From assembly GCA_021777555.1 (NCBI GenBank), contig JAJYDK010000010.1:1-64000 (forward strand): a DNA stretch of 64,000 nucleotides. The letters run 5' to 3'. Shown here piece by piece: positions 1-64,000 of the stretch. The translations under genes and the position numbers were made by a program. Position 1 is the first letter of the stretch. Every line of letters begins with the position of its first letter. Origin of the DNA: Pseudomonadota bacterium. Its GTDB lineage: Bacteria > Pseudomonadota > Gammaproteobacteria > Steroidobacterales > Steroidobacteraceae. The notes under the pieces are model-generated. The model had not been told where the DNA came from and did not search any database. It saw nothing but the letters and a program-made list of their open reading frames with translations.

Positions 1-933
1 CTACTTCAACACCACCGTCTTTCTGCCGTTGCGGAACACGCGCCGCTCGGCGTGCCACTTGATGGCGCGATTGAGCACCACGGTCTCGAGCTCGCTGCCG
101 ACCACGGTGAGATCCTCCGCCGTCTGGGTGTGATCGACCCGGTCGACCTCCTGCTCGATGATCGGACCCTCATCGAGATCGGTGGTCACGTAGTGCGCGG
201 TGGCCCCGATCAGCTTCACCCCCCGCTCGTGCGCCTGGTGGTAGGCCTTGGCGCCCTTGAAGCCGGGGAGGAAGGAGTGATGGATGTTGATCGCCTTGCC
301 CTCGAAGTACCGGCAGGCATCGGCGGTGAGGATCTGCATGTAGCGGGCGAGGACCAGCAGCTCCGCATCCACCCGCTCGAACAGCTCGATCAGGCGCTGC
401 TCCTGCTCGCCCTTGCGCCCGTCGATGATGGGCAGGTAGTGATACGGCAGGCCGTGCCACTCGGCGAGACTCCTCATGTCCTGGTGGTTCGAGACCACCG
501 CCACCACCTCCACCGGCAGCGTTCCGGTGCTCCAGCGGTGCAGGATGCTGTTCAGGCAATGCCCCTGGCGGGAGACCGCGAGCAGCACCCGGCAGCGGCG
601 CTCGACCTCGTGGAAGCGCCAGTCCATCTTGAAGCGCGTGCCGACCCGCTCGGCGAAGGCCCGATCGAGGGCCTGCACCCCCGGCAGCCCCTGGCCGTTG
701 TCGTGAAACACCGTGCGCATGAACGAGGTGCGCGTGTGCGCGTCGTTGTGGTGCTGCGCCTCGGTGATCGTCGCGTTGTGCTCGGCCAGAAATCCCGCGA
801 TCGCCGCCACGATCCCCGTCGTATCGGGGCAGGAGGTGGTCAGGATGTAAAGCGGCGGATGGGTCACGCCGGAGGCGGTGGCCGAGCCATGTTGCGCGCG
901 GGTGACGGGTGCTTCAGCAGTGGTGGTGGACAT
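1..933 (-). CDS. purU: formyltetrahydrofolate deformylase PurU
   Basis: Hydrolyses 10-formyl-tetrahydrofolate to formate and free tetrahydrofolate in the cytoplasm. The 310-residue protein has an N-terminal ACT domain (about 27-105) and a C-terminal formyltransferase-fold domain (about 112-300). The Asn/His/Asp set expected of this fold is visible as INIHH (N216, H218) and TDLDEG (D254). It is slightly longer than usual because of an alanine/threonine-rich N-terminus. ATG start; the stop is the first three bases of the window, so the gene is complete. It begins 8 bp after the stop of the MttB-family gene, so the two are probably cotranscribed. Beside sarcosine oxidase, which loads one-carbon units onto tetrahydrofolate, a likely job is to release excess one-carbon units as formate; that link is inference. 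Confidence 0.95.
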   Translation of the reverse strand: MSTTTAEAPVTRAQHGSATASGVTHPPLYILTTSCPDTTGIVAAIAGFLAEHNATITEAQHHNDAHTRTSFMRTVFHDNGQGLPGVQALDRAFAERVGTRFKMDWRFHEVERRCRVLLAVSRQGHCLNSILHRWSTGTLPVEVVAVVSNHQDMRSLAEWHGLPYHYLPIIDGRKGEQEQRLIELFERVDAELLVLARYMQILTADACRYFEGKAINIHHSFLPGFKGAKAYHQAHERGVKLIGATAHYVTTDLDEGPIIEQEVDRVDHTQTAEDLTVVGSELETVVLNRAIKWHAERRVFRNGRKTVVLK

Positions 934-941
934 GGTGGAGC

Positions 942-2510
942 CTAAACGTTCGAGTCCGGGAATGACGCCTTGCGGCGGTTCATGTAATCGAGCAGCGCCT
1001 CATCGGCCGCCGGATCGAGCGGCGGCGCCTCGTATTCGGCCAGCTGTTTCTTCCACAGCCCATTGGCGCGCTTGACGATGTCGGCGGCGCCCTCCGCCTC
1101 CCATTGCTCGAAGCTGTTGTTGTCGGCGAGCGGTGAGCGGAAGAAGGCTGTCTCGAAGTTCGCCTGCGTATGAGCGCAGCCGAGGAAGTGTTTGCCGGGA
1201 CCGACCTCGCGGAGCGCGCTCATGGCCTGACCGTTCTCGCTGAGATCAACTCCCTCGAGGAAGGTGTGCATCATGCCGGCCTGGTCGGCGTCCATGACGA
1301 ACTTCTCGTATCCCATGGTGAGTCCGCCTTCGAGCCAGCCGGAGGTGTGCAGCACGAAGTTGACCCCCCCGAGACAGGTCGGCAGGAGCGTATTGGCCGA
1401 CTCGAACGCCGCCTGGCCGTCGGCGATCTTGGAGGCGCAGAGCGACCCACCCGAGCGGAACGGCACGCCGAGCCTGCGCGCCAGCGCCGCCATGACGTAC
1501 AGCACCAGCGCGGGCTCTGGCGTACCGAAGGTGGGCGCACCAGACTGCATCGACAAGGAGGAAGCGAAGCTGCCGAGCACCACGGGCGCACCCGGATTGA
1601 CGAGCTGCGCGACCGTCATCCCGGCCAGTGCCTCCGCCAGGGTCTGGGCGACGGTACCCGCCACGGTGACCGGCGACATGGCGCCCGCGAGAATGAAGGG
1701 GGTGAGGATCGTCGCCTGATTGGCCCGCGCATAGGTCTTCAGCGCCCCGAGCATCGTCGCATCCCACGTCATGGGGGAATTGGCGTTGATCAGGCTGATG
1801 ACGCAGGTCTTGGGTTTGCCCGTGGCCGGGTCGATGTACTCATCACCGAAGAGGATCCGGGTCATCTCGACCGTATCCTGCGCCCGCTCTGCCGCGGTGA
1901 CCGAGCCCATGTAGGGCTTGTCGCTGTACTTCATATGGCTGTAAACCATATCGAAGTGCCGCTTGTTGACCGGCAGGTCGACGGGCTCGCAAATGGTGCC
2001 GCCGGAATGATGGAGCCACGGGGAGGTGTACGCGAGCTTCACGAAATTGCGAAAATCCTCGATACGCGCGTAGCGACGGCCCTCATCGAGGCTGCGGATG
2101 AAAGGCGAGCCATAGGCCGGCGCGAACACGGTCCGCGCTCCACCGATCACCACGCTGCGCGCCGCGTTGCGCGCGTGCTGAGTGAATTCCCTCGGCGCCG
2201 AGCGCTGCACGATGGTGCGGCACATCCCCCGGGGGAAGCGCACCCGCTCACCCTGCACGTCGGCCCCGGCATCGCCCAGGATCTTGAGCGTCTCGGGATC
2301 ATCGCGGAAATCGATGCCGATCTCCTGCAGGATGGTGTCCGCATTGTGCTCGAGCAGCTCCAGCCCCTCGGTCCCGAGCACCTCGTAGTACGGAATCTTG
2401 CGGGTGATATAAGGTACCGAGGCGTGGCTGCGCGCGGTGCGCGCGGCTCGCTTGGCATCGCGGCCGCTCGGGCGGCGCGACCGGGTGGCTTGAGCTTGCT
2501 GCTCATCCAT
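942..2510 (-). CDS. MttB-family (trimethylamine methyltransferase superfamily) protein, non-pyrrolysine
   Basis: A 522-residue member of the MttB superfamily, whose characterised members move a methyl group from a quaternary or tertiary amine to a corrinoid protein. No in-frame amber codon interrupts it, so it is the non-pyrrolysine type, which in some anaerobes acts on glycine betaine or related compounds. I chose the ATG at 2510 because GGGAG lies just upstream and the preceding in-frame stretch is low-complexity, unlike the family. Residues 1-35 are basic and probably disordered; the conserved barrel begins near the IPYYEVL segment. It lies upstream of purU and divergent from soxBDAG, which suggests methylated-glycine catabolism. 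No corrinoid-protein gene is visible nearby, so substrate and acceptor are unknown. Confidence 0.85.
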   Translation of the reverse strand: MDEQQAQATRSRRPSGRDAKRAARTARSHASVPYITRKIPYYEVLGTEGLELLEHNADTILQEIGIDFRDDPETLKILGDAGADVQGERVRFPRGMCRTIVQRSAPREFTQHARNAARSVVIGGARTVFAPAYGSPFIRSLDEGRRYARIEDFRNFVKLAYTSPWLHHSGGTICEPVDLPVNKRHFDMVYSHMKYSDKPYMGSVTAAERAQDTVEMTRILFGDEYIDPATGKPKTCVISLINANSPMTWDATMLGALKTYARANQATILTPFILAGAMSPVTVAGTVAQTLAEALAGMTVAQLVNPGAPVVLGSFASSLSMQSGAPTFGTPEPALVLYVMAALARRLGVPFRSGGSLCASKIADGQAAFESANTLLPTCLGGVNFVLHTSGWLEGGLTMGYEKFVMDADQAGMMHTFLEGVDLSENGQAMSALREVGPGKHFLGCAHTQANFETAFFRSPLADNNSFEQWEAEGAADIVKRANGLWKKQLAEYEAPPLDPAADEALLDYMNRRKASFPDSNV

Positions 2511-2832
2511 GGGGACTCCCACGTTGAATGACGTGCCGTATGGGCGCTGCCGATAGTATGAGCGCTGGCCCTTGGCGTGGGATGACCGATTTGCGGCATC
2601 AACTTGCCCAGATCCGTCCCGCCGCCGCCACCTCGACCCGACGACGACCGGGCTTCGCGATCCGCAAGTCGCCGGCCCTGGTGCTCCTTTCCGGCCGGAG
2701 GGTCCAGGGAGGCATCCTGTGCCCCGATGTCGTTCCTGTACAAGAGCCCCGGCGCGCGCGTGCTCGTGAATGGCGTATCCAGGCGGCATCATTCGCCGCA
2801 TTCGTCCCCATTGCCCTCCCAAGGACCCGACC
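2511..2832. other. divergent intergenic region between the mttB-like gene and soxB
   Basis: A 322-bp gap between divergently transcribed genes, so it must carry promoters for both. I see a ribosome-binding sequence at each end (GGGAG for the minus-strand gene, AAGGA at 2820-2824 for soxB). I found no convincing -35/-10 pair, long inverted repeat or small gene. Open frames running through it are low-complexity extensions of the flanking genes. Confidence 0.5.
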
Positions 2833-4083
2833 ATGCAACGCTTCTCCGGCCTGTCGCTCATCCGGCGGGGTCTTACCGGTCAGCGCGGCTGGCAGCCTCA
2901 ATGGCGCCAGGCCGAGCCCAAGGCGGCCTACGACGCCATCATCGTCGGCGGTGGCGGCCATGGACTCGGTGCGGCCTTCTACCTGGCGAAGGAGCATGGC
3001 CTCACCCGTGTGGCGGTGGTGGAAAAGGGCTGGATCGGGGGCGGCAATACCGGGCGCAACACCACCATCATCCGCTCGAACTACCTGTTCGATGAGAGCG
3101 CTGCGCTCTATGACCACTCGGTGCAGCTGTGGGAGGGCCTCTCCCAGGTCCTCAACTACAACGTGATGTTTTCTCAGCGCGGCGTGATGATGCTTGCGCA
3201 CACCGTCCACGACGTGCAGGTATCCCAACGGCACGTGCACGCCAATCGCGCCAATGGCGTCGACAACGAGTGGCTCACGCCCGAAGAGGCTCGCGCCATC
3301 TGCCCGCTGCTGCAGACCGATGACATCCGCTACCCGGTGCTCGGCGCGGCGTTCCAGAGGCGTGGCGGGACCGCCCGGCACGACGCGGTGGCCTGGGGCT
3401 TTGCCCGGGCGGCCAATGCCCTCGGCGTGGACATCATCGAGAACTGCGAAGTCACCGGCATCCGCCGCGACTCCCACGGCGCCGCCTGCGGGATCGAGAC
3501 GACCCGGGGGTTCATCAGCGCACCCAGGATCGGGGTCTCGGCGGCCGGCCACAGCAGCGTCATCATGAAGATGGCGGGCGTCGAGCTGCCGATCGAGAGC
3601 TACCCGCTCCAGGCGCTGGTCTCCGAGCCCGTCAAGCCGATCTTCCCCTGCGTGGTGATGTCCAACACCATCCACGCCTACATCAGTCAGTCGGACAAGG
3701 GCGAGATGGTCATCGGCGCCGGAACCGATGCGTACACCTCGTACACCCAGCGCGGGGGGCTGCACATCAGCCGGCACGCGATCGAGGCGATCTGCGAGCT
3801 GTTCCCCATGTTCCGGCGGCTGCGGATGATGCGCAACTGGGGCGGCATCGTCGATGTGACGCCGGATCGCTCCCCCATCATCGCCAAGACCCCCGTCCCG
3901 GGGCTGTACGTCAACTGCGGCTGGGGCACGGGCGGGTTCAAGGCCACCCCGGGGGCGGCCCACCTGCTCGCCTGGACCATCGCCCGCGATGCGCCCCATC
4001 CGATCAACGCGCCCTTCACGATCGAGCGCTTCCGCGACGGCAACCTGATCGATGAAGCCGCCGCCGCCGCGGTGGCGCACTGA
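2833..4083 (+). CDS. soxB: sarcosine oxidase, beta subunit
   Basis: Catalytic subunit of heterotetrameric sarcosine oxidase, which demethylates sarcosine to glycine and passes the one-carbon unit to tetrahydrofolate with formation of hydrogen peroxide. The 416-residue length is typical. A dinucleotide-binding fold starts at about residue 34 with the glycine-rich GGGGHG motif, and [14 protein letters not shown] (His about 183) is the region where this family attaches FMN covalently. A DAO-type C-terminal FAD motif with WGG and GWGTGG segments is present. The ATG at 2833 is preferred to an in-frame ATG 21 codons upstream because AAGGA lies 8 bases before it. First gene of soxBDAG; soxD follows after 18 bp. 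Confidence 0.96.
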
Positions 4084-4101
4084 GCGGATACGGAGCCTTC
4101 G

Positions 4102-4401
4102 ATGCTGCTGATCAACTGTCCCTATTGCGGCGAGCGCCCGGAGCTCGAGTTTGTCCACGGCGGACAGGCGCACATCGCCCGCCCCGCCAACCCCGCCGAG
4201 TGCTCCGACCAGCAATGGGCGGACTTCCTCTACCGGCGCGACAACATCAAGGGGCTCCACGCCGAGCGCTGGCGCCACACGCACGGTTGTGGCCGCTTCT
4301 TCAACGCCCTGCGGGACACGACGTCCGATCTCTTTCTGGCCACCTACAAGGTCGGCGAACAACCGCCGACCCAGGCGCAGCTGAAAGGGGCCACGGCATG
4401 A
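4102..4401 (+). CDS. soxD: sarcosine oxidase, delta subunit
   Basis: Small zinc-binding subunit (99 residues) of heterotetrameric sarcosine oxidase. The zinc ligands of the family are present: CPYCG at residues 6-10 and HTHGCGRFFN near residue 60. The segment EWADFLYRRDN-like (here QWADFLYRRDN) with a following RWRHTHGC is diagnostic. Its stop overlaps the soxA start as ATGA, so translation of the two is probably coupled. Confidence 0.96.
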   Translation: MLLINCPYCGERPELEFVHGGQAHIARPANPAECSDQQWADFLYRRDNIKGLHAERWRHTHGCGRFFNALRDTTSDLFLATYKVGEQPPTQAQLKGATA

Positions 4402-7400
4402 GCCAGGGACTCCGTACCGCCTCCGGCGGGCGCATCAATCGTGCCCGACCGGTGCGCTTCACCTTCGATGGCCGCGAGCTGCGCGGCTTCGAGGGCGACA
4501 CCCTCGCCTCGGCGCTGCTCGCCAACGGCGTGCACCTCGTCGGGCGCTCTTTCAAATATCACCGCCCCCGCGGTGTGCTCACCGCCGGCTCCGAGGAGCC
4601 CAATGCGGTCGTGGCGGTCCGGCGCGATGCCGCCCGGGTCACGCCCAATCTGCGCGCCACCGAGGTCGAGCTGTACGAGGGGCTCGAGGCCCACAGCCAG
4701 AATCGCTGGCCGAGCCTCGAGCTCGATGCGGGCGCGATCAACGGTCTGCTCTCGCCGTTCATACCGGCGGGTTTTTACTACAAGACCTTCATGTGGCCTC
4801 GGCGCGCGTGGCAGCGGCTCTATGAGCCGAGGATCCGCGCCGCGGCGGGTCTTGGCCTTGCGCCCGAGCATCCCGACCCGGACAGCTACTCCAACCGCTT
4901 CGCCCACTGCGACGTGCTGGTCGTGGGCGCCGGGCCCGCGGGGCTCGCCGCCGCGCAGAGTGCCGCGGCGAGCGGCGCGCGGGTCATGCTCTGTGACGAG
5001 CAGCCCGAGCTCGGCGGCTCACTGCTCGGCGAGGCGGATCCGGGCGCATCGCTCGGCGAGAGCGGTCGCGAGTGGCTCGCGGGCACGATTCGCGGGCTGC
5101 TCGCCAACCCGCGCGTCACGGTGCTGACGCGAACCACCGCCTTCGGCTACTTCCCCCACAACCTGATCGGGCTCGAGCAGCGCCTGAGCGACCATCTCGC
5201 GCAGCCGGACCTGAAGCAACCGCGCGAGCGACAGTGGCAGGTCCGCGCCAGACAGGTGGTGCTCGCCACGGGTGCGATCGAGCGTCCGCTGGTATTTCCG
5301 GGCAACGACCGGCCCGGCGTCATGCTGGCCGGAGCTGTCAGAACCTATCTCAACCGCTACGGCGTCCTCGCCGGCGAACGCGCGGTGCTGATCACCACCC
5401 ACGATGAAGCGTACCGCTCGGCACTGGATCTGCGGCGCGCCGGCGCGACAGTGACCATCGTCGATGCGCGCGACGGCGCCTCGAGCGAGCTGGCCGAGGC
5501 GGCCCGCCGCGAAGGCCTGACCGTTCACACCGCAACCACGGTCATCGGCACTCGCGGCAGGCTGCGCGTCAAGAGCGTCCAGATCCAGAAGCTCGATGCG
5601 CACGGGCAGGCGCGAGGTGCGACCGAGCGCATCGACTGCGATCTGGTGCTGATGTCAGGCGGTTACACGCCCAGCGTTCATCTTTTCTCGCAATCGCGCG
5701 GCAAGCTCGCCTGGAGCGAGGGGCTGCAGGCCTTTCTGCCGGCGGAATCGCCGGAGAGAGTCCGGTGCGCGGGCGCTTGCCGGGGTGTGTTTTCAGCCGC
5801 CGCGGTCCGCAGCGACGGAGAGAGCGCCGGAGCCCAGGCCGCCCGAGATTCAGGCCTCACGGTGAACACCGTGATCGGCGAGCCGCAGCCCGTGCAGAGC
5901 TCGGGCGCGGCCGCGCCGGGCGATCTGCCCCAGCCCGGGGGCGAGCCCGCCGCCAAGGCCTTCGTCGACTGGCAGAACGACGTCACCTCCCGCGATCTGC
6001 TGCTCGCCGCCCGCGAGGGCTTCCGCTCCATCGAGCACGTGAAGCGCTACACCACCACCGGCATGGCGACCGATCAGGGCAAGACCTCGAACCTCAACGC
6101 GCTCGCCATCGTGGCGCGCCAGCTGGGCAAGTCGATTCCCGAGGTGGGTCTCACCACCTTCCGTATGCCCTACACACCGGTGACCTTCGGCAGCTTCGCC
6201 GGGTACTCGCGCGGTGAGCTCTTCGATCCCATCCGCACGACCCCCATCCACGACTGGGCGGCGCGTCAGGGCGCGGTGTTCGAGGACGTCGGGCTGTGGA
6301 AGCGCGCCCGCTACTTTCCCCGCAACGGCGAGAGCCTGCACGCCGCCGTGGCGCGCGAGTGCCAGGCCGTACGCTCCGGCTGCGGCCTGTTTGACGCCTC
6401 GACACTCGGTAAGATCGAAGTGGTCGGCAAGGACGCCGTGACATTCATGGAGCGGCTGTACGTCAACGGCTGGACGAACCTCGCCGTCGGGCGGTGCCGC
6501 TACGGCATCCTGCTGCGCGACGATGGCTTCATCTACGACGACGGCGTCGTCGCTCGCATCGCCGAAGACCGGTTTCACGTGACGACCACCACCGGGGGCG
6601 CGGCCCGGGTGCTCGCCATGATGGAGGACTACCTGCAGACCGAATGGCCGGATCTCAGCGTCTGGCTGAGCTCGACCTCGGAACAGTGGTCTGTCATCGC
6701 TCTGCAGGGACCGCGCGCGCGGCAAGTGCTCGAAGCCCTGGTGCAGGATGTGGATCTGTCCGCGGCCGCCCTGCCGCACATGGGTGCGGCGACGGGCCGC
6801 ATCTGCGGTATTCCCATGCGGCTCTTCCGCGTGAGCTTCACGGGTGAGCTCGGATTCGAGATCAACGTACCGGCGGACTATGGCCTGGCGGTCTGGGAGG
6901 CGATCCACGCCGCGGGTGAGCCGCATGGAATCACCCCGTATGGCACCGAGACCATGCACGTGCTGCGCGCCGAGAAGGGTTTTGTCATCGTAGGTCAGGA
7001 CACCGACGGCACGGTGACCCCGGATGACGCCGGACTCACCTGGGCGATCGGCAAACAGAAACCGGATTTCGTCGGCAAGCGCGCGCTCGAGAGGCCGGCC
7101 ATGCACTCCCCGGAGCGCAAACAGCTGGTCGGCCTGCTCACCGCGCAACCCCATGTCGTGCTCACGGAAGGCGCGCAGATCGTGCTGGATGCGCGGGCGA
7201 CGCCGCCCACCCTCCCCATCGGCCACGTCACCTCCTCCTATTACAGCGCGACACTGGGCCGGTCCATCGCGCTGGCACTCGTGCGCGCCGGCCGCTCGCG
7301 CATGGGACAGACGCTGTATGTGCCGATGCCCGGCGGAAACCTGGCCGTTCAAGTCACCTCGCCGGTGTTCTACGATCCGAAGGGGAGTCGCCTCAATGCG

Positions 7401-7403
7401 TGA
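4398..7403 (+). CDS. soxA: sarcosine oxidase, alpha subunit
   Basis: Large subunit (1001 residues) that binds NAD and the folate acceptor. In order: an N-terminal 2Fe-2S-ferredoxin-like domain without a cluster (about 20-100), a two-dinucleotide-binding-domain oxidoreductase region (GAGPAG near residue 178, then VVLATGAIERP), and a C-terminal GcvT-like aminomethyltransferase/folate domain from about residue 620, including GELGFEINVP. The start is the ATG overlapping the soxD stop; an open frame extends about 90 codons upstream but only in another reading of soxD. The stop overlaps soxG by 8 bp. Family knowledge: methylene transferred from sarcosine becomes 5,10-methylene-tetrahydrofolate here. 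Confidence 0.96.
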   Translation: MSQGLRTASGGRINRARPVRFTFDGRELRGFEGDTLASALLANGVHLVGRSFKYHRPRGVLTAGSEEPNAVVAVRRDAARVTPNLRATEVELYEGLEAHSQNRWPSLELDAGAINGLLSPFIPAGFYYKTFMWPRRAWQRLYEPRIRAAAGLGLAPEHPDPDSYSNRFAHCDVLVVGAGPAGLAAAQSAAASGARVMLCDEQPELGGSLLGEADPGASLGESGREWLAGTIRGLLANPRVTVLTRTTAFGYFPHNLIGLEQRLSDHLAQPDLKQPRERQWQVRARQVVLATGAIERPLVFPGNDRPGVMLAGAVRTYLNRYGVLAGERAVLITTHDEAYRSALDLRRAGATVTIVDARDGASSELAEAARREGLTVHTATTVIGTRGRLRVKSVQIQKLDAHGQARGATERIDCDLVLMSGGYTPSVHLFSQSRGKLAWSEGLQAFLPAESPERVRCAGACRGVFSAAAVRSDGESAGAQAARDSGLTVNTVIGEPQPVQSSGAAAPGDLPQPGGEPAAKAFVDWQNDVTSRDLLLAAREGFRSIEHVKRYTTTGMATDQGKTSNLNALAIVARQLGKSIPEVGLTTFRMPYTPVTFGSFAGYSRGELFDPIRTTPIHDWAARQGAVFEDVGLWKRARYFPRNGESLHAAVARECQAVRSGCGLFDASTLGKIEVVGKDAVTFMERLYVNGWTNLAVGRCRYGILLRDDGFIYDDGVVARIAEDRFHVTTTTGGAARVLAMMEDYLQTEWPDLSVWLSSTSEQWSVIALQGPRARQVLEALVQDVDLSAAALPHMGAATGRICGIPMRLFRVSFTGELGFEINVPADYGLAVWEAIHAAGEPHGITPYGTETMHVLRAEKGFVIVGQDTDGTVTPDDAGLTWAIGKQKPDFVGKRALERPAMHSPERKQLVGLLTAQPHVVLTEGAQIVLDARATPPTLPIGHVTSSYYSATLGRSIALALVRAGRSRMGQTLYVPMPGGNLAVQVTSPVFYDPKGSRLNA

Positions 7404-7944
7404 TCTATCCGCCGCCCGCCAGGGGCCGTACATCGCAGCGAGTCCTCTCGTGCGCCCCCTGCCGCCCGCGACGCGTCTGCTGCTGCGGGGCAACTCCGAA
7501 GTCATGGCGGCGGCCCTGGGCGCGCTCGGCCTGGAGTTTGCCGAAACGGCCTGCCGGGCCGCCTCGGCATCGGGGCGCTCGGCGCTGTGGCTGGGACCCG
7601 ATGAGCGGTTGCTGCTCGCCCCGCAGGGAGCATTCTCCGAGGTGTTCGAGCTGCTGCGCGCAGCGCTCGCCGGCCGGCCGCATTCCCTCGTCGATGTCAG
7701 TCACCGCCAGTGCGCGCTCGAGGTGAGCGGTCCCCAGGCGGGGCTCCTGCTCAATTGCGGCTGCCCGCTCGACTTCGATCCGGCCGCCTTCCCGGTGGGC
7801 ATGTGCACCCGCACGGTGCTCGGCAAGGCGGAGATCGTCCTCTGGCGTACCGCCGAGCACCGCTTTCACCTGGAGGTCTGGCGCTCATTCGCCCCTTACG
7901 TCTCGAAGGTCCTGGCGCTGGCCGCCCGCGAGCTCACCCCCTGA
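7396..7944 (+). CDS. soxG: sarcosine oxidase, gamma subunit
   Basis: 182-residue subunit completing soxBDAG, with a fold related to the aminomethyltransferase domain and a structural role in the complex. Recognised by WLGPDERLLLAP, VDVSHRQCALEVSGP and the C-terminal FHLEVWRSFAPYV. The ATG at 7396 lies 8 bp inside the soxA 3' end, in the order usual for this operon, and is strongly favoured over in-frame starts deep within soxA. It is the last gene of the operon; the next gene, an ABC permease, converges on it after 7 bp. Confidence 0.93.
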   Translation: MRDLSAARQGPYIAASPLVRPLPPATRLLLRGNSEVMAAALGALGLEFAETACRAASASGRSALWLGPDERLLLAPQGAFSEVFELLRAALAGRPHSLVDVSHRQCALEVSGPQAGLLLNCGCPLDFDPAAFPVGMCTRTVLGKAEIVLWRTAEHRFHLEVWRSFAPYVSKVLALAARELTP

Positions 7945-7951
7945 GCGCGGA

Positions 7952-8709
7952 TCAGGTCTTCAGACGATAGCCGGTGCGGAAGATCCACCAGACGATGGCG
8001 AGGGACACCGCGAGAAATACCGCGGTCATGCCGAGGCTCACTCCGACATTGACGTCGGCGATACCATAGAAGCTCCAGCGAAAGCCGCTGACCAGATAGA
8101 CCACCGGATCGAACAGCGCCACCGTGCGCCAGGGGGGCGGCAGCATGTTGATCGAGTAGAAGCTGCCGCCGAGAAAGGTGAGCGGCGTCACGATGAGCAG
8201 CGGCACGATCTGCAGCTTCTCGAAGCCATCGGCCCAGATGCCGATGATGAAGCCGACCAGGCTGAAGGTCGCCGCCGTCAACACGAGAAACGCCACCATC
8301 CACAGGGGATGCAGCAGCTTCAGAGGCACGAACAGCCTCGCGGTGATGAGGATGATCACCCCCAGGATCACCGACTTCGTCGCCGCGGCGCCGGCGTATC
8401 CCAGCACGATTTCCACCGACGAGACGGGCGCGGAGAGGACCTCGTAGATCGTACCCGTGAAGCGGGGGAAGTAGATGCCGAAGGAGGCGTTTGCGATGCT
8501 CTGTCCTAGCAGCGAGAGCATCACCAGGCCCGGCACGATGAACGAGCCGTAGCCGACGCCCCCCACGCTCTGGATGCGCGACCCGATCGCTGCGCCGAAC
8601 ACCACGAAGTAAAGCGAGGTGGAGATCACTGGCGAAATGATGGTCTGCGTCACCGTGCGCCGCGCACGGGCCATTTCAAACTTGTAGATCGCGCGGACCG
8701 CTTCCAGGT

Positions 8710-8713
<4 letters not shown>
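7952..8713 (-). CDS. yadH: ABC-2 type transporter permease (YadH-like)
   Basis: Integral membrane subunit (253 residues) of an ABC-2 exporter. About six hydrophobic segments are visible, and the [11 protein letters not shown] and [13 protein letters not shown] segments are characteristic of the YadH/NodJ-like permeases. Length matches E. coli YadH. Its ATG overlaps the stop of the upstream ATPase gene as ATGA, a normal pairing for this transporter. The substrate is not known for the E. coli homologue and cannot be deduced from the context. Confidence 0.92.
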
Positions 8714-9636
<923 letters not shown>

Positions 9637-9769
9637 CTTCCTAGCATAGCCGCAGGCGCCGGTCCGCTGCACGGCTTGCTCGATGCCCGGCCGCGGCCGC
9701 CGCGCGGTCCGTCGCAGGCCCCTCTCACGGAGGATTGACAGGGCGACGCCGGGGACACCAGAGTGCAGG

Positions 9770-10039
9770 ATGATCTCCGCCAAGTCGGTCACCTTCAGCA
9801 TCTGCGGCCAAACCGTCGCGTGCCGCCCCGACCAGACCCTCCTCGAAGCGGGCGAGGCGGCCGGCGTACCCCTGCCGAGCAACTGCCGGGACGGTACCTG
9901 CGGCAAATGCCGCGCCCGGCTCGTCTCGGGCCGAGTCGACATGCGGCACCAGGGGGGCATCCTCCCGCGCCACATCGAGCGCGGCTACATCCTCACCTGC
10001 TGCAGCCGCCCGCTGACCGATGTGGTGATCGAGCGCTGA
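9770..10039 (+). CDS. 2Fe-2S ferredoxin, plant type
   Basis: 89-residue electron carrier with the plant-type cluster motif: [10 protein letters not shown] supplies C-x4-C-x2-C, and the fourth cysteine is in the C-terminal ILTCCSRP. N-terminal [21 protein letters not shown] is the usual first beta-hairpin and helix. The start is placed at MISAKS, since the in-frame upstream region is arginine-rich shadow sequence; TGCAGG lies close upstream but is not a strong ribosome site. Transcribed alone, divergent from yadG. Its redox partner is not evident; the Rieske protein and Fpr in this window are possible but unproven partners. Confidence 0.85.
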
Positions 10040-10181
10040 GGGGCGCGCACGCCCTGCCGCGTGCACTCCGGGCGCGCCGCGCCGCAAGCCCGCCGCCGTT
10101 GACTCGAGGCCTCACCGGGACTACAAACATGGGCCACCCGCCGGCGGTCGATCCGGCAGCGGAGCCTTTCAGGGGGAAGCG

Positions 10182-10574
10182 ATGCGCCTACTCGGCAATC
10201 TCGTCTGGTTCGTCTTCGGCGGCTTCATCATGGGGCTCGGCTGGTGGCTGGCGGGCCTGATCGCCGCGCTCACCATCATCGGCATCCCCTACGCCATCGC
10301 GGCCTTTCGCATCGGAACATTCTCCTTCTGGCCGTTCGGCAGGGAAATCCTCGACACACCGGGAAGCGGTGAAGCCGGCAGGCTCCTCTCACTCATCGGC
10401 AACATCGTCTGGATCCTCTTCGGCGGCCTGTGGCTCGCCCTGGGGCATCTCATCTGGGCGCTGCTTCTCGCCGTGACCATCATCGGCATTCCCTTCGCCG
10501 TGCAGCACCTGAAGCTCGCCCATCTCTCCCTCACGCCCTACGGCAAGACCATCGTCACACGGCACGTCGTATGA
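10182..10574 (+). CDS. yccF: YccF family inner-membrane protein
   Basis: 130-residue membrane protein made of two copies of the YccF (DUF307) repeat. The parallel segments LTIIGIPYAIAAFRI and VTIIGIPFAVQHLKL, each following a tryptophan-rich helix (NLVWFVFGG, NIVWILFGG), mark the duplication. Four membrane helices are likely. A clear AGGGGGA ribosome site lies 6-12 bases before the ATG. Function is not established for the family. The next gene converges on it. Confidence 0.9.
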   Translation: MRLLGNLVWFVFGGFIMGLGWWLAGLIAALTIIGIPYAIAAFRIGTFSFWPFGREILDTPGSGEAGRLLSLIGNIVWILFGGLWLALGHLIWALLLAVTIIGIPFAVQHLKLAHLSLTPYGKTIVTRHVV

Positions 10575-10578
10575 GCCA

Positions 10579-11259
10579 TCATGTCGCGGGCCGCTCGAGC
10601 ATCGCCACGTTGACGTCGGTACGCAGCTCGAAGCCGAGCGATCGATAGAGCGCAATCGCCGGAGAGTTGGTTTTCCAGGCATGCAGGAACGGCCGCTCGC
10701 CGCGGGCCTCGATGCCGGCCGCGACCACCGCGGAGAGTCTGCGAGCGAGTCCCCTGCCCCGGAAATCCGGGTGCGTGCATACCCCGCTCACCTCGGTGTA
10801 GCCCGGGAACCGGAAGCGCTCGCCGGCCATGGCGGCAAGCCGCCCCTCGATGCGGATACCCCTGAATCCTCCCATCACGTGCGTGCGCGCCAGAAACGGT
10901 CCCGGCTCGGTGAGCATCGCCAACGCCAGCATCTCAGGGGCATCCGCGTCGGTGAGCCGGATGATGTCCTCCCCGGCCACGGCGCTCTGACTGCGGGCGG
11001 CCACCATCTGCACGCCCACGGCCGATCTGACCAACGAGAGCTGCGGCGGCAGGGCGACGGTTGGAGCCTGAAGGACATACACCGATTCGCCCGGGCTCAC
11101 GAGCGCCGCGAGAGCAAGCAAGGCCTGCGGAGAATCGTCGCGGGCGGATGCGAACAGATGCACGTCGGGGAGATATCGGCGCGCCAGCGCGCCGCCGATC
11201 GACAGCGCCGCCTGGTGGGTGGTGAGGCTGGCCCATGCGGGCCGGTCGAGAGGATTCAT
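10579..11259 (-). CDS. GNAT family N-acetyltransferase
   Basis: 226-residue protein whose C-terminal half is a GNAT domain. The acetyl-CoA binding motif A is visible as VCTHPDFRGRGLARRL, followed by the motif B segment FLHAWKTNSPAIALYRSLGFE. The N-terminal half (about 1-105) is less conserved, as in the FR47-like subgroup. The start is placed at MNPLDRPAW; 44 further in-frame codons upstream lack family character. The substrate cannot be told. Convergent with yccF (4-bp gap) and divergent from the DUF2147 gene. Confidence 0.85.
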   Translation of the reverse strand: MNPLDRPAWASLTTHQAALSIGGALARRYLPDVHLFASARDDSPQALLALAALVSPGESVYVLQAPTVALPPQLSLVRSAVGVQMVAARSQSAVAGEDIIRLTDADAPEMLALAMLTEPGPFLARTHVMGGFRGIRIEGRLAAMAGERFRFPGYTEVSGVCTHPDFRGRGLARRLSAVVAAGIEARGERPFLHAWKTNSPAIALYRSLGFELRTDVNVAMLERPAT

Positions 11260-11429
11260 GCGCGCCACGCTCGCGGCAGGACGATTGACCCGGGCACGGA
11301 AGTATATCCGCCCTGCCCCCGCCTGGCCCCGCACGCCAGACGTCCGGTCCCGGTCTCCGGCGGCGCCGCAGGATTTTTGAGATCGAATCACTTCCTCGGG
11401 CGACGCGGATGCCGGTAGGATGCGCGCCC

Positions 11430-11927
11430 ATGCGCCCGCTCAGCCTCCTGCGATTCCTCGCCCTGTTCCTTCTGATGGCGCCGCTCGCGGTTCCGGCCGG
11501 CGCGGCAATCGGCGGCTGGTCGACGCCCGTCGGGCTGTGGTCACCGCTCGACCACTCCGGCAAGCCGCGCGGACTGATCGCCATCTACGAGAATGGCGGC
11601 TTGTACTACGGGCGCATCGAGCCGCTCTCGCCCACGGATGACCGCTCGGCGCGTTGTACGCACTGCACCGGCCGCCGCAAGGATCAGCCCCTCGACGGCT
11701 TGCTGCTTATGCGCCACCTGCGCTACCGCAATGGCGAATACATCGGCGGGGACATCCTCGATCCCCGCACCGGCCGGATTTACGGTTGCGAGCTGCGCCT
11801 CATCGACGGCGGCCGCAAGCTCGTGATGCGCGGCTACCTCGGCATCCCACTTCTCGGGCGCTCCGAGGTCTGGCAGCGCATGCAGGGCCAGCCGGGCGTC
11901 AAGGTCTGGCCGGTACCCGGGGCCTGA
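11430..11927 (+). CDS. secreted DUF2147 domain protein
   Basis: 165-residue exported protein. A signal peptide is clear at the N-terminus (basic MRPLSLLR, then a leucine-rich core, with likely cleavage after the AGA at about residue 27). The mature part is a DUF2147 domain: GLWSPLDHSGKPRG, YYGRIEPL, a CTHC pair near residue 80, GDILDPRTGRIYGCELRL and a terminal WQRM. Characterised roles are lacking. The ATG at 11430 is chosen as it starts directly at the signal peptide; an in-frame ATG at 11409 would add only seven residues. Confidence 0.85.
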   Translation: MRPLSLLRFLALFLLMAPLAVPAGAAIGGWSTPVGLWSPLDHSGKPRGLIAIYENGGLYYGRIEPLSPTDDRSARCTHCTGRRKDQPLDGLLLMRHLRYRNGEYIGGDILDPRTGRIYGCELRLIDGGRKLVMRGYLGIPLLGRSEVWQRMQGQPGVKVWPVPGA

Positions 11928-11955
11928 CCGGTCGTGGATTGAATCCAGGCCCTTG

Positions 11956-11974
11956 AGACCGGGTCTTCCGGTCT
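11956..11974 (+). terminator. possible hairpin terminator after the DUF2147 gene
   Basis: AGACCGG and CCGGTCT form a perfect 7-bp stem around a 5-nt loop, 29 bp after the DUF2147 stop. The following bases (GTACATTT) contain only a short T tract, so it would be a weak intrinsic terminator at best. Confidence 0.3.
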
Positions 11975-12070
11975 GTACATTTCACCAGCGAGCCGCGGGC
12001 CCCTGGCGCTCCGGCACCTCCACTCTTTTCTTTCGAGCCGCTCCGAGCGAGGGCGGCAGGGACCGCGCTG

Positions 12071-12874
12071 ATGAAAATCTATTCCTGGAACGTCAACGGC
12101 ATCCGCTCCGTCACCAAGAAGGGCACGCTGCAGAGCTTCATCAAGACTCACCGGCCCGACATCCTGTGCCTGCAGGAGACCAAGGCCGAGCGGGGCCAGG
12201 CCGACATCGACTTGAATGGCCACGGCTACCAAGAGTACTGGAACTCGGCGGTCAAGAAAGGCTACTCGGGCACGGCCGTTTTCACGCGCAGCGAGCCGCT
12301 CTCGGTCATGAACGGCTTCTCCGCCGACATCGCCCACCAGTACAAGTTCACCGACCGCGAGGGACGCGACAGCCTCGAGGAGGGGCGCGTGATCAGCGCC
12401 GAGTATTCCCGGTTCTACATCGTCACCGTCTATACCCCCAACGCGAAGGACGACCTCAGTCGGCTCGACCTGCGCCACAAGCACTGGGATCCGGCCTTCC
12501 TCGCCCACTGCAAGCAGCTCGAGAAGAAGAAGCCGGTGGTGTTCTGCGGCGATCTCAACGTCGCGCACACCGAGCTCGATCTCGCCAATCCAGGCCCCAA
12601 TCGCGGCAAGAAGGGCTTCACGGACGAGGAGCGGGAGGGCTTCCAACATTTCATCGACGCAGGATTCGTCGATACTCTGCGCCTGTTCAAGGACGGCAAG
12701 GGCCACTACACCTGGTGGAGCCATTTCGCCAACTCCCGCGCCCGCAACGTGGGATGGAGAATCGATTACGTGCTCGTCTCCCAGGCCTTGCGCAAGGCCG
12801 TCAAGGCCGCCGAGATCCACGCCGACATCATGGGCAGCGATCACTGCCCGGTGAGCATCACGCTCGATGACTGA
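12071..12874 (+). CDS. xthA: exodeoxyribonuclease III
   Basis: AP endonuclease and 3'-5' exonuclease of base-excision repair, 267 residues, the usual size. The exonuclease/endonuclease/phosphatase signatures are all present: WNVNGIR at the start (Asn), LQETK near residue 36 (metal-binding Glu), GDLNVAH near residue 157 (Asp and Asn), and the C-terminal GSDHCPV (catalytic His). ATG start. It stands as a single gene between the DUF2147 protein and the Rieske protein, with a 143-bp upstream gap. Confidence 0.96.
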   Translation: MKIYSWNVNGIRSVTKKGTLQSFIKTHRPDILCLQETKAERGQADIDLNGHGYQEYWNSAVKKGYSGTAVFTRSEPLSVMNGFSADIAHQYKFTDREGRDSLEEGRVISAEYSRFYIVTVYTPNAKDDLSRLDLRHKHWDPAFLAHCKQLEKKKPVVFCGDLNVAHTELDLANPGPNRGKKGFTDEEREGFQHFIDAGFVDTLRLFKDGKGHYTWWSHFANSRARNVGWRIDYVLVSQALRKAVKAAEIHADIMGSDHCPVSITLDD

Positions 12875-12989
12875 TGCGGCCGGCGGCGGGCGGACGCCGC
12901 CCTTGACATGTATCAACACCGCGGCGGCGCCTCCTTCGTAGAATCCCGGCGGGCCGCCTCGAGGCGGTCATGGGAGCGGAGACTGACTG

Positions 12990-13319
12990 ATGCCGCAATG
13001 GTTCGAAGCGGGCCGGATCGGGGACATCGCCGAGCGCGACTGGACGGTGCTCATCGTCAATGGCACCGATGTCGCGGTGTTCCATCTCGATGGCGAGTAC
13101 TACGCCATCGAGGATGTGTGCTCGCACTACGGCAGTCCGCTCTCGACCGGATGGCTCGAAGGCGATCACATCGTCTGCCCGCGCCACCTGGCCGAATTCT
13201 GCGTGCGCACCGGCTCGGTCCGCAAAGCGCCCGCGCACGAGCCGGTGCACAGTTTCCCGGTGCGTGTCCGCGCGGGGATCATCGAGGTCTGTGACGATCG
13301 CCCGGGAAGCTGCGATTGA
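12990..13319 (+). CDS. Rieske 2Fe-2S ferredoxin-type protein
   Basis: 109-residue soluble Rieske protein. The cluster ligands are CSH (about 44-46) and CPRH (about 63-66), i.e. C-x-H and C-x2-H. Length and sequence (VFHLDGEYYAIEDVCSHYGSPL, IIEVCDD) resemble the ferredoxin components of aromatic-ring dioxygenases and the small NirD-like proteins. No oxygenase or reductase gene adjoins it, so its partner is unknown. A GGAG ribosome site lies about ten bases before the ATG. Convergent with the FFLEE-motif gene. Confidence 0.9.
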   Translation: MPQWFEAGRIGDIAERDWTVLIVNGTDVAVFHLDGEYYAIEDVCSHYGSPLSTGWLEGDHIVCPRHLAEFCVRTGSVRKAPAHEPVHSFPVRVRAGIIEVCDDRPGSCD

Positions 13320-13369
13320 CCGGACCGCGACCCGGCCCGCTGCGGCTCCCGCAGGACTGACGCCGCCCG

Positions 13370-14083
13370 TCAGACTGCGCCGTCTGCGGCCGCCGCATCG
13401 CCGGGCGCCTCCCCGAGCTGAGACTTCATGAACGCGATCTCGCGCTCACGGATCGCCGCGAGCAGCGGCTCGGCGCTCGGCATGCCCGCGAATGCGCCAA
13501 AGCCACGCTCGATGAAATCCTGCATTGTGCCGAAGCCCAGGATGCGCGCCGGCGTGCGCGCCGCGCGCAGCGCCACCCCCACCAGAGGGATACGGACCGC
13601 CCGATCGAGCCGCCCGCCGACCTCCAGAATCAGCTCGATCTGTCGTCGACGCGCCGCGGGCCGGGCGACTTCGCGGTACGCCCGCGCGTAGGAGGCTGCC
13701 GTGACCGGACCTGGCGCGAGGCGCTCTGCCATCGCGAGATCGAGCTCCTCGCTCAGCACCTCGAGCTCGATCGCGAGGATCAGGATCTCCAGTGCCGAGA
13801 GCGGCAGCGTGCGTCGCAGCGCGCCCCAGGCGCGCGTAAGCTCCGTATCGCGGCGGGCGAAGTCCTGCGGCCCGTAGAGATCGCTCAGGAAGAAGCCGAC
13901 GGCTGCAGCGGTCACCGCACCGGCGCGCAGGTCCGCATACGTTCGCTCGAGCCGCTGCGCCTGCCACGCCTGGAGCCGTCGCATCCGCTCGGCCAGCGCC
14001 GGATCGGCGGCGATCCGCGAATCGAGCTGCGCCTTGCGCTCGAGCAGGCGGTCGGTCTCGATGCGGGAGCGCGCCTCGCTCAA
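13370..14083 (-). CDS. FFLEE-motif family protein of unknown function
   Basis: 237-residue protein, largely alpha-helical, without a signal peptide. It carries AVGFFLSDLYGPQDFARRD near residue 65, a variant of the FFLEELYGP motif that names a small family I recall from Xanthomonadales and related groups. C-terminal half has GGRLDRAVRIPLVGVALRAARTPA and a glycine/phenylalanine-rich FIERGFGAFAGM stretch. The start appears to be TTG, overlapping the lipase stop as TTGA, which fits coupled translation. It is last in the operon phasin-like protein, patatin, lipase, FFLEE. Biochemical role is not known; the context suggests a part in storage-lipid handling. Confidence 0.75.
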   Translation of the reverse strand: MSEARSRIETDRLLERKAQLDSRIAADPALAERMRRLQAWQAQRLERTYADLRAGAVTAAAVGFFLSDLYGPQDFARRDTELTRAWGALRRTLPLSALEILILAIELEVLSEELDLAMAERLAPGPVTAASYARAYREVARPAARRRQIELILEVGGRLDRAVRIPLVGVALRAARTPARILGFGTMQDFIERGFGAFAGMPSAEPLLAAIREREIAFMKSQLGEAPGDAAAADGAV

Positions 14084-14979
14084 TTGCGCAGCTCCGCAAC
14101 GATCCCCTCGAGGACGGCCGGCGCGCTCAACAGACTCAAATGCCCAAGGCCGCGCAGCTCGATCAAGCGGGCGCCGCGAATGGCCGCGCTGGTCGCGGGC
14201 GCGATGAGATTGTCATCGAGACTGTAGAGACTCGTCAGCGGCACGCCGAGCCGCCCCTCCTGCAGCCCGTTGAGCTCGAGCAGCCACGGGGATCCGCGGC
14301 ACATCTGCCGGGTGCTCGGCCAGCCGAATCGGCAGGCGATCTCGGTGCCATGATGGGGCGTGCCGAGCGTGATGATCCGCCCGATCACCCCGGGGTTGGC
14401 GATGCGCGCCGCCGCACGGGCCACCAGGCCCCCCATGCTGTGCGCGACGATCACCACCGGCCGGCCGCTCGCACGGAGTCCCTCGATCTGCTCGAGCAGC
14501 GCTTGGGCGAGTGCGTCGATATCGGCAAAGGGCGGCTCGAGATTCACCGCATCTACGCGCTCGATGCCGGCGGCACGCAGCGCCGCAAGCAGCGGTCGCC
14601 ATATGGCGCGATTGCAGGCGATGCCGTGCACCAGGATGACCTGCGCCGGCGGAGCACTCGGGCGCCCGGCCACGCGATCGAGCCACGCCAGGACCGGCTC
14701 GGCGGCCATGCGAAAGAGCATGAGCTCGAACTGCATCGCTTCCAGGCAAAGGATCCGCAGCACCATCACAATCGCCGCACGGCTCCCGTCCGAGCGCGCG
14801 CCGCGGCGCGCCACCACGAGCGAGACTGCGACCAACGTCACGGACATGCCCATCCAGGCCGCGGCGCCGGCCACCAGGGCTGCCCCGGGCGCTGCGAGGA
14901 ACGCTGCCGCACAGACTCCCACCGCCCCCGCGGCGAGCAGACGCGCCGCGAGCACGATCCTCCAGAACCGCGCCGCCAC
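14080..14979 (-). CDS. membrane-anchored alpha/beta hydrolase (lipase-like)
   Basis: 299-residue protein with two N-terminal hydrophobic segments (about 8-55) followed by an alpha/beta-hydrolase domain. Oxyanion-hole region HGIACN near residue 118, nucleophile elbow AHSMGG near residue 180 (Ser), LGTPHHGTEIA typical of triacylglycerol lipase/PGAP1-like enzymes, a catalytic Asp probably in SLYSLDDNLI and the His in GLGHLSLL. Start is GTG, 5 bp after the patatin stop. It overlaps the FFLEE gene. A cytoplasmic-membrane lipase acting on neutral lipid or polyester would fit the cluster, but the substrate is not shown by sequence. Confidence 0.85.
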   Translation of the reverse strand: MAARFWRIVLAARLLAAGAVGVCAAAFLAAPGAALVAGAAAWMGMSVTLVAVSLVVARRGARSDGSRAAIVMVLRILCLEAMQFELMLFRMAAEPVLAWLDRVAGRPSAPPAQVILVHGIACNRAIWRPLLAALRAAGIERVDAVNLEPPFADIDALAQALLEQIEGLRASGRPVVIVAHSMGGLVARAAARIANPGVIGRIITLGTPHHGTEIACRFGWPSTRQMCRGSPWLLELNGLQEGRLGVPLTSLYSLDDNLIAPATSAAIRGARLIELRGLGHLSLLSAPAVLEGIVAELRN

Positions 14980-14984
14980 GGCCG

Positions 14985-16226
14985 CTATCCGCCACCCAGC
15001 CCGGCGAGCACACTGTCCAGGCGATTGAGGGCACGCCCGAGCCGGCGCGCGACCCGTCGGGTATCGAGGCTCCTCTCGCGCACCGCGGTCGAGAATTTCC
15101 GCTCATGGTCGCTCAGGCGGCTCATGTCGAGATCGAGTCCGTGACGGCGCAGGATCGGGGCGAGCGCATCGGCCTGCGAGCGCAAATCGCGCCGGGTGCG
15201 CTGGTAGGCGTGATCGGTGAGCTCACGGCGGCCCGAGTAGCGGAACACGTTCGTGAAGAACAGCTTCTCATCGTGCCGGTCCGGCTCGAGCAACAGGACA
15301 TCGGCGTGCGGAAAGCGCGCACCGTAGTTCGCCATGCCCACCTGCATGCGCGAATGGATGAGCGAGCGGAACGTCTGGCCGAGAACCGCGGGCAGCCCGC
15401 GCGAGGCGAGGTTGACTGGGACCTCCCCCGTGGCCTGCGAGGCATCGAAAGGAACCAGCGGGTTGATGCAGATCGCCAGGCTGCAGCCGGCCTCGAGAGC
15501 CAGCGAGGCATGCATGGTGCGGATGAGTGCGCCATCGACATAATCGCGACCGTTGATTTTCACAGCCGGGTACAGGCCCGGGAGGGCCGCGCTCGCCACG
15601 ACGGCGCGCGAGATGGGCACCCGATCGTGCCGCGGGGTTCCAAAGGACACCGACTCGCCTGTGTTGAGATCAGTGGCCACCACGTAGAGACGGTGTGCGA
15701 GCTTGCGGAAGCTGTCCGTGTGGCCTTCGGAGCTGAATGCGGCGCGCAGGTAGTGCTCGAGGTGGCTGTTGTCAAAGAGCGCGCTCGGCATGAGCCTGCC
15801 GAGCGCATCGACCGCGGCGGGCCACTCCGCGCCGAGCGGATTGCGGGCGTACTGGCGGGCGATGTCCGCGAGCACCTGCGGAATCAGCGCGATCCTCTGT
15901 CCGTACTCGGCGAGCGCCGGTCGCATGGCCACCGCCGTGGCAAACGGAATCGCCGTCGATTCATCGTGGATGAACGTCGTGCCGAGGCTCGTGGTATCGA
16001 ACCCGTTGGCGAGGCCCGCGGCCACCAGGGCGCCGGAGCTCACCCCGACATAGACATCGAAGTCGGTGAGCGAGCGGCCGACGATCGACTCCCCGAGCGC
16101 GTGCAGTGCCCCGATCTCGTAGAACGCCCCGAGAGGCCCGCCGCCGGCGAGCGCGACCGCAAGCTTCCCCGTGCCCGCGCGCTCCCGCGAGGCACGCCTC
16201 GCGCGCGCGGGCTCGATGGTGAGCAT
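14985..16226 (-). CDS. patatin-like phospholipase family protein
   Basis: 413-residue patatin-domain hydrolase with no signal peptide. The oxyanion loop GGGPLGAFYEIGAL lies near residue 28, the nucleophile elbow is GVSSGAL (Ser about 64), and the second dyad residue is the Asp of VDGALIR near residue 232. The C-terminal 130 residues are arginine-rich and helical beyond the patatin domain. It follows the phasin-like gene by 6 bp and precedes the lipase by 5 bp. Patatins act as acyl hydrolases on phospholipids or neutral lipids; in this operon a storage-lipid substrate is an inference. Confidence 0.9.
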   Translation of the reverse strand: MLTIEPARARRASRERAGTGKLAVALAGGGPLGAFYEIGALHALGESIVGRSLTDFDVYVGVSSGALVAAGLANGFDTTSLGTTFIHDESTAIPFATAVAMRPALAEYGQRIALIPQVLADIARQYARNPLGAEWPAAVDALGRLMPSALFDNSHLEHYLRAAFSSEGHTDSFRKLAHRLYVVATDLNTGESVSFGTPRHDRVPISRAVVASAALPGLYPAVKINGRDYVDGALIRTMHASLALEAGCSLAICINPLVPFDASQATGEVPVNLASRGLPAVLGQTFRSLIHSRMQVGMANYGARFPHADVLLLEPDRHDEKLFFTNVFRYSGRRELTDHAYQRTRRDLRSQADALAPILRRHGLDLDMSRLSDHERKFSTAVRERSLDTRRVARRLGRALNRLDSVLAGLGGG

Positions 16227-16232
16227 CGTGCC

Positions 16233-16721
16233 TCAGTGCGCCGGCGCAGAGGCCGATTTGCGCCCAGAGGCCCGCGGGCCCACCGACCTGCGCGTACGCC
16301 GCGCCAGCTGCTCGATATTGGCGTTGAGCGCATCGACCCGCTTGCTCAAGGCCGCGAGTTGCTCCGCGCTCGGCACTCCGAGCTGCGTCAGCGCCCGGTG
16401 CACGCGCGTCTGGAAGATCTTCTCCAGCCCCTCGAGCGCATCGGCCGCCTGGCCGCGAACCTGGCCGATGCCCGCGCTCACCTTGGCCCGTGCGTCGCCG
16501 ATCAACTCCTGCAACGCCTGCTCCGCGGCGCCGCGCTGATCGGAATGAACGCGGGCCCCCTCGGTCACGAGCTCTTCGAAGAGTCGGGGGGCGCCGCTGC
16601 GCGCCCGCGCGGCCGCGCCGAGACCGGCGAGATAGATCTGATGCAGCGCATTCACCATCGTGGCCGGCGCGCGAGCAGCAGCGCTGCGCCGGCTCTTGCG
16701 GGACTTGCTCCGGGATGCCAT
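16233..16721 (-). CDS. phasin-like / PHA granule-associated protein
   Basis: 162-residue protein of the PhaF/PhaI-like phasin family. A basic N-terminus (MASRSKSRKSRR) is followed by a long amphipathic helical region (LHQIYLAGLGAAARA, LFEELVTEGARV, VRGQAADALEGLEKIFQTRV) and a heptad-like stretch, LAALSKRVDALNANIEQLARR. The histone-like AAKP tail of PhaF is absent. The ATG at 16721 is favoured by an AAGGGG ribosome site; the open frame upstream is a shadow of the TPR gene. It is the first gene of the operon leading into patatin, lipase and FFLEE genes. No PHA synthase is in the window, so it may coat polyester granules or lipid droplets. Confidence 0.85.
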   Translation of the reverse strand: MASRSKSRKSRRSAAARAPATMVNALHQIYLAGLGAAARARSGAPRLFEELVTEGARVHSDQRGAAEQALQELIGDARAKVSAGIGQVRGQAADALEGLEKIFQTRVHRALTQLGVPSAEQLAALSKRVDALNANIEQLARRTRRSVGPRASGRKSASAPAH

Positions 16722-16847
16722 GCCAAACCCCTTTTGCGGCCGCGGCCGCATATGCGTATTTACCCGAGTGGGCACCAGATGCCCGCCTCGTACTATAGGA
16801 GGGGAATTCGATCGGCTGGATTCGTACTTGCCACACCCGGTACCGTC

Positions 16848-17708
16848 ATGCATCGAGGAAACACTCCGGCTCGCGCCCGAGGCGGCACCTCCCGCGCCGA
16901 GCCGCATCAGCGGCTGCACCAACGCTGGACCCGCCTGCACCTGACCGATCGCGAGCCCTGGCCCGATGAGCACTTCGTCGGCGCCCTGGCCGCGGGCCAC
17001 GCCGGTCTTGCCTCCTGGCTCGCGACGCACGGAGGCGCTGCGGGCGTGGCGCGGGTTCTGCAGGAGGCGTGGAACGAATTTCATGACGGCGAGTTCAGCC
17101 GCGCGAAGAGGCTCGGTGAGGCGCTCGGCGTCTTTGGCGCCGTGGTGGCCGACAAAGCGGTCGCGGTCGACTCGCTTTATTCCAAGCGAAGCGAAGCGGA
17201 ACTCCTGAAGGCGCTGGAGTCGGCCATCGGGCGAGCCGAGCGCGCCGTCTCCGAGCTTCCCAACCAACCCAACACGCAATACACCCTGGCGTTGCTTCTC
17301 GGGCGCTACAGCCAGCGCATCTCGATCGTGAAGGCGCTCGCGGCCGGCCTGGCGGGCCGCGTGCGCCAGCACCTGGAGCGCGCGCTCGCCCTCGAGCCGC
17401 GGCACGCCGAGGCGCATCTCGCATTCGGGCTCTTCCATGCCGAGATCGTCAGCAAGCTCGGCTCGCTCGCCGCAAGCCTCGCCTACGGCGCCTCGCAGCG
17501 CGAAGCGCTCAGTCACTTCAGACAGGCGCTCGCGCTCGCCCCGCTCTCGCCCATCGTGCACATGGAGTTCGCGCACGGGCTGATGCTCCTCGATCCGGCC
17601 CGCTATCGCGAGCAGGCCGAGAGACTCTACCGCGACGCCGCCGAATGCGAGCCCGCCGACGCCATGGAGAGGCTCGATGCCGAGCGGGCCAGGGGCGGGC
17701 TGCGTTGA
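16848..17708 (+). CDS. TPR-like helical repeat protein, function unknown
   Basis: 286-residue soluble protein without a signal peptide. TPR-like repeats are visible in the C-terminal half: HLERALALEPRHAEAHLAFGLFHAEI and HFRQALALAPLSPIVHMEFAHGLMLLDP. The N-terminal region (WDRLH-like RWTRLHLTDREPWPDEHF) is conserved-looking but not one I recognise. Divergent from the phasin-like gene across 126 bp and convergent with the wax ester synthase gene (3-bp gap). Its location between lipid-body genes suggests a scaffold or accessory role, which is inference only. Confidence 0.75.
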   Translation: MHRGNTPARARGGTSRAEPHQRLHQRWTRLHLTDREPWPDEHFVGALAAGHAGLASWLATHGGAAGVARVLQEAWNEFHDGEFSRAKRLGEALGVFGAVVADKAVAVDSLYSKRSEAELLKALESAIGRAERAVSELPNQPNTQYTLALLLGRYSQRISIVKALAAGLAGRVRQHLERALALEPRHAEAHLAFGLFHAEIVSKLGSLAASLAYGASQREALSHFRQALALAPLSPIVHMEFAHGLMLLDPARYREQAERLYRDAAECEPADAMERLDAERARGGLR

Positions 17709-17711
17709 GCG

Positions 17712-19070
17712 CTAGGCATCGAGCGCGGCGCCACCGAGCAGCACGAGCAGCACCAGCCGCTCGAATTCCGAGGCGAGCAGCCCGACCAGCCGTTGCGGCT
17801 CCGGGATCAACTCGCGATCGGCCATGACGCCATACTGCACTCGTCCGCGGTAGGTGAACATGCTGACGCCTGCGCCAACGCTGCCGGACTGCGGCACCCA
17901 GAACAGCACCTCGGTGATGCTGCGGCCGGCAAGCGTGAGCGCCGCGGCGGGGCCGGGCAGATTGGAGGCGACCAGGCTCACCTTCGCGCTGAGCAGGTCG
18001 AGTGCGTACTCTTCCACCGCCGAGGGCAAATTCCCGAGGAGCGACAGCAGCCCGAACGTGGCGAGCGCCTGAGGAGAGCCTTTGAGCGCCTTGATGGCCG
18101 CACGCACGGTGTACAACCGCTCGAGCGGGTGGCGCACGCCGATCGGCAGCTCAACGAGCACCAGGCCGAACCGGTTGCCGAGCGAGGTGTCGGGCGGCCC
18201 CCCGGGCGCACCCTGCTTGAGGTTGACGGGAACCGCGGCCCGGATCGTCAGCCCCTCGACCGGCTCGCCTTCTGCCTCGAGGTAACGTCCGAGGGCCCCC
18301 GCCAGAGTCGCGATCAGCACATCGTTCACGGTGCAGCCGAGGCACCGGCCGATCGTGTGCACTTCCTCGAGCGAGAGCGCCTGCGCCCAGGCGAGGCGAC
18401 GCACTCCCGAGAGATCACGCCGCAGCCGCGTGGGTGGATCGTCGGACAGCGTTGCGAGACGCATCAGCTCGACGCCGATCCCGAGCGCCTGTTGGGCGAG
18501 ACCCACCGCCTGCGCCGGCCGCAGCGCGTAGTGCACTCCCGCCTCGATCAGCTCCGCGCCCGAACGAAGGACGTCGTGCGCCGTCTGCGGTGCGGGCACC
18601 GAGACCGCACCCGAGATGTCATGGTCCGCGAGCGACAGCAGAACCTTGACCAGTGCGATGCCATCGGCATAACAGTGGTGGATGCGCACGATGAGGGCGC
18701 TACCGCCCCGATACCGCTCGATCAGGTGAAATGACCAGAGCGGCCGTCCGGGCGCAAACGGGCTGCTGGCGAGCTCGCCCGCCAATGCCTCGAGCTCCCG
18801 CTGACCACCCGGTTCGGGCAACGCGGCCGAGAGGAGGTGATCGTCGAGATCGAAGGTGGGTGTCTCGAGCCAGCTGCCACCGAGCGTGTCGGCGGCCGGC
18901 CGCGTGCGAAAACGGGCGAAGGCGAGGAATCGCCGCTCGATGAGCTCCCGGAGCGGCTCGCGCCCGATCGGCTCACCGAGCACGATCAAGCCCACGATGG
19001 TCATCGGGTTGGCCGGCTGATCCATCAGCAGCCACGCCCGATCGACGCCTGACATGCGCTCGGCCGACAT
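17712..19070 (-). CDS. wax ester synthase / diacylglycerol acyltransferase (WS/DGAT)
   Basis: Bifunctional acyltransferase making wax esters from fatty alcohol and acyl-CoA, or triacylglycerol from diacylglycerol and acyl-CoA, at the inner face of the membrane. 452 residues, normal for the family. The catalytic HHxxxDG motif is HHCYADG near residue 145. Other family segments are GVDRAWLLMDQPANPM at the N-terminus, NLPGP near residue 375 and a VPVNLK segment in the middle. Start is the ATG at 19070; a second in-frame ATG (MSGVDRAW) lies five codons later and is equally plausible. Divergent from the fatty acyl reductase gene, so the alcohol-forming and esterifying steps sit side by side. Confidence 0.93.
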   Translation of the reverse strand: MSAERMSGVDRAWLLMDQPANPMTIVGLIVLGEPIGREPLRELIERRFLAFARFRTRPAADTLGGSWLETPTFDLDDHLLSAALPEPGGQRELEALAGELASSPFAPGRPLWSFHLIERYRGGSALIVRIHHCYADGIALVKVLLSLADHDISGAVSVPAPQTAHDVLRSGAELIEAGVHYALRPAQAVGLAQQALGIGVELMRLATLSDDPPTRLRRDLSGVRRLAWAQALSLEEVHTIGRCLGCTVNDVLIATLAGALGRYLEAEGEPVEGLTIRAAVPVNLKQGAPGGPPDTSLGNRFGLVLVELPIGVRHPLERLYTVRAAIKALKGSPQALATFGLLSLLGNLPSAVEEYALDLLSAKVSLVASNLPGPAAALTLAGRSITEVLFWVPQSGSVGAGVSMFTYRGRVQYGVMADRELIPEPQRLVGLLASEFERLVLLVLLGGAALDA

Positions 19071-19184
19071 GCGCGTAGTGTCGCGCGAGTCGCGGGAGCT
19101 GTGCCCCTCGGTTTGCCACGATACGAGCGCGGCGCATGAGCGGCGTAGCGTGTGCATCTCAAGACAGCGCCTGGCGCTCGACGC

Positions 19185-21167
19185 ATGACCTATTTCATCA
19201 CCGGTGGAACCGGGTTCATCGGACAGCGGCTCATCACGCGGCTCGCCGTCCGGGGCGAGCCGATCCACCTGCTCGTGAGGCCCGCTTCCGCGAAGCGCTT
19301 CGAGCGCTTGCGCGCGGCGTGCGGGGCGGCGGGTCGGCTGCTCATTCCGATCGAGGGGGATCTCGGCGCCGAGCGGCTCGCGGTCGCAGCCTCGGAACGG
19401 GAGAGACTCCGGGGCAGGATCGGGCATTTCTTCCACCTGGGGGCGCTGTACGATCTTGGCGCGCAGACTGCGCCCCTCGAGCAGGCCAACGTGCTCGGCA
19501 CACGCAATGCGCTCGCGCTCGCGCAGGAGCTCGGGGTGGGCTGCTTTCACCACATGAGTTCCATCGCGGTCGCCGGCCGATACCCGGGAGCCTTCACGGA
19601 GGAGATGTTCGAGGAGGTTGGGGATTTGTCACATCCCTACTTCCGCACCAAACACGAGGCCGAAGCGCTGGTGCGCGGCACCTGCCGCAGCCCGTGGCGC
19701 ATCTACCGGCCAGGCATGGTCGTCGGGGACTCGAGCACCGGCATCATGGACAAGATCGACGGCCCCTATTATTTCTTCAAGATCATCCAGCGGGTACGCG
19801 ACACCCTGCCCCGCTGGATCCCATTGTTCGGTCTCGAGGGCGGACACATCAATCTCGTGCCGGTGGATTTCGTGGCCACCGCGCTCGATCATCTGGCCCA
19901 CCTTCCCGGCGAGGACCGCCGCTGCTTCCATCTGACCGATCCCCTGGACAGACGAATCGGCGCCGTGCTCAATGTGTTGGCCGACGCCGCCCACGCGCCG
20001 CGCATGACCCTGCGGCTCGAGCCGGCGCTCATCGAGACGCTCACCTCCCTGACGGGCGCGACTCATGGCGCCCTGCAACCGCTGCGGCGGATGCTCGCGC
20101 AGCTCCTCGACGATCTCGGCGTCCCGGCTCCGGTGCTGGATCTGCTCGACTACCCGACCGCCTTCCCCGCCGGTCGCGCGACGGAACTCCTGGCGCGCGC
20201 GGACATTCGCGTACCGCCGCTCGAGGAGTACGCCTGGCGCCTATGGGATTACTGGGAGCGCCAACTCGACCCGGACCGTCCCGGCCGGCAGCGCCTCGCC
20301 GAAACGGTCCGCGGCAAGACGGTACTCGTCACCGGCGGGTCCGCGGGGATCGGCCGGGCGACGGCGCTGCGCCTCGCCGCCGCGGGCGCGAAGGTGCTCG
20401 TGGTGGCGCGCGATCCGATCAAGCTCGAGGCGGCGGTCGCGGCGATCCGCGCCATGGGAGGAGAGGCGGCCGCTTATGCGTGCGATCTCACCGACGCTGA
20501 GGCCTGCACCGCGCTCATCTCACGGCTGCTCACCGAGCAAGGCCAGATCGACGTGCTCATCAACAACGCGGGGCGCTCGATCCGCCGGGCCATCGAACAC
20601 ACCTACGACCGCCTGCACGACTACGAGCGGCTGATGCGGATCAACTATCTGGCCGCGGTGCGCATCACTCTCGGCCTTCTGCCAACGATGGCCGCGCGTG
20701 GCAGCGGACACATCATCAGCATCTCCTCCATCGGGGTATTGAGCAATGCCGCCCGTTTCGCGGCATATAACGCCTCCAAAGCCGCATTGGAGGCGTTCAC
20801 ACGCTGCGCCGCCGCGGAGTACCGTGAACGGGGCGTGCGCTTCACGGTGATCAACCTGCCGCTCGTGCGCACGGGCATGGTGGCCCCGACCCACCTCTAT
20901 CGGCGCGTCCCGCTGTTGAGTCCCGAACAGGCCGCGGACCTCGTGTGCGAGGCGGTGGTGCGCCGTCCCGTGCGCCTGGCGACACCCCTCGGCAGGCTCG
21001 CGCAGTTCGTCGAGACACTCGCTCCCGAGCTCAACCGCGCCGTCATGAGCGAGAGCTATCGGCTGTTCCCGGAGTCGGAGGCCGCCGGCGGCGCGGCCGG
21101 AGCGGAGGAGAGTCTGCCCTCCGAAGCGGCGGCCTTCGCGGCTCTGCTGCATGGACTGCGCCGCTGA
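19185..21167 (+). CDS. two-domain fatty acyl-CoA/ACP reductase (alcohol-forming type), SDR fusion
   Basis: 660-residue fusion of two short-chain dehydrogenase domains. The N-terminal extended-SDR domain begins TGGTGFIGQRL and carries YFRTK as its YxxxK; the C-terminal classical SDR domain begins with TGGSAGIGRA near residue 388 and has YNASK. This domain order and size match the 661-residue Marinobacter reductase that takes fatty acyl-CoA to fatty alcohol. NADPH use is expected from the family. The start is the ATG opening MTYFITGG; an in-frame start 11 codons upstream lacks a ribosome site. Paired divergently with WS/DGAT across 114 bp, which together would make wax esters from acyl thioesters. 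Confidence 0.88.
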   Translation: MTYFITGGTGFIGQRLITRLAVRGEPIHLLVRPASAKRFERLRAACGAAGRLLIPIEGDLGAERLAVAASERERLRGRIGHFFHLGALYDLGAQTAPLEQANVLGTRNALALAQELGVGCFHHMSSIAVAGRYPGAFTEEMFEEVGDLSHPYFRTKHEAEALVRGTCRSPWRIYRPGMVVGDSSTGIMDKIDGPYYFFKIIQRVRDTLPRWIPLFGLEGGHINLVPVDFVATALDHLAHLPGEDRRCFHLTDPLDRRIGAVLNVLADAAHAPRMTLRLEPALIETLTSLTGATHGALQPLRRMLAQLLDDLGVPAPVLDLLDYPTAFPAGRATELLARADIRVPPLEEYAWRLWDYWERQLDPDRPGRQRLAETVRGKTVLVTGGSAGIGRATALRLAAAGAKVLVVARDPIKLEAAVAAIRAMGGEAAAYACDLTDAEACTALISRLLTEQGQIDVLINNAGRSIRRAIEHTYDRLHDYERLMRINYLAAVRITLGLLPTMAARGSGHIISISSIGVLSNAARFAAYNASKAALEAFTRCAAAEYRERGVRFTVINLPLVRTGMVAPTHLYRRVPLLSPEQAADLVCEAVVRRPVRLATPLGRLAQFVETLAPELNRAVMSESYRLFPESEAAGGAAGAEESLPSEAAAFAALLHGLRR

Positions 21168-21183
21168 CCGCCACGGACGGCAC

Positions 21184-21750
21184 TCAGTGCGGGTATAGCT
21201 CGGCCGCCTTCTGCTCGGCCGCCACCGCCGCCTGATTCTGTCCCTGGGCCCGCAGCGAGGCGGCAATCAGCCCCCAGGCCGAGGCTTGCACGCCCGGATC
21301 GCCGTCCGCGAGATACAGCGCCTTGCGCGCCATGCCATAGGCCTGCGCGGGATTCCGGGCGGCGAGGCTCTCTTTGCCCAAGGCGATCCACACCAGGGGA
21401 TTGCGCGGCTCGATGGACAGGGCCCGCTCCAGAGTCTGTGCAGCCAGGCCGTAATTGCCGCTGCGCTCCTGGCCCTGCGCGATGCTCACCAGCGAGGCCG
21501 CCGCGGGACCGAGCTCGAACTGCCGCGCGGCAGGTGGCGGCACCCCGGGGGCGGACGGCGGTATGGATTGCGTGGGCGGCGCCGATTGCCAGGAGGACTG
21601 CGGCGGCTCGATGGCACCGCGCCGGGCCGAGCGCGGTCCTGGGCCGCCCGCCGTCCCCGCCAGCGGAGGACCGAAGACCGCGCAGCCCGACAGGGCGGTC
21701 GCGCACAGGATCACCAACATCGTTCCAGAGCGGCAATGAGCGCGTGTCAC
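21184..21750 (-). CDS. TPR-containing lipoprotein
   Basis: 188-residue predicted lipoprotein. The N-terminal signal ends in the lipobox LSGC (Cys about residue 23), and a proline-rich linker separates it from TPR motifs such as NYGLAAQTLERALSIEPRN. I place the start at the GTG at 21750, which overlaps the PBP1b stop as GTGA and supplies a basic n-region; an ATG at 21774 is a possible alternative. Being coupled to mrcB, it may be an outer-membrane partner of PBP1b, by loose analogy with LpoB; the sequence itself is not LpoB-like. Confidence 0.8.
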   Translation of the reverse strand: MTRAHCRSGTMLVILCATALSGCAVFGPPLAGTAGGPGPRSARRGAIEPPQSSWQSAPPTQSIPPSAPGVPPPAARQFELGPAAASLVSIAQGQERSGNYGLAAQTLERALSIEPRNPLVWIALGKESLAARNPAQAYGMARKALYLADGDPGVQASAWGLIAASLRAQGQNQAAVAAEQKAAELYPH

Positions 21751-24053
21751 AGAACCCCTCCAGTGAGGTTGCATCCGGGCATGGCGGGCAGTTGTGTCCC
21801 CGTTGGTACCGCGACTTCCACCGCCATGAGCCCATCGCAGGTCGGCGTGGTCTGAAGTCCGGTTGAAAAATCGATCCAGGTGTCGGTGAGCCCCTCGGGC
21901 GGCGGCATGCTGAGCGGCAGCGTGCCGATCGAGGCCATGATGCGCGCCCACACCGGCACCGCCCCCATCTCACCGGTGAGGCCGGTCGGCTGATTGTGAT
22001 CGTAGCCGATCCAGACGACCACGAGGTTGCTGCCCGAGAAGCCCGCGAACCAGCTGTCGCGGTCGTTCTGTGACGTGCCGGTCTTGCCCGCCGTCGTCAG
22101 CCCGGGCGGCAGGATGCGCGTCGCCGGCTCGCCCGTGCCGTGCTGCACCACCTGCTCCATCATGGTGGTGATCTGGTAGACATCGGAGGGGGGTGCGACC
22201 TGGGTGACCTGCAGCGGAAAGGCCTTCAATGGCTTGCCATCCGCGCTGACCACCGCCTGCACCGCGCGCAGCGGGGTGAGGAAGCCCCCATTGGCGAGCC
22301 CGTTGTACAGCTGCGCCACCTGAAACGGGGAGAGGTCGCTCGCGCCAAGCAGCATCGAAGGCAACTGCCGCTGCGGCGGCATGCCGAAACGTTCCAGCGT
22401 CCGCGCCACGCTGTTGAGGCCGACGCTCATGCCGAGGTTTACCGTGGCGTCATTGAGCGAATCGGCGAGCGCGCGCACCAGGGGCACCGGACCCAGGTCG
22501 GTGCGTGTGTAGTCCTTCGGGCGCCAGTACCGCCCGTTGGCGAGCTTGATGGCGACCGGCACGTCCTGAATGATGGAGGCCGGATTGTAGTTGCCCGTCT
22601 CGAGCGCGGTCAGGTAGATGAATGGCTTGATCGTCGAGCCGATGGAGCGGCGCGCATCGAGGGCGCGATTGAAGCCGTCGTAATCGGCGTCGCGCCCACC
22701 AATGACCGCCAGCACATCGCCCGTCTGGGGCGAGGTGACCACTACGGCGCCCTGCAGCTGCTCCTTGCCGCGGTGATGCCAGCGATCCAGGACGTGCAGT
22801 TGCGCATCGAGGGCGTGCCCGGCGATCTCCTGCACCCTCGGGTCGAGGCTCGTGTAGATCCGCAGGCCCGACTCGGTGATCTCCTGCTCCGGGTAGTCGC
22901 GGGTCAGCGTGCGGCGCACGAGATCCATGTAGGCCGGATAATAGGCGCCGGAGGCCTCGGCTGTGACGCCAAGCGGCTGGCGGATGGCCGCGCGAGCCTG
23001 GGCCTCGGTGACCACGCCCTGCTGCGCCAGGGTGTCGAGCACCAGATTGCGCCTGGCGAGCACGCGCCGCGGATCGCGGCGCGGGTTGTAATACGTCGGA
23101 CCGCGCACGATGGCGACCAGCATCGCGATCTGCGGCAGATCGAGCTCCGAGAGCGGCTCGCCGAAATAGTATTCGCTCGCGAGCCCGAAGCCGTGGATCG
23201 ACCGGTTGCCGTCCTGGCCGAGAAAGACCTCGTTGAGGTAGGCGTTCATGATGGACGCCTTGCTGAAATGCTCGGTCAGCGAGACGGCCATGATGGCCTC
23301 GCGCATCTTGCGCCACAGGGTCCGCCGGTTGTTGAGGAAATAGCTGCGCACGAGCTCCTGGGTGAGGGTGCTGCCGCCTTCCGCGTAGCGATGCTCGATC
23401 AGATCGACCCAGGCCGAGCGCAGAATGCCCTTCGGATCGATGCCCCAGTTGGTATCGAAGGTGCGATCCTCGACCGCCTTCAGGGCCCTCGGCAGCAGGG
23501 GCGGAACCTGCTGTGGGGTGACGACGATACGATCCACCCCATCGCTCGGGAAAATGCTGCCGATGAGGAGCGGATCCAGGCGCACCACCGGAACCTGCCC
23601 ACCCGCGCCGCTCAGCGCCTGCACGCCCGCCGGGCCGAAGCTCACCGCGAGGCGCATGGGCCCGCGGCTGCGGTCCGCGAACTGCGCGGGGCGCAGCACC
23701 ACATCGATCCGCTCCCGCCCCGCCTGGTAGGTTCCCGGTCCCTGCAGCTCGGGGACGCGGCGATAGGACAGACGCTCCAGCTCATGCTCGAGCTGAGGCT
23801 CGCTCAGCGGCAGCCCCGCGTACAGCTGCATCGGCGCGGCGTAGACGCGCGCCGGAAGCGTCCAGTGCAGCGCCTTGAACTGCCGCGTGACCAGCCTGTC
23901 CAGATAGAACGCGTAGCCGGCGCACACGATCGCCACGACGAGCGCGCCGATCAGCGCGACGCCGATGATCCGTCCTCGCCAGGAGCGCTTGCGTGCGCTG
24001 GATTTTCCGCGCGAGGACTTGCCTCGCGGCTTGCGCTTATCCCTGCCCTTCAG
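21747..24053 (-). CDS. mrcB: penicillin-binding protein 1b (bifunctional transglycosylase/transpeptidase)
   Basis: Class A PBP that polymerises and crosslinks peptidoglycan. Order: basic cytoplasmic tail, one membrane helix, UB2H-like region, transglycosylase domain (EDRTFDTNWGID, GGSTLTQELVR), and transpeptidase domain with SxxK (GSTIKPF), SxN (DSLNDA) and KTG (AGKTGTSQ). Start is unusual. The first conventional start in frame, GTG at 23936, would cut the membrane helix in half. The frame stays open upstream with a Lys/Arg-rich segment and the rest of the helix, and the only near-start is CTG at 24053, overlapping the lysC-lysA stop as CTGA. I therefore extend to 24053; the gene call is firm, the start less so. 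Confidence 0.93.
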   Translation of the reverse strand: MKGRDKRKPRGKSSRGKSSARKRSWRGRIIGVALIGALVVAIVCAGYAFYLDRLVTRQFKALHWTLPARVYAAPMQLYAGLPLSEPQLEHELERLSYRRVPELQGPGTYQAGRERIDVVLRPAQFADRSRGPMRLAVSFGPAGVQALSGAGGQVPVVRLDPLLIGSIFPSDGVDRIVVTPQQVPPLLPRALKAVEDRTFDTNWGIDPKGILRSAWVDLIEHRYAEGGSTLTQELVRSYFLNNRRTLWRKMREAIMAVSLTEHFSKASIMNAYLNEVFLGQDGNRSIHGFGLASEYYFGEPLSELDLPQIAMLVAIVRGPTYYNPRRDPRRVLARRNLVLDTLAQQGVVTEAQARAAIRQPLGVTAEASGAYYPAYMDLVRRTLTRDYPEQEITESGLRIYTSLDPRVQEIAGHALDAQLHVLDRWHHRGKEQLQGAVVVTSPQTGDVLAVIGGRDADYDGFNRALDARRSIGSTIKPFIYLTALETGNYNPASIIQDVPVAIKLANGRYWRPKDYTRTDLGPVPLVRALADSLNDATVNLGMSVGLNSVARTLERFGMPPQRQLPSMLLGASDLSPFQVAQLYNGLANGGFLTPLRAVQAVVSADGKPLKAFPLQVTQVAPPSDVYQITTMMEQVVQHGTGEPATRILPPGLTTAGKTGTSQNDRDSWFAGFSGSNLVVVWIGYDHNQPTGLTGEMGAVPVWARIMASIGTLPLSMPPPEGLTDTWIDFSTGLQTTPTCDGLMAVEVAVPTGTQLPAMPGCNLTGGVL

Positions 24054-26629
24054 AGCACGATCTCCTCTGCGGGGTCACGCAGGTTGTAATGCGAGCTCAT
24101 GACGTGACCATACGCCCCGGCGTTGGCGATGAGCAGGACATCCCCCTCGCGTGTCGGTGGCAGCAGACGATCATGGCCGAGCACATCGGCGCTCTCGCAG
24201 ATCGGGCCCACGACGTTGACCAGCTCGCTGGCCACTTCCGACAGGCGGCTGAGATTGACGATCTCATGGTATGCCCCATAGAGCGCCGGACGGATCAAAG
24301 AGTTCATCCCCGTGGCGCAGCCGACGTAGCGTACCTGCCCTTTGGTCTTGACCTGAGTCACCCGCGCGAGCAGCACCCCGGCGAGCGCCGAGAGGTACCG
24401 GCCCGGCTCCATCCAGATCTCGAGCTGCGGATGCTCGGCGCTCACGGCGCGAAGCAGCGTATCGAGCTTTTCGAGGTCGAGCCCGAGCTGGTCGCTGCGT
24501 TCCGGCACGCCGAGACCCCCGCCTATATCGATGGCGCGCACTTCGCCGAAGTGTTGGGCCAGGTCCGCCAGCTGGCGCGCGGTCCGCTCCCAGGTCGTGA
24601 CGTCGAAAATGCCACTACCGACGTGCGCCTGCAGACCCACGATACGCGCCCCGTGACGCTGTGCCTCGCGGGCGAAGTGGTCCAGGTCTGCGATCGGCAC
24701 CCCGAACTTGGCATGCGCGCCCGCCGTGCGCACGTGATGGTGGTGGCCGGCCCCCACGCCGGTATCGATGCGCACGAAGATCTCGCGGCCGCGCAGGAGC
24801 TCACCCCACTCCAGCACGTGCAGATTATCCACCGTCGCCTGCACGCCCCGCTCGAGCGCCCAGCGGTACTCCTCGCGCGATGCGAAATTGGGCGTGTAGA
24901 GCACCCGGCGCGGGTCCAGGTCCTTGAACAGATCCAGCGCCCGCTGCACCTCGCCGCGCGAAACGCACTCGAACTCGACCCCTTCCTGCCGCACGGCGCG
25001 CAGGACATCCGGATGGGGATTCGCCTTCATCGCGTAGTGGACCCGAGCGACCGAGCCCATCGAGCGCAATGCGCGAGCGCAGGCGCGCACAGTCTCCAGG
25101 TGATAGACGTAGGCGCAATCGCGCTCACCGAGCGTTGCCAGCAACTGCTCGCGCCGCCCGCGCCACCAGGGCGCGGACGGAACGATGGCCGCGGGCGCCT
25201 TGACGAACAGCTGCTCCCAAGTGGGCCCCAGGACCCGCTCGCCCGCCGCAGGGCGGATGAGCAGCTCGTGCAGTTGATCGACGAGCCGGTCGCCCTGATT
25301 CTCATCGACCACGAAGGTGAAGTTGAGATCGTTGGCCGCCTGGCTCACCAGGTAGATCTTCTGCTCCTCGAAGAACTCGAAGGCGCCGCCCAGCTGGTGG
25401 AGGATGGCCCGGATGTTGCGCCCCACGAGACTCACGGAGGCGCAGGGGCCGATCACCTGCACTCGGCAAAGGCGCGACAGATCTCCGACCAGGGCACTCA
25501 GCAGAGCCGTATCCAGCGTGTTGGCGGCCGGATCGAGGGAAACGGTGACGTTGGTCTCAGACGTTGAGATCAGGTCGACCGACATGCCGTGGCTCTTGAA
25601 CACCTGGAACGCGTCTGCGAGAAACCCCACCTGATGCCACATGCCCGGGCTCTCGAGAGAGATCAGCGTGATGCCCTTCTTCGTGCACACCGCCTTCACC
25701 TGCGCAGTGCCATCGCCTTCGGCGGACAGCACCGTGCCCTCGAGCTCGGGCGCCTGAGTGGCGTAGACGTGCAGCGGAATGCCGTACTGGCGCACCGGCA
25801 GGATGCAGCGCGGGTGCAGGACCTTGGCGCCGCTGGTGGCGATCTCCTGCGCCTCGTCGTAGTGCAGGGAACGCAGCAGACGCGCCGTCGGCGTCGAGCG
25901 CGGATTGGTGCTGAACATGCCCGGAACGTCCGTCCAGATCTCGAGCCGCTGCGCGCGCAGCTTGGCGGCGAAATACGCCCCCGAGGTGTCCGAACCGCCG
26001 CGCCCGAGCAACACGGTATTGCCATCGGCATCGCTTGCGATGAACCCCTGCGTCACGACGATGGGGGCCATCGCTCTCAGGCGCTGCTCGAGCACGTGAT
26101 CTGGCGCGAAATTACACACCGCCGAGAGCACACTCGCCTTCGTGGAGGCGCTTGCGCGCTCTTCGGCAACGAGCATCGTGCGCGCGTCGGCCCACTCGGC
26201 CTCCAGGCCCTGCGCGCGCAGGAATCGCACGCCGAGATCGGTGGCCATCAGCTCACCGGCCGACATGACCCGGGCCCGGGTCCGATCGCTCACTTCGCCG
26301 ATCAGCGCGACGCCCGCGGCGATCTGCCTGAGCTCGCCCAGCTGGCGCTCGCAGAGCTCGCCCAAGGGAATGCCGAGCTCAGCGGCGAGCCTGCGGTGCC
26401 GGTCCTCGATCAGACGCAGCTCCTCCTCCTGGGCCTGGCCACGGGCGGCATCGAGCAGTTTCTCGAGGCGGTCGGTGACGCCACTCACGGCCGAGTGCAC
26501 GATGAGCGCCCGTGCGCCCTGCTGGACGCGGGCAGCGGCGACTTTGGCGATGTTGCGCCAGTTGGCGAGCGAGGAGACGCTGGTCCCCCCGAACTTGAGG
26601 ACGATCCACTCGGAAGCGATGCGGGTCAC
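24050..26629 (-). CDS. lysAC: bifunctional aspartate kinase / diaminopimelate decarboxylase
   Basis: 859-residue fusion joining the first and last steps of lysine biosynthesis. The N-terminal aspartokinase has VLKFGGTSV at residue 10, GRGGSDTSGA near 215 and ACT regulatory repeats up to about 465. The C-terminal decarboxylase is fold-type III: YAMKANPH supplies the PLP lysine, HVGSGIF and GGGLGVPE bind phosphate, and EPGR and CESADVLG complete the active site. The same fusion is known in Xanthomonas and Xylella, so it is a useful taxonomic hint. Start is ATG. Its stop overlaps the proposed PBP1b start, linking lysine/meso-diaminopimelate metabolism with peptidoglycan synthesis. Confidence 0.96.
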   Translation of the reverse strand: MTRIASEWIVLKFGGTSVSSLANWRNIAKVAAARVQQGARALIVHSAVSGVTDRLEKLLDAARGQAQEEELRLIEDRHRRLAAELGIPLGELCERQLGELRQIAAGVALIGEVSDRTRARVMSAGELMATDLGVRFLRAQGLEAEWADARTMLVAEERASASTKASVLSAVCNFAPDHVLEQRLRAMAPIVVTQGFIASDADGNTVLLGRGGSDTSGAYFAAKLRAQRLEIWTDVPGMFSTNPRSTPTARLLRSLHYDEAQEIATSGAKVLHPRCILPVRQYGIPLHVYATQAPELEGTVLSAEGDGTAQVKAVCTKKGITLISLESPGMWHQVGFLADAFQVFKSHGMSVDLISTSETNVTVSLDPAANTLDTALLSALVGDLSRLCRVQVIGPCASVSLVGRNIRAILHQLGGAFEFFEEQKIYLVSQAANDLNFTFVVDENQGDRLVDQLHELLIRPAAGERVLGPTWEQLFVKAPAAIVPSAPWWRGRREQLLATLGERDCAYVYHLETVRACARALRSMGSVARVHYAMKANPHPDVLRAVRQEGVEFECVSRGEVQRALDLFKDLDPRRVLYTPNFASREEYRWALERGVQATVDNLHVLEWGELLRGREIFVRIDTGVGAGHHHHVRTAGAHAKFGVPIADLDHFAREAQRHGARIVGLQAHVGSGIFDVTTWERTARQLADLAQHFGEVRAIDIGGGLGVPERSDQLGLDLEKLDTLLRAVSAEHPQLEIWMEPGRYLSALAGVLLARVTQVKTKGQVRYVGCATGMNSLIRPALYGAYHEIVNLSRLSEVASELVNVVGPICESADVLGHDRLLPPTREGDVLLIANAGAYGHVMSSHYNLRDPAEEIVL

Positions 26630-26753
26630 GAGTATTCCTGGCCGGTCGGCGGGGGCGCCGGATCAGACTGACAGCCCAAGCAGACCCCCGGGCGAGGCCT
26701 GAGTCTCGGCCGCCCTGCTCGGGCCGATCGAATTCGCTCTACGGGCGTGCGCG

Positions 26754-26975
26754 CTAGAGCTCTTCGTCGAAATCGCGAAGGTCCTTCTCGAGCTTCTTGT
26801 CCGCCAGGACTTCCTCGAGCCGGCTCCACGCGGCCTTACCGCGCTTACCTGGATTGTTGCGGCGCTTGTCCACCCGATCGAGCAACCGATCGTAATCGGT
26901 ATCGGTGCTTTCCTCGGCGGCCCCGCCCAGGAATTCCTCATCGAGATCGAAGCTCTCGTTATCTCGTTCCGACAT
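26754..26975 (-). CDS. small acidic conserved protein (possibly PA3496-like)
   Basis: 73-residue, strongly charged protein: an acidic N-terminal half (SFDLDEEFLGG, ESTDTDYD) and a mixed-charge C-terminal helix (AWSRLEEVLADKKLEKDLRDFDEEL in part). No signal peptide or membrane segment. The layout resembles the small PA3496-type proteins of gammaproteobacteria, but the match is by eye and weak. It lies upstream of lysC-lysA by 124 bp and has its own candidate promoter. Start is the only ATG in frame. Confidence 0.65.
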   Translation of the reverse strand: MSERDNESFDLDEEFLGGAAEESTDTDYDRLLDRVDKRRNNPGKRGKAAWSRLEEVLADKKLEKDLRDFDEEL

Positions 26976-27041
26976 CTAGCGGTGTAAATCCTGAGTCAAA
27001 TCAATGGGGTAGTGCAAACTGGGCACGCAGCAAGACAGCGA

Positions 27042-27069
27042 ACTATAATGAAATTTTGTCGCGGAGCAA
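27042..27069 (-). promoter_or_regulatory. candidate sigma-70 promoter for the small acidic protein gene
   Basis: Read on the minus strand: TTGCTC, a 16-bp spacer, then TATAGT. It would start transcription near 27035, about 60 nt before the ATG at 26975. The surrounding gap is the most AT-rich stretch in this part of the window. Confidence 0.45.
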
Positions 27070-27082
27070 TAGGCGCGAAGGA

Positions 27083-27901
27083 CTACTTGGTCCTGTCCCG
27101 CACCACCACCGGCGCTCCCCTGCCCAGACCCAGGCCTTCGGCGGCACTTTGCTCGGCGCGGGCGATCTCGAGCACCCCGAAGGAATTGATCAGCGCCAGG
27201 TATTCCCCGGGCCGGGTATCCCCATAGGTCCGCAGCAGCGGCAGGGCGTGATGCCCCGCATGCACCAGGGGCAGCCGTAAGCGCTCGAGGAGCTCGCCCC
27301 CGATATTGGTGATCAGATTGCCGAAGTGGTCGATGGTGATGACGAGGCCGGCAATGCTGCCCGGCTCGACGAGCGGCTCCTCGACCCAGGAGGGCACCAG
27401 GGAAGCCGCGCCCGCCTGCTCCCCGAGGTCTTGAATCCGGCAGCGTCCCGAGGCGAGCTCCGCCGCAATCGGCGCGAAGATGTCCCGGCCATGGAATGTG
27501 GCGCTGGCATGCTGAATCCCGAGGCGGGCCAGTCCCTCGGCGCGCAAGCGCACGATCTCGGCCTGCGGATGGCGGGCCACGATGGGAGCCAGCAGGCCGT
27601 TGTCGGGCGCCGTGAACAGGTGGTCCGCGGCGCGCACCACGAGAATGTCTCGCGAAGTGCCCACTCCCGGGTCGACGACGGCCACGTGCACCGTACCGGC
27701 AGGAAAATAGGCAAACGACCTCGACAGCCAGAATCCCGCCTCCGCCGGCCAGTGGACCAGGATCTCATGCGTGAGGTCCACCAGGCGCGCCTGAGGAAAG
27801 CGCCCGAGGATGCGGCCCTTCATGACCCCGACGAACGGGCCCTGATGGCCGAAATCCGTGGTGATGGTGATGACGCCGGAGGGCGTCTGCGCCTCGGCCA
27901 T
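27083..27901 (-). CDS. SAM hydroxide adenosyltransferase (DUF62 family)
   Basis: 272-residue member of the DUF62 family, whose characterised members hydrolyse S-adenosylmethionine to adenosine and methionine. Family motifs are clear: TDFGHQGPFVG near residue 13, VDPGVGT and PDNGLLAP in the middle, FHGRDIFAP near residue 135, and the C-terminal IDHFGNLITNI. The start is the ATG opening MAEAQTP, which overlaps the stop of the DksA-like gene as TGATG; upstream in-frame sequence is a shadow of that gene. Coupled translation with the DksA-like protein is likely. The biological role is uncertain. Confidence 0.92.
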   Translation of the reverse strand: MAEAQTPSGVITITTDFGHQGPFVGVMKGRILGRFPQARLVDLTHEILVHWPAEAGFWLSRSFAYFPAGTVHVAVVDPGVGTSRDILVVRAADHLFTAPDNGLLAPIVARHPQAEIVRLRAEGLARLGIQHASATFHGRDIFAPIAAELASGRCRIQDLGEQAGAASLVPSWVEEPLVEPGSIAGLVITIDHFGNLITNIGGELLERLRLPLVHAGHHALPLLRTYGDTRPGEYLALINSFGVLEIARAEQSAAEGLGLGRGAPVVVRDRTK

Positions 27902-28254
27902 CAGGGGCCGCGCCTCGCACCCGGCTGCGCCCCCTCGGCGCAGCGGCGGCAACGGTCCGTGTACGGCACCGCCTGAAGCCTCCCCTCCTCGATCGGCTCG
28001 CCGCACACCGAGCAGGCGGCATAAGTACCTTCATCGAGCCGCCTGAGGGCTGCCTGGATCTGCCGCAACTCCTCGCGCGCCGACTCGGAGATCGCCCCCA
28101 GCACCTCGTCACTCTCCCGCTGCGTCACCTGCTCGGCGAAATCCGCGCTCAGCGGGTCGGATTCATGACGCAGATCCGCCCGGGCGCTGCTGGCACGCGT
28201 GTGCAGCTCCTCCCGCCGCTTCAACAGACGTGCGCGAACCGCTTCTGTATCCAC
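27901..28254 (-). CDS. TraR/DksA family zinc-finger protein
   Basis: 117-residue relative of DksA. An N-terminal coiled-coil region (MDTEAVRARLLKRREEL, then RESDEVLGAISESAREELRQIQAALRRL) leads to a C4 zinc finger, CSVCG near residue 82 and CRRC near residue 103. The Asp-x-x-Asp/Ala tip typical of true DksA is not obvious, so it may not act in the stringent response. Start ATG. Translationally coupled to the SAM hydrolase gene by a TGATG overlap, and divergent from the FixJ-like regulator. Confidence 0.88.
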   Translation of the reverse strand: MDTEAVRARLLKRREELHTRASSARADLRHESDPLSADFAEQVTQRESDEVLGAISESAREELRQIQAALRRLDEGTYAACSVCGEPIEEGRLQAVPYTDRCRRCAEGAQPGARRGP

Positions 28255-28405
28255 TGGAGCCTCCGGACCGTGCGCAAACGACGTCTGCCTGCGGAAAGTA
28301 CCTAGCGCGCCGGGCTTTCCGGCAACATACTCTCGCAGTTGACATCCCCGAGCAGAACTGTTGGGACCGTCCTTGAATCCGTATAGTATTCCCGGTAGCC
28401 ACCCT

Positions 28406-29026
28406 ATGGAAACATCCCGCGAACCTCAACCGACGGTTTTCGTAGTCGACGACGATGAGGCCGTGCGCGCCTCGTTGCGGCTGCTGCTGAAATCCGTAGG
28501 GCTTCCCGCGACAGTGTACTCGAGCGCCCAGGAGTTTCTCGCCAATTACGATGCCCGGTTTCCGGGCTGCGTGGTGCTCGATGTGCGCATGCCGGGAATG
28601 AGCGGCCTCGAGCTTCAGCAGATTCTGAACCTGCGTGGTGCCACCATCCCGGTCATCTTCATCACCGGCCACGGCGATATCCCCATGGCGGTCGAGGCCA
28701 TGCAGCACGGCGCCTTCGACTTTCTGCAAAAGCCCTTCCGCGACCAGGACCTGCTCGATCGGGTGCAACGCGCACTCGAGAAGGACCACCGGACCCGGCA
28801 GGAGCTCAAGGAAAAAGATCGGATCCGCGACCGCCTCACTTCCCTCACACCGCGCGAGCGCGAGGTGCTCTCCCTGATCACCCGTGGCAAACCCAACAAG
28901 GTGGTGGCCGCGGACCTCGGGGTGAGCCAGCGCACCGTGGAGATCCACCGCGCGCGGGTGATGGAGAAGATGAGCGCCTCGTCCTTCGCCCAGCTGGTGC
29001 GGATGGTCCTCGATACCGAGGGCTGA
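28406..29026 (+). CDS. FixJ/NarL-type response regulator
   Basis: 206-residue two-domain regulator. Receiver domain: acidic pocket VDDDEA near residue 15, phosphoacceptor Asp in VVLDVRMPG near residue 60, conserved Thr in FITGHGD and Lys in LQKPF. LuxR-type HTH: LTPREREVLSLI and SQRTVEIHRARVMEK. The receiver resembles FixJ more than NarL. No histidine kinase adjoins it. The ATG at 28406 is used; a TTG 15 codons upstream is in frame but less likely. A TTGACA hexamer at 28339 lacks a matching -10. Confidence 0.92.
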   Translation: METSREPQPTVFVVDDDEAVRASLRLLLKSVGLPATVYSSAQEFLANYDARFPGCVVLDVRMPGMSGLELQQILNLRGATIPVIFITGHGDIPMAVEAMQHGAFDFLQKPFRDQDLLDRVQRALEKDHRTRQELKEKDRIRDRLTSLTPREREVLSLITRGKPNKVVAADLGVSQRTVEIHRARVMEKMSASSFAQLVRMVLDTEG

Positions 29027-29038
29027 TCGGCGGGGCGC

Positions 29039-30073
29039 TCAGGCCCCCGCCCTGCCACCGCTCGCACGGCCCGAGCTTCCCGGATCAGAGGTGATCTGCT
29101 CGCCCTGCGGCGGTTGGGCATTGGCCGGGGTGGTATCGGCCTCGACCCCGATGAGCTCGGGCATGCCCGTGGCGTGCACGGCAATGCTGCGCACCCGGTT
29201 CCAATCGATGGCGACGACCGCATTGCCGATGGCCTGGTCGATCACCTTGGAGATCACGCCGTAGTCGGGCTTTGCCGGCACGTTGCCGCTGTCAACGGGC
29301 GGCGAGATGGCCAGATACAGCTGGCCGTCCTGCAAGGTCGCCAGGATCGGATCGTTGACGACATTGACGGGGGTGCCCACCGGCACGACGGGAAAGAGCG
29401 CCGCGATGTCTTCGGGATACAGGCGCACGCAGCCATGGCTCACCGACATGCCGATGGCCATCGGATTGTTCGTGCCGTGGATGTAGATCTCCCCGTGGCT
29501 GAGGGCCGTCTCGAGCGCCCACTCGCCCATGGGATTGTTCGGCCCGGCGGGATAGATCTTGGGGATGGGATCGCCCATCTTGGCGTGGTACTCCAGGATG
29601 TGCTTGGTCGGGATCCACACCGGGTGCGGCACCTTGCGGATGATGCGGGTCACGCCGACCGGAGTCACAAAACCCTTGATCCCGGTGCCGGCGGGATAGG
29701 TGATCACGATGGGCTGATCGTGTCCGTGGGCCCTCGGGAAATAGAACAGGCGGTGCGCCGGCAGGTTGATGACGATGCCCTTTCTCGGCACCGGCGGCAG
29801 GATGAAGCGGCCGGGAATCACCACCGGGGTGCCCTGGCCCGGCAGCCACACGTGCACGTGGGGATTGGCGGACTGGATTTCCCAGTACCCGACGCTGTAC
29901 TTGCGCGCGATGCCGAGCAGCGTGTCGGACGCCTTGCTGTGCACCACCTGGTCATGCCCGATGAGCGCCCCGTCCTTCGGCACGGTGAATACCGCCGCGC
30001 GGCTCGCGGTGGAACCCAACGCCAGGGCCGCGAGCGCCACACCCCACATCACACGTGATTGGATCGACTTCAT
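29039..30073 (-). CDS. L,D-transpeptidase (YkuD domain) with LysM-like region
   Basis: 344-residue exported enzyme of the ErfK/YbiS group, forming 3-3 peptidoglycan crosslinks or anchoring envelope proteins. Signal peptide at 1-27 (MKSIQSRVMWG, hydrophobic core, SRAA). A LysM-like region follows (SKASDTLLGIARKYSVGYWEIQSANPHV), then the YkuD domain with IHGTNNP and the catalytic Cys in SHGCVRLYP near residue 215. The C-terminal 60 residues are low-complexity. ATG start at 30073; divergent from the 3-methyladenine glycosylase gene, with a candidate extended -10 promoter between them. Confidence 0.93.
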   Translation of the reverse strand: MKSIQSRVMWGVALAALALGSTASRAAVFTVPKDGALIGHDQVVHSKASDTLLGIARKYSVGYWEIQSANPHVHVWLPGQGTPVVIPGRFILPPVPRKGIVINLPAHRLFYFPRAHGHDQPIVITYPAGTGIKGFVTPVGVTRIIRKVPHPVWIPTKHILEYHAKMGDPIPKIYPAGPNNPMGEWALETALSHGEIYIHGTNNPMAIGMSVSHGCVRLYPEDIAALFPVVPVGTPVNVVNDPILATLQDGQLYLAISPPVDSGNVPAKPDYGVISKVIDQAIGNAVVAIDWNRVRSIAVHATGMPELIGVEADTTPANAQPPQGEQITSDPGSSGRASGGRAGA

Positions 30074-30094
30074 CGTTCCTGCTTCCCGTTGGCC

Positions 30095-30757
30095 ATGACC
30101 CCTGCAGTCCGCTCCACAGGGCTGACTATTGTAACATGGAGCCCCGTGGTCCCGTCCCGCAAACTTCCTCGCGGTTTCTATGCGCAGAGCACCTTGACCG
30201 TGGCCCGCGAGCTGCTCGGCATGCACCTCGTGCACCGGGCCGGCGGCACCGTACGGATCGGGAGGATTGTCGAGACCGAGGCCTACCAGGGGCCTCAGGA
30301 CCGCGCGGCGCACTCCTCGCGGGGCCGTACCGCACGGACCGAGGTCATGTTCGGCCCCCCGGGCCATGCGTACGTCTATCTCATCTATGGCGTGTGGAAC
30401 TGTCTGAATGTGGTCACGGCGGCCGAGGGCGTGCCTCACGCCGTGCTGCTGCGGGCGCTCGAGCCCGTCACGGGCGTCACGGAGCGCACCTGCGGCCCGG
30501 GACTGCTATGCCAGGCGATGGACATCGACCGGAGCCTGAACGGGGCGGACCTCTGCGCAGGGGCGATGTGGATCGAGCGCCCGCCATCGGCGGCTGCGGT
30601 GCGCATCGGGCGCAGCCCGCGGATCGGCGTGGATTACGCGGGGTCCTGGGCGAGGCGGCCCTGGAGGTTCTTCGACCGGGACTCCCCGCACGTTTCCCGG
30701 ACGCCGCGTCGCCCCGCGACGCGGGAGAGCCGCGCCGCGGGCAGCGACGGGCGCTGA
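30095..30757 (+). CDS. mpg: DNA-3-methyladenine glycosylase (AAG/MPG family)
   Basis: Base-excision repair glycosylase for alkylated purines, 220 residues. Family signatures: LPRGFYAQSTLTVARELLG at the N-terminus, VETEAYQG (catalytic Glu), MFGPPGHAYVYLIYG, and LLRALEP. The start is uncertain. ATG at 30095 gives 18 residues before the conserved region; a GTG at 30146, preceded by GGAG, would begin just before LPRGFY and fits family length better. Convergent with the glycine-zipper gene with no gap between the two stop codons. Confidence 0.92.
   Translation: MTPAVRSTGLTIVTWSPVVPSRKLPRGFYAQSTLTVARELLGMHLVHRAGGTVRIGRIVETEAYQGPQDRAAHSSRGRTARTEVMFGPPGHAYVYLIYGVWNCLNVVTAAEGVPHAVLLRALEPVTGVTERTCGPGLLCQAMDIDRSLNGADLCAGAMWIERPPSAAAVRIGRSPRIGVDYAGSWARRPWRFFDRDSPHVSRTPRRPATRESRAAGSDGR
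30128..30136 (-). promoter_or_regulatory. candidate extended -10 promoter for the L,D-transpeptidase gene
   Basis: On the minus strand this reads TGTTACAAT, an extended -10 element. It would start transcription near 30121, about 48 nt before the ATG at 30073. No good -35 hexamer is seen. It overlaps the start region of the divergent glycosylase gene. Confidence 0.4.
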
Positions 30758-31417
30758 TCAGCTGCTCTGTCCGCCCTGATTCAGCACGAGCCGTCCGTTC
30801 TCGACCGGGATCCGCTGGCCGGGGGCATGGTCCATGCGCACGGTGCCATCGCGGCCGTTGAGACGGTAATGCACCTCGTAGCCGCTCGGCACGAGCGTCT
30901 TGTCGTAGACCGTGCGGCACTGATGCTCGGTAGTCGTGTAGGTGTTACCGTTCTGGATGTGCTCCTCGATCCGGTTGCCGGCATAGCCGCCGGCCGCCGC
31001 ACCGGCGACCGTCGCGACGTCCTTGCCGGTGCCACCGCCGATCTGATGGCCGATCAACCCGCCGATCACCGCGCCCGCCACGCTGCCGAGGATCTGGTGG
31101 TTGTCGGTGGCCGGCCGGGTGTGTGTGACCGCCACATCGTGGCACTGCTGCCTCGGCGTCACGACCTGATGGGTGAGCGGCACGACCTGCACGACCGTGG
31201 CGTACCGGGCAGACCTTACTTTCCGCGGGACATGTGCCGCACGCTGCGCAGCGGTGCGGGCCCCGGGTCCCGCACCCAGGGTGGCACCGGCACCGGCGCC
31301 GGCCGTATCCGGCGTATTCTGAGCACTGTGGGTTCTGAGCGCGTAACCCGCCATGGCGCCGGCGCCTACGGCAATCGCCGCACCGACGGCCACCCCCATC
31401 CACAACGACTTGTTCAT
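30758..31417 (-). CDS. glycine-zipper 2TM domain envelope protein
   Basis: 219-residue protein with an N-terminal membrane anchor or signal (MNKSLWMGVAVGAAIAVGAGAMAGYAL in outline), an alanine/glycine linker, and a glycine-zipper domain near residue 125 (VAGAVIGGLIGHQIGGGTG, then VAGAAAGGYAGNRIE). This domain is shared with the Rickettsia 17-kDa antigen and SlyB-like proteins. The C-terminal part contains paired cysteines (QQCHDV, EHQCRTVYD). The start is the ATG opening MNKSLW, since an in-frame GC-rich extension upstream lacks coding character. Role is probably envelope structure; not determinable further. Confidence 0.88.
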   Translation of the reverse strand: MNKSLWMGVAVGAAIAVGAGAMAGYALRTHSAQNTPDTAGAGAGATLGAGPGARTAAQRAAHVPRKVRSARYATVVQVVPLTHQVVTPRQQCHDVAVTHTRPATDNHQILGSVAGAVIGGLIGHQIGGGTGKDVATVAGAAAGGYAGNRIEEHIQNGNTYTTTEHQCRTVYDKTLVPSGYEVHYRLNGRDGTVRMDHAPGQRIPVENGRLVLNQGGQSS

Positions 31418-31481
31418 GCACTGCTCCCCTGGACTCTGGATGTCGGCATTCTTCCCTCGGCAAGCTGAACAGAGCCTAAAC

Positions 31482-33476
31482 TCACTCCCCGCTGTCTGCA
31501 TTTCGCGACAGTGACAGCAGCTCGCTCCCCTCGGGCACGCGCTCGCCGCGCGTGAAATGCACCGTTTCGACGATACCGTCGAAGGGCGCGATGATGCTGT
31601 GTTCCATTTTCATCGCTTCGATCACCATCAATACTTCGCCCGCGCGTACCCTCTGTCCCGGCTCTACGGCCACCGCCGAGACCACTCCCGGGAGCGGCGT
31701 GCTCAGCCCGCCGGTGGCGGCCGAGGCGGTAAACTCGTGGGCGCGCGGATCCTCGATCGAGAACTCGTGATGCGCCGCGCCCGCCCACAGATGCAGACGC
31801 GATCCGTGGCGGAAATATCGGGCGTGCCGCCGCTCGCGCCGCACCTGCGCCGCGATCCACCCCTCGCCCCGGCTGACATCGCCCAGCTCGAGCGTGTCCG
31901 AAGACGGTTCGGCGGGCTCCACGCCCACCACCGCCGCCCGCGCCACCCCGCGCTCGAAGCGCAGCGTGATCCTGCGCTCTCCCTGGGGAGTCGCCAACAC
32001 CACATCCATCGTCGCCGTCAGGTTGGGCGCGAATCCGTCGGCGAGGCTCCAGGGATTCGCCTGCCCGTCGACCGGCTCCCGGGCGGCGAGCGATGCGAGC
32101 ACGAGGGTCCGGACGTCCACGGGGTCCTCGGCGGAGAATTCCTCGCCGCGCCTGGCGAGCAACGCCACGCTGTGGCGCGCCTCGAGGAAGACTGTCGAGC
32201 GCAGGATGCGGCTCAACCAGTGCTCGTTCGTATGGATGCCTGCGAGGTGCGTCCGATCGAGCGCCCGAGCGAGAAGGTGAGCCGCATGCTCCCGCTCCGG
32301 CGCCCACGCGATCACTTTTCCGAGCAGCGAGTCATAGACCGCGGGCACGGTATCGCCCGCGCTGAATCCCGCGTCCACGCGCAGCCCCTCGCCCTGCGGC
32401 CACTCCGCCAGAGTCAGTGTTCCGGCGCTCGGCAGGAACTCGCGCCGCGGATCCTCGGCGCACACCCGCGCCTCGATCGCATGCCCCTTGATCACGATCT
32501 GCGACTGAGTGAGCGGCAGCGCCTCCCCGGCCGCGACGCGCAATTGCCACTCCACCAGATCGAGACCGGTCACCGCCTCGGTGACGGTGTGCTCGACCTG
32601 GAGCCGAGTATTCATTTCCAGGAAGTAGAACTCACGGCCATCGAACAGAAATTCGATGGTGCCGGCTCCCGAGTACCCGATATCTCGCGCGACCTCCACG
32701 GCCGAGCGGCGCAGCCGCTCGCGCAGCGCCGGAGGCAGATCCGGCGCGGGCGCTTCCTCGATCAGCTTCTGATGGCGCCGTTGCACCGAGCAGTCCCGAT
32801 CGCCGAGGTGAACGCAGCCGCCGTGTTGATCGGCGAACACCTGCACCTCCACATGGCGCGGCTCGGGCAGGTAACGCTCGAGCAGCAATGCCCCGTCGCC
32901 GAAGCTGCTCTCGGCCTGCCGTCGCGCCGAGACGAGCGCATCGCGCAGCTCGTCCGTGGATCGCACCACGCGCATGCCCTTGCCGCCGCCGCCGGCGGCG
33001 GGCTTGACGATGAGCGGCAGGCCCGCCGAATGCGCCTGCGCGATGAGGTGCTCGATGTCCTGCCGCTCGCCATCGTAGCCGGGCAGCACCGGCACACCTA
33101 GAGCGCGCACGCGCGCCTTGGCCAGGCTCTTGACGCCCATCGCCTCGATCGCCTCGGCCGAAGGACCGACGAAGGTCAATCCCGCTTCACGGCACGCGCG
33201 CGCGAAGCGTGCGTTTTCCGACAGGAACCCGTAGCCCGGGTGAATCGCGTCGGCGCGGGCGGCACGGGCGGCGCTCAGGATGGCCTCGATATCGAGATAG
33301 CTCTCGGCCGCGGCCGGCGGACCAATGCGCCATGCCTCGTCGGCCTCACGCACATGGCGCGCGTGTGCATCCGCATCGGAATACACCGCAATCGTGTGAA
33401 CGCCCATCCCTCGGGCGGTGCGCATGATGCGGCAGGCGATCTCGCCGCGATTGGCCACCAGAAGACGTTGGATCAT
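31482..33476 (-). CDS. liuD: 3-methylcrotonyl-CoA carboxylase, biotin-containing alpha subunit
   Basis: 664-residue fusion of biotin carboxylase and biotin carboxyl carrier domains. Biotin carboxylase: LLVANRGEIACRI at the start, HPGYGFLSEN, the ATP-grasp glycine loop KPAAGGGGKGM near residue 160, and EMNTRLQVEH. The C-terminal carrier has EAMKMEH (biotinyl Lys about residue 630). Alone it could be an acetyl-, propionyl- or methylcrotonyl-CoA carboxylase subunit. The adjoining carboxyltransferase and isovaleryl-CoA dehydrogenase favour methylcrotonyl-CoA, i.e. leucine breakdown. It starts 5 bp after the carboxyltransferase stop. Confidence 0.93.
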   Translation of the reverse strand: MIQRLLVANRGEIACRIMRTARGMGVHTIAVYSDADAHARHVREADEAWRIGPPAAAESYLDIEAILSAARAARADAIHPGYGFLSENARFARACREAGLTFVGPSAEAIEAMGVKSLAKARVRALGVPVLPGYDGERQDIEHLIAQAHSAGLPLIVKPAAGGGGKGMRVVRSTDELRDALVSARRQAESSFGDGALLLERYLPEPRHVEVQVFADQHGGCVHLGDRDCSVQRRHQKLIEEAPAPDLPPALRERLRRSAVEVARDIGYSGAGTIEFLFDGREFYFLEMNTRLQVEHTVTEAVTGLDLVEWQLRVAAGEALPLTQSQIVIKGHAIEARVCAEDPRREFLPSAGTLTLAEWPQGEGLRVDAGFSAGDTVPAVYDSLLGKVIAWAPEREHAAHLLARALDRTHLAGIHTNEHWLSRILRSTVFLEARHSVALLARRGEEFSAEDPVDVRTLVLASLAAREPVDGQANPWSLADGFAPNLTATMDVVLATPQGERRITLRFERGVARAAVVGVEPAEPSSDTLELGDVSRGEGWIAAQVRRERRHARYFRHGSRLHLWAGAAHHEFSIEDPRAHEFTASAATGGLSTPLPGVVSAVAVEPGQRVRAGEVLMVIEAMKMEHSIIAPFDGIVETVHFTRGERVPEGSELLSLSRNADSGE

Positions 33477-33481
33477 GGTCC

Positions 33482-35086
33482 TTACATCCGAAACAGGCCG
33501 AACCGGCTCTCTTCATCCGGCGCATTGCGCACCGCGGCGAGAGACAGGCCGAGGATCCGCCGAGTCTCGAGCGGGTCGATCACTCCATCGTCCCAGAGGC
33601 GGGCCGACGCGTAGTAGGGGTGCCCCTGGCGCTCATACTGCTCTCGGATCGGCTGCTTGAAGGACTCCTCCTCTTCGGCCGGCCAGCGGCCGCCGCCCCC
33701 CTCGATCTGCGCGCGCTTGACGGTGGCGAGCACGCTCGCGGCCTGCTCGCCTCCCATGACGGAGGTGCGCGCGTTGGGCCACTGGAACAGGAGACGCGGC
33801 GAGTAGGCCCGGCCGCACATGGCGTAATTGCCCGCCCCGTAACTGCCACCGATGATGACGGTGATCTTGGGCACGCGCGCGCAGGCCACGGCCGTCACGA
33901 GCTTCGCGCCATCCCGGGCGATGCCGCCCGCCTCCGCTTTGGCCCCCACCATGAACCCGGTGATGTTCTGCAGGAACAGCAGCGGAATGCGCTCGCGCGC
34001 GCACAGCTCGATGAAGTGCGTACCCTTCAGCGCGCTTTCCGAGAACAGGATGCCGTTGTTGGCGAGGATGCCGACGGGATAGCCGAAAAGGTGCGCAAAG
34101 CCGCATACGAGCGTCGTGCCGTAGAGCTGCTTGAACTCCTCAATCTCCGAGCCGTCCACCAGGCGCGCGATCACCTCGCGCACGTCGTAGGGCTTGCGCA
34201 GGCTCGCGGGCACTGCGCCGTAGAGCTCGCACGGATCGTAGTGCGGCTCCCGGGGGGCGAGCGGCGGATCGGTATTCGGCGGCGGTCGCAGACGCGCGAC
34301 GATGCTGCGGGCAATGGCCAGCGCGTGAGTGTCATTCTCGGCGTAGTGGTCGCACACACCCGACTGACGGCAGTGCACGTCGGCCCCGCCGAGGGACTCC
34401 GCGTCGATGTCCTCGCCCGTGGCCGCCTTCACGAGCGGCGGTCCGCCGAGAAACACCCGCCCCTGATTGCGCACGATGACGTTCTCATCCGCCATTGCGG
34501 GGACGTAGGCGCCACCCGCCGTGCACGAGCCGTGCACCACGGCGATCTGCGCCACCCCGAGCGCCGAGAGCGTCGCCTGGTTGTAGAAGATGCGCCCGAA
34601 GTGCTCGCGGTCGGGAAACACCTCGTCCTGGGCGGGCAGGAAGGCCCCGCCGCTCTCGACGAGGTACACGCAGGGCAAGCGGTTCTCTCGCGCGATCTCC
34701 TGCGCCCGCAGGTGTTTCTTGACCGTCACGGGGTAGTACGTGCCGCCCTTGACGGTGGGATCGTTGGCGACGATCACGCACTCGCGGCCGCTCACTCGCC
34801 CGATGCCCGTCACGATGCCGCCGCAGGCGATACCGCCGCCGTAGAGCTCGTGCGCCGCAAGCTGCGAGAGCTCGAGAAAGGGACTGCCGGTATCGAGCAG
34901 GACTCGGATGCGCTCCCGCGCGGTGAGCTTGCCGGCGGCGCGGTGCCGGCTCACCGCCTGCGTCGTCCCACCTTGGGCGGCGCGCCCGACCGTAGCCTTG
35001 AGCTCATCCACCAGGGCGCGCAGGGCGCGCTCATTGTCGAGGAAGTCCTGCGAACGAGGATCGAGCCGGGTGGCGATGCGGGGCAT
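33482..35086 (-). CDS. liuB: 3-methylcrotonyl-CoA carboxylase, carboxyltransferase beta subunit
   Basis: 534-residue carboxyltransferase of the methylcrotonyl-CoA carboxylase type. Typical segments: [62 protein letters not shown] in the N-terminal crotonase-like half, and [28 protein letters not shown] in the C-terminal half. The long insert [10 protein letters not shown] and the QNITGF run are closer to the methylcrotonyl than the propionyl enzyme. Start is the ATG at 35086; 12 further in-frame codons upstream would run into the regulatory palindrome. First gene of the minus-strand pair liuB-liuD. Confidence 0.94.
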
Positions 35087-35104
35087 GGACTTGTCACGAT
35101 AGCC

Positions 35105-35121
35105 TGATTGTCGGACAATCA
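35105..35121. promoter_or_regulatory. 17-bp perfect palindrome, probable GntR-family operator
   Basis: TGATTGTCGGACAATCA is a perfect inverted repeat of two 8-bp arms around one G. It lies in the 65-bp gap between the liuB start and the proposed isovaleryl-CoA dehydrogenase start. A -10-like TACAAT follows directly at 35122-35127. Short TTGTC/GACAA-type palindromes are common operators of FadR-subfamily GntR repressors, and such a regulator is encoded two genes along at 36339. Control of both divergent transcripts is the simplest reading. Confidence 0.65.
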
Positions 35122-35151
35122 TACAATCCCACCTCTATGGAAGACAAGCTC

Positions 35152-36324
35152 ATGTCCGGCCACGAATCGACCGATAGCGGCTTTGCCCTCGATGAGTCGA
35201 CCGAGGAGATCCGCGAGCAGGTGCGCCGCTTCGCCACCGAGCGCATTGCGCCGCTCGCCGCCGACATCGACCGCAGCAATGAGTTTCCACGCGGACTGTG
35301 GCCCGAGCTCGGTGCGCTTGGTCTCCTCGGCGTCACCGTGCCGGAGCGATGGGGCGGCGCCGACCTTGGTTACCTGGCGCACGTCGTCGCAATGGAGGAA
35401 ATCTCGCGCGCCTCGGGCGCTGTGGGCCTCTCTTACGGGGCGCACTCCAACCTCTGCGTCAATCAGCTGCGCCTCAATGGCACCGACGAGCAGCGCGACC
35501 GTTACCTGCCGCGACTGGTCAGCGGTGAGCACGTCGGCGCCCTCGCCATGTCCGAGCCGCAAGCGGGCTCCGACGTGACTTCGATGCAACTCAGAGCAGA
35601 GAAGCACGGTGAGCACTACGTCCTCAACGGACGCAAGATGTGGATCACCAACGGACCGGATGCCGATGTCCTCGTGGTCTACGCCAAGACCGACCCCGCC
35701 GCGGGGGCCCGCGGCATCACCGCCTTCATCGTGGAGCGGGGCTTTCCCGGCTTCTCCACTGCGCAGAAGCTCGACAAGCTCGGCATGCGGGGCTCGAGCA
35801 CCTGCGAACTCCTCTTCGAGGACTGCCGCGTGCAGGAGGCCAACCGGCTCGGGCCGCAGAACGGCGGCGTGCGCGTGTTGATGAGCGGGCTCGACTACGA
35901 GCGGGTGGTGCTCGCGGGCGGACCACTCGGGCTGATGGCCGCCGCACTCGACCTGGCCCTGCCCTACGTGCGCGAGCGCAAGCAGTTCGGCCAACCCATC
36001 GGGATGTTCGAGCTGATGCAGGCCAAGATCGCCGATATGTACACCGCGCTCAGCGCCTCGCGCGCCTACGTGTATGCCGTTGCGCGAGCCTGCGATGTCG
36101 GCCAGGTGAAGCGGCGCGATGCGGCCGCCTGCATCCTGTTCGCGGCGGAGAACGCCACGCGCGTGGCGCTCGAGGCCATCCAGGCGCTCGGGGGCAACGG
36201 CTACATCAATGACTATCCGGCCGGAAGGCTGCTGCGCGATGCGAAGCTCTACGAAATCGGCGCCGGCACGCAGGAGATCCGCCGGATGCTGATCGGACGG
36301 GAGCTGTTCGAGGATGCCGCCTGA
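35152..36324 (+). CDS. liuA: isovaleryl-CoA dehydrogenase
   Basis: Flavoprotein acyl-CoA dehydrogenase of leucine catabolism, converting isovaleryl-CoA to 3-methylcrotonyl-CoA. 390 residues from the ATG at 35152. Specific identity rests on the segment [17 protein letters not shown], which matches mammalian isovaleryl-CoA dehydrogenase and contains its distinctive catalytic Glu position, and on [14 protein letters not shown] and [16 protein letters not shown]-binding motifs are [13 protein letters not shown] and KMWITNG. ATG 35137 is in frame too but has no ribosome site and lies about 10 bases beyond the TACAAT; 35152 has GGAAGA upstream. Followed 14 bp later by the GntR gene. Confidence 0.95.
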
Positions 36325-36338
36325 GGGCAGACTGCGCC

Positions 36339-37073
36339 ATGAGCGTCGAGTTCGACCAGATTCCCGTCACGCCGGCCTACCGCAAGGTCGCCGCCGCGAT
36401 CACCGAGCGCATCTTGAGCCGCAGCCTGCGCGAGGGCGAACGGTTGCCGCCCGAGACCGAGCTCGCCCGTCAGCTCGGAGTCAACCGCTCGACGGTGCGC
36501 GAAGCGTTGCGGGAGCTCGAGAGCGGCGGCCTGCTCGAGCGCCGACCGGGGTCGAAGCGGATGACGGTCAGCCGGCCGCGGCATCGGGAGGTCGCCCGGG
36601 ACGTCAGCCGTGCTCTGGCGCTGCACGATGTGACCTTCTTCGAAGTCTGGGAGGCGCTGACGCACTACGAGCCGCCGATCGCCGAAATCGCGGCCCGCGA
36701 GCGCACCGCGGCGGATCTCGAGCGGCTCGCCGCGGTCCGCGCGAGCTTCGATGCCGAAAACGCCAACACCGAGAAGGCGGTGCACCACACGGCGGAATTC
36801 TTCCGGGGCCTCGGCGCGGCCACCCACAACCAGGTCTTCGCCCTGGTGCAGGAGCCGCTCATCAACCTGCTCGAGCCCTCGCTGCGCGACATGATCGACC
36901 AGGTCGCGCAGGCACGCTCGCGCATCGCGACCGCCCAGCGACGGATCCTCGAGGCGCTCGGTCGCAAGGACGCCGAGACGGCGCGCACCTGGATGGCGCG
37001 CCACATCCGTGACTTCCGCAAGGGCTACGAGCTCGCCGGCATCGAGCTCGGACATCGGATCTGGCGCCTCTGA
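36339..37073 (+). CDS. GntR family transcriptional regulator, FadR subfamily
   Basis: 244-residue repressor-type protein. Winged HTH at about 15-75 (ITERILSRSLREGERLPPETELARQLGVNRSTVREALRELESGG in outline; the STVREALREL recognition helix is typical). The C-terminal all-helical FCD domain (about 95-235) has the metal/ligand-binding His residues plausible in HHTAEFF and ARHIRDF. Cotranscribed with isovaleryl-CoA dehydrogenase (14-bp gap). It probably binds the palindrome at 35105-35121 with an acyl-CoA or leucine-pathway intermediate as effector; this is inference. Known leucine-pathway regulators in proteobacteria are LiuR (MerR) and LiuQ (TetR), so a GntR protein would differ. Confidence 0.9.
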   Translation: MSVEFDQIPVTPAYRKVAAAITERILSRSLREGERLPPETELARQLGVNRSTVREALRELESGGLLERRPGSKRMTVSRPRHREVARDVSRALALHDVTFFEVWEALTHYEPPIAEIAARERTAADLERLAAVRASFDAENANTEKAVHHTAEFFRGLGAATHNQVFALVQEPLINLLEPSLRDMIDQVAQARSRIATAQRRILEALGRKDAETARTWMARHIRDFRKGYELAGIELGHRIWRL

Positions 37074-37085
37074 GGCAGAGGCTCC

Positions 37086-37937
37086 CTAGACGAACAGGTC
37101 CGTCAGCAACTCATCCTCGCGTACCGCCGGATCGCGATACGCCGAGAAGTCGCTGACTCCCTCCTCCCTCAGCACCTGCTCGTCGATACAGAAGTGGCCG
37201 GAGAAGCCGCGGCTGTCGCGATTCAGGATGGCATACGCCGCGTCGGCGACGATCTGCGGCGAGCGCACGCGGCGCAGCGCCTGAGCGGGAGCACCTTGCA
37301 TGGCGATCTTCAGGGCCGCCGTGCCGATGATGGTCCGCGGCCACAGCGCATTGACCGCGATGCCCTTGGCGCGCAGCTCACCGGACAGGCCGAGCACACA
37401 CAGGCTCATGCCGAACTTCGCGAGTGAGTAGGGCAGGTGCGGTGCGAACCAGCGCTGCTCGAGGTTCAAGGGCGGCGCCAGCACCAGGATGTGGGGATTC
37501 GCTGCGCGCTCGAGATACGGCAGGGAGAGCTTCGAGCACAGCAGCGTACCGCGCGTGTTGATGCCGTGCATCAGATCGAAGCGGCGCATGTCCGTCGAGG
37601 CGGTGGGCGTCAGGCTGATGGCGCTCGCGTTGTTCACCAGGATGTCGATCCCCCCGAAGGTCTCGGCGGTGCGCTCGATGGCGGCCCTCACTTGCTCATC
37701 GTCACGAACATCGACCATCAGGGGCAGCGCCTTGCCGCCGGCCGCCTCGATCTCGGCGGCGGCAGTGTGGATCGTGCCGGGGAGCTTGGGATGCGGCTCG
37801 CTGGTCTTGGCCGCTACCGCCACGTTGGCCCCGTCGCGGGCCGCCCTGAGCGCGATCGCGAGCCCGATGCCGCGGCTCGCCCCCGTGATGAACAATGTGC
37901 GGCCCTTGAGACCGCCCGATGTGCCCGGCTCGCCCAT
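37086..37937 (-). CDS. SDR oxidoreductase, HSDL2-like
   Basis: 283-residue short-chain dehydrogenase of the HSDL2 (hydroxysteroid dehydrogenase-like 2) type. Cofactor motif ITGASRGIG near residue 20, NNAS near residue 97 and YSLAK as the YxxxK. The APPLNLEQRWF segment replaces the usual catalytic-Ser strand and, with VNALWPRT, is characteristic of HSDL2. The sterol carrier domain of animal HSDL2 is absent. ATG at 37937 is preferred because AGGGGGG lies just upstream. Convergent with the GntR gene. Substrate unknown, probably a fatty or branched acyl compound. Confidence 0.88.
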   Translation of the reverse strand: MGEPGTSGGLKGRTLFITGASRGIGLAIALRAARDGANVAVAAKTSEPHPKLPGTIHTAAAEIEAAGGKALPLMVDVRDDEQVRAAIERTAETFGGIDILVNNASAISLTPTASTDMRRFDLMHGINTRGTLLCSKLSLPYLERAANPHILVLAPPLNLEQRWFAPHLPYSLAKFGMSLCVLGLSGELRAKGIAVNALWPRTIIGTAALKIAMQGAPAQALRRVRSPQIVADAAYAILNRDSRGFSGHFCIDEQVLREEGVSDFSAYRDPAVREDELLTDLFV

Positions 37938-38128
37938 GAGTCCCCCCTGCCGATCCAGCTCCCGCATCGCCGCGGTCCAGTCATGATAGCAGCCGATCCA
38001 TCCCGGCTCTGCCGAGGTTCCATGACATATGCCGCGGGATTATGAGGGCATAGCGCAAAAGCGCCACCACCGCGAACACGCCCCGGTAGAATGCGCGCCC
38101 TGGCAAGACCCGGATACTGGAGAGCCTC

Positions 38129-38905
38129 TTGGCGGCATTCGGCAGCGAGCGTGTGCTCTCGGTTCAGCACTGGACCGACACACAGTTCACCTTCACCACC
38201 ACGCGCGATGCCGGCCTGCGCTTCGAGAACGGCCAGTTCGTCATGGTGGGACTCCAGGTCGACTCCCGGCCGCTGCTGCGCGCCTACAGCATCGCGAGCG
38301 CCAACCACGAGGAACACCTGGAGTTCCTCAGCATCAAGGTGCCGGACGGTCCGCTCACCTCGCGCCTGCAGCACATCCGCGAAGGCGATGAGGTGCTGAT
38401 CAGCCGCAAGCCCACCGGTACTCTGGTGCTGCACGATCTGAAGCCCGGCAAGCGCCTGTACCTGCTCTCGACCGGCACCGGGGCGGCGCCCTTCATGAGC
38501 GTCATCAAGGACCCGGAGACCTACGAGCGTTTCGAGCGGGTGATTTTCGTGCACGGTGTGCGCTGGGCCCGGGAATCCGCCGTGGTCAAGCAGCGCATCG
38601 AGGCGCTCGAGTCCCACGAATTCCTCGGCGACTCCGTGCGCGAGAAGCTGCTGTACTACCCCGCGGTGACGCGCGAGCCGCACGTCAACCGGGGCCGGCT
38701 GACCACGCTCCTCGAGTCCGGGAGGCTCTCGTACGACCTCGGCCTGCCGCAGCTCGACCCGGCCAACGACCGCGCGATGGTGTGCGGCAGCCCCGCCATG
38801 CTCACCGACACCTGCACCCTGCTCGATGGGCGCGGCTTCCAGATGTCGCCGCACATCGGCGAGGCGGGTGATTACGTCATCGAGCGGGCATTCGTCGCCA
38901 AATAG
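38129..38905 (+). CDS. fpr: ferredoxin-NADP+ reductase
   Basis: 258-residue bacterial Fpr. FAD-binding RAYSIAS near residue 50, NADP-binding GTGAAPFMS near residue 113, CGSPAML near residue 213 and a C-terminus ending in VAK without the plant-type tyrosine. The start is TTG at 38129, giving MAAFGSERVLSV, as expected from E. coli-type Fpr; GGAGAG lies 6 bases upstream. It shuttles electrons between NADPH and ferredoxin or flavodoxin; the 2Fe-2S ferredoxin at 9770 could be a partner but is not adjacent. A GTAGAATGCG sequence upstream may be a -10. Confidence 0.93.
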   Translation: MAAFGSERVLSVQHWTDTQFTFTTTRDAGLRFENGQFVMVGLQVDSRPLLRAYSIASANHEEHLEFLSIKVPDGPLTSRLQHIREGDEVLISRKPTGTLVLHDLKPGKRLYLLSTGTGAAPFMSVIKDPETYERFERVIFVHGVRWARESAVVKQRIEALESHEFLGDSVREKLLYYPAVTREPHVNRGRLTTLLESGRLSYDLGLPQLDPANDRAMVCGSPAMLTDTCTLLDGRGFQMSPHIGEAGDYVIERAFVAK

Positions 38906-38939
38906 GCGCCGACGGCACTCACGGATCGCTGTGTTGGTC

Positions 38940-40226
38940 TCAGGCCATCGACGCCGTCCCGGCGCCGGCGGCCCCGGCATCGGCCTTCGCAGCGAGCAGC
39001 CACAGCACTCCACTCACCACCACTGCGAACGGCACGATCATCACCGCGGCGCCGAGTGAAGCCATGTCCGAGGCGCCGCCGATGATGGAGGGCGAAATCA
39101 CATCGCCCAGGGCATGGATGACGAAAATGCTGAGCGCCACCGCGCACGCCCGTTCCGCGGGATTGACCAGATTGACGATGGCCGTGTTGATTGGGCCGGT
39201 GGACATGAACAGCAGCAGCTCGGCCACGACGAGCGCGCCGTAGAACACCGAGGGCGTGCCCGAGGCGAGCGCGAGATAGGTTGCCGGCACCGCGAGCACC
39301 GTCGCCCATCCGGACATCCACAGGTACGCCTGGCGCGAGAACTTCAGCCAGTAATCCCCCAGCCAGCCGCCCAGGAAGGTGCCGACGAACCCGGTGACCA
39401 CCACGATCGCTCCGAACCCCGCGGTGGCCTGCACCGCGGGCACACCGCGCACGCGCTCGAGGAAGGTCGGCATCCAGAACGCCAGGCCGCCGAGCGCAAA
39501 GGTGTACGCCGCGTAGCCGAGCACCGTGAGAAGGTAGGGTCGCTGGCGCAGCAGCCTCGGGTAGACGGCCCAGGATCCGGCCTGTACCGCGAGCGTCGTC
39601 CCGGCGCCCGCGGCGGCTGCGACCTCATCCGTGTCTCGAGAGCCCCGCGGAGGATCGGGCAGGCGCCAGATCCACCAGGCGAGCAGCATGCCCGGCACCC
39701 CGGCGACATAGAACGCCGCCCGCCAGCCGTAATGCGCCGCCACGATCCCGCCGACGATGTACCCGAGCGCCGCGCCCACCGGGATCGCCATGTTGAACAC
39801 CGCAAACGCCCGCCCGCGGGTGTTGGGTGCGAAATAATCCGCGAGCAGCGATGGAGCAATGGTGCCGTAGGCCGCCTCGCCGATGCCGACGGTGGCGCGC
39901 GCCCCGAGGAGCTGCAGGTAATTGCGCGCCAGGCCCGAAAGTCCCGTGGCGAGGCTCCACAGGAATACGCCGATGGCGATCGGCCGGGTGCGCGAGCCGC
40001 GATCACCGAGTCGCCCGAAGATCGGCGCCGCCAGCAGGTACACGACGAGAAAGCCGCTCATCAGCGTGCCGAGCTGGAAGTCATCGAGCCCCATGGGGGC
40101 TCGCTTCAGCTGCGGCAGCAGCGCCGAAACCACGTAGCGGTCGAGGTAATTGAGAAGATTGATGCCGGCCAGAACCGACAGTGACACCACCGAGGCGCGC
40201 CGCGCGGTGCGCGACCGGTCAGACAC
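38940..40226 (-). CDS. MFS transporter (Spinster-like group)
   Basis: 428-residue major facilitator with about twelve membrane helices. The N-terminal NLLNYLDRYVVSALLP and the loop FGRLGDRGSRTRPIAIG, together with GIGEAAYGTIAPSLLADYF, place it near the Spinster-like MFS proteins common in proteobacteria. Substrate unknown. Start is GTG at 40226 with GGAGG five bases upstream, a strong site. Downstream of the histidine kinase on the same strand with a 186-bp gap, so probably separately transcribed. Confidence 0.88.
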   Translation of the reverse strand: MSDRSRTARRASVVSLSVLAGINLLNYLDRYVVSALLPQLKRAPMGLDDFQLGTLMSGFLVVYLLAAPIFGRLGDRGSRTRPIAIGVFLWSLATGLSGLARNYLQLLGARATVGIGEAAYGTIAPSLLADYFAPNTRGRAFAVFNMAIPVGAALGYIVGGIVAAHYGWRAAFYVAGVPGMLLAWWIWRLPDPPRGSRDTDEVAAAAGAGTTLAVQAGSWAVYPRLLRQRPYLLTVLGYAAYTFALGGLAFWMPTFLERVRGVPAVQATAGFGAIVVVTGFVGTFLGGWLGDYWLKFSRQAYLWMSGWATVLAVPATYLALASGTPSVFYGALVVAELLLFMSTGPINTAIVNLVNPAERACAVALSIFVIHALGDVISPSIIGGASDMASLGAAVMIVPFAVVVSGVLWLLAAKADAGAAGAGTASMA

Positions 40227-40412
40227 CCCCGCCTCCGCAGAGCCTCAGGATGAAATCCTCACCCGGGGTGCGGTCGATCTCCCTCGGGTGATGGAGGTTG
40301 ACCCGGCATGATGGGCTGATGCGTAGCATGGGCTGAGACTGTAGTGTTTTCACGGCCCGCTGCAAAGCCGGGCGGGCGAGATTCGTCCCGGGTGCGGCCC
40401 GGCGGTCATCCC

Positions 40413-41636
40413 TCAGGCAGCGGCCGGCGGCGCGCCCCGAACCGCGGGCTCGCGCGTTCCCGGCGCCTGGCCCGCCCGCCCGTCCGAGGTCTCGGAGCCC
40501 GGCGCGACCTCTCCCATGACATCCGCCATCAGCGGCAGGCGGATCTCGGCGAGCCATTGCCCCGATGCCGGCGCCGCCTCGAAGGACGCCCGCTCTCCGA
40601 ACTGGATCGAGAGCCGCTCACGGACGTTCTTCAGGCCGATGCCATCTCGCCGGACCGGCCCATCGGATATCCCCTCGGACGCCATGGTGTTCGACACCCG
40701 CAGCCACAGCCACTCTTCCGAGGCGCTCGCCTCCACGCGGATCTCGACTTCACCCGGGTGACTGGCAAGACCATGCACCACGGCGTTCTCGATGAGCGGC
40801 TGCAGGATCAGGCTCGGTACCCAGGCCGAGGGCAGACCCTGCGGCTCCGGCACGTGCACGGTGAGCCGATCGGAGAAGCGCCGCTGCTGCAGCGACAGAT
40901 ACAGCCGCGCGAACTGCAATTCCTCGGACAGGCGCGAGAACTCGCGCTCACCGGCATGGAGGAGCCGTCGCAACAGGTCCGCGAGCTGCACGATCATGGT
41001 GCGGGCATCGGCCGGATCCCAGTCGATCTGGCCATGGATGGTATTGAGCAGGTTGAACAGGGAATGCGGCGAGAGCTGCATCCGCAGCGCCGCCAGGTGC
41101 GCAACCGACAGCGCCCGCTCGAGCGCCGCCGAGCGGATCTGCGTGTCGCGCAGCCTCCGGTAGACATCGAAGCCGGTCGCGAGGGCGAGACCGAACCCAT
41201 AGGTCAGCAGGAAGTTGGTGGAGCTCGCCACCCAGATCTCCAGTACCGGCACGATGGACATCGTCGCCTCACGTCCCGGGTTGCTCAGAAAGTCGTGCGT
41301 GGCCCGATGGGCGCCGAGCAGCACCGCATCCCCGAGCCACAGACTCGGCTCGCCGAGGGCCGCGAAGCCCACCGCGAGAAGGATCTGCAGCGGCAGGCGG
41401 CGCATGATGGGCTGCCAGCCGAGGCTGAGGGAGGCCCACATGCATCCGAGCAGCGCCGGATAGAGAAAGAGATGCTGCAGCAGGCGCGCCTGCCACGGGG
41501 CGAACAGATGCCCGATGTGCATGGCGGTGAGGCTCGCCTGCATCCGGTTCGCGTAGAGCACGTCGGAAATCGCCACGTAGATCCAGAAGACCGTGACGAT
41601 CAGCAGCATTGGCCGGAAGCGCGAGTTCATGGCCAC
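40413..41636 (-). CDS. LytS/AlgZ-type sensor histidine kinase
   Basis: 407-residue membrane histidine kinase of the His_kinase family (PF06580 type). Four or more N-terminal hydrophobic segments precede the H-box QLSPHSLFNLLNTIHG near residue 215, the N-box IENAVVHG and the G-box GIGLKNVRERL. The H-box reads PHSLFN where most family members have PHFLFN. About 40 proline/glycine-rich residues follow the kinase core. GTG at 41636 has GGAGG nine bases upstream; ATG two codons later is possible. No LytTR response regulator lies beside it, so its partner is elsewhere. Divergent from queD. Confidence 0.88.
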   Translation of the reverse strand: MAMNSRFRPMLLIVTVFWIYVAISDVLYANRMQASLTAMHIGHLFAPWQARLLQHLFLYPALLGCMWASLSLGWQPIMRRLPLQILLAVGFAALGEPSLWLGDAVLLGAHRATHDFLSNPGREATMSIVPVLEIWVASSTNFLLTYGFGLALATGFDVYRRLRDTQIRSAALERALSVAHLAALRMQLSPHSLFNLLNTIHGQIDWDPADARTMIVQLADLLRRLLHAGEREFSRLSEELQFARLYLSLQQRRFSDRLTVHVPEPQGLPSAWVPSLILQPLIENAVVHGLASHPGEVEIRVEASASEEWLWLRVSNTMASEGISDGPVRRDGIGLKNVRERLSIQFGERASFEAAPASGQWLAEIRLPLMADVMGEVAPGSETSDGRAGQAPGTREPAVRGAPPAAA

Positions 41637-41728
41637 TAGGCTACCCCTCCGCGGGACCGTCCTGGCGTCGGTTCGTCGCAGTGTAAAGCCGGCTCACTGC
41701 GTGCATGCAATCCGGTACAGTCGCGCGC

Positions 41729-42082
41729 ATGGAGATCTTCAAGGAATTCCGCATCGAGGCGGCCCACCGCCTGCCCAATGTCCCCCCCGGCCACAAGTGC
41801 GCGCGCCTGCACGGACACTCCTTCCGCATCGGCGTGCACGTCGAGGGTCCGCTCGACCCCGTCCTCGGGTGGGTGTGCGACTTCTCGGCCCTCAAGGCGG
41901 CGTTCACGCCCTTGCACGAGGCGCTCGATCACCGCTATCTCAATGAGGTTCCGGGGCTCGAAAACCCGACCAGCGAGCGGCTCGCGCAGTGGATCTGGGA
42001 GCGCCTGAAGCCCTCATTGCCGGCCCTGAGCCGCATCACCGTCCACGAGACCTGCACCAGCGGGTGCGAGTACCGGGGCTAA
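41729..42082 (+). CDS. queD: 6-carboxytetrahydropterin synthase
   Basis: 117-residue QueD of the queuosine (7-deazaguanine) pathway, related to pyruvoyltetrahydropterin synthase. Zinc His ligands are in EAAHRL and LHGHSF, the catalytic Cys in GHKCARLHG, and the Asp/His and Glu of the active site in EALDHRYLN and [13 protein letters not shown] at 41729 opens MEIFKEF, the usual start; an in-frame ATG eight codons upstream is unlikely. Single gene. Confidence 0.95.
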
Positions 42083-42089
42083 GAGCGGC

Positions 42090-42668
42090 TCACTCGCAAG
42101 CCCCTCCGAGCAGGCCCGCCTTGAGCGCCCGCCCCGGTGGCTTCTGCCCCAGCCAGATGCCCAGCAGGGCGCGCGCGAAGTCATCGCCCGCGATGCGGCC
42201 TCGGGAAGTGCCGTCGAGCAGATATTCGATGCCCTGCCCCGGAACGTGCACGAAGGTCATGCTCTGGCCGGATTTCGCGCCGGTCATCCAGCGGTCGAAC
42301 TGGGCGATGCGGCTGCGCAGCTGCGGCAGCTGCGCCGGGGCGCTCTTGGCAAACCCATCCTTCCAGGCATCCCGCAGCTGACTGGCGCTCACGCTCCACA
42401 TGAAGTGCAGCACGATCTCGCTCGGCTCGCTCGCCTTCAGAATGGCTGTGGCGTCGGGCGAGGGATGCGCCAGATAGAGCGCCCCGACGTATACCTTGAT
42501 CCTGAACCAGGTGGCCTTGCGGATCCCCAGGCCATTGAGCGTGAGGGACTGACCCTGCACCGTGACGTGCTCGGGAAATGAGACGCCGTCACACTCTCGC
42601 GCACGAGCCGCTCCAGCCGGGAGAACCAGTGCCGCGGCCAAAGCGGCACACCACAGACGGTATCTCAT
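42090..42668 (-). CDS. exported chalcone isomerase-like protein
   Basis: 192-residue exported protein with a signal peptide (MRYRLWCAAL, alanine/leucine core, ARA at about 23). The mature part is a chalcone-isomerase-like domain: LNGLGIRKATWFRIKVYVGALYL, then KASEPSEIVLHFM and IPGQG-like VPGQGIEYL, and a terminal IWLGQKPP. Bacterial members are not true chalcone isomerases and their role is open. AAGGGGG ribosome site before the ATG. Downstream of nothing coupled: 60 bp separate it from the stop of the Nramp-related gene. Confidence 0.88.
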   Translation of the reverse strand: MRYRLWCAALAAALVLPAGAARARECDGVSFPEHVTVQGQSLTLNGLGIRKATWFRIKVYVGALYLAHPSPDATAILKASEPSEIVLHFMWSVSASQLRDAWKDGFAKSAPAQLPQLRSRIAQFDRWMTGAKSGQSMTFVHVPGQGIEYLLDGTSRGRIAGDDFARALLGIWLGQKPPGRALKAGLLGGACE

Positions 42669-42728
42669 GCTGCCCCCTTCGTCGCCCGACGTGCGGGCTC
42701 CCGGGCAAGCCTACCACGGGGCGTCCCG

Positions 42729-44360
42729 CTACAGAGGCAGGCCCGCCAGGGTGAGGATGCGCACCAGGACGAGCCCACCGGCGATGACGAGGTAGCCGCG
42801 CAGCGCCACCATCGCCAGGCGGGTGAGCGGCGTCATCCGGACTCGCCCGAGCGAGCCGAGCGCGGGCATCTGCCACGACTCGCGGACTCCGGGGGCGAAG
42901 CGCCGGGCCGGCGTGCGCAGCGCCTTGATGAAGGGCGGCAGGGCGAACACGAGTCCGGCCGCCGCGCCGCCTGCGAGCACCGCGACCATCAGGTGGGCGC
43001 TGATGTCGGGGAACAGGACCGCCGCGGTCAGGATGATCGAGAGGAGCAACAGAGCACCGATCACCAGGCCGGTGAAGAGGTTGAGCCACGGGCCGTTCAC
43101 CCAGGGACCGAGCACCTCCTCGTCGTTGCACAGGAGCAGCAGGAAGACCGTGGCGCTCGGCAGCAGCACCCCGGCAAGGGTCTGCACCGCATTGGTGAGC
43201 AGGCCGAGCGGGGTGCCCGGAGTCAGCACCAGCACCGCCGAGAGCGCGATGAGTCCCGCATAGATCAGGTAGAAGGTCTTGGCCTCCTTCGGCTTCGCGT
43301 GCAGAGAATGCCGCAGCGACAGCACATCCCCCACGGCATAGGCTGTGGACAGCGACACGGCCATTGCGCCGATGATGCTGGCATCGATCAGCGCCACCGC
43401 GAAGCACACCCCGGCGGCACGTCCCACGTACTTGCCGAGGCCGGCGGCCACGGCACCCGCATCCTGGAACGCGCCAAACTCCGGATGACCGGCAAAGGTC
43501 GCCGCGGTGAATGCGATCATGGCGACCGCCCCGATGACCACGAGCACGATCCCCAGCACCAGGTCGAGCCGCTCGTAATTGACGAAGCGGGTGGTGATGC
43601 GCTTGTCGATGACGTAGCTCTGCTGGAAAAACAGCTGCCAGGGGGCCACCGTCGTGCCGACGATGGCGATGATGAGCAGCATGATGTCGCTCAGGCGCCC
43701 CGGCGGCAGATGCGGTACCACCAGATCGTGGGCGACCTGCGCCATCGGAGGGTGGATCCAGAGGAACAGCGGCACGAGCAGCAGGCTCGCGAACACCAGC
43801 ACCATGGAGAAACGCTCGAAGCGCCGGAAATCACCCGTCCCCGCCGCGGCGACGATGACCACGGCCGCCGCCAGCACGCCGAGCGGACGAGACAGGCCGA
43901 GATACCCGAGCGCGAGGCTGATGCCGATGAACTCGGTCACGATGGTGAGCGCGTTCAGCAGGAACAGGTCAATGACACTGAAGGCTCCCCAGAAGCGCCC
44001 GAACCGCCTCAGGATGAGCCGGGCATGACCTACGCGCGTCACCGAGCCCAGACGCAGGACCATCTCCTGGTTGACGTACAGCACCGGCACGAGCAAGAGC
44101 AGCGTCCACAACAGCGTCGTGCCGTAGTTCTGCCCCGCCTGGGCATAGGTGCCAAAGGCGCCGGCATCGTTGTCGCCGACCATGACGATGAGACCGGGGC
44201 CGAGGATCGCGAGCAGCGTGCGCAGCCGTGGGCCCCATCCGGTACGCGACCCGACCTCATGCCGGCGGATGCTGCCGAACGCGCCGTGAATGTCGCCGGC
44301 ATACGCCTCCTCCTGGAGGACGGGTTCGACGGGCGCCGCGTGATCGTCTGAATAAGACAT
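42729..44360 (-). CDS. Nramp-related divalent metal transporter (NRMT-like)
   Basis: 543-residue transporter with about 11-12 membrane helices and the Nramp fold. The metal-site residues differ from classical Nramp. Helix 1 reads GDNDAGAF where Nramp has DPGN, keeping the Asp but losing the Asn. Helix 6 reads GTTVAPW where Nramp has ATVMPH, losing the soft-metal Met and the His. From memory, similar changes mark the Nramp-related magnesium transporters, so Mg2+ or Mn2+ rather than Fe2+ is plausible. ATG at 44360 is chosen with GAGG eight bases upstream; ATG at 44366 is too close to it. Preceded by a strong promoter and a long structured leader. Confidence 0.88.
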   Translation of the reverse strand: MSYSDDHAAPVEPVLQEEAYAGDIHGAFGSIRRHEVGSRTGWGPRLRTLLAILGPGLIVMVGDNDAGAFGTYAQAGQNYGTTLLWTLLLLVPVLYVNQEMVLRLGSVTRVGHARLILRRFGRFWGAFSVIDLFLLNALTIVTEFIGISLALGYLGLSRPLGVLAAAVVIVAAAGTGDFRRFERFSMVLVFASLLLVPLFLWIHPPMAQVAHDLVVPHLPPGRLSDIMLLIIAIVGTTVAPWQLFFQQSYVIDKRITTRFVNYERLDLVLGIVLVVIGAVAMIAFTAATFAGHPEFGAFQDAGAVAAGLGKYVGRAAGVCFAVALIDASIIGAMAVSLSTAYAVGDVLSLRHSLHAKPKEAKTFYLIYAGLIALSAVLVLTPGTPLGLLTNAVQTLAGVLLPSATVFLLLLCNDEEVLGPWVNGPWLNLFTGLVIGALLLLSIILTAAVLFPDISAHLMVAVLAGGAAAGLVFALPPFIKALRTPARRFAPGVRESWQMPALGSLGRVRMTPLTRLAMVALRGYLVIAGGLVLVRILTLAGLPL

Positions 44361-44495
44361 GAGCATTACCTCGATAAACGTCGTCGCGCGCTGCCGCAGT
44401 GCGGCATGCGTCAACGTGAGCGCTTCTGGAGGATGCTGTCGCGCGGTCGGCCTGGTGGTGGCCATCGCGCGGTGTGCACCGTCCCGCAGGGAATT

Positions 44496-44559
44496 GCGAG
44501 ACGGCGATGAGGCGGGGCAGGAGCCCTCGGCCCGGAGGCGTCTCGCTGATCAGTCAGCG
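44496..44559 (-). promoter_or_regulatory. stem-loop elements in the leader of the Nramp-related gene
   Basis: On the minus strand the leader contains CGCTGA-CTGA-TCAGCG, a perfect hairpin at 44559-44544. Overlapping it by three bases is an 8-bp perfect stem, GCGAGACG (44546-44539) with CGTCTCGC (44503-44496), which encloses further GC-rich pairing. Because they share bases, the two stems compete at their junction, which is the sort of arrangement seen in regulatory leaders. It does not match the M-box or yybP-ykoY consensus as far as I can recall them, so the class is unknown. Confidence 0.5.
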
Positions 44560-44617
44560 ATGAAGCGGCTACTGGGTCCAGGGTCCATTGAATGTCCGGG
44601 TGGTTGCGATGCCGCGC

Positions 44618-44645
44618 ATCATATGCATGCGCGTGCCCATGTCAA
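44618..44645 (-). promoter_or_regulatory. sigma-70 promoter of the Nramp-related gene
   Basis: Minus-strand TTGACA (44645-44640), a 16-bp spacer, then TATGAT (44623-44618). This is the best promoter match in the window. Transcription would begin near 44611, leaving a leader of about 250 nt before the ATG at 44360. Confidence 0.65.
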
Positions 44646-44720
44646 CTCATCTTTTTTGCGGATTCGCCCAACATCCGCAGTCATCCAACCGCGCCGGCGA
44701 AAGGCGCCACGCGCGGGCGC

Positions 44721-45587
44721 CTAGAAGGTGAGCCGCGCGAGAAAGGCATCGATCGCCGGCACCACGCCAGGCTCATCGAGCAATGGGGCATGACCACGTT
44801 CGGCGACAGTCAGGGACTGAAGGTCGGGCTTCTCGCGATGCATGCGCTCGAGTATCGCGGTGCTCAACAGATCCGAGTGCTCGCCACGGATCACGAGCAT
44901 GGGCATGGCCGTGAGCCGCGCGAACACCGGCCACAAGCCCTCCGGCACCGCGGCGGCGGACCGGATGGCCTCCCCGATCATCGGGTCGGAATCGAATACC
45001 GGCACGCCGGAGGCGTCCTCGCGATAGCTGCGGCGCGCCAGAGCGGACCACTGCGTCTCGCTCAAGCCGGGCCAGACCGCGCCGTTCACCTGCCGGTACT
45101 GGGCAATCGCTTCCTCCCACGTGCGCACGGGCGCGAGCTTGCCCGCATAGCCGCGGATACGCTCGATCCCGCGCGGATCGGCTTCCGGACCGATGTCATT
45201 GACCACGATGCCGGCCACCCGCGACGGCAAACCGGCGGCGAGCAGCATGGCGAGGAGCCCGCCCAGGGAGGTCCCGATGATGGCCACCCGGGGCAACTCG
45301 AGCAGATCCATCAGGCGTTGGAGGTCGCCGAGGTAGATGCCCGGATGATAGTTGCGCCAGTTCGCATCGCGTGCGGAGAAGCCGCGCCCCCTCAGGTCCG
45401 GACATAGGACGCGGTAGCGGGCCGCCAGATGGGGCGCGAGGACCTCGAAGTCGCGGCTGTTGCGCGTCAATCCAGGCAGGCACAGCACGGGCTGCGCGCG
45501 GGGATCGGGCGACTCGTAGAGGCGGCTGTAGAGCGAGAGTCCCTCGGCGGAGCTCCAGCGGTACTCTCGAAAGCCAGCTTCGGGCAT
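44721..45587 (-). CDS. alpha/beta hydrolase
   Basis: 288-residue alpha/beta-hydrolase-fold enzyme. Oxyanion region LCLPGLTRNSRDFE near residue 40, DLRGRGFS, nucleophile elbow GTSLGG near residue 107 (Ser), Asp probably in IRGEHSDLL and His in ERGHAPLLD. General similarity is to haloalkane dehalogenase/esterase-like hydrolases with the nucleophile Ser; substrate cannot be told. ATG at 45587 with GAGGAG upstream; lies 10 bp after the YajR-like transporter stop, so probably cotranscribed with it. Confidence 0.88.
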   Translation of the reverse strand: MPEAGFREYRWSSAEGLSLYSRLYESPDPRAQPVLCLPGLTRNSRDFEVLAPHLAARYRVLCPDLRGRGFSARDANWRNYHPGIYLGDLQRLMDLLELPRVAIIGTSLGGLLAMLLAAGLPSRVAGIVVNDIGPEADPRGIERIRGYAGKLAPVRTWEEAIAQYRQVNGAVWPGLSETQWSALARRSYREDASGVPVFDSDPMIGEAIRSAAAVPEGLWPVFARLTAMPMLVIRGEHSDLLSTAILERMHREKPDLQSLTVAERGHAPLLDEPGVVPAIDAFLARLTF

Positions 45588-45597
45588 GGGACTCTCC

Positions 45598-46962
45598 TCA
45601 GGAAGCCGGCGCGGCAACGCCGCCGGCCACGGTCTCGGCCTGTTTCCTGTCGAAGCGCCTGGAGTCCACCTTGAGATACGCGACGCCCTCTTCCGGCACC
45701 ACGACCGCCTCGGCCACCCCCGGCACCTCGAGCAGCCGCGCCGACAATCGGCCGCTATCCACCACGGAGGCGATGCGCACGATGCGCGAGGTGAGATAAC
45801 TCGGGCGGCGCATGGTGGCCGCGACGAGCAGCCAGAGCAGCGCGACCGTGCCGGCGGATTCGAAGACGGCCACCGCGCCCAGGCGCTGATGGATCCAGCC
45901 GCCGGCGAGGCCGCCGACGAAGATCCCGAGGAACTGCGAGCTCGAATACACCCCGGTCGCCGTGCCCTTGGAGGCGGCCGGCGCGATCTGGGTCACGAGT
46001 GACGGCAGGCTCGCCTCCATCACGTTGAAGGCCGTAAAGAACAGCGTGATGGCCGCAAGGAGCACCCATTTGTGGCCTGCTCCGGCGGCCAGCATGAACT
46101 GACTCACCGCGAGCCCCGCCACCGCGGCCACGAGCACCACCTTCATGCGCCTGAGGCGCTCCCCCACGAGGATGGCCGGCACCATCACCACCACCGACAG
46201 CAGCAGGGCCGGCAGGTACACCTGCCACTCGGTGCGGGTCTTCATGCCGAGGGTGCCGGCAAGGACCACCGGCACGACGAGGAAGCTCGCCGTCAGCATG
46301 GCGTGCAGCGCGAAAATCCCGAAATCGAGCCGCAGCAGCTCGGTGTTTCGCAGCGTCGAGCCGATCATCGCCGGCACCGCCTCGGCGTCGCGGTGGACTC
46401 GCAGATGCCGCGGCGTCGGTACGATGAACAGCGTGATGGCGATGCCGAGGACCGCCAGTGCGGCCATGAACCAGAAAATGCCGCTGATGCCGACCCATGC
46501 GCCGAGCACCGGACCGGCCACGATGGCCACCAGGAAGGACAGTCCGATGGTCATGCCGATCAGGGCCATGGCCTGGGTGCGATGCTCCTCGCTCGTCAGG
46601 TCCCCCACCGTCGCAAGGACCACCGCGCCCACCGGGCCGGCGCCCTGCAGCGCCCGGCCCCAGATCATCCCGTCGATGGTGTGGGCGCTGGCCGCGACGG
46701 CGCTCCCGAGCCCGAACAGCGTGAGGCCGAGCACGATCATCACCTTGCGCCCGAGCCGGTCCGAGAGCACCCCGAAGGGCATCTGCAGCAGGCCCTGTGT
46801 CAGGCCATAGATGCCGAGCGCGAGGCCGATGGTGTACGGGTTCGCCCCCGGGATGCGCCGCGCGAAGGTGGCGAACACCGGATAGATCATGAACAGGCCC
46901 AGCATGCGCACCGAGAACACGGCGGCGAGGGATGTTGCGGCGCGCAGCTCTTTCTTATCCAT
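45598..46962 (-). CDS. yajR: YajR-like MFS transporter with C-terminal YAM domain
   Basis: 454 residues, the same length as E. coli YajR. Twelve-helix MFS core with the motif-A loop FGVLSDRLGRKVMI near residue 70, and a cytoplasmic C-terminal ferredoxin-like domain (about 390-454, VPGVAEAVVVPEEGVAYLKVD), which is the YAM domain distinguishing YajR. Start is the ATG opening MDKKELRAATSL; 51 in-frame codons upstream are not like the family. YajR is a proton-driven exporter with no settled substrate. Downstream hydrolase is 10 bp away. Divergent from the DUF190 gene. Confidence 0.9.
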   Translation of the reverse strand: MDKKELRAATSLAAVFSVRMLGLFMIYPVFATFARRIPGANPYTIGLALGIYGLTQGLLQMPFGVLSDRLGRKVMIVLGLTLFGLGSAVAASAHTIDGMIWGRALQGAGPVGAVVLATVGDLTSEEHRTQAMALIGMTIGLSFLVAIVAGPVLGAWVGISGIFWFMAALAVLGIAITLFIVPTPRHLRVHRDAEAVPAMIGSTLRNTELLRLDFGIFALHAMLTASFLVVPVVLAGTLGMKTRTEWQVYLPALLLSVVVMVPAILVGERLRRMKVVLVAAVAGLAVSQFMLAAGAGHKWVLLAAITLFFTAFNVMEASLPSLVTQIAPAASKGTATGVYSSSQFLGIFVGGLAGGWIHQRLGAVAVFESAGTVALLWLLVAATMRRPSYLTSRIVRIASVVDSGRLSARLLEVPGVAEAVVVPEEGVAYLKVDSRRFDRKQAETVAGGVAAPAS

Positions 46963-47113
46963 CAGGACTTCGATTTCAGCCTGGATCGGGCAGGAATTTT
47001 CGAGCTTACTTGCATCGGGCCGCATGCGCCACCCGCGGATTCTCTCGATTGAACCGGCCCCGGGGTGCGCATAGACTGCGTGCAGGACAGATCCCCATAC
47101 AACAGGTTCGCGC

Positions 47114-47467
47114 ATGCAGGGCTCATTATTCCGCTTCTACGTGCACGAGGACCATCGCCACCACGGCAGGCTCGTGTGGGAGTGGCTGCTCGAGCAGGGC
47201 AACCGCCTCGGCATCCGCGGCGGCTCGGCCTTCAAGGCCATGGCCGGCTTCGGCCGCCATCACATGCTGCACGAGGCGCGCTTTTTCGAGCTCGCCGGCT
47301 CCCTCACCGTCGAGGTGGAATTCATCGTGACGCAGGAGGAGGCGCAGAAGCTCATCGACCTGCTGCACCACGAGAAGGTGCGGCTCTTCTACGCCTACAC
47401 CCCCGCGTACTTCGGTGTAGTGAACCCCGACGCCTCAGACCCGCCCTCGCTCGCCCAGGATCCCTGA
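47114..47467 (+). CDS. DUF190 (PII-like fold) protein
   Basis: 117-residue cytoplasmic protein of the DUF190 family: RFYVHEDHRHHGRLVWEWLLEQ and GIRGGSAFKAMAGFGRHH at the N-terminus, then a VEVEFIVTQEEAQKLIDLL ferredoxin-like strand-helix. The family has a PII-like fold and often lies near fluoride channel genes, but no such gene is here. The last 25 residues are extra. ATG start; single gene 162 bp upstream of ndh. Confidence 0.88.
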   Translation: MQGSLFRFYVHEDHRHHGRLVWEWLLEQGNRLGIRGGSAFKAMAGFGRHHMLHEARFFELAGSLTVEVEFIVTQEEAQKLIDLLHHEKVRLFYAYTPAYFGVVNPDASDPPSLAQDP

Positions 47468-47629
47468 TCGATCGGCCCGGCGAGCTCTGCGGGCCCACCA
47501 CCGCCCTGGCGCCGCCCGCAATGGAACACTCCGGGGACCACCCGCGAGGGTCGATCAGAATGGTTTGACAAAGCGGGCGCGGGCTGACCATTGTGTCCCT
47601 CGTGAGCGATGCGGTGCGGGGTTCCGATC

Positions 47630-48979
47630 ATGGCCTCCTCGAGTCGACCCAGGGTTCTCGTCGTGGGCGGCGGATTTGCCGGCCTCTCGGCCGTGCGTGG
47701 GCTCGACGGCACCGATGCCGACCTCGTCCTCATAGACCGCTGCAACCACCACGCGTTCCAACCACTGCTCTATCAGGTGGCCACGGCGGGCCTCGCCTCG
47801 CCATCGATCGCGGCCCCTCTGCGACACATCCTGCGCGATCAGCGCAACGTCACGGTGCTGCTCGGCGAGGCGCGCTCCATGGACGTCGACGCGAAGCATG
47901 TTGAGGTCGATGGCGTCACGCACACCTATGATTACCTCGTGGTGGCGACCGGCAGCACCCATGCCTATTTCGGCCACGACGAGTGGGCGAGGTACGCCCC
48001 GGGCCTCAAGACGCTGCAGGATGCGCTCGATATCCGGGCCCGCATCCTCACCGCCTTCGAGCGCGCCGAGGCCGCCGAGGATGCGCAAGATCGCGCCGCA
48101 TGGCTCACCTTCCTGATCATCGGCGGCGGCGCAACGGGTGTGGAGCTCGCCGGCACGCTCGCCGAGATTGCCCGCCATACCCTGAAGCGCGAGTTTCGCC
48201 GGATCGATCCGGCCAGCGCGAAAATTCTGCTGATCGAGGCCGGTCCCCGGGTCCTGCCGGCATTTCCGGAGACGCTCTCGCTCAAAGCCCGGCAACAGCT
48301 GGAGCGTCTCGGGGTCATCGTGCGCGCCGGCCGCCCCGTCACCCATCTCGATGCGCGCGGAGTGGAGCTCGGCGAAGAGTCGATCCGCGCGCGCACGGTA
48401 CTGTGGGCCGCGGGTGTTGCCGCCTCGCCGCTCGGGGCGGCGCTCGGTGCCGGCTCGGACCGCACCGGCCGCGTGCCGGTCACCGCGAACCTCTCGATCG
48501 CCCGCCATCCCGAGGTGTTCGTCGCCGGCGATCTCGCCTGCCCGCCGCCCGAATGCGGCTCCATTCCGGCGATCGCGCCCGCCGCGAAGCAGATGGGGCG
48601 CTACTGCGCCCAGGCGATCCGGTCAGCCATTGCGGGACGGCCGATCGCCCCCTTCCGCTATCACCACCACGGCTCGCTCGCCACGATCGGGCGGATGGCG
48701 GCGGTGGCGGACTTCGGCCGCATCCGCCTCTCGGGCCTCATCGCCTGGTGGGTATGGCTCACGGCCCACGTGTACTTCCTGATCGGCTTCCGCAACCGGC
48801 TCGTCGTCCTCATCGACTGGGCGGAGGCGTACTGGAGCTATCGGCGCGGCGCGCGGATCATATTTTCCGCGCAGCGCGCCCTCGACTCCGCAGGCGCGAC
48901 CGAGGCGGGCTCACCGCGGCAGAACCGCGATGCCCGCGGCACGGAACCGCAGTCCGTGCCGCGAGCCGATCACGCTTGA
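47630..48979 (+). CDS. ndh: type II NADH dehydrogenase (NADH:quinone oxidoreductase)
   Basis: 449-residue non-proton-pumping NADH dehydrogenase, peripheral on the inner membrane. FAD-binding VVGGGFAGLSA at residue 11, HHAFQPLLYQVAT, ATGSTHAYFGHDEW, NADH-binding IIGGGATGVELAG near residue 165 and FVAGDLA near residue 297, with a C-terminal membrane-binding part (WWVWLTAHVYFLIGFRNRL, then YWSYRRGARI). ATG at 47630 chosen; the in-frame upstream seven codons add nothing conserved. Single gene, convergent with the M61 peptidase. Confidence 0.94.
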   Translation: MASSSRPRVLVVGGGFAGLSAVRGLDGTDADLVLIDRCNHHAFQPLLYQVATAGLASPSIAAPLRHILRDQRNVTVLLGEARSMDVDAKHVEVDGVTHTYDYLVVATGSTHAYFGHDEWARYAPGLKTLQDALDIRARILTAFERAEAAEDAQDRAAWLTFLIIGGGATGVELAGTLAEIARHTLKREFRRIDPASAKILLIEAGPRVLPAFPETLSLKARQQLERLGVIVRAGRPVTHLDARGVELGEESIRARTVLWAAGVAASPLGAALGAGSDRTGRVPVTANLSIARHPEVFVAGDLACPPPECGSIPAIAPAAKQMGRYCAQAIRSAIAGRPIAPFRYHHHGSLATIGRMAAVADFGRIRLSGLIAWWVWLTAHVYFLIGFRNRLVVLIDWAEAYWSYRRGARIIFSAQRALDSAGATEAGSPRQNRDARGTEPQSVPRADHA

Positions 48980-48991
48980 GGCCCGATCCGG

Positions 48992-50911
48992 CTACCGCCT
49001 GGCGTGCGGCGCCATGATTTTCGCCAGCAGGTCAGGCTTGCCCTTGATGCGCTCGAGATGCGGATAACGCGGCCCGCCGAAGTAGCTCACCTCCAGGGTG
49101 TGGTGCCAGCCGTCCTTTGAGACGAGGAACCGGGTCGGCTGCTTCGACTTCTGCGCCTGCTTCATCGCGTACTTCAATACCGCGGGCGAGTAGGCCTGTC
49201 CGTCGACCGCCTCGATCTTCATCCCCGGAGCCATGCCCGCGCTCCAAGCGGGCGAGCCCTCGCGCACGTCACTCAGCGCCCCGGTCTTGCCGACATTGAA
49301 GCCGTAGGTCAGCCATTGCGAGTCGAAGTGGTATTGGGCCTCCGCCGCCTGCACGAACTGGTTGGGCTTGGCGGTGTACACCAGGCGCCAGCCCGCACGC
49401 TCGATCTCGTTGGTCGGTGGCAGCTTCGCCACTTCGTAGACGTGGCGCTGGAAGAAGGCATGCCAGTCATACGGCACCACCTCGTTGAGCAGATGCTCGA
49501 TGTCGGCGCGGGTGTAGGTCTTGGTGATCGGCCCCGTGAGCGCCGGCGCCGAGTACAGGTGCAGGAAGGTGTCGAGCGACTTCTTGTCGTGCGTCTTCTC
49601 GCGGATGATGGTGTCCACATCGAGCCACAGCAGCTCACCCTCGATGTAGAAATCTCCGGCGGTGCGGCGGATCGAGGGGTATTCACCGCTCCCCTGCCAG
49701 TAGTAGTACGGCGCCCCGGTGGTGAGATCGATCAGCGGAGTGGTATCGCGGCCCGGTTCGCTCGCCATGCGGCTGTAGATCATGGCCAGGTACTGCGGAT
49801 ACTCGGCGGGCTTGCGGATACCGGAACGGAACGAGAGCAGGTCGCCCAGGTACTGGTTCATGCCCTCGTACACCCACAGCAGGTCATCGCGCTGCGGAAT
49901 CTGGTAGTTGTCGGTGGTGAGGTCGCGCGGCCGGCGGTACTTGCCGTTCCAGGAATGGGAGAACTCGTGTGTGACCAGGTCGCCGCCGAGGAGCTGCGCC
50001 CTGGGGTTCGTCATGAAGTCCGCCGGCGCCCGGTTGTCACTCGACTGGTGGTGCTCGACGCCCTCGAAGGTGATGGCGTTCGACAGCGCGAGCAGCGCGT
50101 GGTAGTCGCTCCAGTGACGCGATCCATAGAGCGCCAGCGCCTCGGGCGCGACGTTCTTGTACGCATCGAGGATCTTCGCCGGCGCATCGAGCTCCTGCGG
50201 CGCATCGGCGAACATGTCGAGCCACATGTGGGCGCTGCCCTGCTGCCAGAGCAGCACCTTCCTGTAATAGCGGCCGATGTCGAGCGGCGAGTCGCCGACA
50301 TAGGTCAGCGGCTCCTCGTCGAAACTGACGAGTTGGCCCGTACGGTTCGCCGTCGTGAGGGCCGTGCTGTAGCCCCAGCCCTGCGGCAGGATGACGCTCG
50401 GCTTGATGTAGTAATGGTGATAATTGATGTCGTTCTGATAGAAGAGCACCCGCGGCCAGCTGATCACCGCGACATTGGACGAGGCCCGTCTGCTCCCCCC
50501 CGAATTGAGGAGCACGGTAAAGCGCACTTTGATGGAGTCGACACCCCGGGGCACGGTGACGTGGAAGGCGTACATGTCCACCTTGTCGCGACGCCAGGTG
50601 AGCGGCTGACGGTTGGCGCTCACCGTAAGCTGCGAGACATCCGCCAGAGGATTGTGCGGTCCGTGGAAGCCCGGTATCCACTTCGGATACACGAACGTGA
50701 ACGGCCCGGGCCGCACCGGAATCTCCATGGTCGCGGTCGCAAAACCCCGGCCGGCGGTGCTGGCATCGACCACCAGCGTCTCCGGATTGGCCCGGGTGGC
50801 CAACGGCGTGGCGTTCGCATTGGGCTCGGGGATCAGGCCCGAGGCGCTCGCGGCGACGCACAGCCCGAGCGAGGCGACCGCCAGCATCGAACAGATGGAC
50901 TTCGAGTTCAC
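48992..50911 (-). CDS. M61 family metallopeptidase with PDZ domain, copy 1
   Basis: 639-residue exported zinc peptidase. Signal peptide at the N-terminus (NSKSICSMLAVASLGLCV). An N-terminal M61 beta domain (about 35-200) precedes the thermolysin-like catalytic domain with zinc motif HEFSHSW near residue 320 and the third ligand region WVYEGMNQYLGD near residue 355. A PDZ domain ends the protein (SDVREGSPAWSAGMAPGMKIEAVDG). Start taken as GTG at 50911 behind AAGGGGG, by analogy with the next gene; ATG at 50938 is possible. Copy 2 lies 93 bp upstream on the same strand. Confidence 0.9.
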   Translation of the reverse strand: MNSKSICSMLAVASLGLCVAASASGLIPEPNANATPLATRANPETLVVDASTAGRGFATATMEIPVRPGPFTFVYPKWIPGFHGPHNPLADVSQLTVSANRQPLTWRRDKVDMYAFHVTVPRGVDSIKVRFTVLLNSGGSRRASSNVAVISWPRVLFYQNDINYHHYYIKPSVILPQGWGYSTALTTANRTGQLVSFDEEPLTYVGDSPLDIGRYYRKVLLWQQGSAHMWLDMFADAPQELDAPAKILDAYKNVAPEALALYGSRHWSDYHALLALSNAITFEGVEHHQSSDNRAPADFMTNPRAQLLGGDLVTHEFSHSWNGKYRRPRDLTTDNYQIPQRDDLLWVYEGMNQYLGDLLSFRSGIRKPAEYPQYLAMIYSRMASEPGRDTTPLIDLTTGAPYYYWQGSGEYPSIRRTAGDFYIEGELLWLDVDTIIREKTHDKKSLDTFLHLYSAPALTGPITKTYTRADIEHLLNEVVPYDWHAFFQRHVYEVAKLPPTNEIERAGWRLVYTAKPNQFVQAAEAQYHFDSQWLTYGFNVGKTGALSDVREGSPAWSAGMAPGMKIEAVDGQAYSPAVLKYAMKQAQKSKQPTRFLVSKDGWHHTLEVSYFGGPRYPHLERIKGKPDLLAKIMAPHARR

Positions 50912-51004
50912 TCCAACCCCCTTGCGATCGTGATTCATCCGCCGGCTTCCCCGCAACGGCGGCCCGGATCGTGCAATCCGGGCCGCCGGCAGGGGTTCGA
51001 GCGC

Positions 51005-52909
51005 TCAGTGTTTGGCGTGCGGCGCCATGATCTTCGCCAGCAGGTCAGGCTTGCCCTTGATGCGCTCGAGGTGCGGGTAGCGCGGGCCGCCGAAGTAGCT
51101 GACCTCGATGGTGTGGAACCAGCCATCCTTCGAGACGAGGAACTTGGTCGGCTGCTTGGACTTCTGCGCCTGCTTCATCACGTACTTCAATACCGCGGGC
51201 GAGTAGGACTGTCCGTCGACGCCCTCGACTTTCATCCCCGGAGACAGGCCCGCGGTCCAGGCGGGTGATCCCTCGCGCACATCGCCCACCGCGCCGTTGC
51301 GGATCGTGAAGCCGTAGCTCAGCCACTGGGAGTCCATGTGGAACTTCGCCTCCTCGGCCTGCATGAACTTGTTCGGCTTGGCGGTGTACACCAGGCGCCA
51401 GCCGGCGCGCTCGAGCTCCTTGGTCGGGGGAAGCTTGGAAACCTCGTAGACATGGCGCTGGAAGAACGCATGCCAGTCGTAGGGCACCACCTCGTTGAGC
51501 AGATGCTCGATGTCGGCGCGGGTGTAGGTCTTGGTGATAGGCCCGGTGAGCGCCGGGGCCGAGTACAGGTGCAGGAAGGTGTCGAGCGACTTCCTGCCGT
51601 GCGTCTTCTCGCGGATGATGGTGTCCACATCGAGCCACAGCAGCTCACCCTCGGTGTAGAAGTCCCCGGCCGTGCGGCGGATCGAGGAGTACTCGCCGTG
51701 CGCCTCATAGAGGTATGGAGCCGCGGTGGTCAGGTCGATCAGCGGCTCGGTGCGCCGGCCCGGCTCGCTCGCCATCTGGCTGTAGATCGCCGCGAGGTAC
51801 TGCGGATACTCGCTCGGCTTGCGGATGCCGGTGCGGAACGAGAGCAGGTCCCCCAGGTACTGGTTCATGCCCTCGTACACCCACAGCAGATCCGTGCGCT
51901 GCGGAATCTGGAAGTTGAGCGTGGTGAGGTCCCAGGGCCGGCGGTACTTGCCGTTCCAGGAGTGCGAGAACTCGTGCGTGAGCAGGTCGCCCGCGACGAG
52001 CTGCCACTGCGGATCGGTCATGAAGGTGGCCGGCGCCCGGTCATCGCTCGACTGGTGATGCTCGATGCCCTCGAAGCCGATCTTGTTCGACAACGTGAGG
52101 AGCGAGTGGTAGTCGTGCCAGTGTCGCGAGCCGTACAGCGCCAGCGCCTCCGGCGTCATGCGCTTGTACTCATCGAGCACCTTCTTCGACACATCGAGAT
52201 CCTGGGGCGCGTCGGCGAACATGTCGAGCACCTGCTTCGACTGGCCGTTGCTCCAGAGCTCGACGCGCTTGAAATAGCGCCCGCAGTCAAGCGGTGAGTC
52301 CACCAGCATGTTGAGCGGCACTTCATTGAAGTCCACCCGATCCCCCGACTTGTTGGCCGAGGTGAGGGCGGTGCCGTAATCCCAGCCCGCGGGCAGGATG
52401 ATGCTCGCCTTGAAGTAGACGTCATGGGAATTGGTGTCGTTCTGGTAGAACAGCACCCGGTTCCAGTTCACCACCGCGAGGTTCGGTGTCGACATCACAT
52501 CGGGCGAGTTCATCAGCACCGTGAACTTCACCTGGATGGAGGAGACGCCCTGCGGCACCTCGACGTGGAAGGCGTACATGTCGACCTTGTCGCGCCGCCA
52601 GGTGAGCGGCTCGCCGTTGGCGCTCACCTTGATCTGCGAGATGTCGGCGAGCGGCCCGGTAGGCCCGTGTTCGCCCGGGATCCACTGCGGGTACACGAAG
52701 GTGAAGGGACCCGGCCGCACCGGGATCTGCATCGTCGATGTCATGAACCCCCGGCCGGCGGTGCTGGCATCGAGCACCAGCGTCTCGGGGTTGCTCTGGG
52801 TGGCGTAGGACACCGCATGGGCATTGGGCTCGGGAATGATCGCGGCCTGCGCCGCCCCCAGCCCGAGTGCGGCGATACCAAGGCTCGAAAGAGTCAGAAA
52901 GCGCTTCAC
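51005..52909 (-). CDS. M61 family metallopeptidase with PDZ domain, copy 2
   Basis: 634-residue close paralogue of the neighbouring peptidase. Signal peptide (MKRFLTLSSLGIAALGLG), M61 beta domain, zinc motif HEFSHSWNGKYRRP, WVYEGMNQYLGD and a C-terminal PDZ domain. Both copies end with almost the same run (RYPHLERIKGKPDLLAKIM). Start is GTG at 52909 behind GGAGGG seven bases away; an in-frame ATG at 52924 is less well placed. M61 members include glycyl aminopeptidases with a preference for small residues. Tandem duplication suggests dosage or divided specificity. Confidence 0.92.
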   Translation of the reverse strand: MKRFLTLSSLGIAALGLGAAQAAIIPEPNAHAVSYATQSNPETLVLDASTAGRGFMTSTMQIPVRPGPFTFVYPQWIPGEHGPTGPLADISQIKVSANGEPLTWRRDKVDMYAFHVEVPQGVSSIQVKFTVLMNSPDVMSTPNLAVVNWNRVLFYQNDTNSHDVYFKASIILPAGWDYGTALTSANKSGDRVDFNEVPLNMLVDSPLDCGRYFKRVELWSNGQSKQVLDMFADAPQDLDVSKKVLDEYKRMTPEALALYGSRHWHDYHSLLTLSNKIGFEGIEHHQSSDDRAPATFMTDPQWQLVAGDLLTHEFSHSWNGKYRRPWDLTTLNFQIPQRTDLLWVYEGMNQYLGDLLSFRTGIRKPSEYPQYLAAIYSQMASEPGRRTEPLIDLTTAAPYLYEAHGEYSSIRRTAGDFYTEGELLWLDVDTIIREKTHGRKSLDTFLHLYSAPALTGPITKTYTRADIEHLLNEVVPYDWHAFFQRHVYEVSKLPPTKELERAGWRLVYTAKPNKFMQAEEAKFHMDSQWLSYGFTIRNGAVGDVREGSPAWTAGLSPGMKVEGVDGQSYSPAVLKYVMKQAQKSKQPTKFLVSKDGWFHTIEVSYFGGPRYPHLERIKGKPDLLAKIMAPHAKH

Positions 52910-53068
52910 GAATCGACCCTCCATCAGTATTTTTCAGGCCGACCCAGGGGTCGGCCGGCGTCAAACCACCGAGTATGCCACCGGGGCACCGACCGGTTGG
53001 TGCCGCCCCCCGGGGTGTGCGGCAGGCCGTGCGGAAGGCGGGATGAAGCGCGCCACGGGGCCGATCGC

Positions 53069-56000
53069 CTAGGGTGTCAGCGCCGCGCCCGGGACCACCC
53101 CGGGCAGCCCGTAGCCGGCCATCGTCCGGTTGAAGCGGCTGACTGCGGTCTGCTCGAACTGATCGTAGAGAGTGAGCGCCTTGCGGTACTCGATGTCGAG
53201 CATGGCCTTCTGCTGCAAGGTCGCCGCATCCACCGTGTTGTCCGCGCCTTCCAGCAGGGCATCCAGGGCGAGCAGATGCTCGTGGATGCGATCCGGCACG
53301 CGCAGCGTCGACTCCTCCGCGCCGGCGCCGCTGGTGATCTCGAGCTTCGCTGCCTCGTCCGCCTTGCGGAGCGAGCCGATGGCCGCATCTGCGGCCCGCT
53401 GCCGCGGGGAGCCCGTCACCGCCGCCTCGAGCACCCCGAGCTGGCCATCGATGGCGTGCAGGCGGTTGAGCGCGGTATCGAGCTGCGAGACCTCGTGCAA
53501 CACCGCCTGGGTCACCTGGTAGCGCTCCGTCATGTCCGCCACGCTCGCGTGCGAGGCGGGGTCATTGACCACGATGAACGTTTGAGAGGCGCTCTGCCCG
53601 CCGATCTCGAGCGTCGCCGTGTAGGTTCCGGGCGGAAGCAGCGCGCCGGCCTTCGGTCCCCGGTTGTACTTCGGGCCCGAGCTCCAGCGCACCGGGCCGT
53701 TGGCGCGCAGATCCCAATGGATGCGATGCAATCCCGCCTCGCCGGACACCCGCGGCACCATGCCCTTGACGGACTCCGCCGCAGGCGGGCCGCCCGTCGG
53801 GGAAGCGGTCCCCGGCGTCATCGCCACGGGCTTCCCGTGGTGCAGTCCCTTCACGGTGCGCACGACCTCTCCGGCGGCGTTGCGGATCACGAGCTCCCCG
53901 GGTTGCTTCACCGTCTTTGCGAGGTAGTAGCTGAAGGCCGCGCCATAGTGCGGATTCTGTCCGTAGAACGCGCTGTCGCCCATCCACTCGGTCTGCGACC
54001 AGGGCCAGAAGCGCAGCGCGTCCGCGGGCTTGAACAGCGTGAGCGCCGATCGGGCGACCTGCGCGTTCCAGCGCTGAAACGGCGCGAGGTCATCGAGGAT
54101 CCACAGGCCCCGCCCATGGGTCGCCACCACCAGTGAATCGGTCGCCCGATCGAGCGCCAGGTCATACACCGCGGCATCCGGCAGGCCGAGACCGAACAGG
54201 TACCACGTCTTGCCCGCGTTCCATGACACATACAGGCCGTTCTCGAGCCCGGCGAAGTACAGATCCGGATCGTGCGGGTCGCGCCGCACCACGTGCGCAT
54301 AGACCCCCCCGGGCAGGTTGCCGCTGATCGAGGTCCAATGTGCCCCGTAGTCATCGGTCCGGTACAGGTACGGCTTGAAATCGCCGCTGAAGTGACGATC
54401 CACGGCGATGAGCGCGCTGCCCGGATCGGTCGCGGACACATCGATCGACTCCACGCGGCCCCAGGCCGGCAGATGCGGGATGTGCGCCGTCACATTCGTC
54501 CAGTGCCTGCCGCCGTCGCGGGTCAATTGCACCAGCCCGTCATCCGTGCCCACCCAGATGACGTTGGGATCGGACTTGGCGGGCGTTATGGTGAGAATCG
54601 CGTCATAGTACTCCGCGCCGGAGTTGTCCTGGATCACAGGTCCCCCGGAGGGGCCCTGCTTCGCCTTGTCGTTGCGGGTGAGATCCGGGCTGATGACCCG
54701 CCAGGTTCGGCCGCGGTCCCCGCTCCTGAAGAGCACCTGCGCGCCCGCGTAGAGCACCTTCGGATCCTCGGGCGAGACGGCGAAGCCGGCCTCCCAGGCG
54801 AAACGATAGCGCACCGCGCCAGCGCCGAGACCGGTGTAATCGCCCGGAAAGGGCTCGATGTCGTGGATCTGCTGCTCGCTGCGGTTGTAGACGAAGTAGG
54901 CGCCGTTCTGCCCGCTGTTGTAGATCAAGTTGGGATCGTCGGCGGCCGGCATGCCGAAGATGCCGTCATCGCCGTTGAATCCGAACCACGCCCGCTCGGG
55001 AATACCGCTCGGGTCCTTGCTGAAGGCCGGCCCGCACCAGGTATTGTTGTCCTGCAGTCCGCCGCAGACCAGGTAGCGGATCCCGGCGCCGACGGCGACG
55101 TGGTAGTACTGCTCGATGGCGATGTTGTGCACGAAGCGCCAGTGCTTGCCGTTGTCGAGCGAGAGCGCCACCCCTCCGTCGTTCCCCTCGATGATGCGAC
55201 CGCTGCCGGTCGGATCGATCCAGATTGAGTGATTGTCGACGTGGATGCTCTTGGCGAGCTTGTGCCAGGCGCGCCCCCCGTCATCGGAGGCGACCAGGAA
55301 CTCCGACAGGGCGAAAACGTGATCGGGATTCCTCGGATCGACCGCGATGTGCGAGAAATAGAAAGGCCGCGAGTCGGCGCCCTGGTACGTGCTCACCATC
55401 CGCCAGTGCGCACCCGAGTCGTCCGAGCGCCAGACCACGCCCTGTTTGGTGCCGATGACCGCGTAGAGGACATTCGGCGAGCTCGGTGCGATGGCGAGTC
55501 CGATGCGCTCCACCGGCCCGGTGGGCAGCCCGTGGCCGGAGAGGCGCCGCCAGGTGAGCCCGCCGTCGACCGACTTGTAGATCGCATCCTCGGGGCCGCC
55601 GGCCGAATAGGTCCACGGCGTGCGGCGGAACCGGTAGGTTGCCGCATACACGATCTCGGGGTTGCGCGGATCCATCGCGAGGTCGGAAATGCCGACCTCG
55701 GGCCCCTTGTAGAGCACCCTCTTCCAGGTGAGTCCGCCGTCGGTCGTGCGGTACACACCGCGCTCCGGGCTGTCCTTCCAGGGACTGCCCATGGCCGCCA
55801 CCAGCACGGTGTCGGTGTGCAGCGGATCGATGACGACGCGGGAGATCTGCGAGGTGCCCGCGAGACCGAGATGGCTCCAGGTGAGACCGCCGTCGGTCGA
55901 TTTGTAGATGCCATCGCCGAAGGAGACGTCATTGCGCACGTTCGCCTCGCCTGTGCCGGCCCAGACCACCGCCGGATTGTGCGGGTCGACCGCGAGGGCA

Positions 56001-56317
56001 CCGATCGAGGCGACGGGCTCGTGCTGAAAGAGCGCCTTCCAGGTGATGCCGCCGTCTTCGGTGCGGAAGACGCCCCCGTCCGCGCCTCCGACGTAGTAGA
56101 TGTCGGGATTGCCCGGCACGCCGGCGACCGCGGTCACTCGTCCGCCGGCGATGGCCGGTCCGATCTGGCGGAAATGCACGGCGCGGCTCACCGGCATCGG
56201 CAGCCTCGTGCGGCCGTGAGCGTTCTCCTGTTGCGGGCCGGACCGCGCGGCGAGGGCGAGCGGTGAGAGCAGGATCAAACAGGCCGCTAGGGCCCGGGTA
56301 CGGGCGGACACTTGCAT
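53069..56317 (-). CDS. secreted BNR-repeat (sortilin/sialidase-like beta-propeller) protein
   Basis: 1082-residue exported protein with a signal peptide (ARTRALAACLILLSPLALAA). Most of it is beta-propeller repeats with Asp-box motifs: SxDGGxTW-type runs recur, e.g. TEDGGITW, STDGGLTW, TTDGGLTW, SVDGGLTW, SDDSGAHW, TRDGGRHW. These resemble VPS10/sialidase-like BNR repeats found in secreted proteins of soil bacteria. The C-terminal 250 residues include a fibronectin-like LLPPGTYTATLEIGG strand and a helical tail. No enzymatic residues are evident, so binding or scaffolding seems likelier than catalysis. ATG at 56317 used; GTG four codons upstream is possible. Confidence 0.85.
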   Translation of the reverse strand: MQVSARTRALAACLILLSPLALAARSGPQQENAHGRTRLPMPVSRAVHFRQIGPAIAGGRVTAVAGVPGNPDIYYVGGADGGVFRTEDGGITWKALFQHEPVASIGALAVDPHNPAVVWAGTGEANVRNDVSFGDGIYKSTDGGLTWSHLGLAGTSQISRVVIDPLHTDTVLVAAMGSPWKDSPERGVYRTTDGGLTWKRVLYKGPEVGISDLAMDPRNPEIVYAATYRFRRTPWTYSAGGPEDAIYKSVDGGLTWRRLSGHGLPTGPVERIGLAIAPSSPNVLYAVIGTKQGVVWRSDDSGAHWRMVSTYQGADSRPFYFSHIAVDPRNPDHVFALSEFLVASDDGGRAWHKLAKSIHVDNHSIWIDPTGSGRIIEGNDGGVALSLDNGKHWRFVHNIAIEQYYHVAVGAGIRYLVCGGLQDNNTWCGPAFSKDPSGIPERAWFGFNGDDGIFGMPAADDPNLIYNSGQNGAYFVYNRSEQQIHDIEPFPGDYTGLGAGAVRYRFAWEAGFAVSPEDPKVLYAGAQVLFRSGDRGRTWRVISPDLTRNDKAKQGPSGGPVIQDNSGAEYYDAILTITPAKSDPNVIWVGTDDGLVQLTRDGGRHWTNVTAHIPHLPAWGRVESIDVSATDPGSALIAVDRHFSGDFKPYLYRTDDYGAHWTSISGNLPGGVYAHVVRRDPHDPDLYFAGLENGLYVSWNAGKTWYLFGLGLPDAAVYDLALDRATDSLVVATHGRGLWILDDLAPFQRWNAQVARSALTLFKPADALRFWPWSQTEWMGDSAFYGQNPHYGAAFSYYLAKTVKQPGELVIRNAAGEVVRTVKGLHHGKPVAMTPGTASPTGGPPAAESVKGMVPRVSGEAGLHRIHWDLRANGPVRWSSGPKYNRGPKAGALLPPGTYTATLEIGGQSASQTFIVVNDPASHASVADMTERYQVTQAVLHEVSQLDTALNRLHAIDGQLGVLEAAVTGSPRQRAADAAIGSLRKADEAAKLEITSGAGAEESTLRVPDRIHEHLLALDALLEGADNTVDAATLQQKAMLDIEYRKALTLYDQFEQTAVSRFNRTMAGYGLPGVVPGAALTP

Positions 56318-56476
56318 CGTGGATCTCACTTTCGCGCGCCGCCCGGACGCCCCGGCGACGCGAACCTTGTCCTGAAGCGTGCCAAGTTAGCCGAGCATCG
56401 GGGGGTTGGCCAGCCTCGGTGCGCGAAGCTCGTCGCGGCGCGCGGCCGTTCTGCCGCAAGCGGCATGCTCCGATCC

Positions 56477-56485
56477 TGCTATATT
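56477..56485 (+). promoter_or_regulatory. candidate extended -10 promoter for the zinc-ribbon gene
   Basis: TGCTATATT is an extended -10 element, with a start expected near 56492, 55 nt before the GTG at 56547. A TGCCGC-AA-GCGGCA inverted repeat lies immediately upstream at 56452-56465 and could be an operator; no -35 hexamer is clear. Confidence 0.4.
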
Positions 56486-56546
56486 GTCCAATGCCGTGGC
56501 GATCCGGCCACGAGAGCGGAATTGCGCGCTGGACTGGAGAACGACG

Positions 56547-56801
56547 GTGCCACTATATGAATACCGCTGCCCGGCCAACGGGCGGGTGGTCGAGGTGCGC
56601 CACAAGATGGCCGAAAGACTCACCACCTGGGGCGAGCTGTGCGAGCGCGCCGGTCTGCCGAGCGGGGACTGCGCCCCGCACTCGCCCATCGAGAAGCTGA
56701 TCTCCGCCGGATTCATCGGCAGTGCGCCCGAGTCGGCCTGCGATGCTCCGGGCTGCGCAGCCGGCGGATGCGGCGCGGGCCTGTGCGGCGGGGATTTCTG
56801 A
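56547..56801 (+). CDS. FmdB-like small zinc-ribbon protein
   Basis: 84-residue protein opening PLYEYRCPANGRVVEV, the FmdB/zinc-ribbon start, followed by a helical segment (MAERLTTWGELCERAGL) and a C-terminal Gly/Cys-rich tail (CDAPGCAAGGCGAGLCGG). The N-terminal Cys is not paired as CxxC as in classical FmdB, while the tail contributes four cysteines. GTG start with GGAGA upstream; it gives the family's MPLYEYR N-terminus. Followed 22 bp later by the potassium channel gene, probably cotranscribed. Function unknown. Confidence 0.82.
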   Translation: MPLYEYRCPANGRVVEVRHKMAERLTTWGELCERAGLPSGDCAPHSPIEKLISAGFIGSAPESACDAPGCAAGGCGAGLCGGDF

Positions 56802-56823
56802 GCCGACCCCGGAGGCGTTTCGC

Positions 56824-58047
56824 GTGCGACTCCCCCCGGCCCGGCGCATGAGAGTGCAGGCCGCACGGCACCGCACGGCCCGTTTCCTGCACACACGCGC
56901 CTGGTTCCCGCACGTGCCTCTCGCCGTCATCGTGGGCGTGCAGGGGCTGCTGCACATTCTGTTCGCCTCGGGCTCGCTGCGGCCGCTGCTGGCCACGTGG
57001 GCCGGCAGCTCTCCGATCGCCTCGCTCGCCGGCGGCCTCGGCATCCTGCAAATCGGCGCCGCATCGCATGCGGTCATCGGAGTGCTGCTCATCCTGGTCG
57101 CCTTCGGGATGCTGTGGCGGTCGCGGGTCGCCTGGATGCTGGCGCTCGTACTGACGCTGCTCGCGGTGGTGACCCTGGAGCTCTCGCCGCTCGCGCGGGC
57201 CTCGCGTCCGCTCGAGATCTTCGGCGTCGTGCAGCTTCTTCTGCTGCTCGCCTCCCGCGACAGTTTCACGCGCGCCAATCTCGCCACGGCCACGCTGTTT
57301 GCGCTCACGGGACTGCTGTTCACGCTGGGATACGGCACGCTCGGGGCCCTCGCTCTCGGCGCCGGCTTCAATCCGCCGATCCGCGATCTCACCAACGCCC
57401 TGTATTTCGCCGTCGAGACCGTGTCGACCGTGGGGTACGGGGACATTGCGCCGGTCGCCCCCGAGGCACGGCTGTTCACGATCTCCCTGATCGTGCTCGG
57501 TCTGGCGGTGTTCGCCACGGCGCTACCGGCGATCGCCGGCCCCCTGATCGACAAACGTCTGATGAACCTGCTGCAGCCGGGAAGGAGAAAGAAAGTGAAG
57601 CGCGCTTCGCACATCATCGTCGTGGGCGACGGCCCGCTCGCACTGGACACCGCCCGCGCGCTTTCGGCACGCAATCTCACCGTCACCGTCATCCGCTCCG
57701 CAAAGCCCGAAGACGGCGCGCCTCAGCCCGAGGATCTGATCATCGGAGACGGCAGCGACGCGCAGGTCCTGCAGCACGCCGGCGTCACCGAGGCCCGCAC
57801 CGTGCTCGCATTGAGCGAGGACGACGCGTACAACGCCTTCGTCGTGCTGGCTGCCAAAGAGATGAACCCCTCGCTGCGCACCGTGGCGGCGGTGAGCGAC
57901 ACCCGCAATACCGGCCGCATCGCCCGGACAAGGCCCGATGTGCTGCTCACGCTGCCGCTGCTCGGCGGAGAGCTGCTGGCCATGGCCTTGAGCGGCGAGC
58001 CGATCAACACCGACGCGCTGATCACCCAGCTGATGAAGCTCGGTTAG
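56824..58047 (+). CDS. kch: Kch-like potassium channel with TrkA-N (RCK) domain
   Basis: 407-residue inner-membrane ion channel. About six hydrophobic segments are followed by the pore with selectivity filter TVGYGD near residue 202, then a cytoplasmic TrkA-N domain from about residue 260 (IIVVGDGPLALDTARAL). The dinucleotide loop reads VGDGPLAL in place of the usual GxGxxG. This order matches E. coli Kch. GTG at 56824 is chosen because GGAGG lies eight bases before it; ATG at 56848 has no ribosome site. Its stop overlaps the patatin lipoprotein stop by 3 bp, convergently. Confidence 0.9.
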   Translation: MRLPPARRMRVQAARHRTARFLHTRAWFPHVPLAVIVGVQGLLHILFASGSLRPLLATWAGSSPIASLAGGLGILQIGAASHAVIGVLLILVAFGMLWRSRVAWMLALVLTLLAVVTLELSPLARASRPLEIFGVVQLLLLLASRDSFTRANLATATLFALTGLLFTLGYGTLGALALGAGFNPPIRDLTNALYFAVETVSTVGYGDIAPVAPEARLFTISLIVLGLAVFATALPAIAGPLIDKRLMNLLQPGRRKKVKRASHIIVVGDGPLALDTARALSARNLTVTVIRSAKPEDGAPQPEDLIIGDGSDAQVLQHAGVTEARTVLALSEDDAYNAFVVLAAKEMNPSLRTVAAVSDTRNTGRIARTRPDVLLTLPLLGGELLAMALSGEPINTDALITQLMKLG

Positions 58048-59288
58048 CGCGAGCGCCGCGCGACGGTGCCGCCGCCAGCCGGGCACTGCGCCGGATCCCT
58101 CTGCTCGCGCGGGCGGGCCTCCATGTTGAGCATGTTGGCCTGCGTCGGCGTCATCCACAACAGTCCCTGCGCCGCGCAGCGCTCGCCGTAGGCGAACAGT
58201 GCGCGCATGTGCCGCGGACCGAAATCGAAATCGGCGCTGGAGGGGAATCCCGGCGGTATCTGCGTGATATGCAACTGCATGCCCAACTGCCGCGCGATCG
58301 CCTGCGACTCGACGACCGTCGAGCGCGTCGAGGCGGTTATCCCGGCGGAGATGCTGCGCGAGATGACATCGACCGTATTGATGGGTGTCCTGTCCGGCGC
58401 CGAGGCGAGCTTGCCGTTGATGATGACGTACACATCGGCGCCGCGCAGCGGGGCCAGGTCCTGCGGCCGCAGCCCCGCGACCAGCGGGAAGATGAACATG
58501 GGCGTCGTGACACCACCGTCGACATGCAGCTCATCGTATTGGCGGCCCCCGTCATGCACCGGGATGACCACCGGTGGGAACACCCCCGGGACGCTCGCCG
58601 AGGCGATGATGACCTTGCGAAACAGCGCCAGCGCGCGCTTGCCGCCCTTTGCCGCGATCGCGCCCATGTCCCACAGGACGGTCTCCTGCGAGTCGAGATC
58701 GGTCGTTGCAATGATCAGGCGCCGGCCCTTGCTCGTCGCGCGCGCCACCGCGCCCAGCATCGCCGGTGTGATGTGGCGGTCGATCAGGTCGCTCAACCGG
58801 TCATGCCCGAACCAGCCGAGCGGCGCGAGGATCAGCTGCGTGAAGCGCCATCCGAGGGAACCGACCGGCGGGTGGCGCCGGGAGTCCTCGATCGTCGCCC
58901 GCAATCCGGCATCCCAGGCCGGACCGAGAAATGCGAATGGCGCGATGATCGCGCCGGCGCTGACGCCCGTCACGAGCTCGAAGCGGGGCCGCTCGTGCGC
59001 CTCGGACAGGCCCACGAGCGCGCCGGCCCCGAACGCCCCGCTCGAGCCGCCGCCCGAGAGCGCGAGGATATTGACGCGCCGTCCCGCGGCGGCGCGGCGA
59101 ATGCCCTCGAGAAATTGAGGCGCCTGCTCGGTATAGCCGGTGAGATCGGTCGTCACCAGACGGACCGGAGAGGTATATCCAACCGGCTCGGTGTGATTGA
59201 TGGCGCTCGGAGGCGGAGGACGCCGCGCCAGCGTGGCGCAGCCGCCGAGCAGCATCAGAGAGGCAATCCACAGTAGCGTGCCGCGCAT
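58044..59288 (-). CDS. patatin-like phospholipase, predicted lipoprotein
   Basis: 414-residue patatin with a lipoprotein signal ending LLGGC (Cys about residue 17). Patatin motifs: SGGGSSGAFGAGAL near residue 80, nucleophile elbow GVSAGA near residue 107 (Ser) and DGGV near residue 255 as the dyad Asp. Unlike the patatin at 14985 it is exported, so it probably acts in the periplasm or on the outer membrane. ATG at 59288 chosen; a TTG ten codons upstream is in frame. The ligase fusion gene lies upstream with a 128-bp gap. Confidence 0.9.
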   Translation of the reverse strand: MRGTLLWIASLMLLGGCATLARRPPPPSAINHTEPVGYTSPVRLVTTDLTGYTEQAPQFLEGIRRAAAGRRVNILALSGGGSSGAFGAGALVGLSEAHERPRFELVTGVSAGAIIAPFAFLGPAWDAGLRATIEDSRRHPPVGSLGWRFTQLILAPLGWFGHDRLSDLIDRHITPAMLGAVARATSKGRRLIIATTDLDSQETVLWDMGAIAAKGGKRALALFRKVIIASASVPGVFPPVVIPVHDGGRQYDELHVDGGVTTPMFIFPLVAGLRPQDLAPLRGADVYVIINGKLASAPDRTPINTVDVISRSISAGITASTRSTVVESQAIARQLGMQLHITQIPPGFPSSADFDFGPRHMRALFAYGERCAAQGLLWMTPTQANMLNMEARPREQRDPAQCPAGGGTVARRSR

Positions 59289-59416
59289 CGAGGTTGTCAG
59301 CTCATTGGCTCCCCTCAAGGACTCCCGGTGATTTCCGCTGCCTGAAGCCTGTGCCGTGCGCGGCCGGATGGGAATAGGCGAAATTGCGGATGCCGGCTCG
59401 GCAAGCCCTCAGGCTC

Positions 59417-62257
59417 TCAGGTGAGATCCGGCTCGCCACAATGGCGCAGGATATGCGCGCGCGCCTCATCCCTCAGGCGCACGGCCGCCGCAAAGACGTC
59501 CTCCCGCTCGCCGGCGCAGAGCGGCGGACCGATCACCGCATGGACCGGGGCTCGGCGGGGCAGCCACCGGCCTTCGCGCATGACGTCCCGGGTCCCGCGT
59601 AATGCGACGGCGATGACGGGAACCCGGGCGGCGGCGGCGGCCTGGAAGGCCCCGAGATGGAAGGCGCGCAGCCCGGTCACGCCCGTGAACGTGCCCTCTG
59701 GAAACAGCACCAGGGAATCTCCGCCTCGAAGCGCTTCGGTGAGCCGCCCGACTTCGGCGGTGCTCTCTCCGGGGGCGAACCGCTCGATGAACACGGTTCC
59801 CATCCTGCGCAGATACCCCCCCAGCACCGGTACCCGCGCGAGCTCCGCCTTCGCCCCGAAACGATGGCGCTCCCTCAGCAGGGCGCTGATCAGCAGGCTG
59901 TCCACATAACTTGCGTGGTTGACCACGAGAACATGGGGCGTTCGCAGATCGCCCTGCCCCTGCCACGTGGCAACGAGCGGGAAGCGCAACACACGCACAA
60001 CCCGGGCCGCCGCCCGATGATTGAGCCGCCAGCGCCGCAGCGGACTGCCCACGCATCCGGTGAGCACCACCGTCGGGAGGGCGAAGACCAGCAGGACACC
60101 CCAGGCGCACAGACCGAACATCACGCCCATCGCCCTCTCGAGACGCCGATGCGCCGCGAGCGAGACGCTGCCGCGGAACAGCCGCAGCATCTGCACGAAG
60201 GGGCTTCTCGGAGCCCGTCCGAGCGCGCCCTCCAGGTACGCCTGGCGGGTGGCGGCACGACGCAATTTTCCGCTCGAGGTCTTGAGCACGCTGTGCGGCG
60301 CGAGCAGCAGAACCTCATCCGCCGGCTCTCCCAGGGTGCTCGTGATGCGCTCCATGATCCGTCTCGTCAAGGCGTCGCGTTGCGACGCATCGCTCACGCG
60401 CGTTTCCGCCACGACGATGAGCCGCTCAGTGCCGATCGCGTCGGCCATCGCGCCGAAGACCGCCACACAGCCCTTGCGGACGCCCTCGATCGCTCCGACT
60501 GCGCTTTCGATTTCCTCCGGATAGATGTGCCTCCCGCGCCGGATGACCATGTCCTTGGCACGGCCGGTGATATAGAGCTCGCCGGCGGCGATGTAGGCCC
60601 TGTCGCCGGTATTGCGCCAGTTCCCGCTGAGCAGGCGCGCGGTCGCATCCGCATTTCGGTAGTAACCGCCGGTGGCGGAAGGACCCTCGAACTGCAGCGC
60701 CCCCTCGGTTCGCTCGGCAACCTCGGCGCCCCGCTCATCGACGATGCGCAGACGGTAGCCGGCCAGCGGCCTGCCGCTTGACACGAAGGCAATCGCCTGC
60801 GATGCGCCGACCGGCACCGGTTGGGCACGCCCGCTGCGCGAGAGCAGTTCCCGGTCGATCCGATCCACCAGAGGTCCGCGGCCGAGCGGCGGGAAGGTGA
60901 GCCCCACGCCCACCTCGGCGAGTCCGTACACCGGCGTCAGCGCCTGCGGAGGCAAGCCGCACGGGGCGAAGCGCCGCAGAAAGCGCTCGATCGTTTCGGG
61001 GTAGACCGGCTCGGCGCCGTTGAAGGCAATGCGTAGCGAGGACAGATCCAGCCCTGTCAATTCCTCGTCCGACACGCGTTGCGCGGCGAACTCGTAGCCG
61101 AAATTGGGCGCGGCGGTCAGCGTGCCGCGATACTCGCCGATCGCGCGCAGCCAGCGCGCCGGCCGCGCCAGAAACGCGTCCGGCGGCATGAGGACGAGAA
61201 GGCAGCCGTGGTAGAGCGAGCCGAGCCAGGCGCCGATCAGTCCCATGTCGTGATAGAGGGGGAGCCAGCTCACGAAGACATCCCGATCGCTCGCACCGAT
61301 GGCAGTCCCCATTGCGCGGATGTTCGCCAACAGCTGGCCATGGGTGAGAACGACCCCTTTCGGCGATCCGGTGCTGCCGGAGGTGTACTGCAACAGGGCG
61401 ATAGAGTCCCCCGAGAGCGGCATCGGCGCCGGCCCGGCCTCGCCCCCTCGCCCGAGGTCCGCGACCGTGAGAATGTGGCGCAGCGCGCGCACGCGGGATT
61501 TCAGCCAATGGGCCAATCGATGCGCTTCCCGGACGGTGATCAGGGCTTCGGCGCCCGCGTTGGCCAGGATCTCGGTGTGCCGGCGCACGTGATCCTCCAG
61601 CTGGTGACCGTGGGCGGGCGGATAGAGGGGCACGGGGAGGAGTCCCGCGAGCAGCACGCCAAAGAAGACGTGGAGGTAGTCCACCGAGGTGGGCAACATC
61701 AGCGCCACCGGCGCGCCGCGCGAGAGGCCGTACCGGCCGAGCCCGGCGGCGATGGCCCGCGCGCCCTCGAGAAGCGCCGCGTAGCTCAATTCTCGGGGTC
61801 CGGAGTCCCCGAGCACGATGGCATGCGTGGCCCCGGGGTGGCGATCGACTCGCCAACTCAGCGCTTCTGTCAGGGTGCGCGCCTCATCGGGCGCCGCGCC
61901 GTCTGCGCGGGGCAAGGCCCGCACGCTGACCGCGGGAGCGCCGAAGAGGCGGGCCCCGGCCGGCCGGACGGCCTTCGGGGCATCGCTCAGCACTCTCAGC
62001 AGGTCCCCGAGGGTTTCGGCGCCATCGAGCGCCGCCGCGGAAAGCTCGATCCCGAGCGCCTCCTCGAGCCGATTGACGAGCTCGGCACGCGCAAGGCTGT
62101 CGAACCCGAGATCCGCATCGAGACGGCTCCGCGGATGCAGAACGGGGGATGGAGCCTTGCGATGCAGCTCCCGGTAGAGCGCATCGATCACCGACTCGGC
62201 GATCCTCTCCCGGGCGTCAGCGGCCGGCAGCGGATTCGGATCGGGAACGGGCGACAT
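59417..62257 (-). CDS. fusion: acyl carrier domain, fatty acyl-AMP ligase, PlsC acyltransferase
   Basis: 946-residue three-part protein. Residues about 15-95 form an acyl carrier domain with the phosphopantetheine Ser in LGFDSLARAEL. Residues about 125-690 are an AMP-forming ligase of the FAAL type: YTSGSTGSPKGV near residue 290, WLPLYHDMGLIG near residue 330, GDRAYIAAGELYITGR, and TSSGKLRR with the C-terminal Lys. Two hydrophobic segments (about 720-745) lead to a PlsC domain with NHASYVDS and FPEGTFTG. It could load a fatty acid on its own carrier and pass the acyl group to a glycerol-type acceptor. Lies 26 bp after a TolC-family gene. Confidence 0.9.
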   Translation of the reverse strand: MSPVPDPNPLPAADARERIAESVIDALYRELHRKAPSPVLHPRSRLDADLGFDSLARAELVNRLEEALGIELSAAALDGAETLGDLLRVLSDAPKAVRPAGARLFGAPAVSVRALPRADGAAPDEARTLTEALSWRVDRHPGATHAIVLGDSGPRELSYAALLEGARAIAAGLGRYGLSRGAPVALMLPTSVDYLHVFFGVLLAGLLPVPLYPPAHGHQLEDHVRRHTEILANAGAEALITVREAHRLAHWLKSRVRALRHILTVADLGRGGEAGPAPMPLSGDSIALLQYTSGSTGSPKGVVLTHGQLLANIRAMGTAIGASDRDVFVSWLPLYHDMGLIGAWLGSLYHGCLLVLMPPDAFLARPARWLRAIGEYRGTLTAAPNFGYEFAAQRVSDEELTGLDLSSLRIAFNGAEPVYPETIERFLRRFAPCGLPPQALTPVYGLAEVGVGLTFPPLGRGPLVDRIDRELLSRSGRAQPVPVGASQAIAFVSSGRPLAGYRLRIVDERGAEVAERTEGALQFEGPSATGGYYRNADATARLLSGNWRNTGDRAYIAAGELYITGRAKDMVIRRGRHIYPEEIESAVGAIEGVRKGCVAVFGAMADAIGTERLIVVAETRVSDASQRDALTRRIMERITSTLGEPADEVLLLAPHSVLKTSSGKLRRAATRQAYLEGALGRAPRSPFVQMLRLFRGSVSLAAHRRLERAMGVMFGLCAWGVLLVFALPTVVLTGCVGSPLRRWRLNHRAAARVVRVLRFPLVATWQGQGDLRTPHVLVVNHASYVDSLLISALLRERHRFGAKAELARVPVLGGYLRRMGTVFIERFAPGESTAEVGRLTEALRGGDSLVLFPEGTFTGVTGLRAFHLGAFQAAAAARVPVIAVALRGTRDVMREGRWLPRRAPVHAVIGPPLCAGEREDVFAAAVRLRDEARAHILRHCGEPDLT

Positions 62258-62283
62258 CGGATCCCGCCTGCCCGCGGCGCGCC

Positions 62284-64000
<1,717 letters not shown>

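Follow-up and report, generated by a model that had tools for sequence, protein, structure and literature searches.

Do the seven genes that lie side by side in the window (the whole stretch of 64,000 nucleotides that was analysed) form one lipid-storage unit, and what would a phasin coat in such a setting? Re-checking the phasin-patatin-hydrolase-FFLEE operon in the window showed that its coordinates and gaps were correct as first given: 6 bp separate patatin from phasin and 5 bp hydrolase from patatin, while the FFLEE and hydrolase genes overlap by 4 bp, which bears out the tight operon of the original prediction. The TPR gene and WS/DGAT are convergent, with a gap of 3 bp, and the reductase gene is divergent from WS/DGAT; this last arrangement, with a 660-residue reductase of the alcohol-forming type, had likewise been predicted and agrees with both the coordinates and the family matches (Table 1). 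We consider it quite probable, judging from the sequences, that the seven genes function together as a conserved module storing neutral lipids, most probably wax esters, in which the phasin coats lipid bodies.

Table 1. Genes of the putative storage locus, with positions in the window and family matches or proposed roles.
Feature	Length	Position	Strand	Remarks
FFLEE-family protein	237 aa	13370..14083	-	TTG start; NF047641; proposed lipolysis or fatty-acid hand-over factor
Alpha/beta hydrolase	299 aa	14080..14979	-	PF12697 match; hydrophobic N-terminal segments; proposed membrane-anchored esterase
Patatin-like lipase	413 aa	14985..16226	-	PF01734 match; proposed droplet lipase
Phasin	162 aa	16233..16721	-	First gene of the four-gene operon; PF05597 match; proposed droplet coat
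TPR protein	286 aa from ATG	16848..17708	+	Start not certain; proposed soluble lipid/acyl carrier
WS/DGAT (wax ester synthase / diacylglycerol acyltransferase)	452 aa	17712..19070	-	TIGR02946
Two-domain fatty acyl reductase, alcohol-forming type	660 aa	19185..21167	+	NF005539

Active-site motifs are mostly kept across the homologues of the set's enzymes. WS/DGAT exceeds the cut-offs of WS_DGAT_cat (125.7 bits; cut-off 23.6), WS_DGAT_C (118.3; 20.7) and TIGR02946 (370.6; 309.95), has relatives in the PDB (7nxg and 6chj), and carries the motif HHxxxDG as HHCYADG, present in all 18 homologues examined; its wax-ester/acyltransferase activity is predicted from this family membership. The reductase matches NF005539 (PRK07201) over residues 1–658 (852.6 bits; cut-off 549) and comprises two Rossmann domains, NAD_binding_4 at 5–233 and adh_short at 378–568, with two YxxxK motifs (YFRTK and YNASK). 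By family it is a two-domain alcohol-forming acyl reductase, predicted to convert acyl-CoA to alcohol. The patatin belongs to PF01734 (89.5 bits; cut-off 27.7) and displays the GGGxxG, GxSxG and Asp-Gly motifs as GGGPLG, GVSSGA and DYVDGA; these are found in 18 of 18, 18 of 19 (the one miss being the G025 homologue, truncated at a contig end) and 16 of 18 homologues, respectively. A CBASS/anti-phage reading of this protein was dropped (43.7 bits; cut-off 200). The hydrolase matches Abhydrolase_6 (49.4 bits; cut-off 26.3), contains hydrophobic segments at residues 8–26, 39–57 and 70–88, and has the motif AHSMGG, with a similar motif in 14 of 17 homologues (absent in G025, G040 and G166).

The search for conserved adjacency in relatives that the original prediction had proposed was run, and the adjacency proved, as far as the contigs reach, to be kept in every congener that bears the phasin. 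A PF05597 phasin was found in 12 of the 37 genomes of the genus, and all 12 have all seven genes: in nine these lie on a single contig with order and orientation unchanged, in one the reductase is truncated by a contig end (G020), and in two the set is divided between two contigs, the ends of which agree with that order (G023 and G035). The window's flanking genes lie beside the cassette in only two of 11 congeners. Because the set is conserved in relatives, chance adjacency of the seven genes is very unlikely. Among 23 intergenic regions of congeners, searched for an operator common to both divergent intergenic regions, no 10-mer was shared by both kinds in more than four. An inverted repeat, CTCCGC-n4-GCGGAG, lies between the phasin and TPR genes only in G006, G008, G029 and G030.

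Outside the genus, the phasin occurs with patatin, FFLEE, reductase and/or WS/DGAT in several families, and partial to complete sets are present in Chiayiivirga, Luteimonas, Thermomonas, Silanimonas, Dechloromonas and Burkholderiales. The survey of relatives' loci covered 80 of 115, of which 15 were counted as congeners (L068, L071, L072 and L078 by likeness only). Within DNA of up to 10 kb per side, four or more of the seven families are present at 24 of the 65 TPR loci found outside the genus, and WS/DGAT is present at 17, in 13 cases no more than 200 bp from the TPR gene. None of the other six families was found at 60 bits or above in 26 of the 65, some of which are cut by contig ends. Among 20 genomes with the TPR gene, hand-picked from the 80 loci, WS/DGAT is present in 19, even when away from the locus, and PHA synthase exceeds the cut-off in seven; one genome, G347 (Pseudorhodoferax), has the TPR gene and PHA synthase and no WS/DGAT. 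Some carriers are isolates, such as Luteimonas marina, L. aestuarii, L. terrae and Alkalisalibacterium limincola (where WS/DGAT lies away from the locus that holds the set), and these make the proposed module testable.

The FFLEE protein matches NF047641 (FFLEE_fam) with 211.6 bits (cut-off 55), and its AlphaFold2 model is all-helical, with a mean pLDDT of 91.5. No structural relative was found in the PDB by profile at E ≤ 1 or by Foldseek at E ≤ 0.001, and the best VIA-align Z was 5.7; a weak or absent match of this kind is no proof of a new fold. A TetR-like reading (PF17937) was rejected at 17.3 bits, below the cut-off of 26.4. In a class-wide sample of 274 genomes, seven of the nine genomes with FFLEE also have WS/DGAT (expected 0.56; the two without are G145 and G268) and seven of nine have the phasin. 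A FadD-like ligase adjoins FFLEE in four relatives; Pfam scans of chosen other neighbours of FFLEE revealed many unrelated genes as well, including OMP decarboxylase, URO-D, DHQ synthase, DUF445, UbiE and pseudouridine synthase. A Lip_C lipase turned up beside it in one genome, G127, and a GDSL lipase in another, G145. A search of open-licence literature for the FFLEE family name found no relevant paper.

The phasin could alternatively belong to a PHA-granule operon whose place beside wax genes is coincidental or a relic. Both of its families are named for PHA granules, and it matches PF05597 with 100 bits (cut-off 28.8) and the granule-associated TIGR01837 with 82.4 bits, under the cut-off of 94.7; its best match in the PDB is at chance level (E 0.097), and PF09361 (Phasin_2) has no match in the source genome. 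The predicted absence of PHA synthase from the window holds, and extends to the whole 4.02-Mb assembly (97.4% complete), where PhaC_N (PF07167) and TIGR01836 have no match at E ≤ 0.001. A gene order unique to this genome, with the phasin beside PHA genes in relatives, had been named in advance as the case against the grouping, and the opposite was found: the same two models have no match in the 12 cassette-bearing congeners, and PHA synthase occurs in 13 others, all of them lacking a PF05597 phasin (hypergeometric p = 0.0015, with kinship ignored; adding G012, left out at 21 bits with TIGR01836 only, would give 14 and the overlap would still be zero). The remaining 12 of the 37 have neither cassette nor PHA synthase, five of them being at least 85% complete. 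In the class sample, the phasin tracks WS/DGAT (10 of 13 genomes, expected 0.81) and not PHA synthase (four of 13, expected 3.13), counting over-cut-off matches only, which excluded weaker ones to WS/DGAT in G176, to FFLEE in G137, to the phasin in eight genomes and to PhaC in four, and with p-values uncorrected for kinship. The four genomes with both phasin and PHA synthase (G066, G127, G166 and G257) also have WS/DGAT and FFLEE, so that in these the phasin could act in one store or the other; G071 and G224 have the phasin and neither WS/DGAT nor PHA synthase, and in G042 and G056 it stands apart from the other six genes. Given these distributions, and the linkage of phasin, FFLEE and patatin in several families, a PHA-granule operon is highly improbable, and the suggestion that the phasin may serve lipid droplets is supported in both class and genus.

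Patatins often act on phospholipids, and it is conceivable that patatin, hydrolase and FFLEE make up a phospholipid-turnover operon merely sharing a neighbourhood with storage genes. The trio is kept in G025 and G028, two congeners with a PHA synthase match and without a PF05597 phasin (G028 has a different WS/DGAT elsewhere in its genome), and is therefore not strictly tied to this locus. This explanation is nevertheless very unlikely in view of the close spacing of phasin and patatin here, their adjacency also in G039, G043, G046, G051 and G059, and the class-wide association of FFLEE with WS/DGAT and phasin. Of greater weight, though still rather unlikely, is a store consisting mainly of triacylglycerol, the reductase supplying alcohols for some other purpose or for a minor wax-ester fraction. 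WS/DGAT enzymes are commonly bifunctional, and some loci (e.g., L129, L134 and L136, which are short) have WS/DGAT adjoining the TPR gene and no reductase within the DNA covered. Moreover, G268 has a reductase divergent to phasin-FFLEE although its genome contains no WS/DGAT match, and the alcohol can therefore have another use. Against this stands the constancy of the reductase, which all 12 cassette-bearing congeners have (truncated in G020), as do 27 of the 65 other TPR loci, two of them with weak matches (65 and 108 bits), versus 17 for WS/DGAT.

The TPR protein has a homologue in all 12 cassette-bearing congeners and reaches none of the curated Pfam cut-offs. The nearest solved structures to its model (pLDDT 89.6) include 8g52 (Z 18.9), 7t1s (18.1), 7cc7 (18.0; Foldseek E 3.5e-5) and 3u64 (17.4), and PTPIP51/RMDN3, BstC, TatT (Tp0956) and TPAT are among its best neighbours (Z 17.2–18.9); a generic TPR protein, 2pl2, equals 7cc7 (Z 18.1). 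PTPIP51 is a human lipid carrier whose TPR domain has a phospholipid-binding cavity and, in vitro, transfers PA, as described in PMC9239997, and BstC binds sterol, its authors considering that T-components may traffic lipid (PMC10942540). The likeness to PTPIP51 is one of predicted shape: PF21033 (RMD1-3/PTPIP51) scores 13.8 bits in the window protein, under the cut-off of 26.7, and matches nine of 14 relatives at E ≤ 0.1 (best 6.2e-5), as against 13–14 of 14 for generic TPR models (best 4.4e-9), and designed consensus TPR proteins match far better by sequence than PTPIP51. At E ≤ 0.1 the 14 members match 18 families, and PF16811 (TatT/BstC T-component) is not one of them. T-component proteins are described as periplasmic lipoproteins (PMC10942540), whereas hydropathy reveals no hydrophobic N-terminal segment in the window protein, whose start codon is not certain; it is probably cytosolic.

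In the wax-ester storage module that we favor, the two-domain reductase would convert acyl-CoA/ACP to fatty alcohol, which WS/DGAT, by its family, would join to acyl-CoA. The PF05597 phasin may coat the resulting lipid body, which would replace a PHA granule, and patatin and the membrane-anchored hydrolase would free fatty acids as the store is drawn upon. FFLEE may couple fatty-acid release to fatty-acid activation, and the TPR protein may shuttle acyl lipid between membrane, enzyme and droplet. That synthesis, coat and mobilisation of a storage body are encoded together, as originally predicted, is supported by the gene set kept in relatives; we infer the stored product, the droplet localisation, and what phasin, hydrolases, FFLEE and TPR protein each do. 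A tentative and somewhat doubtful extension is a droplet module widespread in proteobacteria, in which PF05597 phasins would sit on neutral-lipid bodies at least as often as on PHA granules, a PTPIP51-like TPR carrier would work with the adjoining WS/DGAT, and FFLEE would be a new helical lipolysis factor feeding a FadD-like ligase.

To our knowledge, the structural and handling proteins of proteobacterial wax-ester bodies are poorly known, and a single locus that unites genes for synthesis, coat and hydrolysis with one for a candidate lipid carrier names parts to test. If the proposal is true, it changes the reading of PF05597 phasins in genomes without PHA synthase, gives the FFLEE family a process, and offers a bacterial functional counterpart of a eukaryotic lipid-transfer TPR domain. 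The gene set is undescribed among the matches listed in a search of open-licence titles and abstracts on phasins with wax esters, patatin or neutral lipids.

The bacterial wax-ester pathway has the same two kinds of enzymes, a MAQU_2507-type reductase and WS/DGAT, likened here by kind and not by alignment. FCR1 (Rv3391, 650 aa), which is reported to be 40% identical to MAQU_2507 over 639 aa, was shown to convert acyl-CoA to aldehyde and alcohol (PMC3522743), and MAQU_2507-like genes near ws/dgat are already known from sediment metagenomes (PMC10351704), in a report whose main text has no mention of patatin or TPR and a single one of phasin, on a betaproteobacterial scaffold. The present locus differs in that it adds genes for coat, hydrolases, FFLEE and TPR protein to those for both enzymes. 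Its phasin shares a Pfam family with PHA-granule PF05597 phasins, but is linked to WS/DGAT in a genome without a PHA synthase match. A precedent for a phasin on lipid, likened as a phasin and not by Pfam family, is GA14, a protein that the lipid inclusions of Rhodococcus ruber also yielded on isolation (PMC5658603, citing Kalscheuer 2001). FCR1 is named among mycobacterial inclusion-associated proteins in PMC10699116, the main text of which contains no phasin, patatin or TPR. The actinobacterial lipid-inclusion machinery (MLDS; PMC5504291) shares with the proposed module the basic arrangement of storage bodies with associated proteins.

Seven genes occupy 13370-21167 of the window. As stated in the original prediction, the leftward run from phasin to FFLEE is tight: 6 bp and 5 bp separate its first three genes, and the last two overlap by 4 bp. 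Six of the seven proteins pass the curated cut-off of their family, the exception being the TPR protein. The presence of HHCYADG in the wax ester synthase/diacylglycerol acyltransferase (WS/DGAT), two YxxxK motifs in the reductase, and GVSSG and GGGPLG in the patatin implies that these enzymes are probably intact. Hydrophobic segments within the first 90 residues of the hydrolase suggest a candidate membrane-anchored protein.

Genes of the cassette in the window
Gene	Position	Strand	Remarks
FFLEE-family protein	13370-14083	-	passes curated family cut-off
Alpha/beta hydrolase	14080-14979	-	passes curated family cut-off
Patatin	14985-16226	-	passes curated family cut-off
Phasin	16233-16721	-	first of the four-gene run
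TPR gene	16848-17708	+	divergent from phasin; end 3 bp from WS/DGAT end
WS/DGAT	17712-19070	-	divergent from reductase; passes curated family cut-off
Reductase, 660 aa	19185-21167	+	passes curated family cut-off

The PF05597 phasin was found in 12 of 37 genomes, comprising the window's own assembly (4.02 Mb, 117 contigs, 97.4% complete) and 36 congeners. WS/DGAT and FFLEE are present in the same 12; outside them, G028 harbors another WS/DGAT and an FFLEE, and G025 an FFLEE only. The adjacency expected in related genomes is kept within the genus: locus searches placed all seven genes on one contig, in identical order and relative orientation, in nine of the 12. A contig end cuts the reductase in G020, while in G023 and G035 the set lies on two contigs, broken inside the TPR gene and between the phasin and TPR genes, respectively; the contig ends fit the cassette order, so that a junction is presumed in these two. 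The window's flanking genes (on one side what we take to be a fused aspartokinase/decarboxylase and PBP1b, on the other Rieske, exonuclease III and others) adjoin the cassette in two relatives, G003 and G018; the nine remaining cassette genomes gave distant paralogue matches to them or none, the comparison covering one side only in G008, G020, G023 and G035. Since the cassette is kept and its flanks differ, the seven genes stay together as their surroundings change. An 859-aa open frame at 24050-26629 (-), presumably a fused aspartate kinase/diaminopimelate decarboxylase, is kept with its neighbour beside the cassette in G003 and G018.

Searches with two PHA synthase models (PhaC_N and class III TIGR01836; E ≤ 0.001) gave no match in any of the 12 cassette genomes. 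PHA synthase was matched in 13 other congeners, a count that leaves out G012 with its single 21-bit match, and 12 congeners have neither cassette nor PHA synthase, although completeness is 85% or more in five. Cassette and synthase overlap in 0 of 37 genomes (p = 0.0015, kinship not corrected). The strongest argument that the PF05597 family goes with neutral lipid is co-occurrence in an even sample of the class (274 genomes), in which only over-cut-off matches were counted: 10 of 13 phasin genomes have WS/DGAT (0.81 expected; p = 9e-12), and four of 13 have PHA synthase (3.13 expected; p = 0.38). WS/DGAT is present in eight of the 10 taxonomic families with phasin. In the same sample, FFLEE accompanies WS/DGAT in seven of nine genomes (0.56 expected; p = 3e-8), phasin in seven of nine, and PHA synthase in five of nine (2.17 expected; p = 0.04), and WS/DGAT accompanies PHA synthase in eight of 17 (4.09 expected; p = 0.03). 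Contrary cases are of two kinds: G071 and G224 have phasin but lack both WS/DGAT and PHA synthase, and in G066, G127, G166 and G257 phasin, FFLEE, WS/DGAT and PHA synthase are all present. The proposed placement of the phasin on lipid droplets thus gains genomic support, as phasin tracks WS/DGAT rather than PHA synthase. In G268 the reductase is divergent to phasin-FFLEE (L047:5918-9681); this genome has another FFLEE copy at a separate place and gave no match to WS/DGAT, so that either another wax synthase is present or the fatty alcohol is used otherwise.

To look beyond the genus, named genomes were searched with a TPR-protein profile, which matched 115 relatives; 80 were retained. Fifteen of these loci were counted as congeners, all MAGs and four placed by likeness; 13 have all seven families, and two correspond to G035 and G023, where the contig is cut. 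Among the 65 remaining loci, at least four families were found in 24, at least five in 19, at least six in seven and all seven in two, and the TPR gene stands alone in 26, in the DNA examined. Five or more families were found together in Chiayiivirga, Luteimonas, Silanimonas and Alkalisalibacterium, and in MAGs of Wenzhouxiangellaceae (one), Burkholderiales (one), Chromatiales (two, G039 and G053) and Dechloromonas (one, closed). Loci of Thermomonas have four. WS/DGAT is present at 17 of the 65, within 200 bp of the TPR gene end in 13, and Luteimonas, Silanimonas and Thermomonas loci contain phasin, patatin, reductase and often FFLEE without WS/DGAT. In 20 genomes with the TPR gene, picked by hand for a genome-wide check, WS/DGAT was present in 19, the exception being G347 (Pseudorhodoferax), which has PHA synthase; seven of the 20 have PHA synthase over cut-off. 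WS/DGAT lying elsewhere when missing at the locus implies that linkage can be lost and the genes kept.

Other genes recur at these loci. Of the 80, 33 contain a regulator of TetR type (cluster c4; the single member scanned matched PF13972), near the TPR gene in the loci listed; none is among the window's seven genes. In 13 loci (L111:5854-6831 and 12 more), with examples in Luteimonas, Silanimonas and Chiayiivirga, the gene for a protein of 337 aa (median) is found close to phasin and reductase; the single member scanned has an Mrr_cat domain, which is restriction-endonuclease-like. AhpC-TSA peroxiredoxin-type genes adjoin FFLEE or reductase in distant sets (L047:9776-10426 and L105:4452-4913, assigned by domain scan; L142:5815-6282, by cluster). 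A short, weakly phasin-like gene makes up one cluster with members in 15 loci (L125:9380-9853 and 14 more, such as L089 and L112), many from Arenimonas; the L125 member scores 24.3 bits with PF05597, under the cut-off, and in the loci listed the gene is divergent from the TPR gene.

The TPR protein model (mean pLDDT 89.6; alignment of 14 sequences) had as top Foldseek matches 7cc7, the PTPIP51 TPR domain (E = 3.5e-5), and 7t1s, BstC (E = 1.1e-4). The highest VIA-align Z scores were 18.9 for 8g52 (TPAT), 18.1 for 2pl2 and 7t1s, 18.0 for 7cc7, 17.4 for 3u64 (TatT) and 17.2 for 4di3, followed by two E3-ligase chains (16.8 and 16.4) and other TPR proteins at about 15 or lower. Lipid- or ligand-binding families make up five of the top six, although the generic TPR 2pl2 is level with BstC and PTPIP51. 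The PTPIP51 domain is described as holding a phospholipid in its cavity and transferring PA in vitro (PMC9239997), and bacterial BstC as a sterol binder, its authors suggesting that T-components traffic lipid (PMC10942540). By sequence, the signal appears mostly generic: designed consensus TPR proteins matched the profile best (E = 1.8e-18; PTPIP51, 0.0037), and TPR_11 and TPR_17 match 13 and 14 of the 14 members. RMD1-3 (PF21033) matched nine of 14 (best 6.2e-5), with the window protein below cut-off. Because a generic TPR is tied by structure and the sequence is mostly generic, a function like that of lipid-carrying TPR proteins is a lead, not family membership.

FFLEE is modelled as all-helical (pLDDT 91.5), and R137, P178, A179 and G194 are invariant among 31 aligned sequences. 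A long-chain acyl-CoA ligase overlaps its gene by 4 bp in G044 and G057, shares overlapping ORFs with it in G040, is separated from it by 16 bp in G054, and lies within about 4 kb in G043, G046, G051 and G059; for the two ligases scanned, the nearest models were FadD-type, under cut-off (818.8 of 884 and 858.3 of 1023). FFLEE also adjoins patatin/hydrolase (genus), hydrolase alone (G040, G054, G166), Lip_C (G127) or GDSL lipase (G145), while scanned neighbours of the G066 gene and the second G268 copy looked unrelated. From the adjoining ligases and hydrolases we infer that FFLEE may act at the point of fatty-acid release and activation, the least certain step of the scheme. A second, 86-aa FFLEE piece in G024 and G020 (L030:13307-13567, L031:7559-7819), which matches positions 146-230 only and has the complete gene about 1 kb upstream of it, is either a broken duplicate or part of a split protein.

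In the proposed mechanism, the reductase would convert acyl-CoA/ACP to alcohol, WS/DGAT would act at the membrane to make wax ester, and possibly TAG as well, the phasin would cover the storage body and the TPR protein would ferry acyl lipid; patatin and the anchored hydrolase would open the store, and FFLEE would help to hand fatty acids on. The interpretation of the region as a storage module is thus supported at the genomic level. The literature searched yielded no description of the conserved seven-gene set, no report of a statistical tie between PF05597 and WS/DGAT, and no candidate roles for the TPR protein and FFLEE. The cassette would represent bacterial wax-ester/TAG storage with these two proteins as testable new components. 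Lipid inclusions of R. ruber have yielded a phasin (PMC5658603), and FCR1, a 650-aa relative of MAQU_2507, is reported to produce aldehyde and alcohol (PMC3522743). MAQU_2507-like genes near ws/dgat are already described from sediments (PMC10351704), and the reductase and WS/DGAT are the parts that the cassette has in common with the known bacterial wax-ester pathway.
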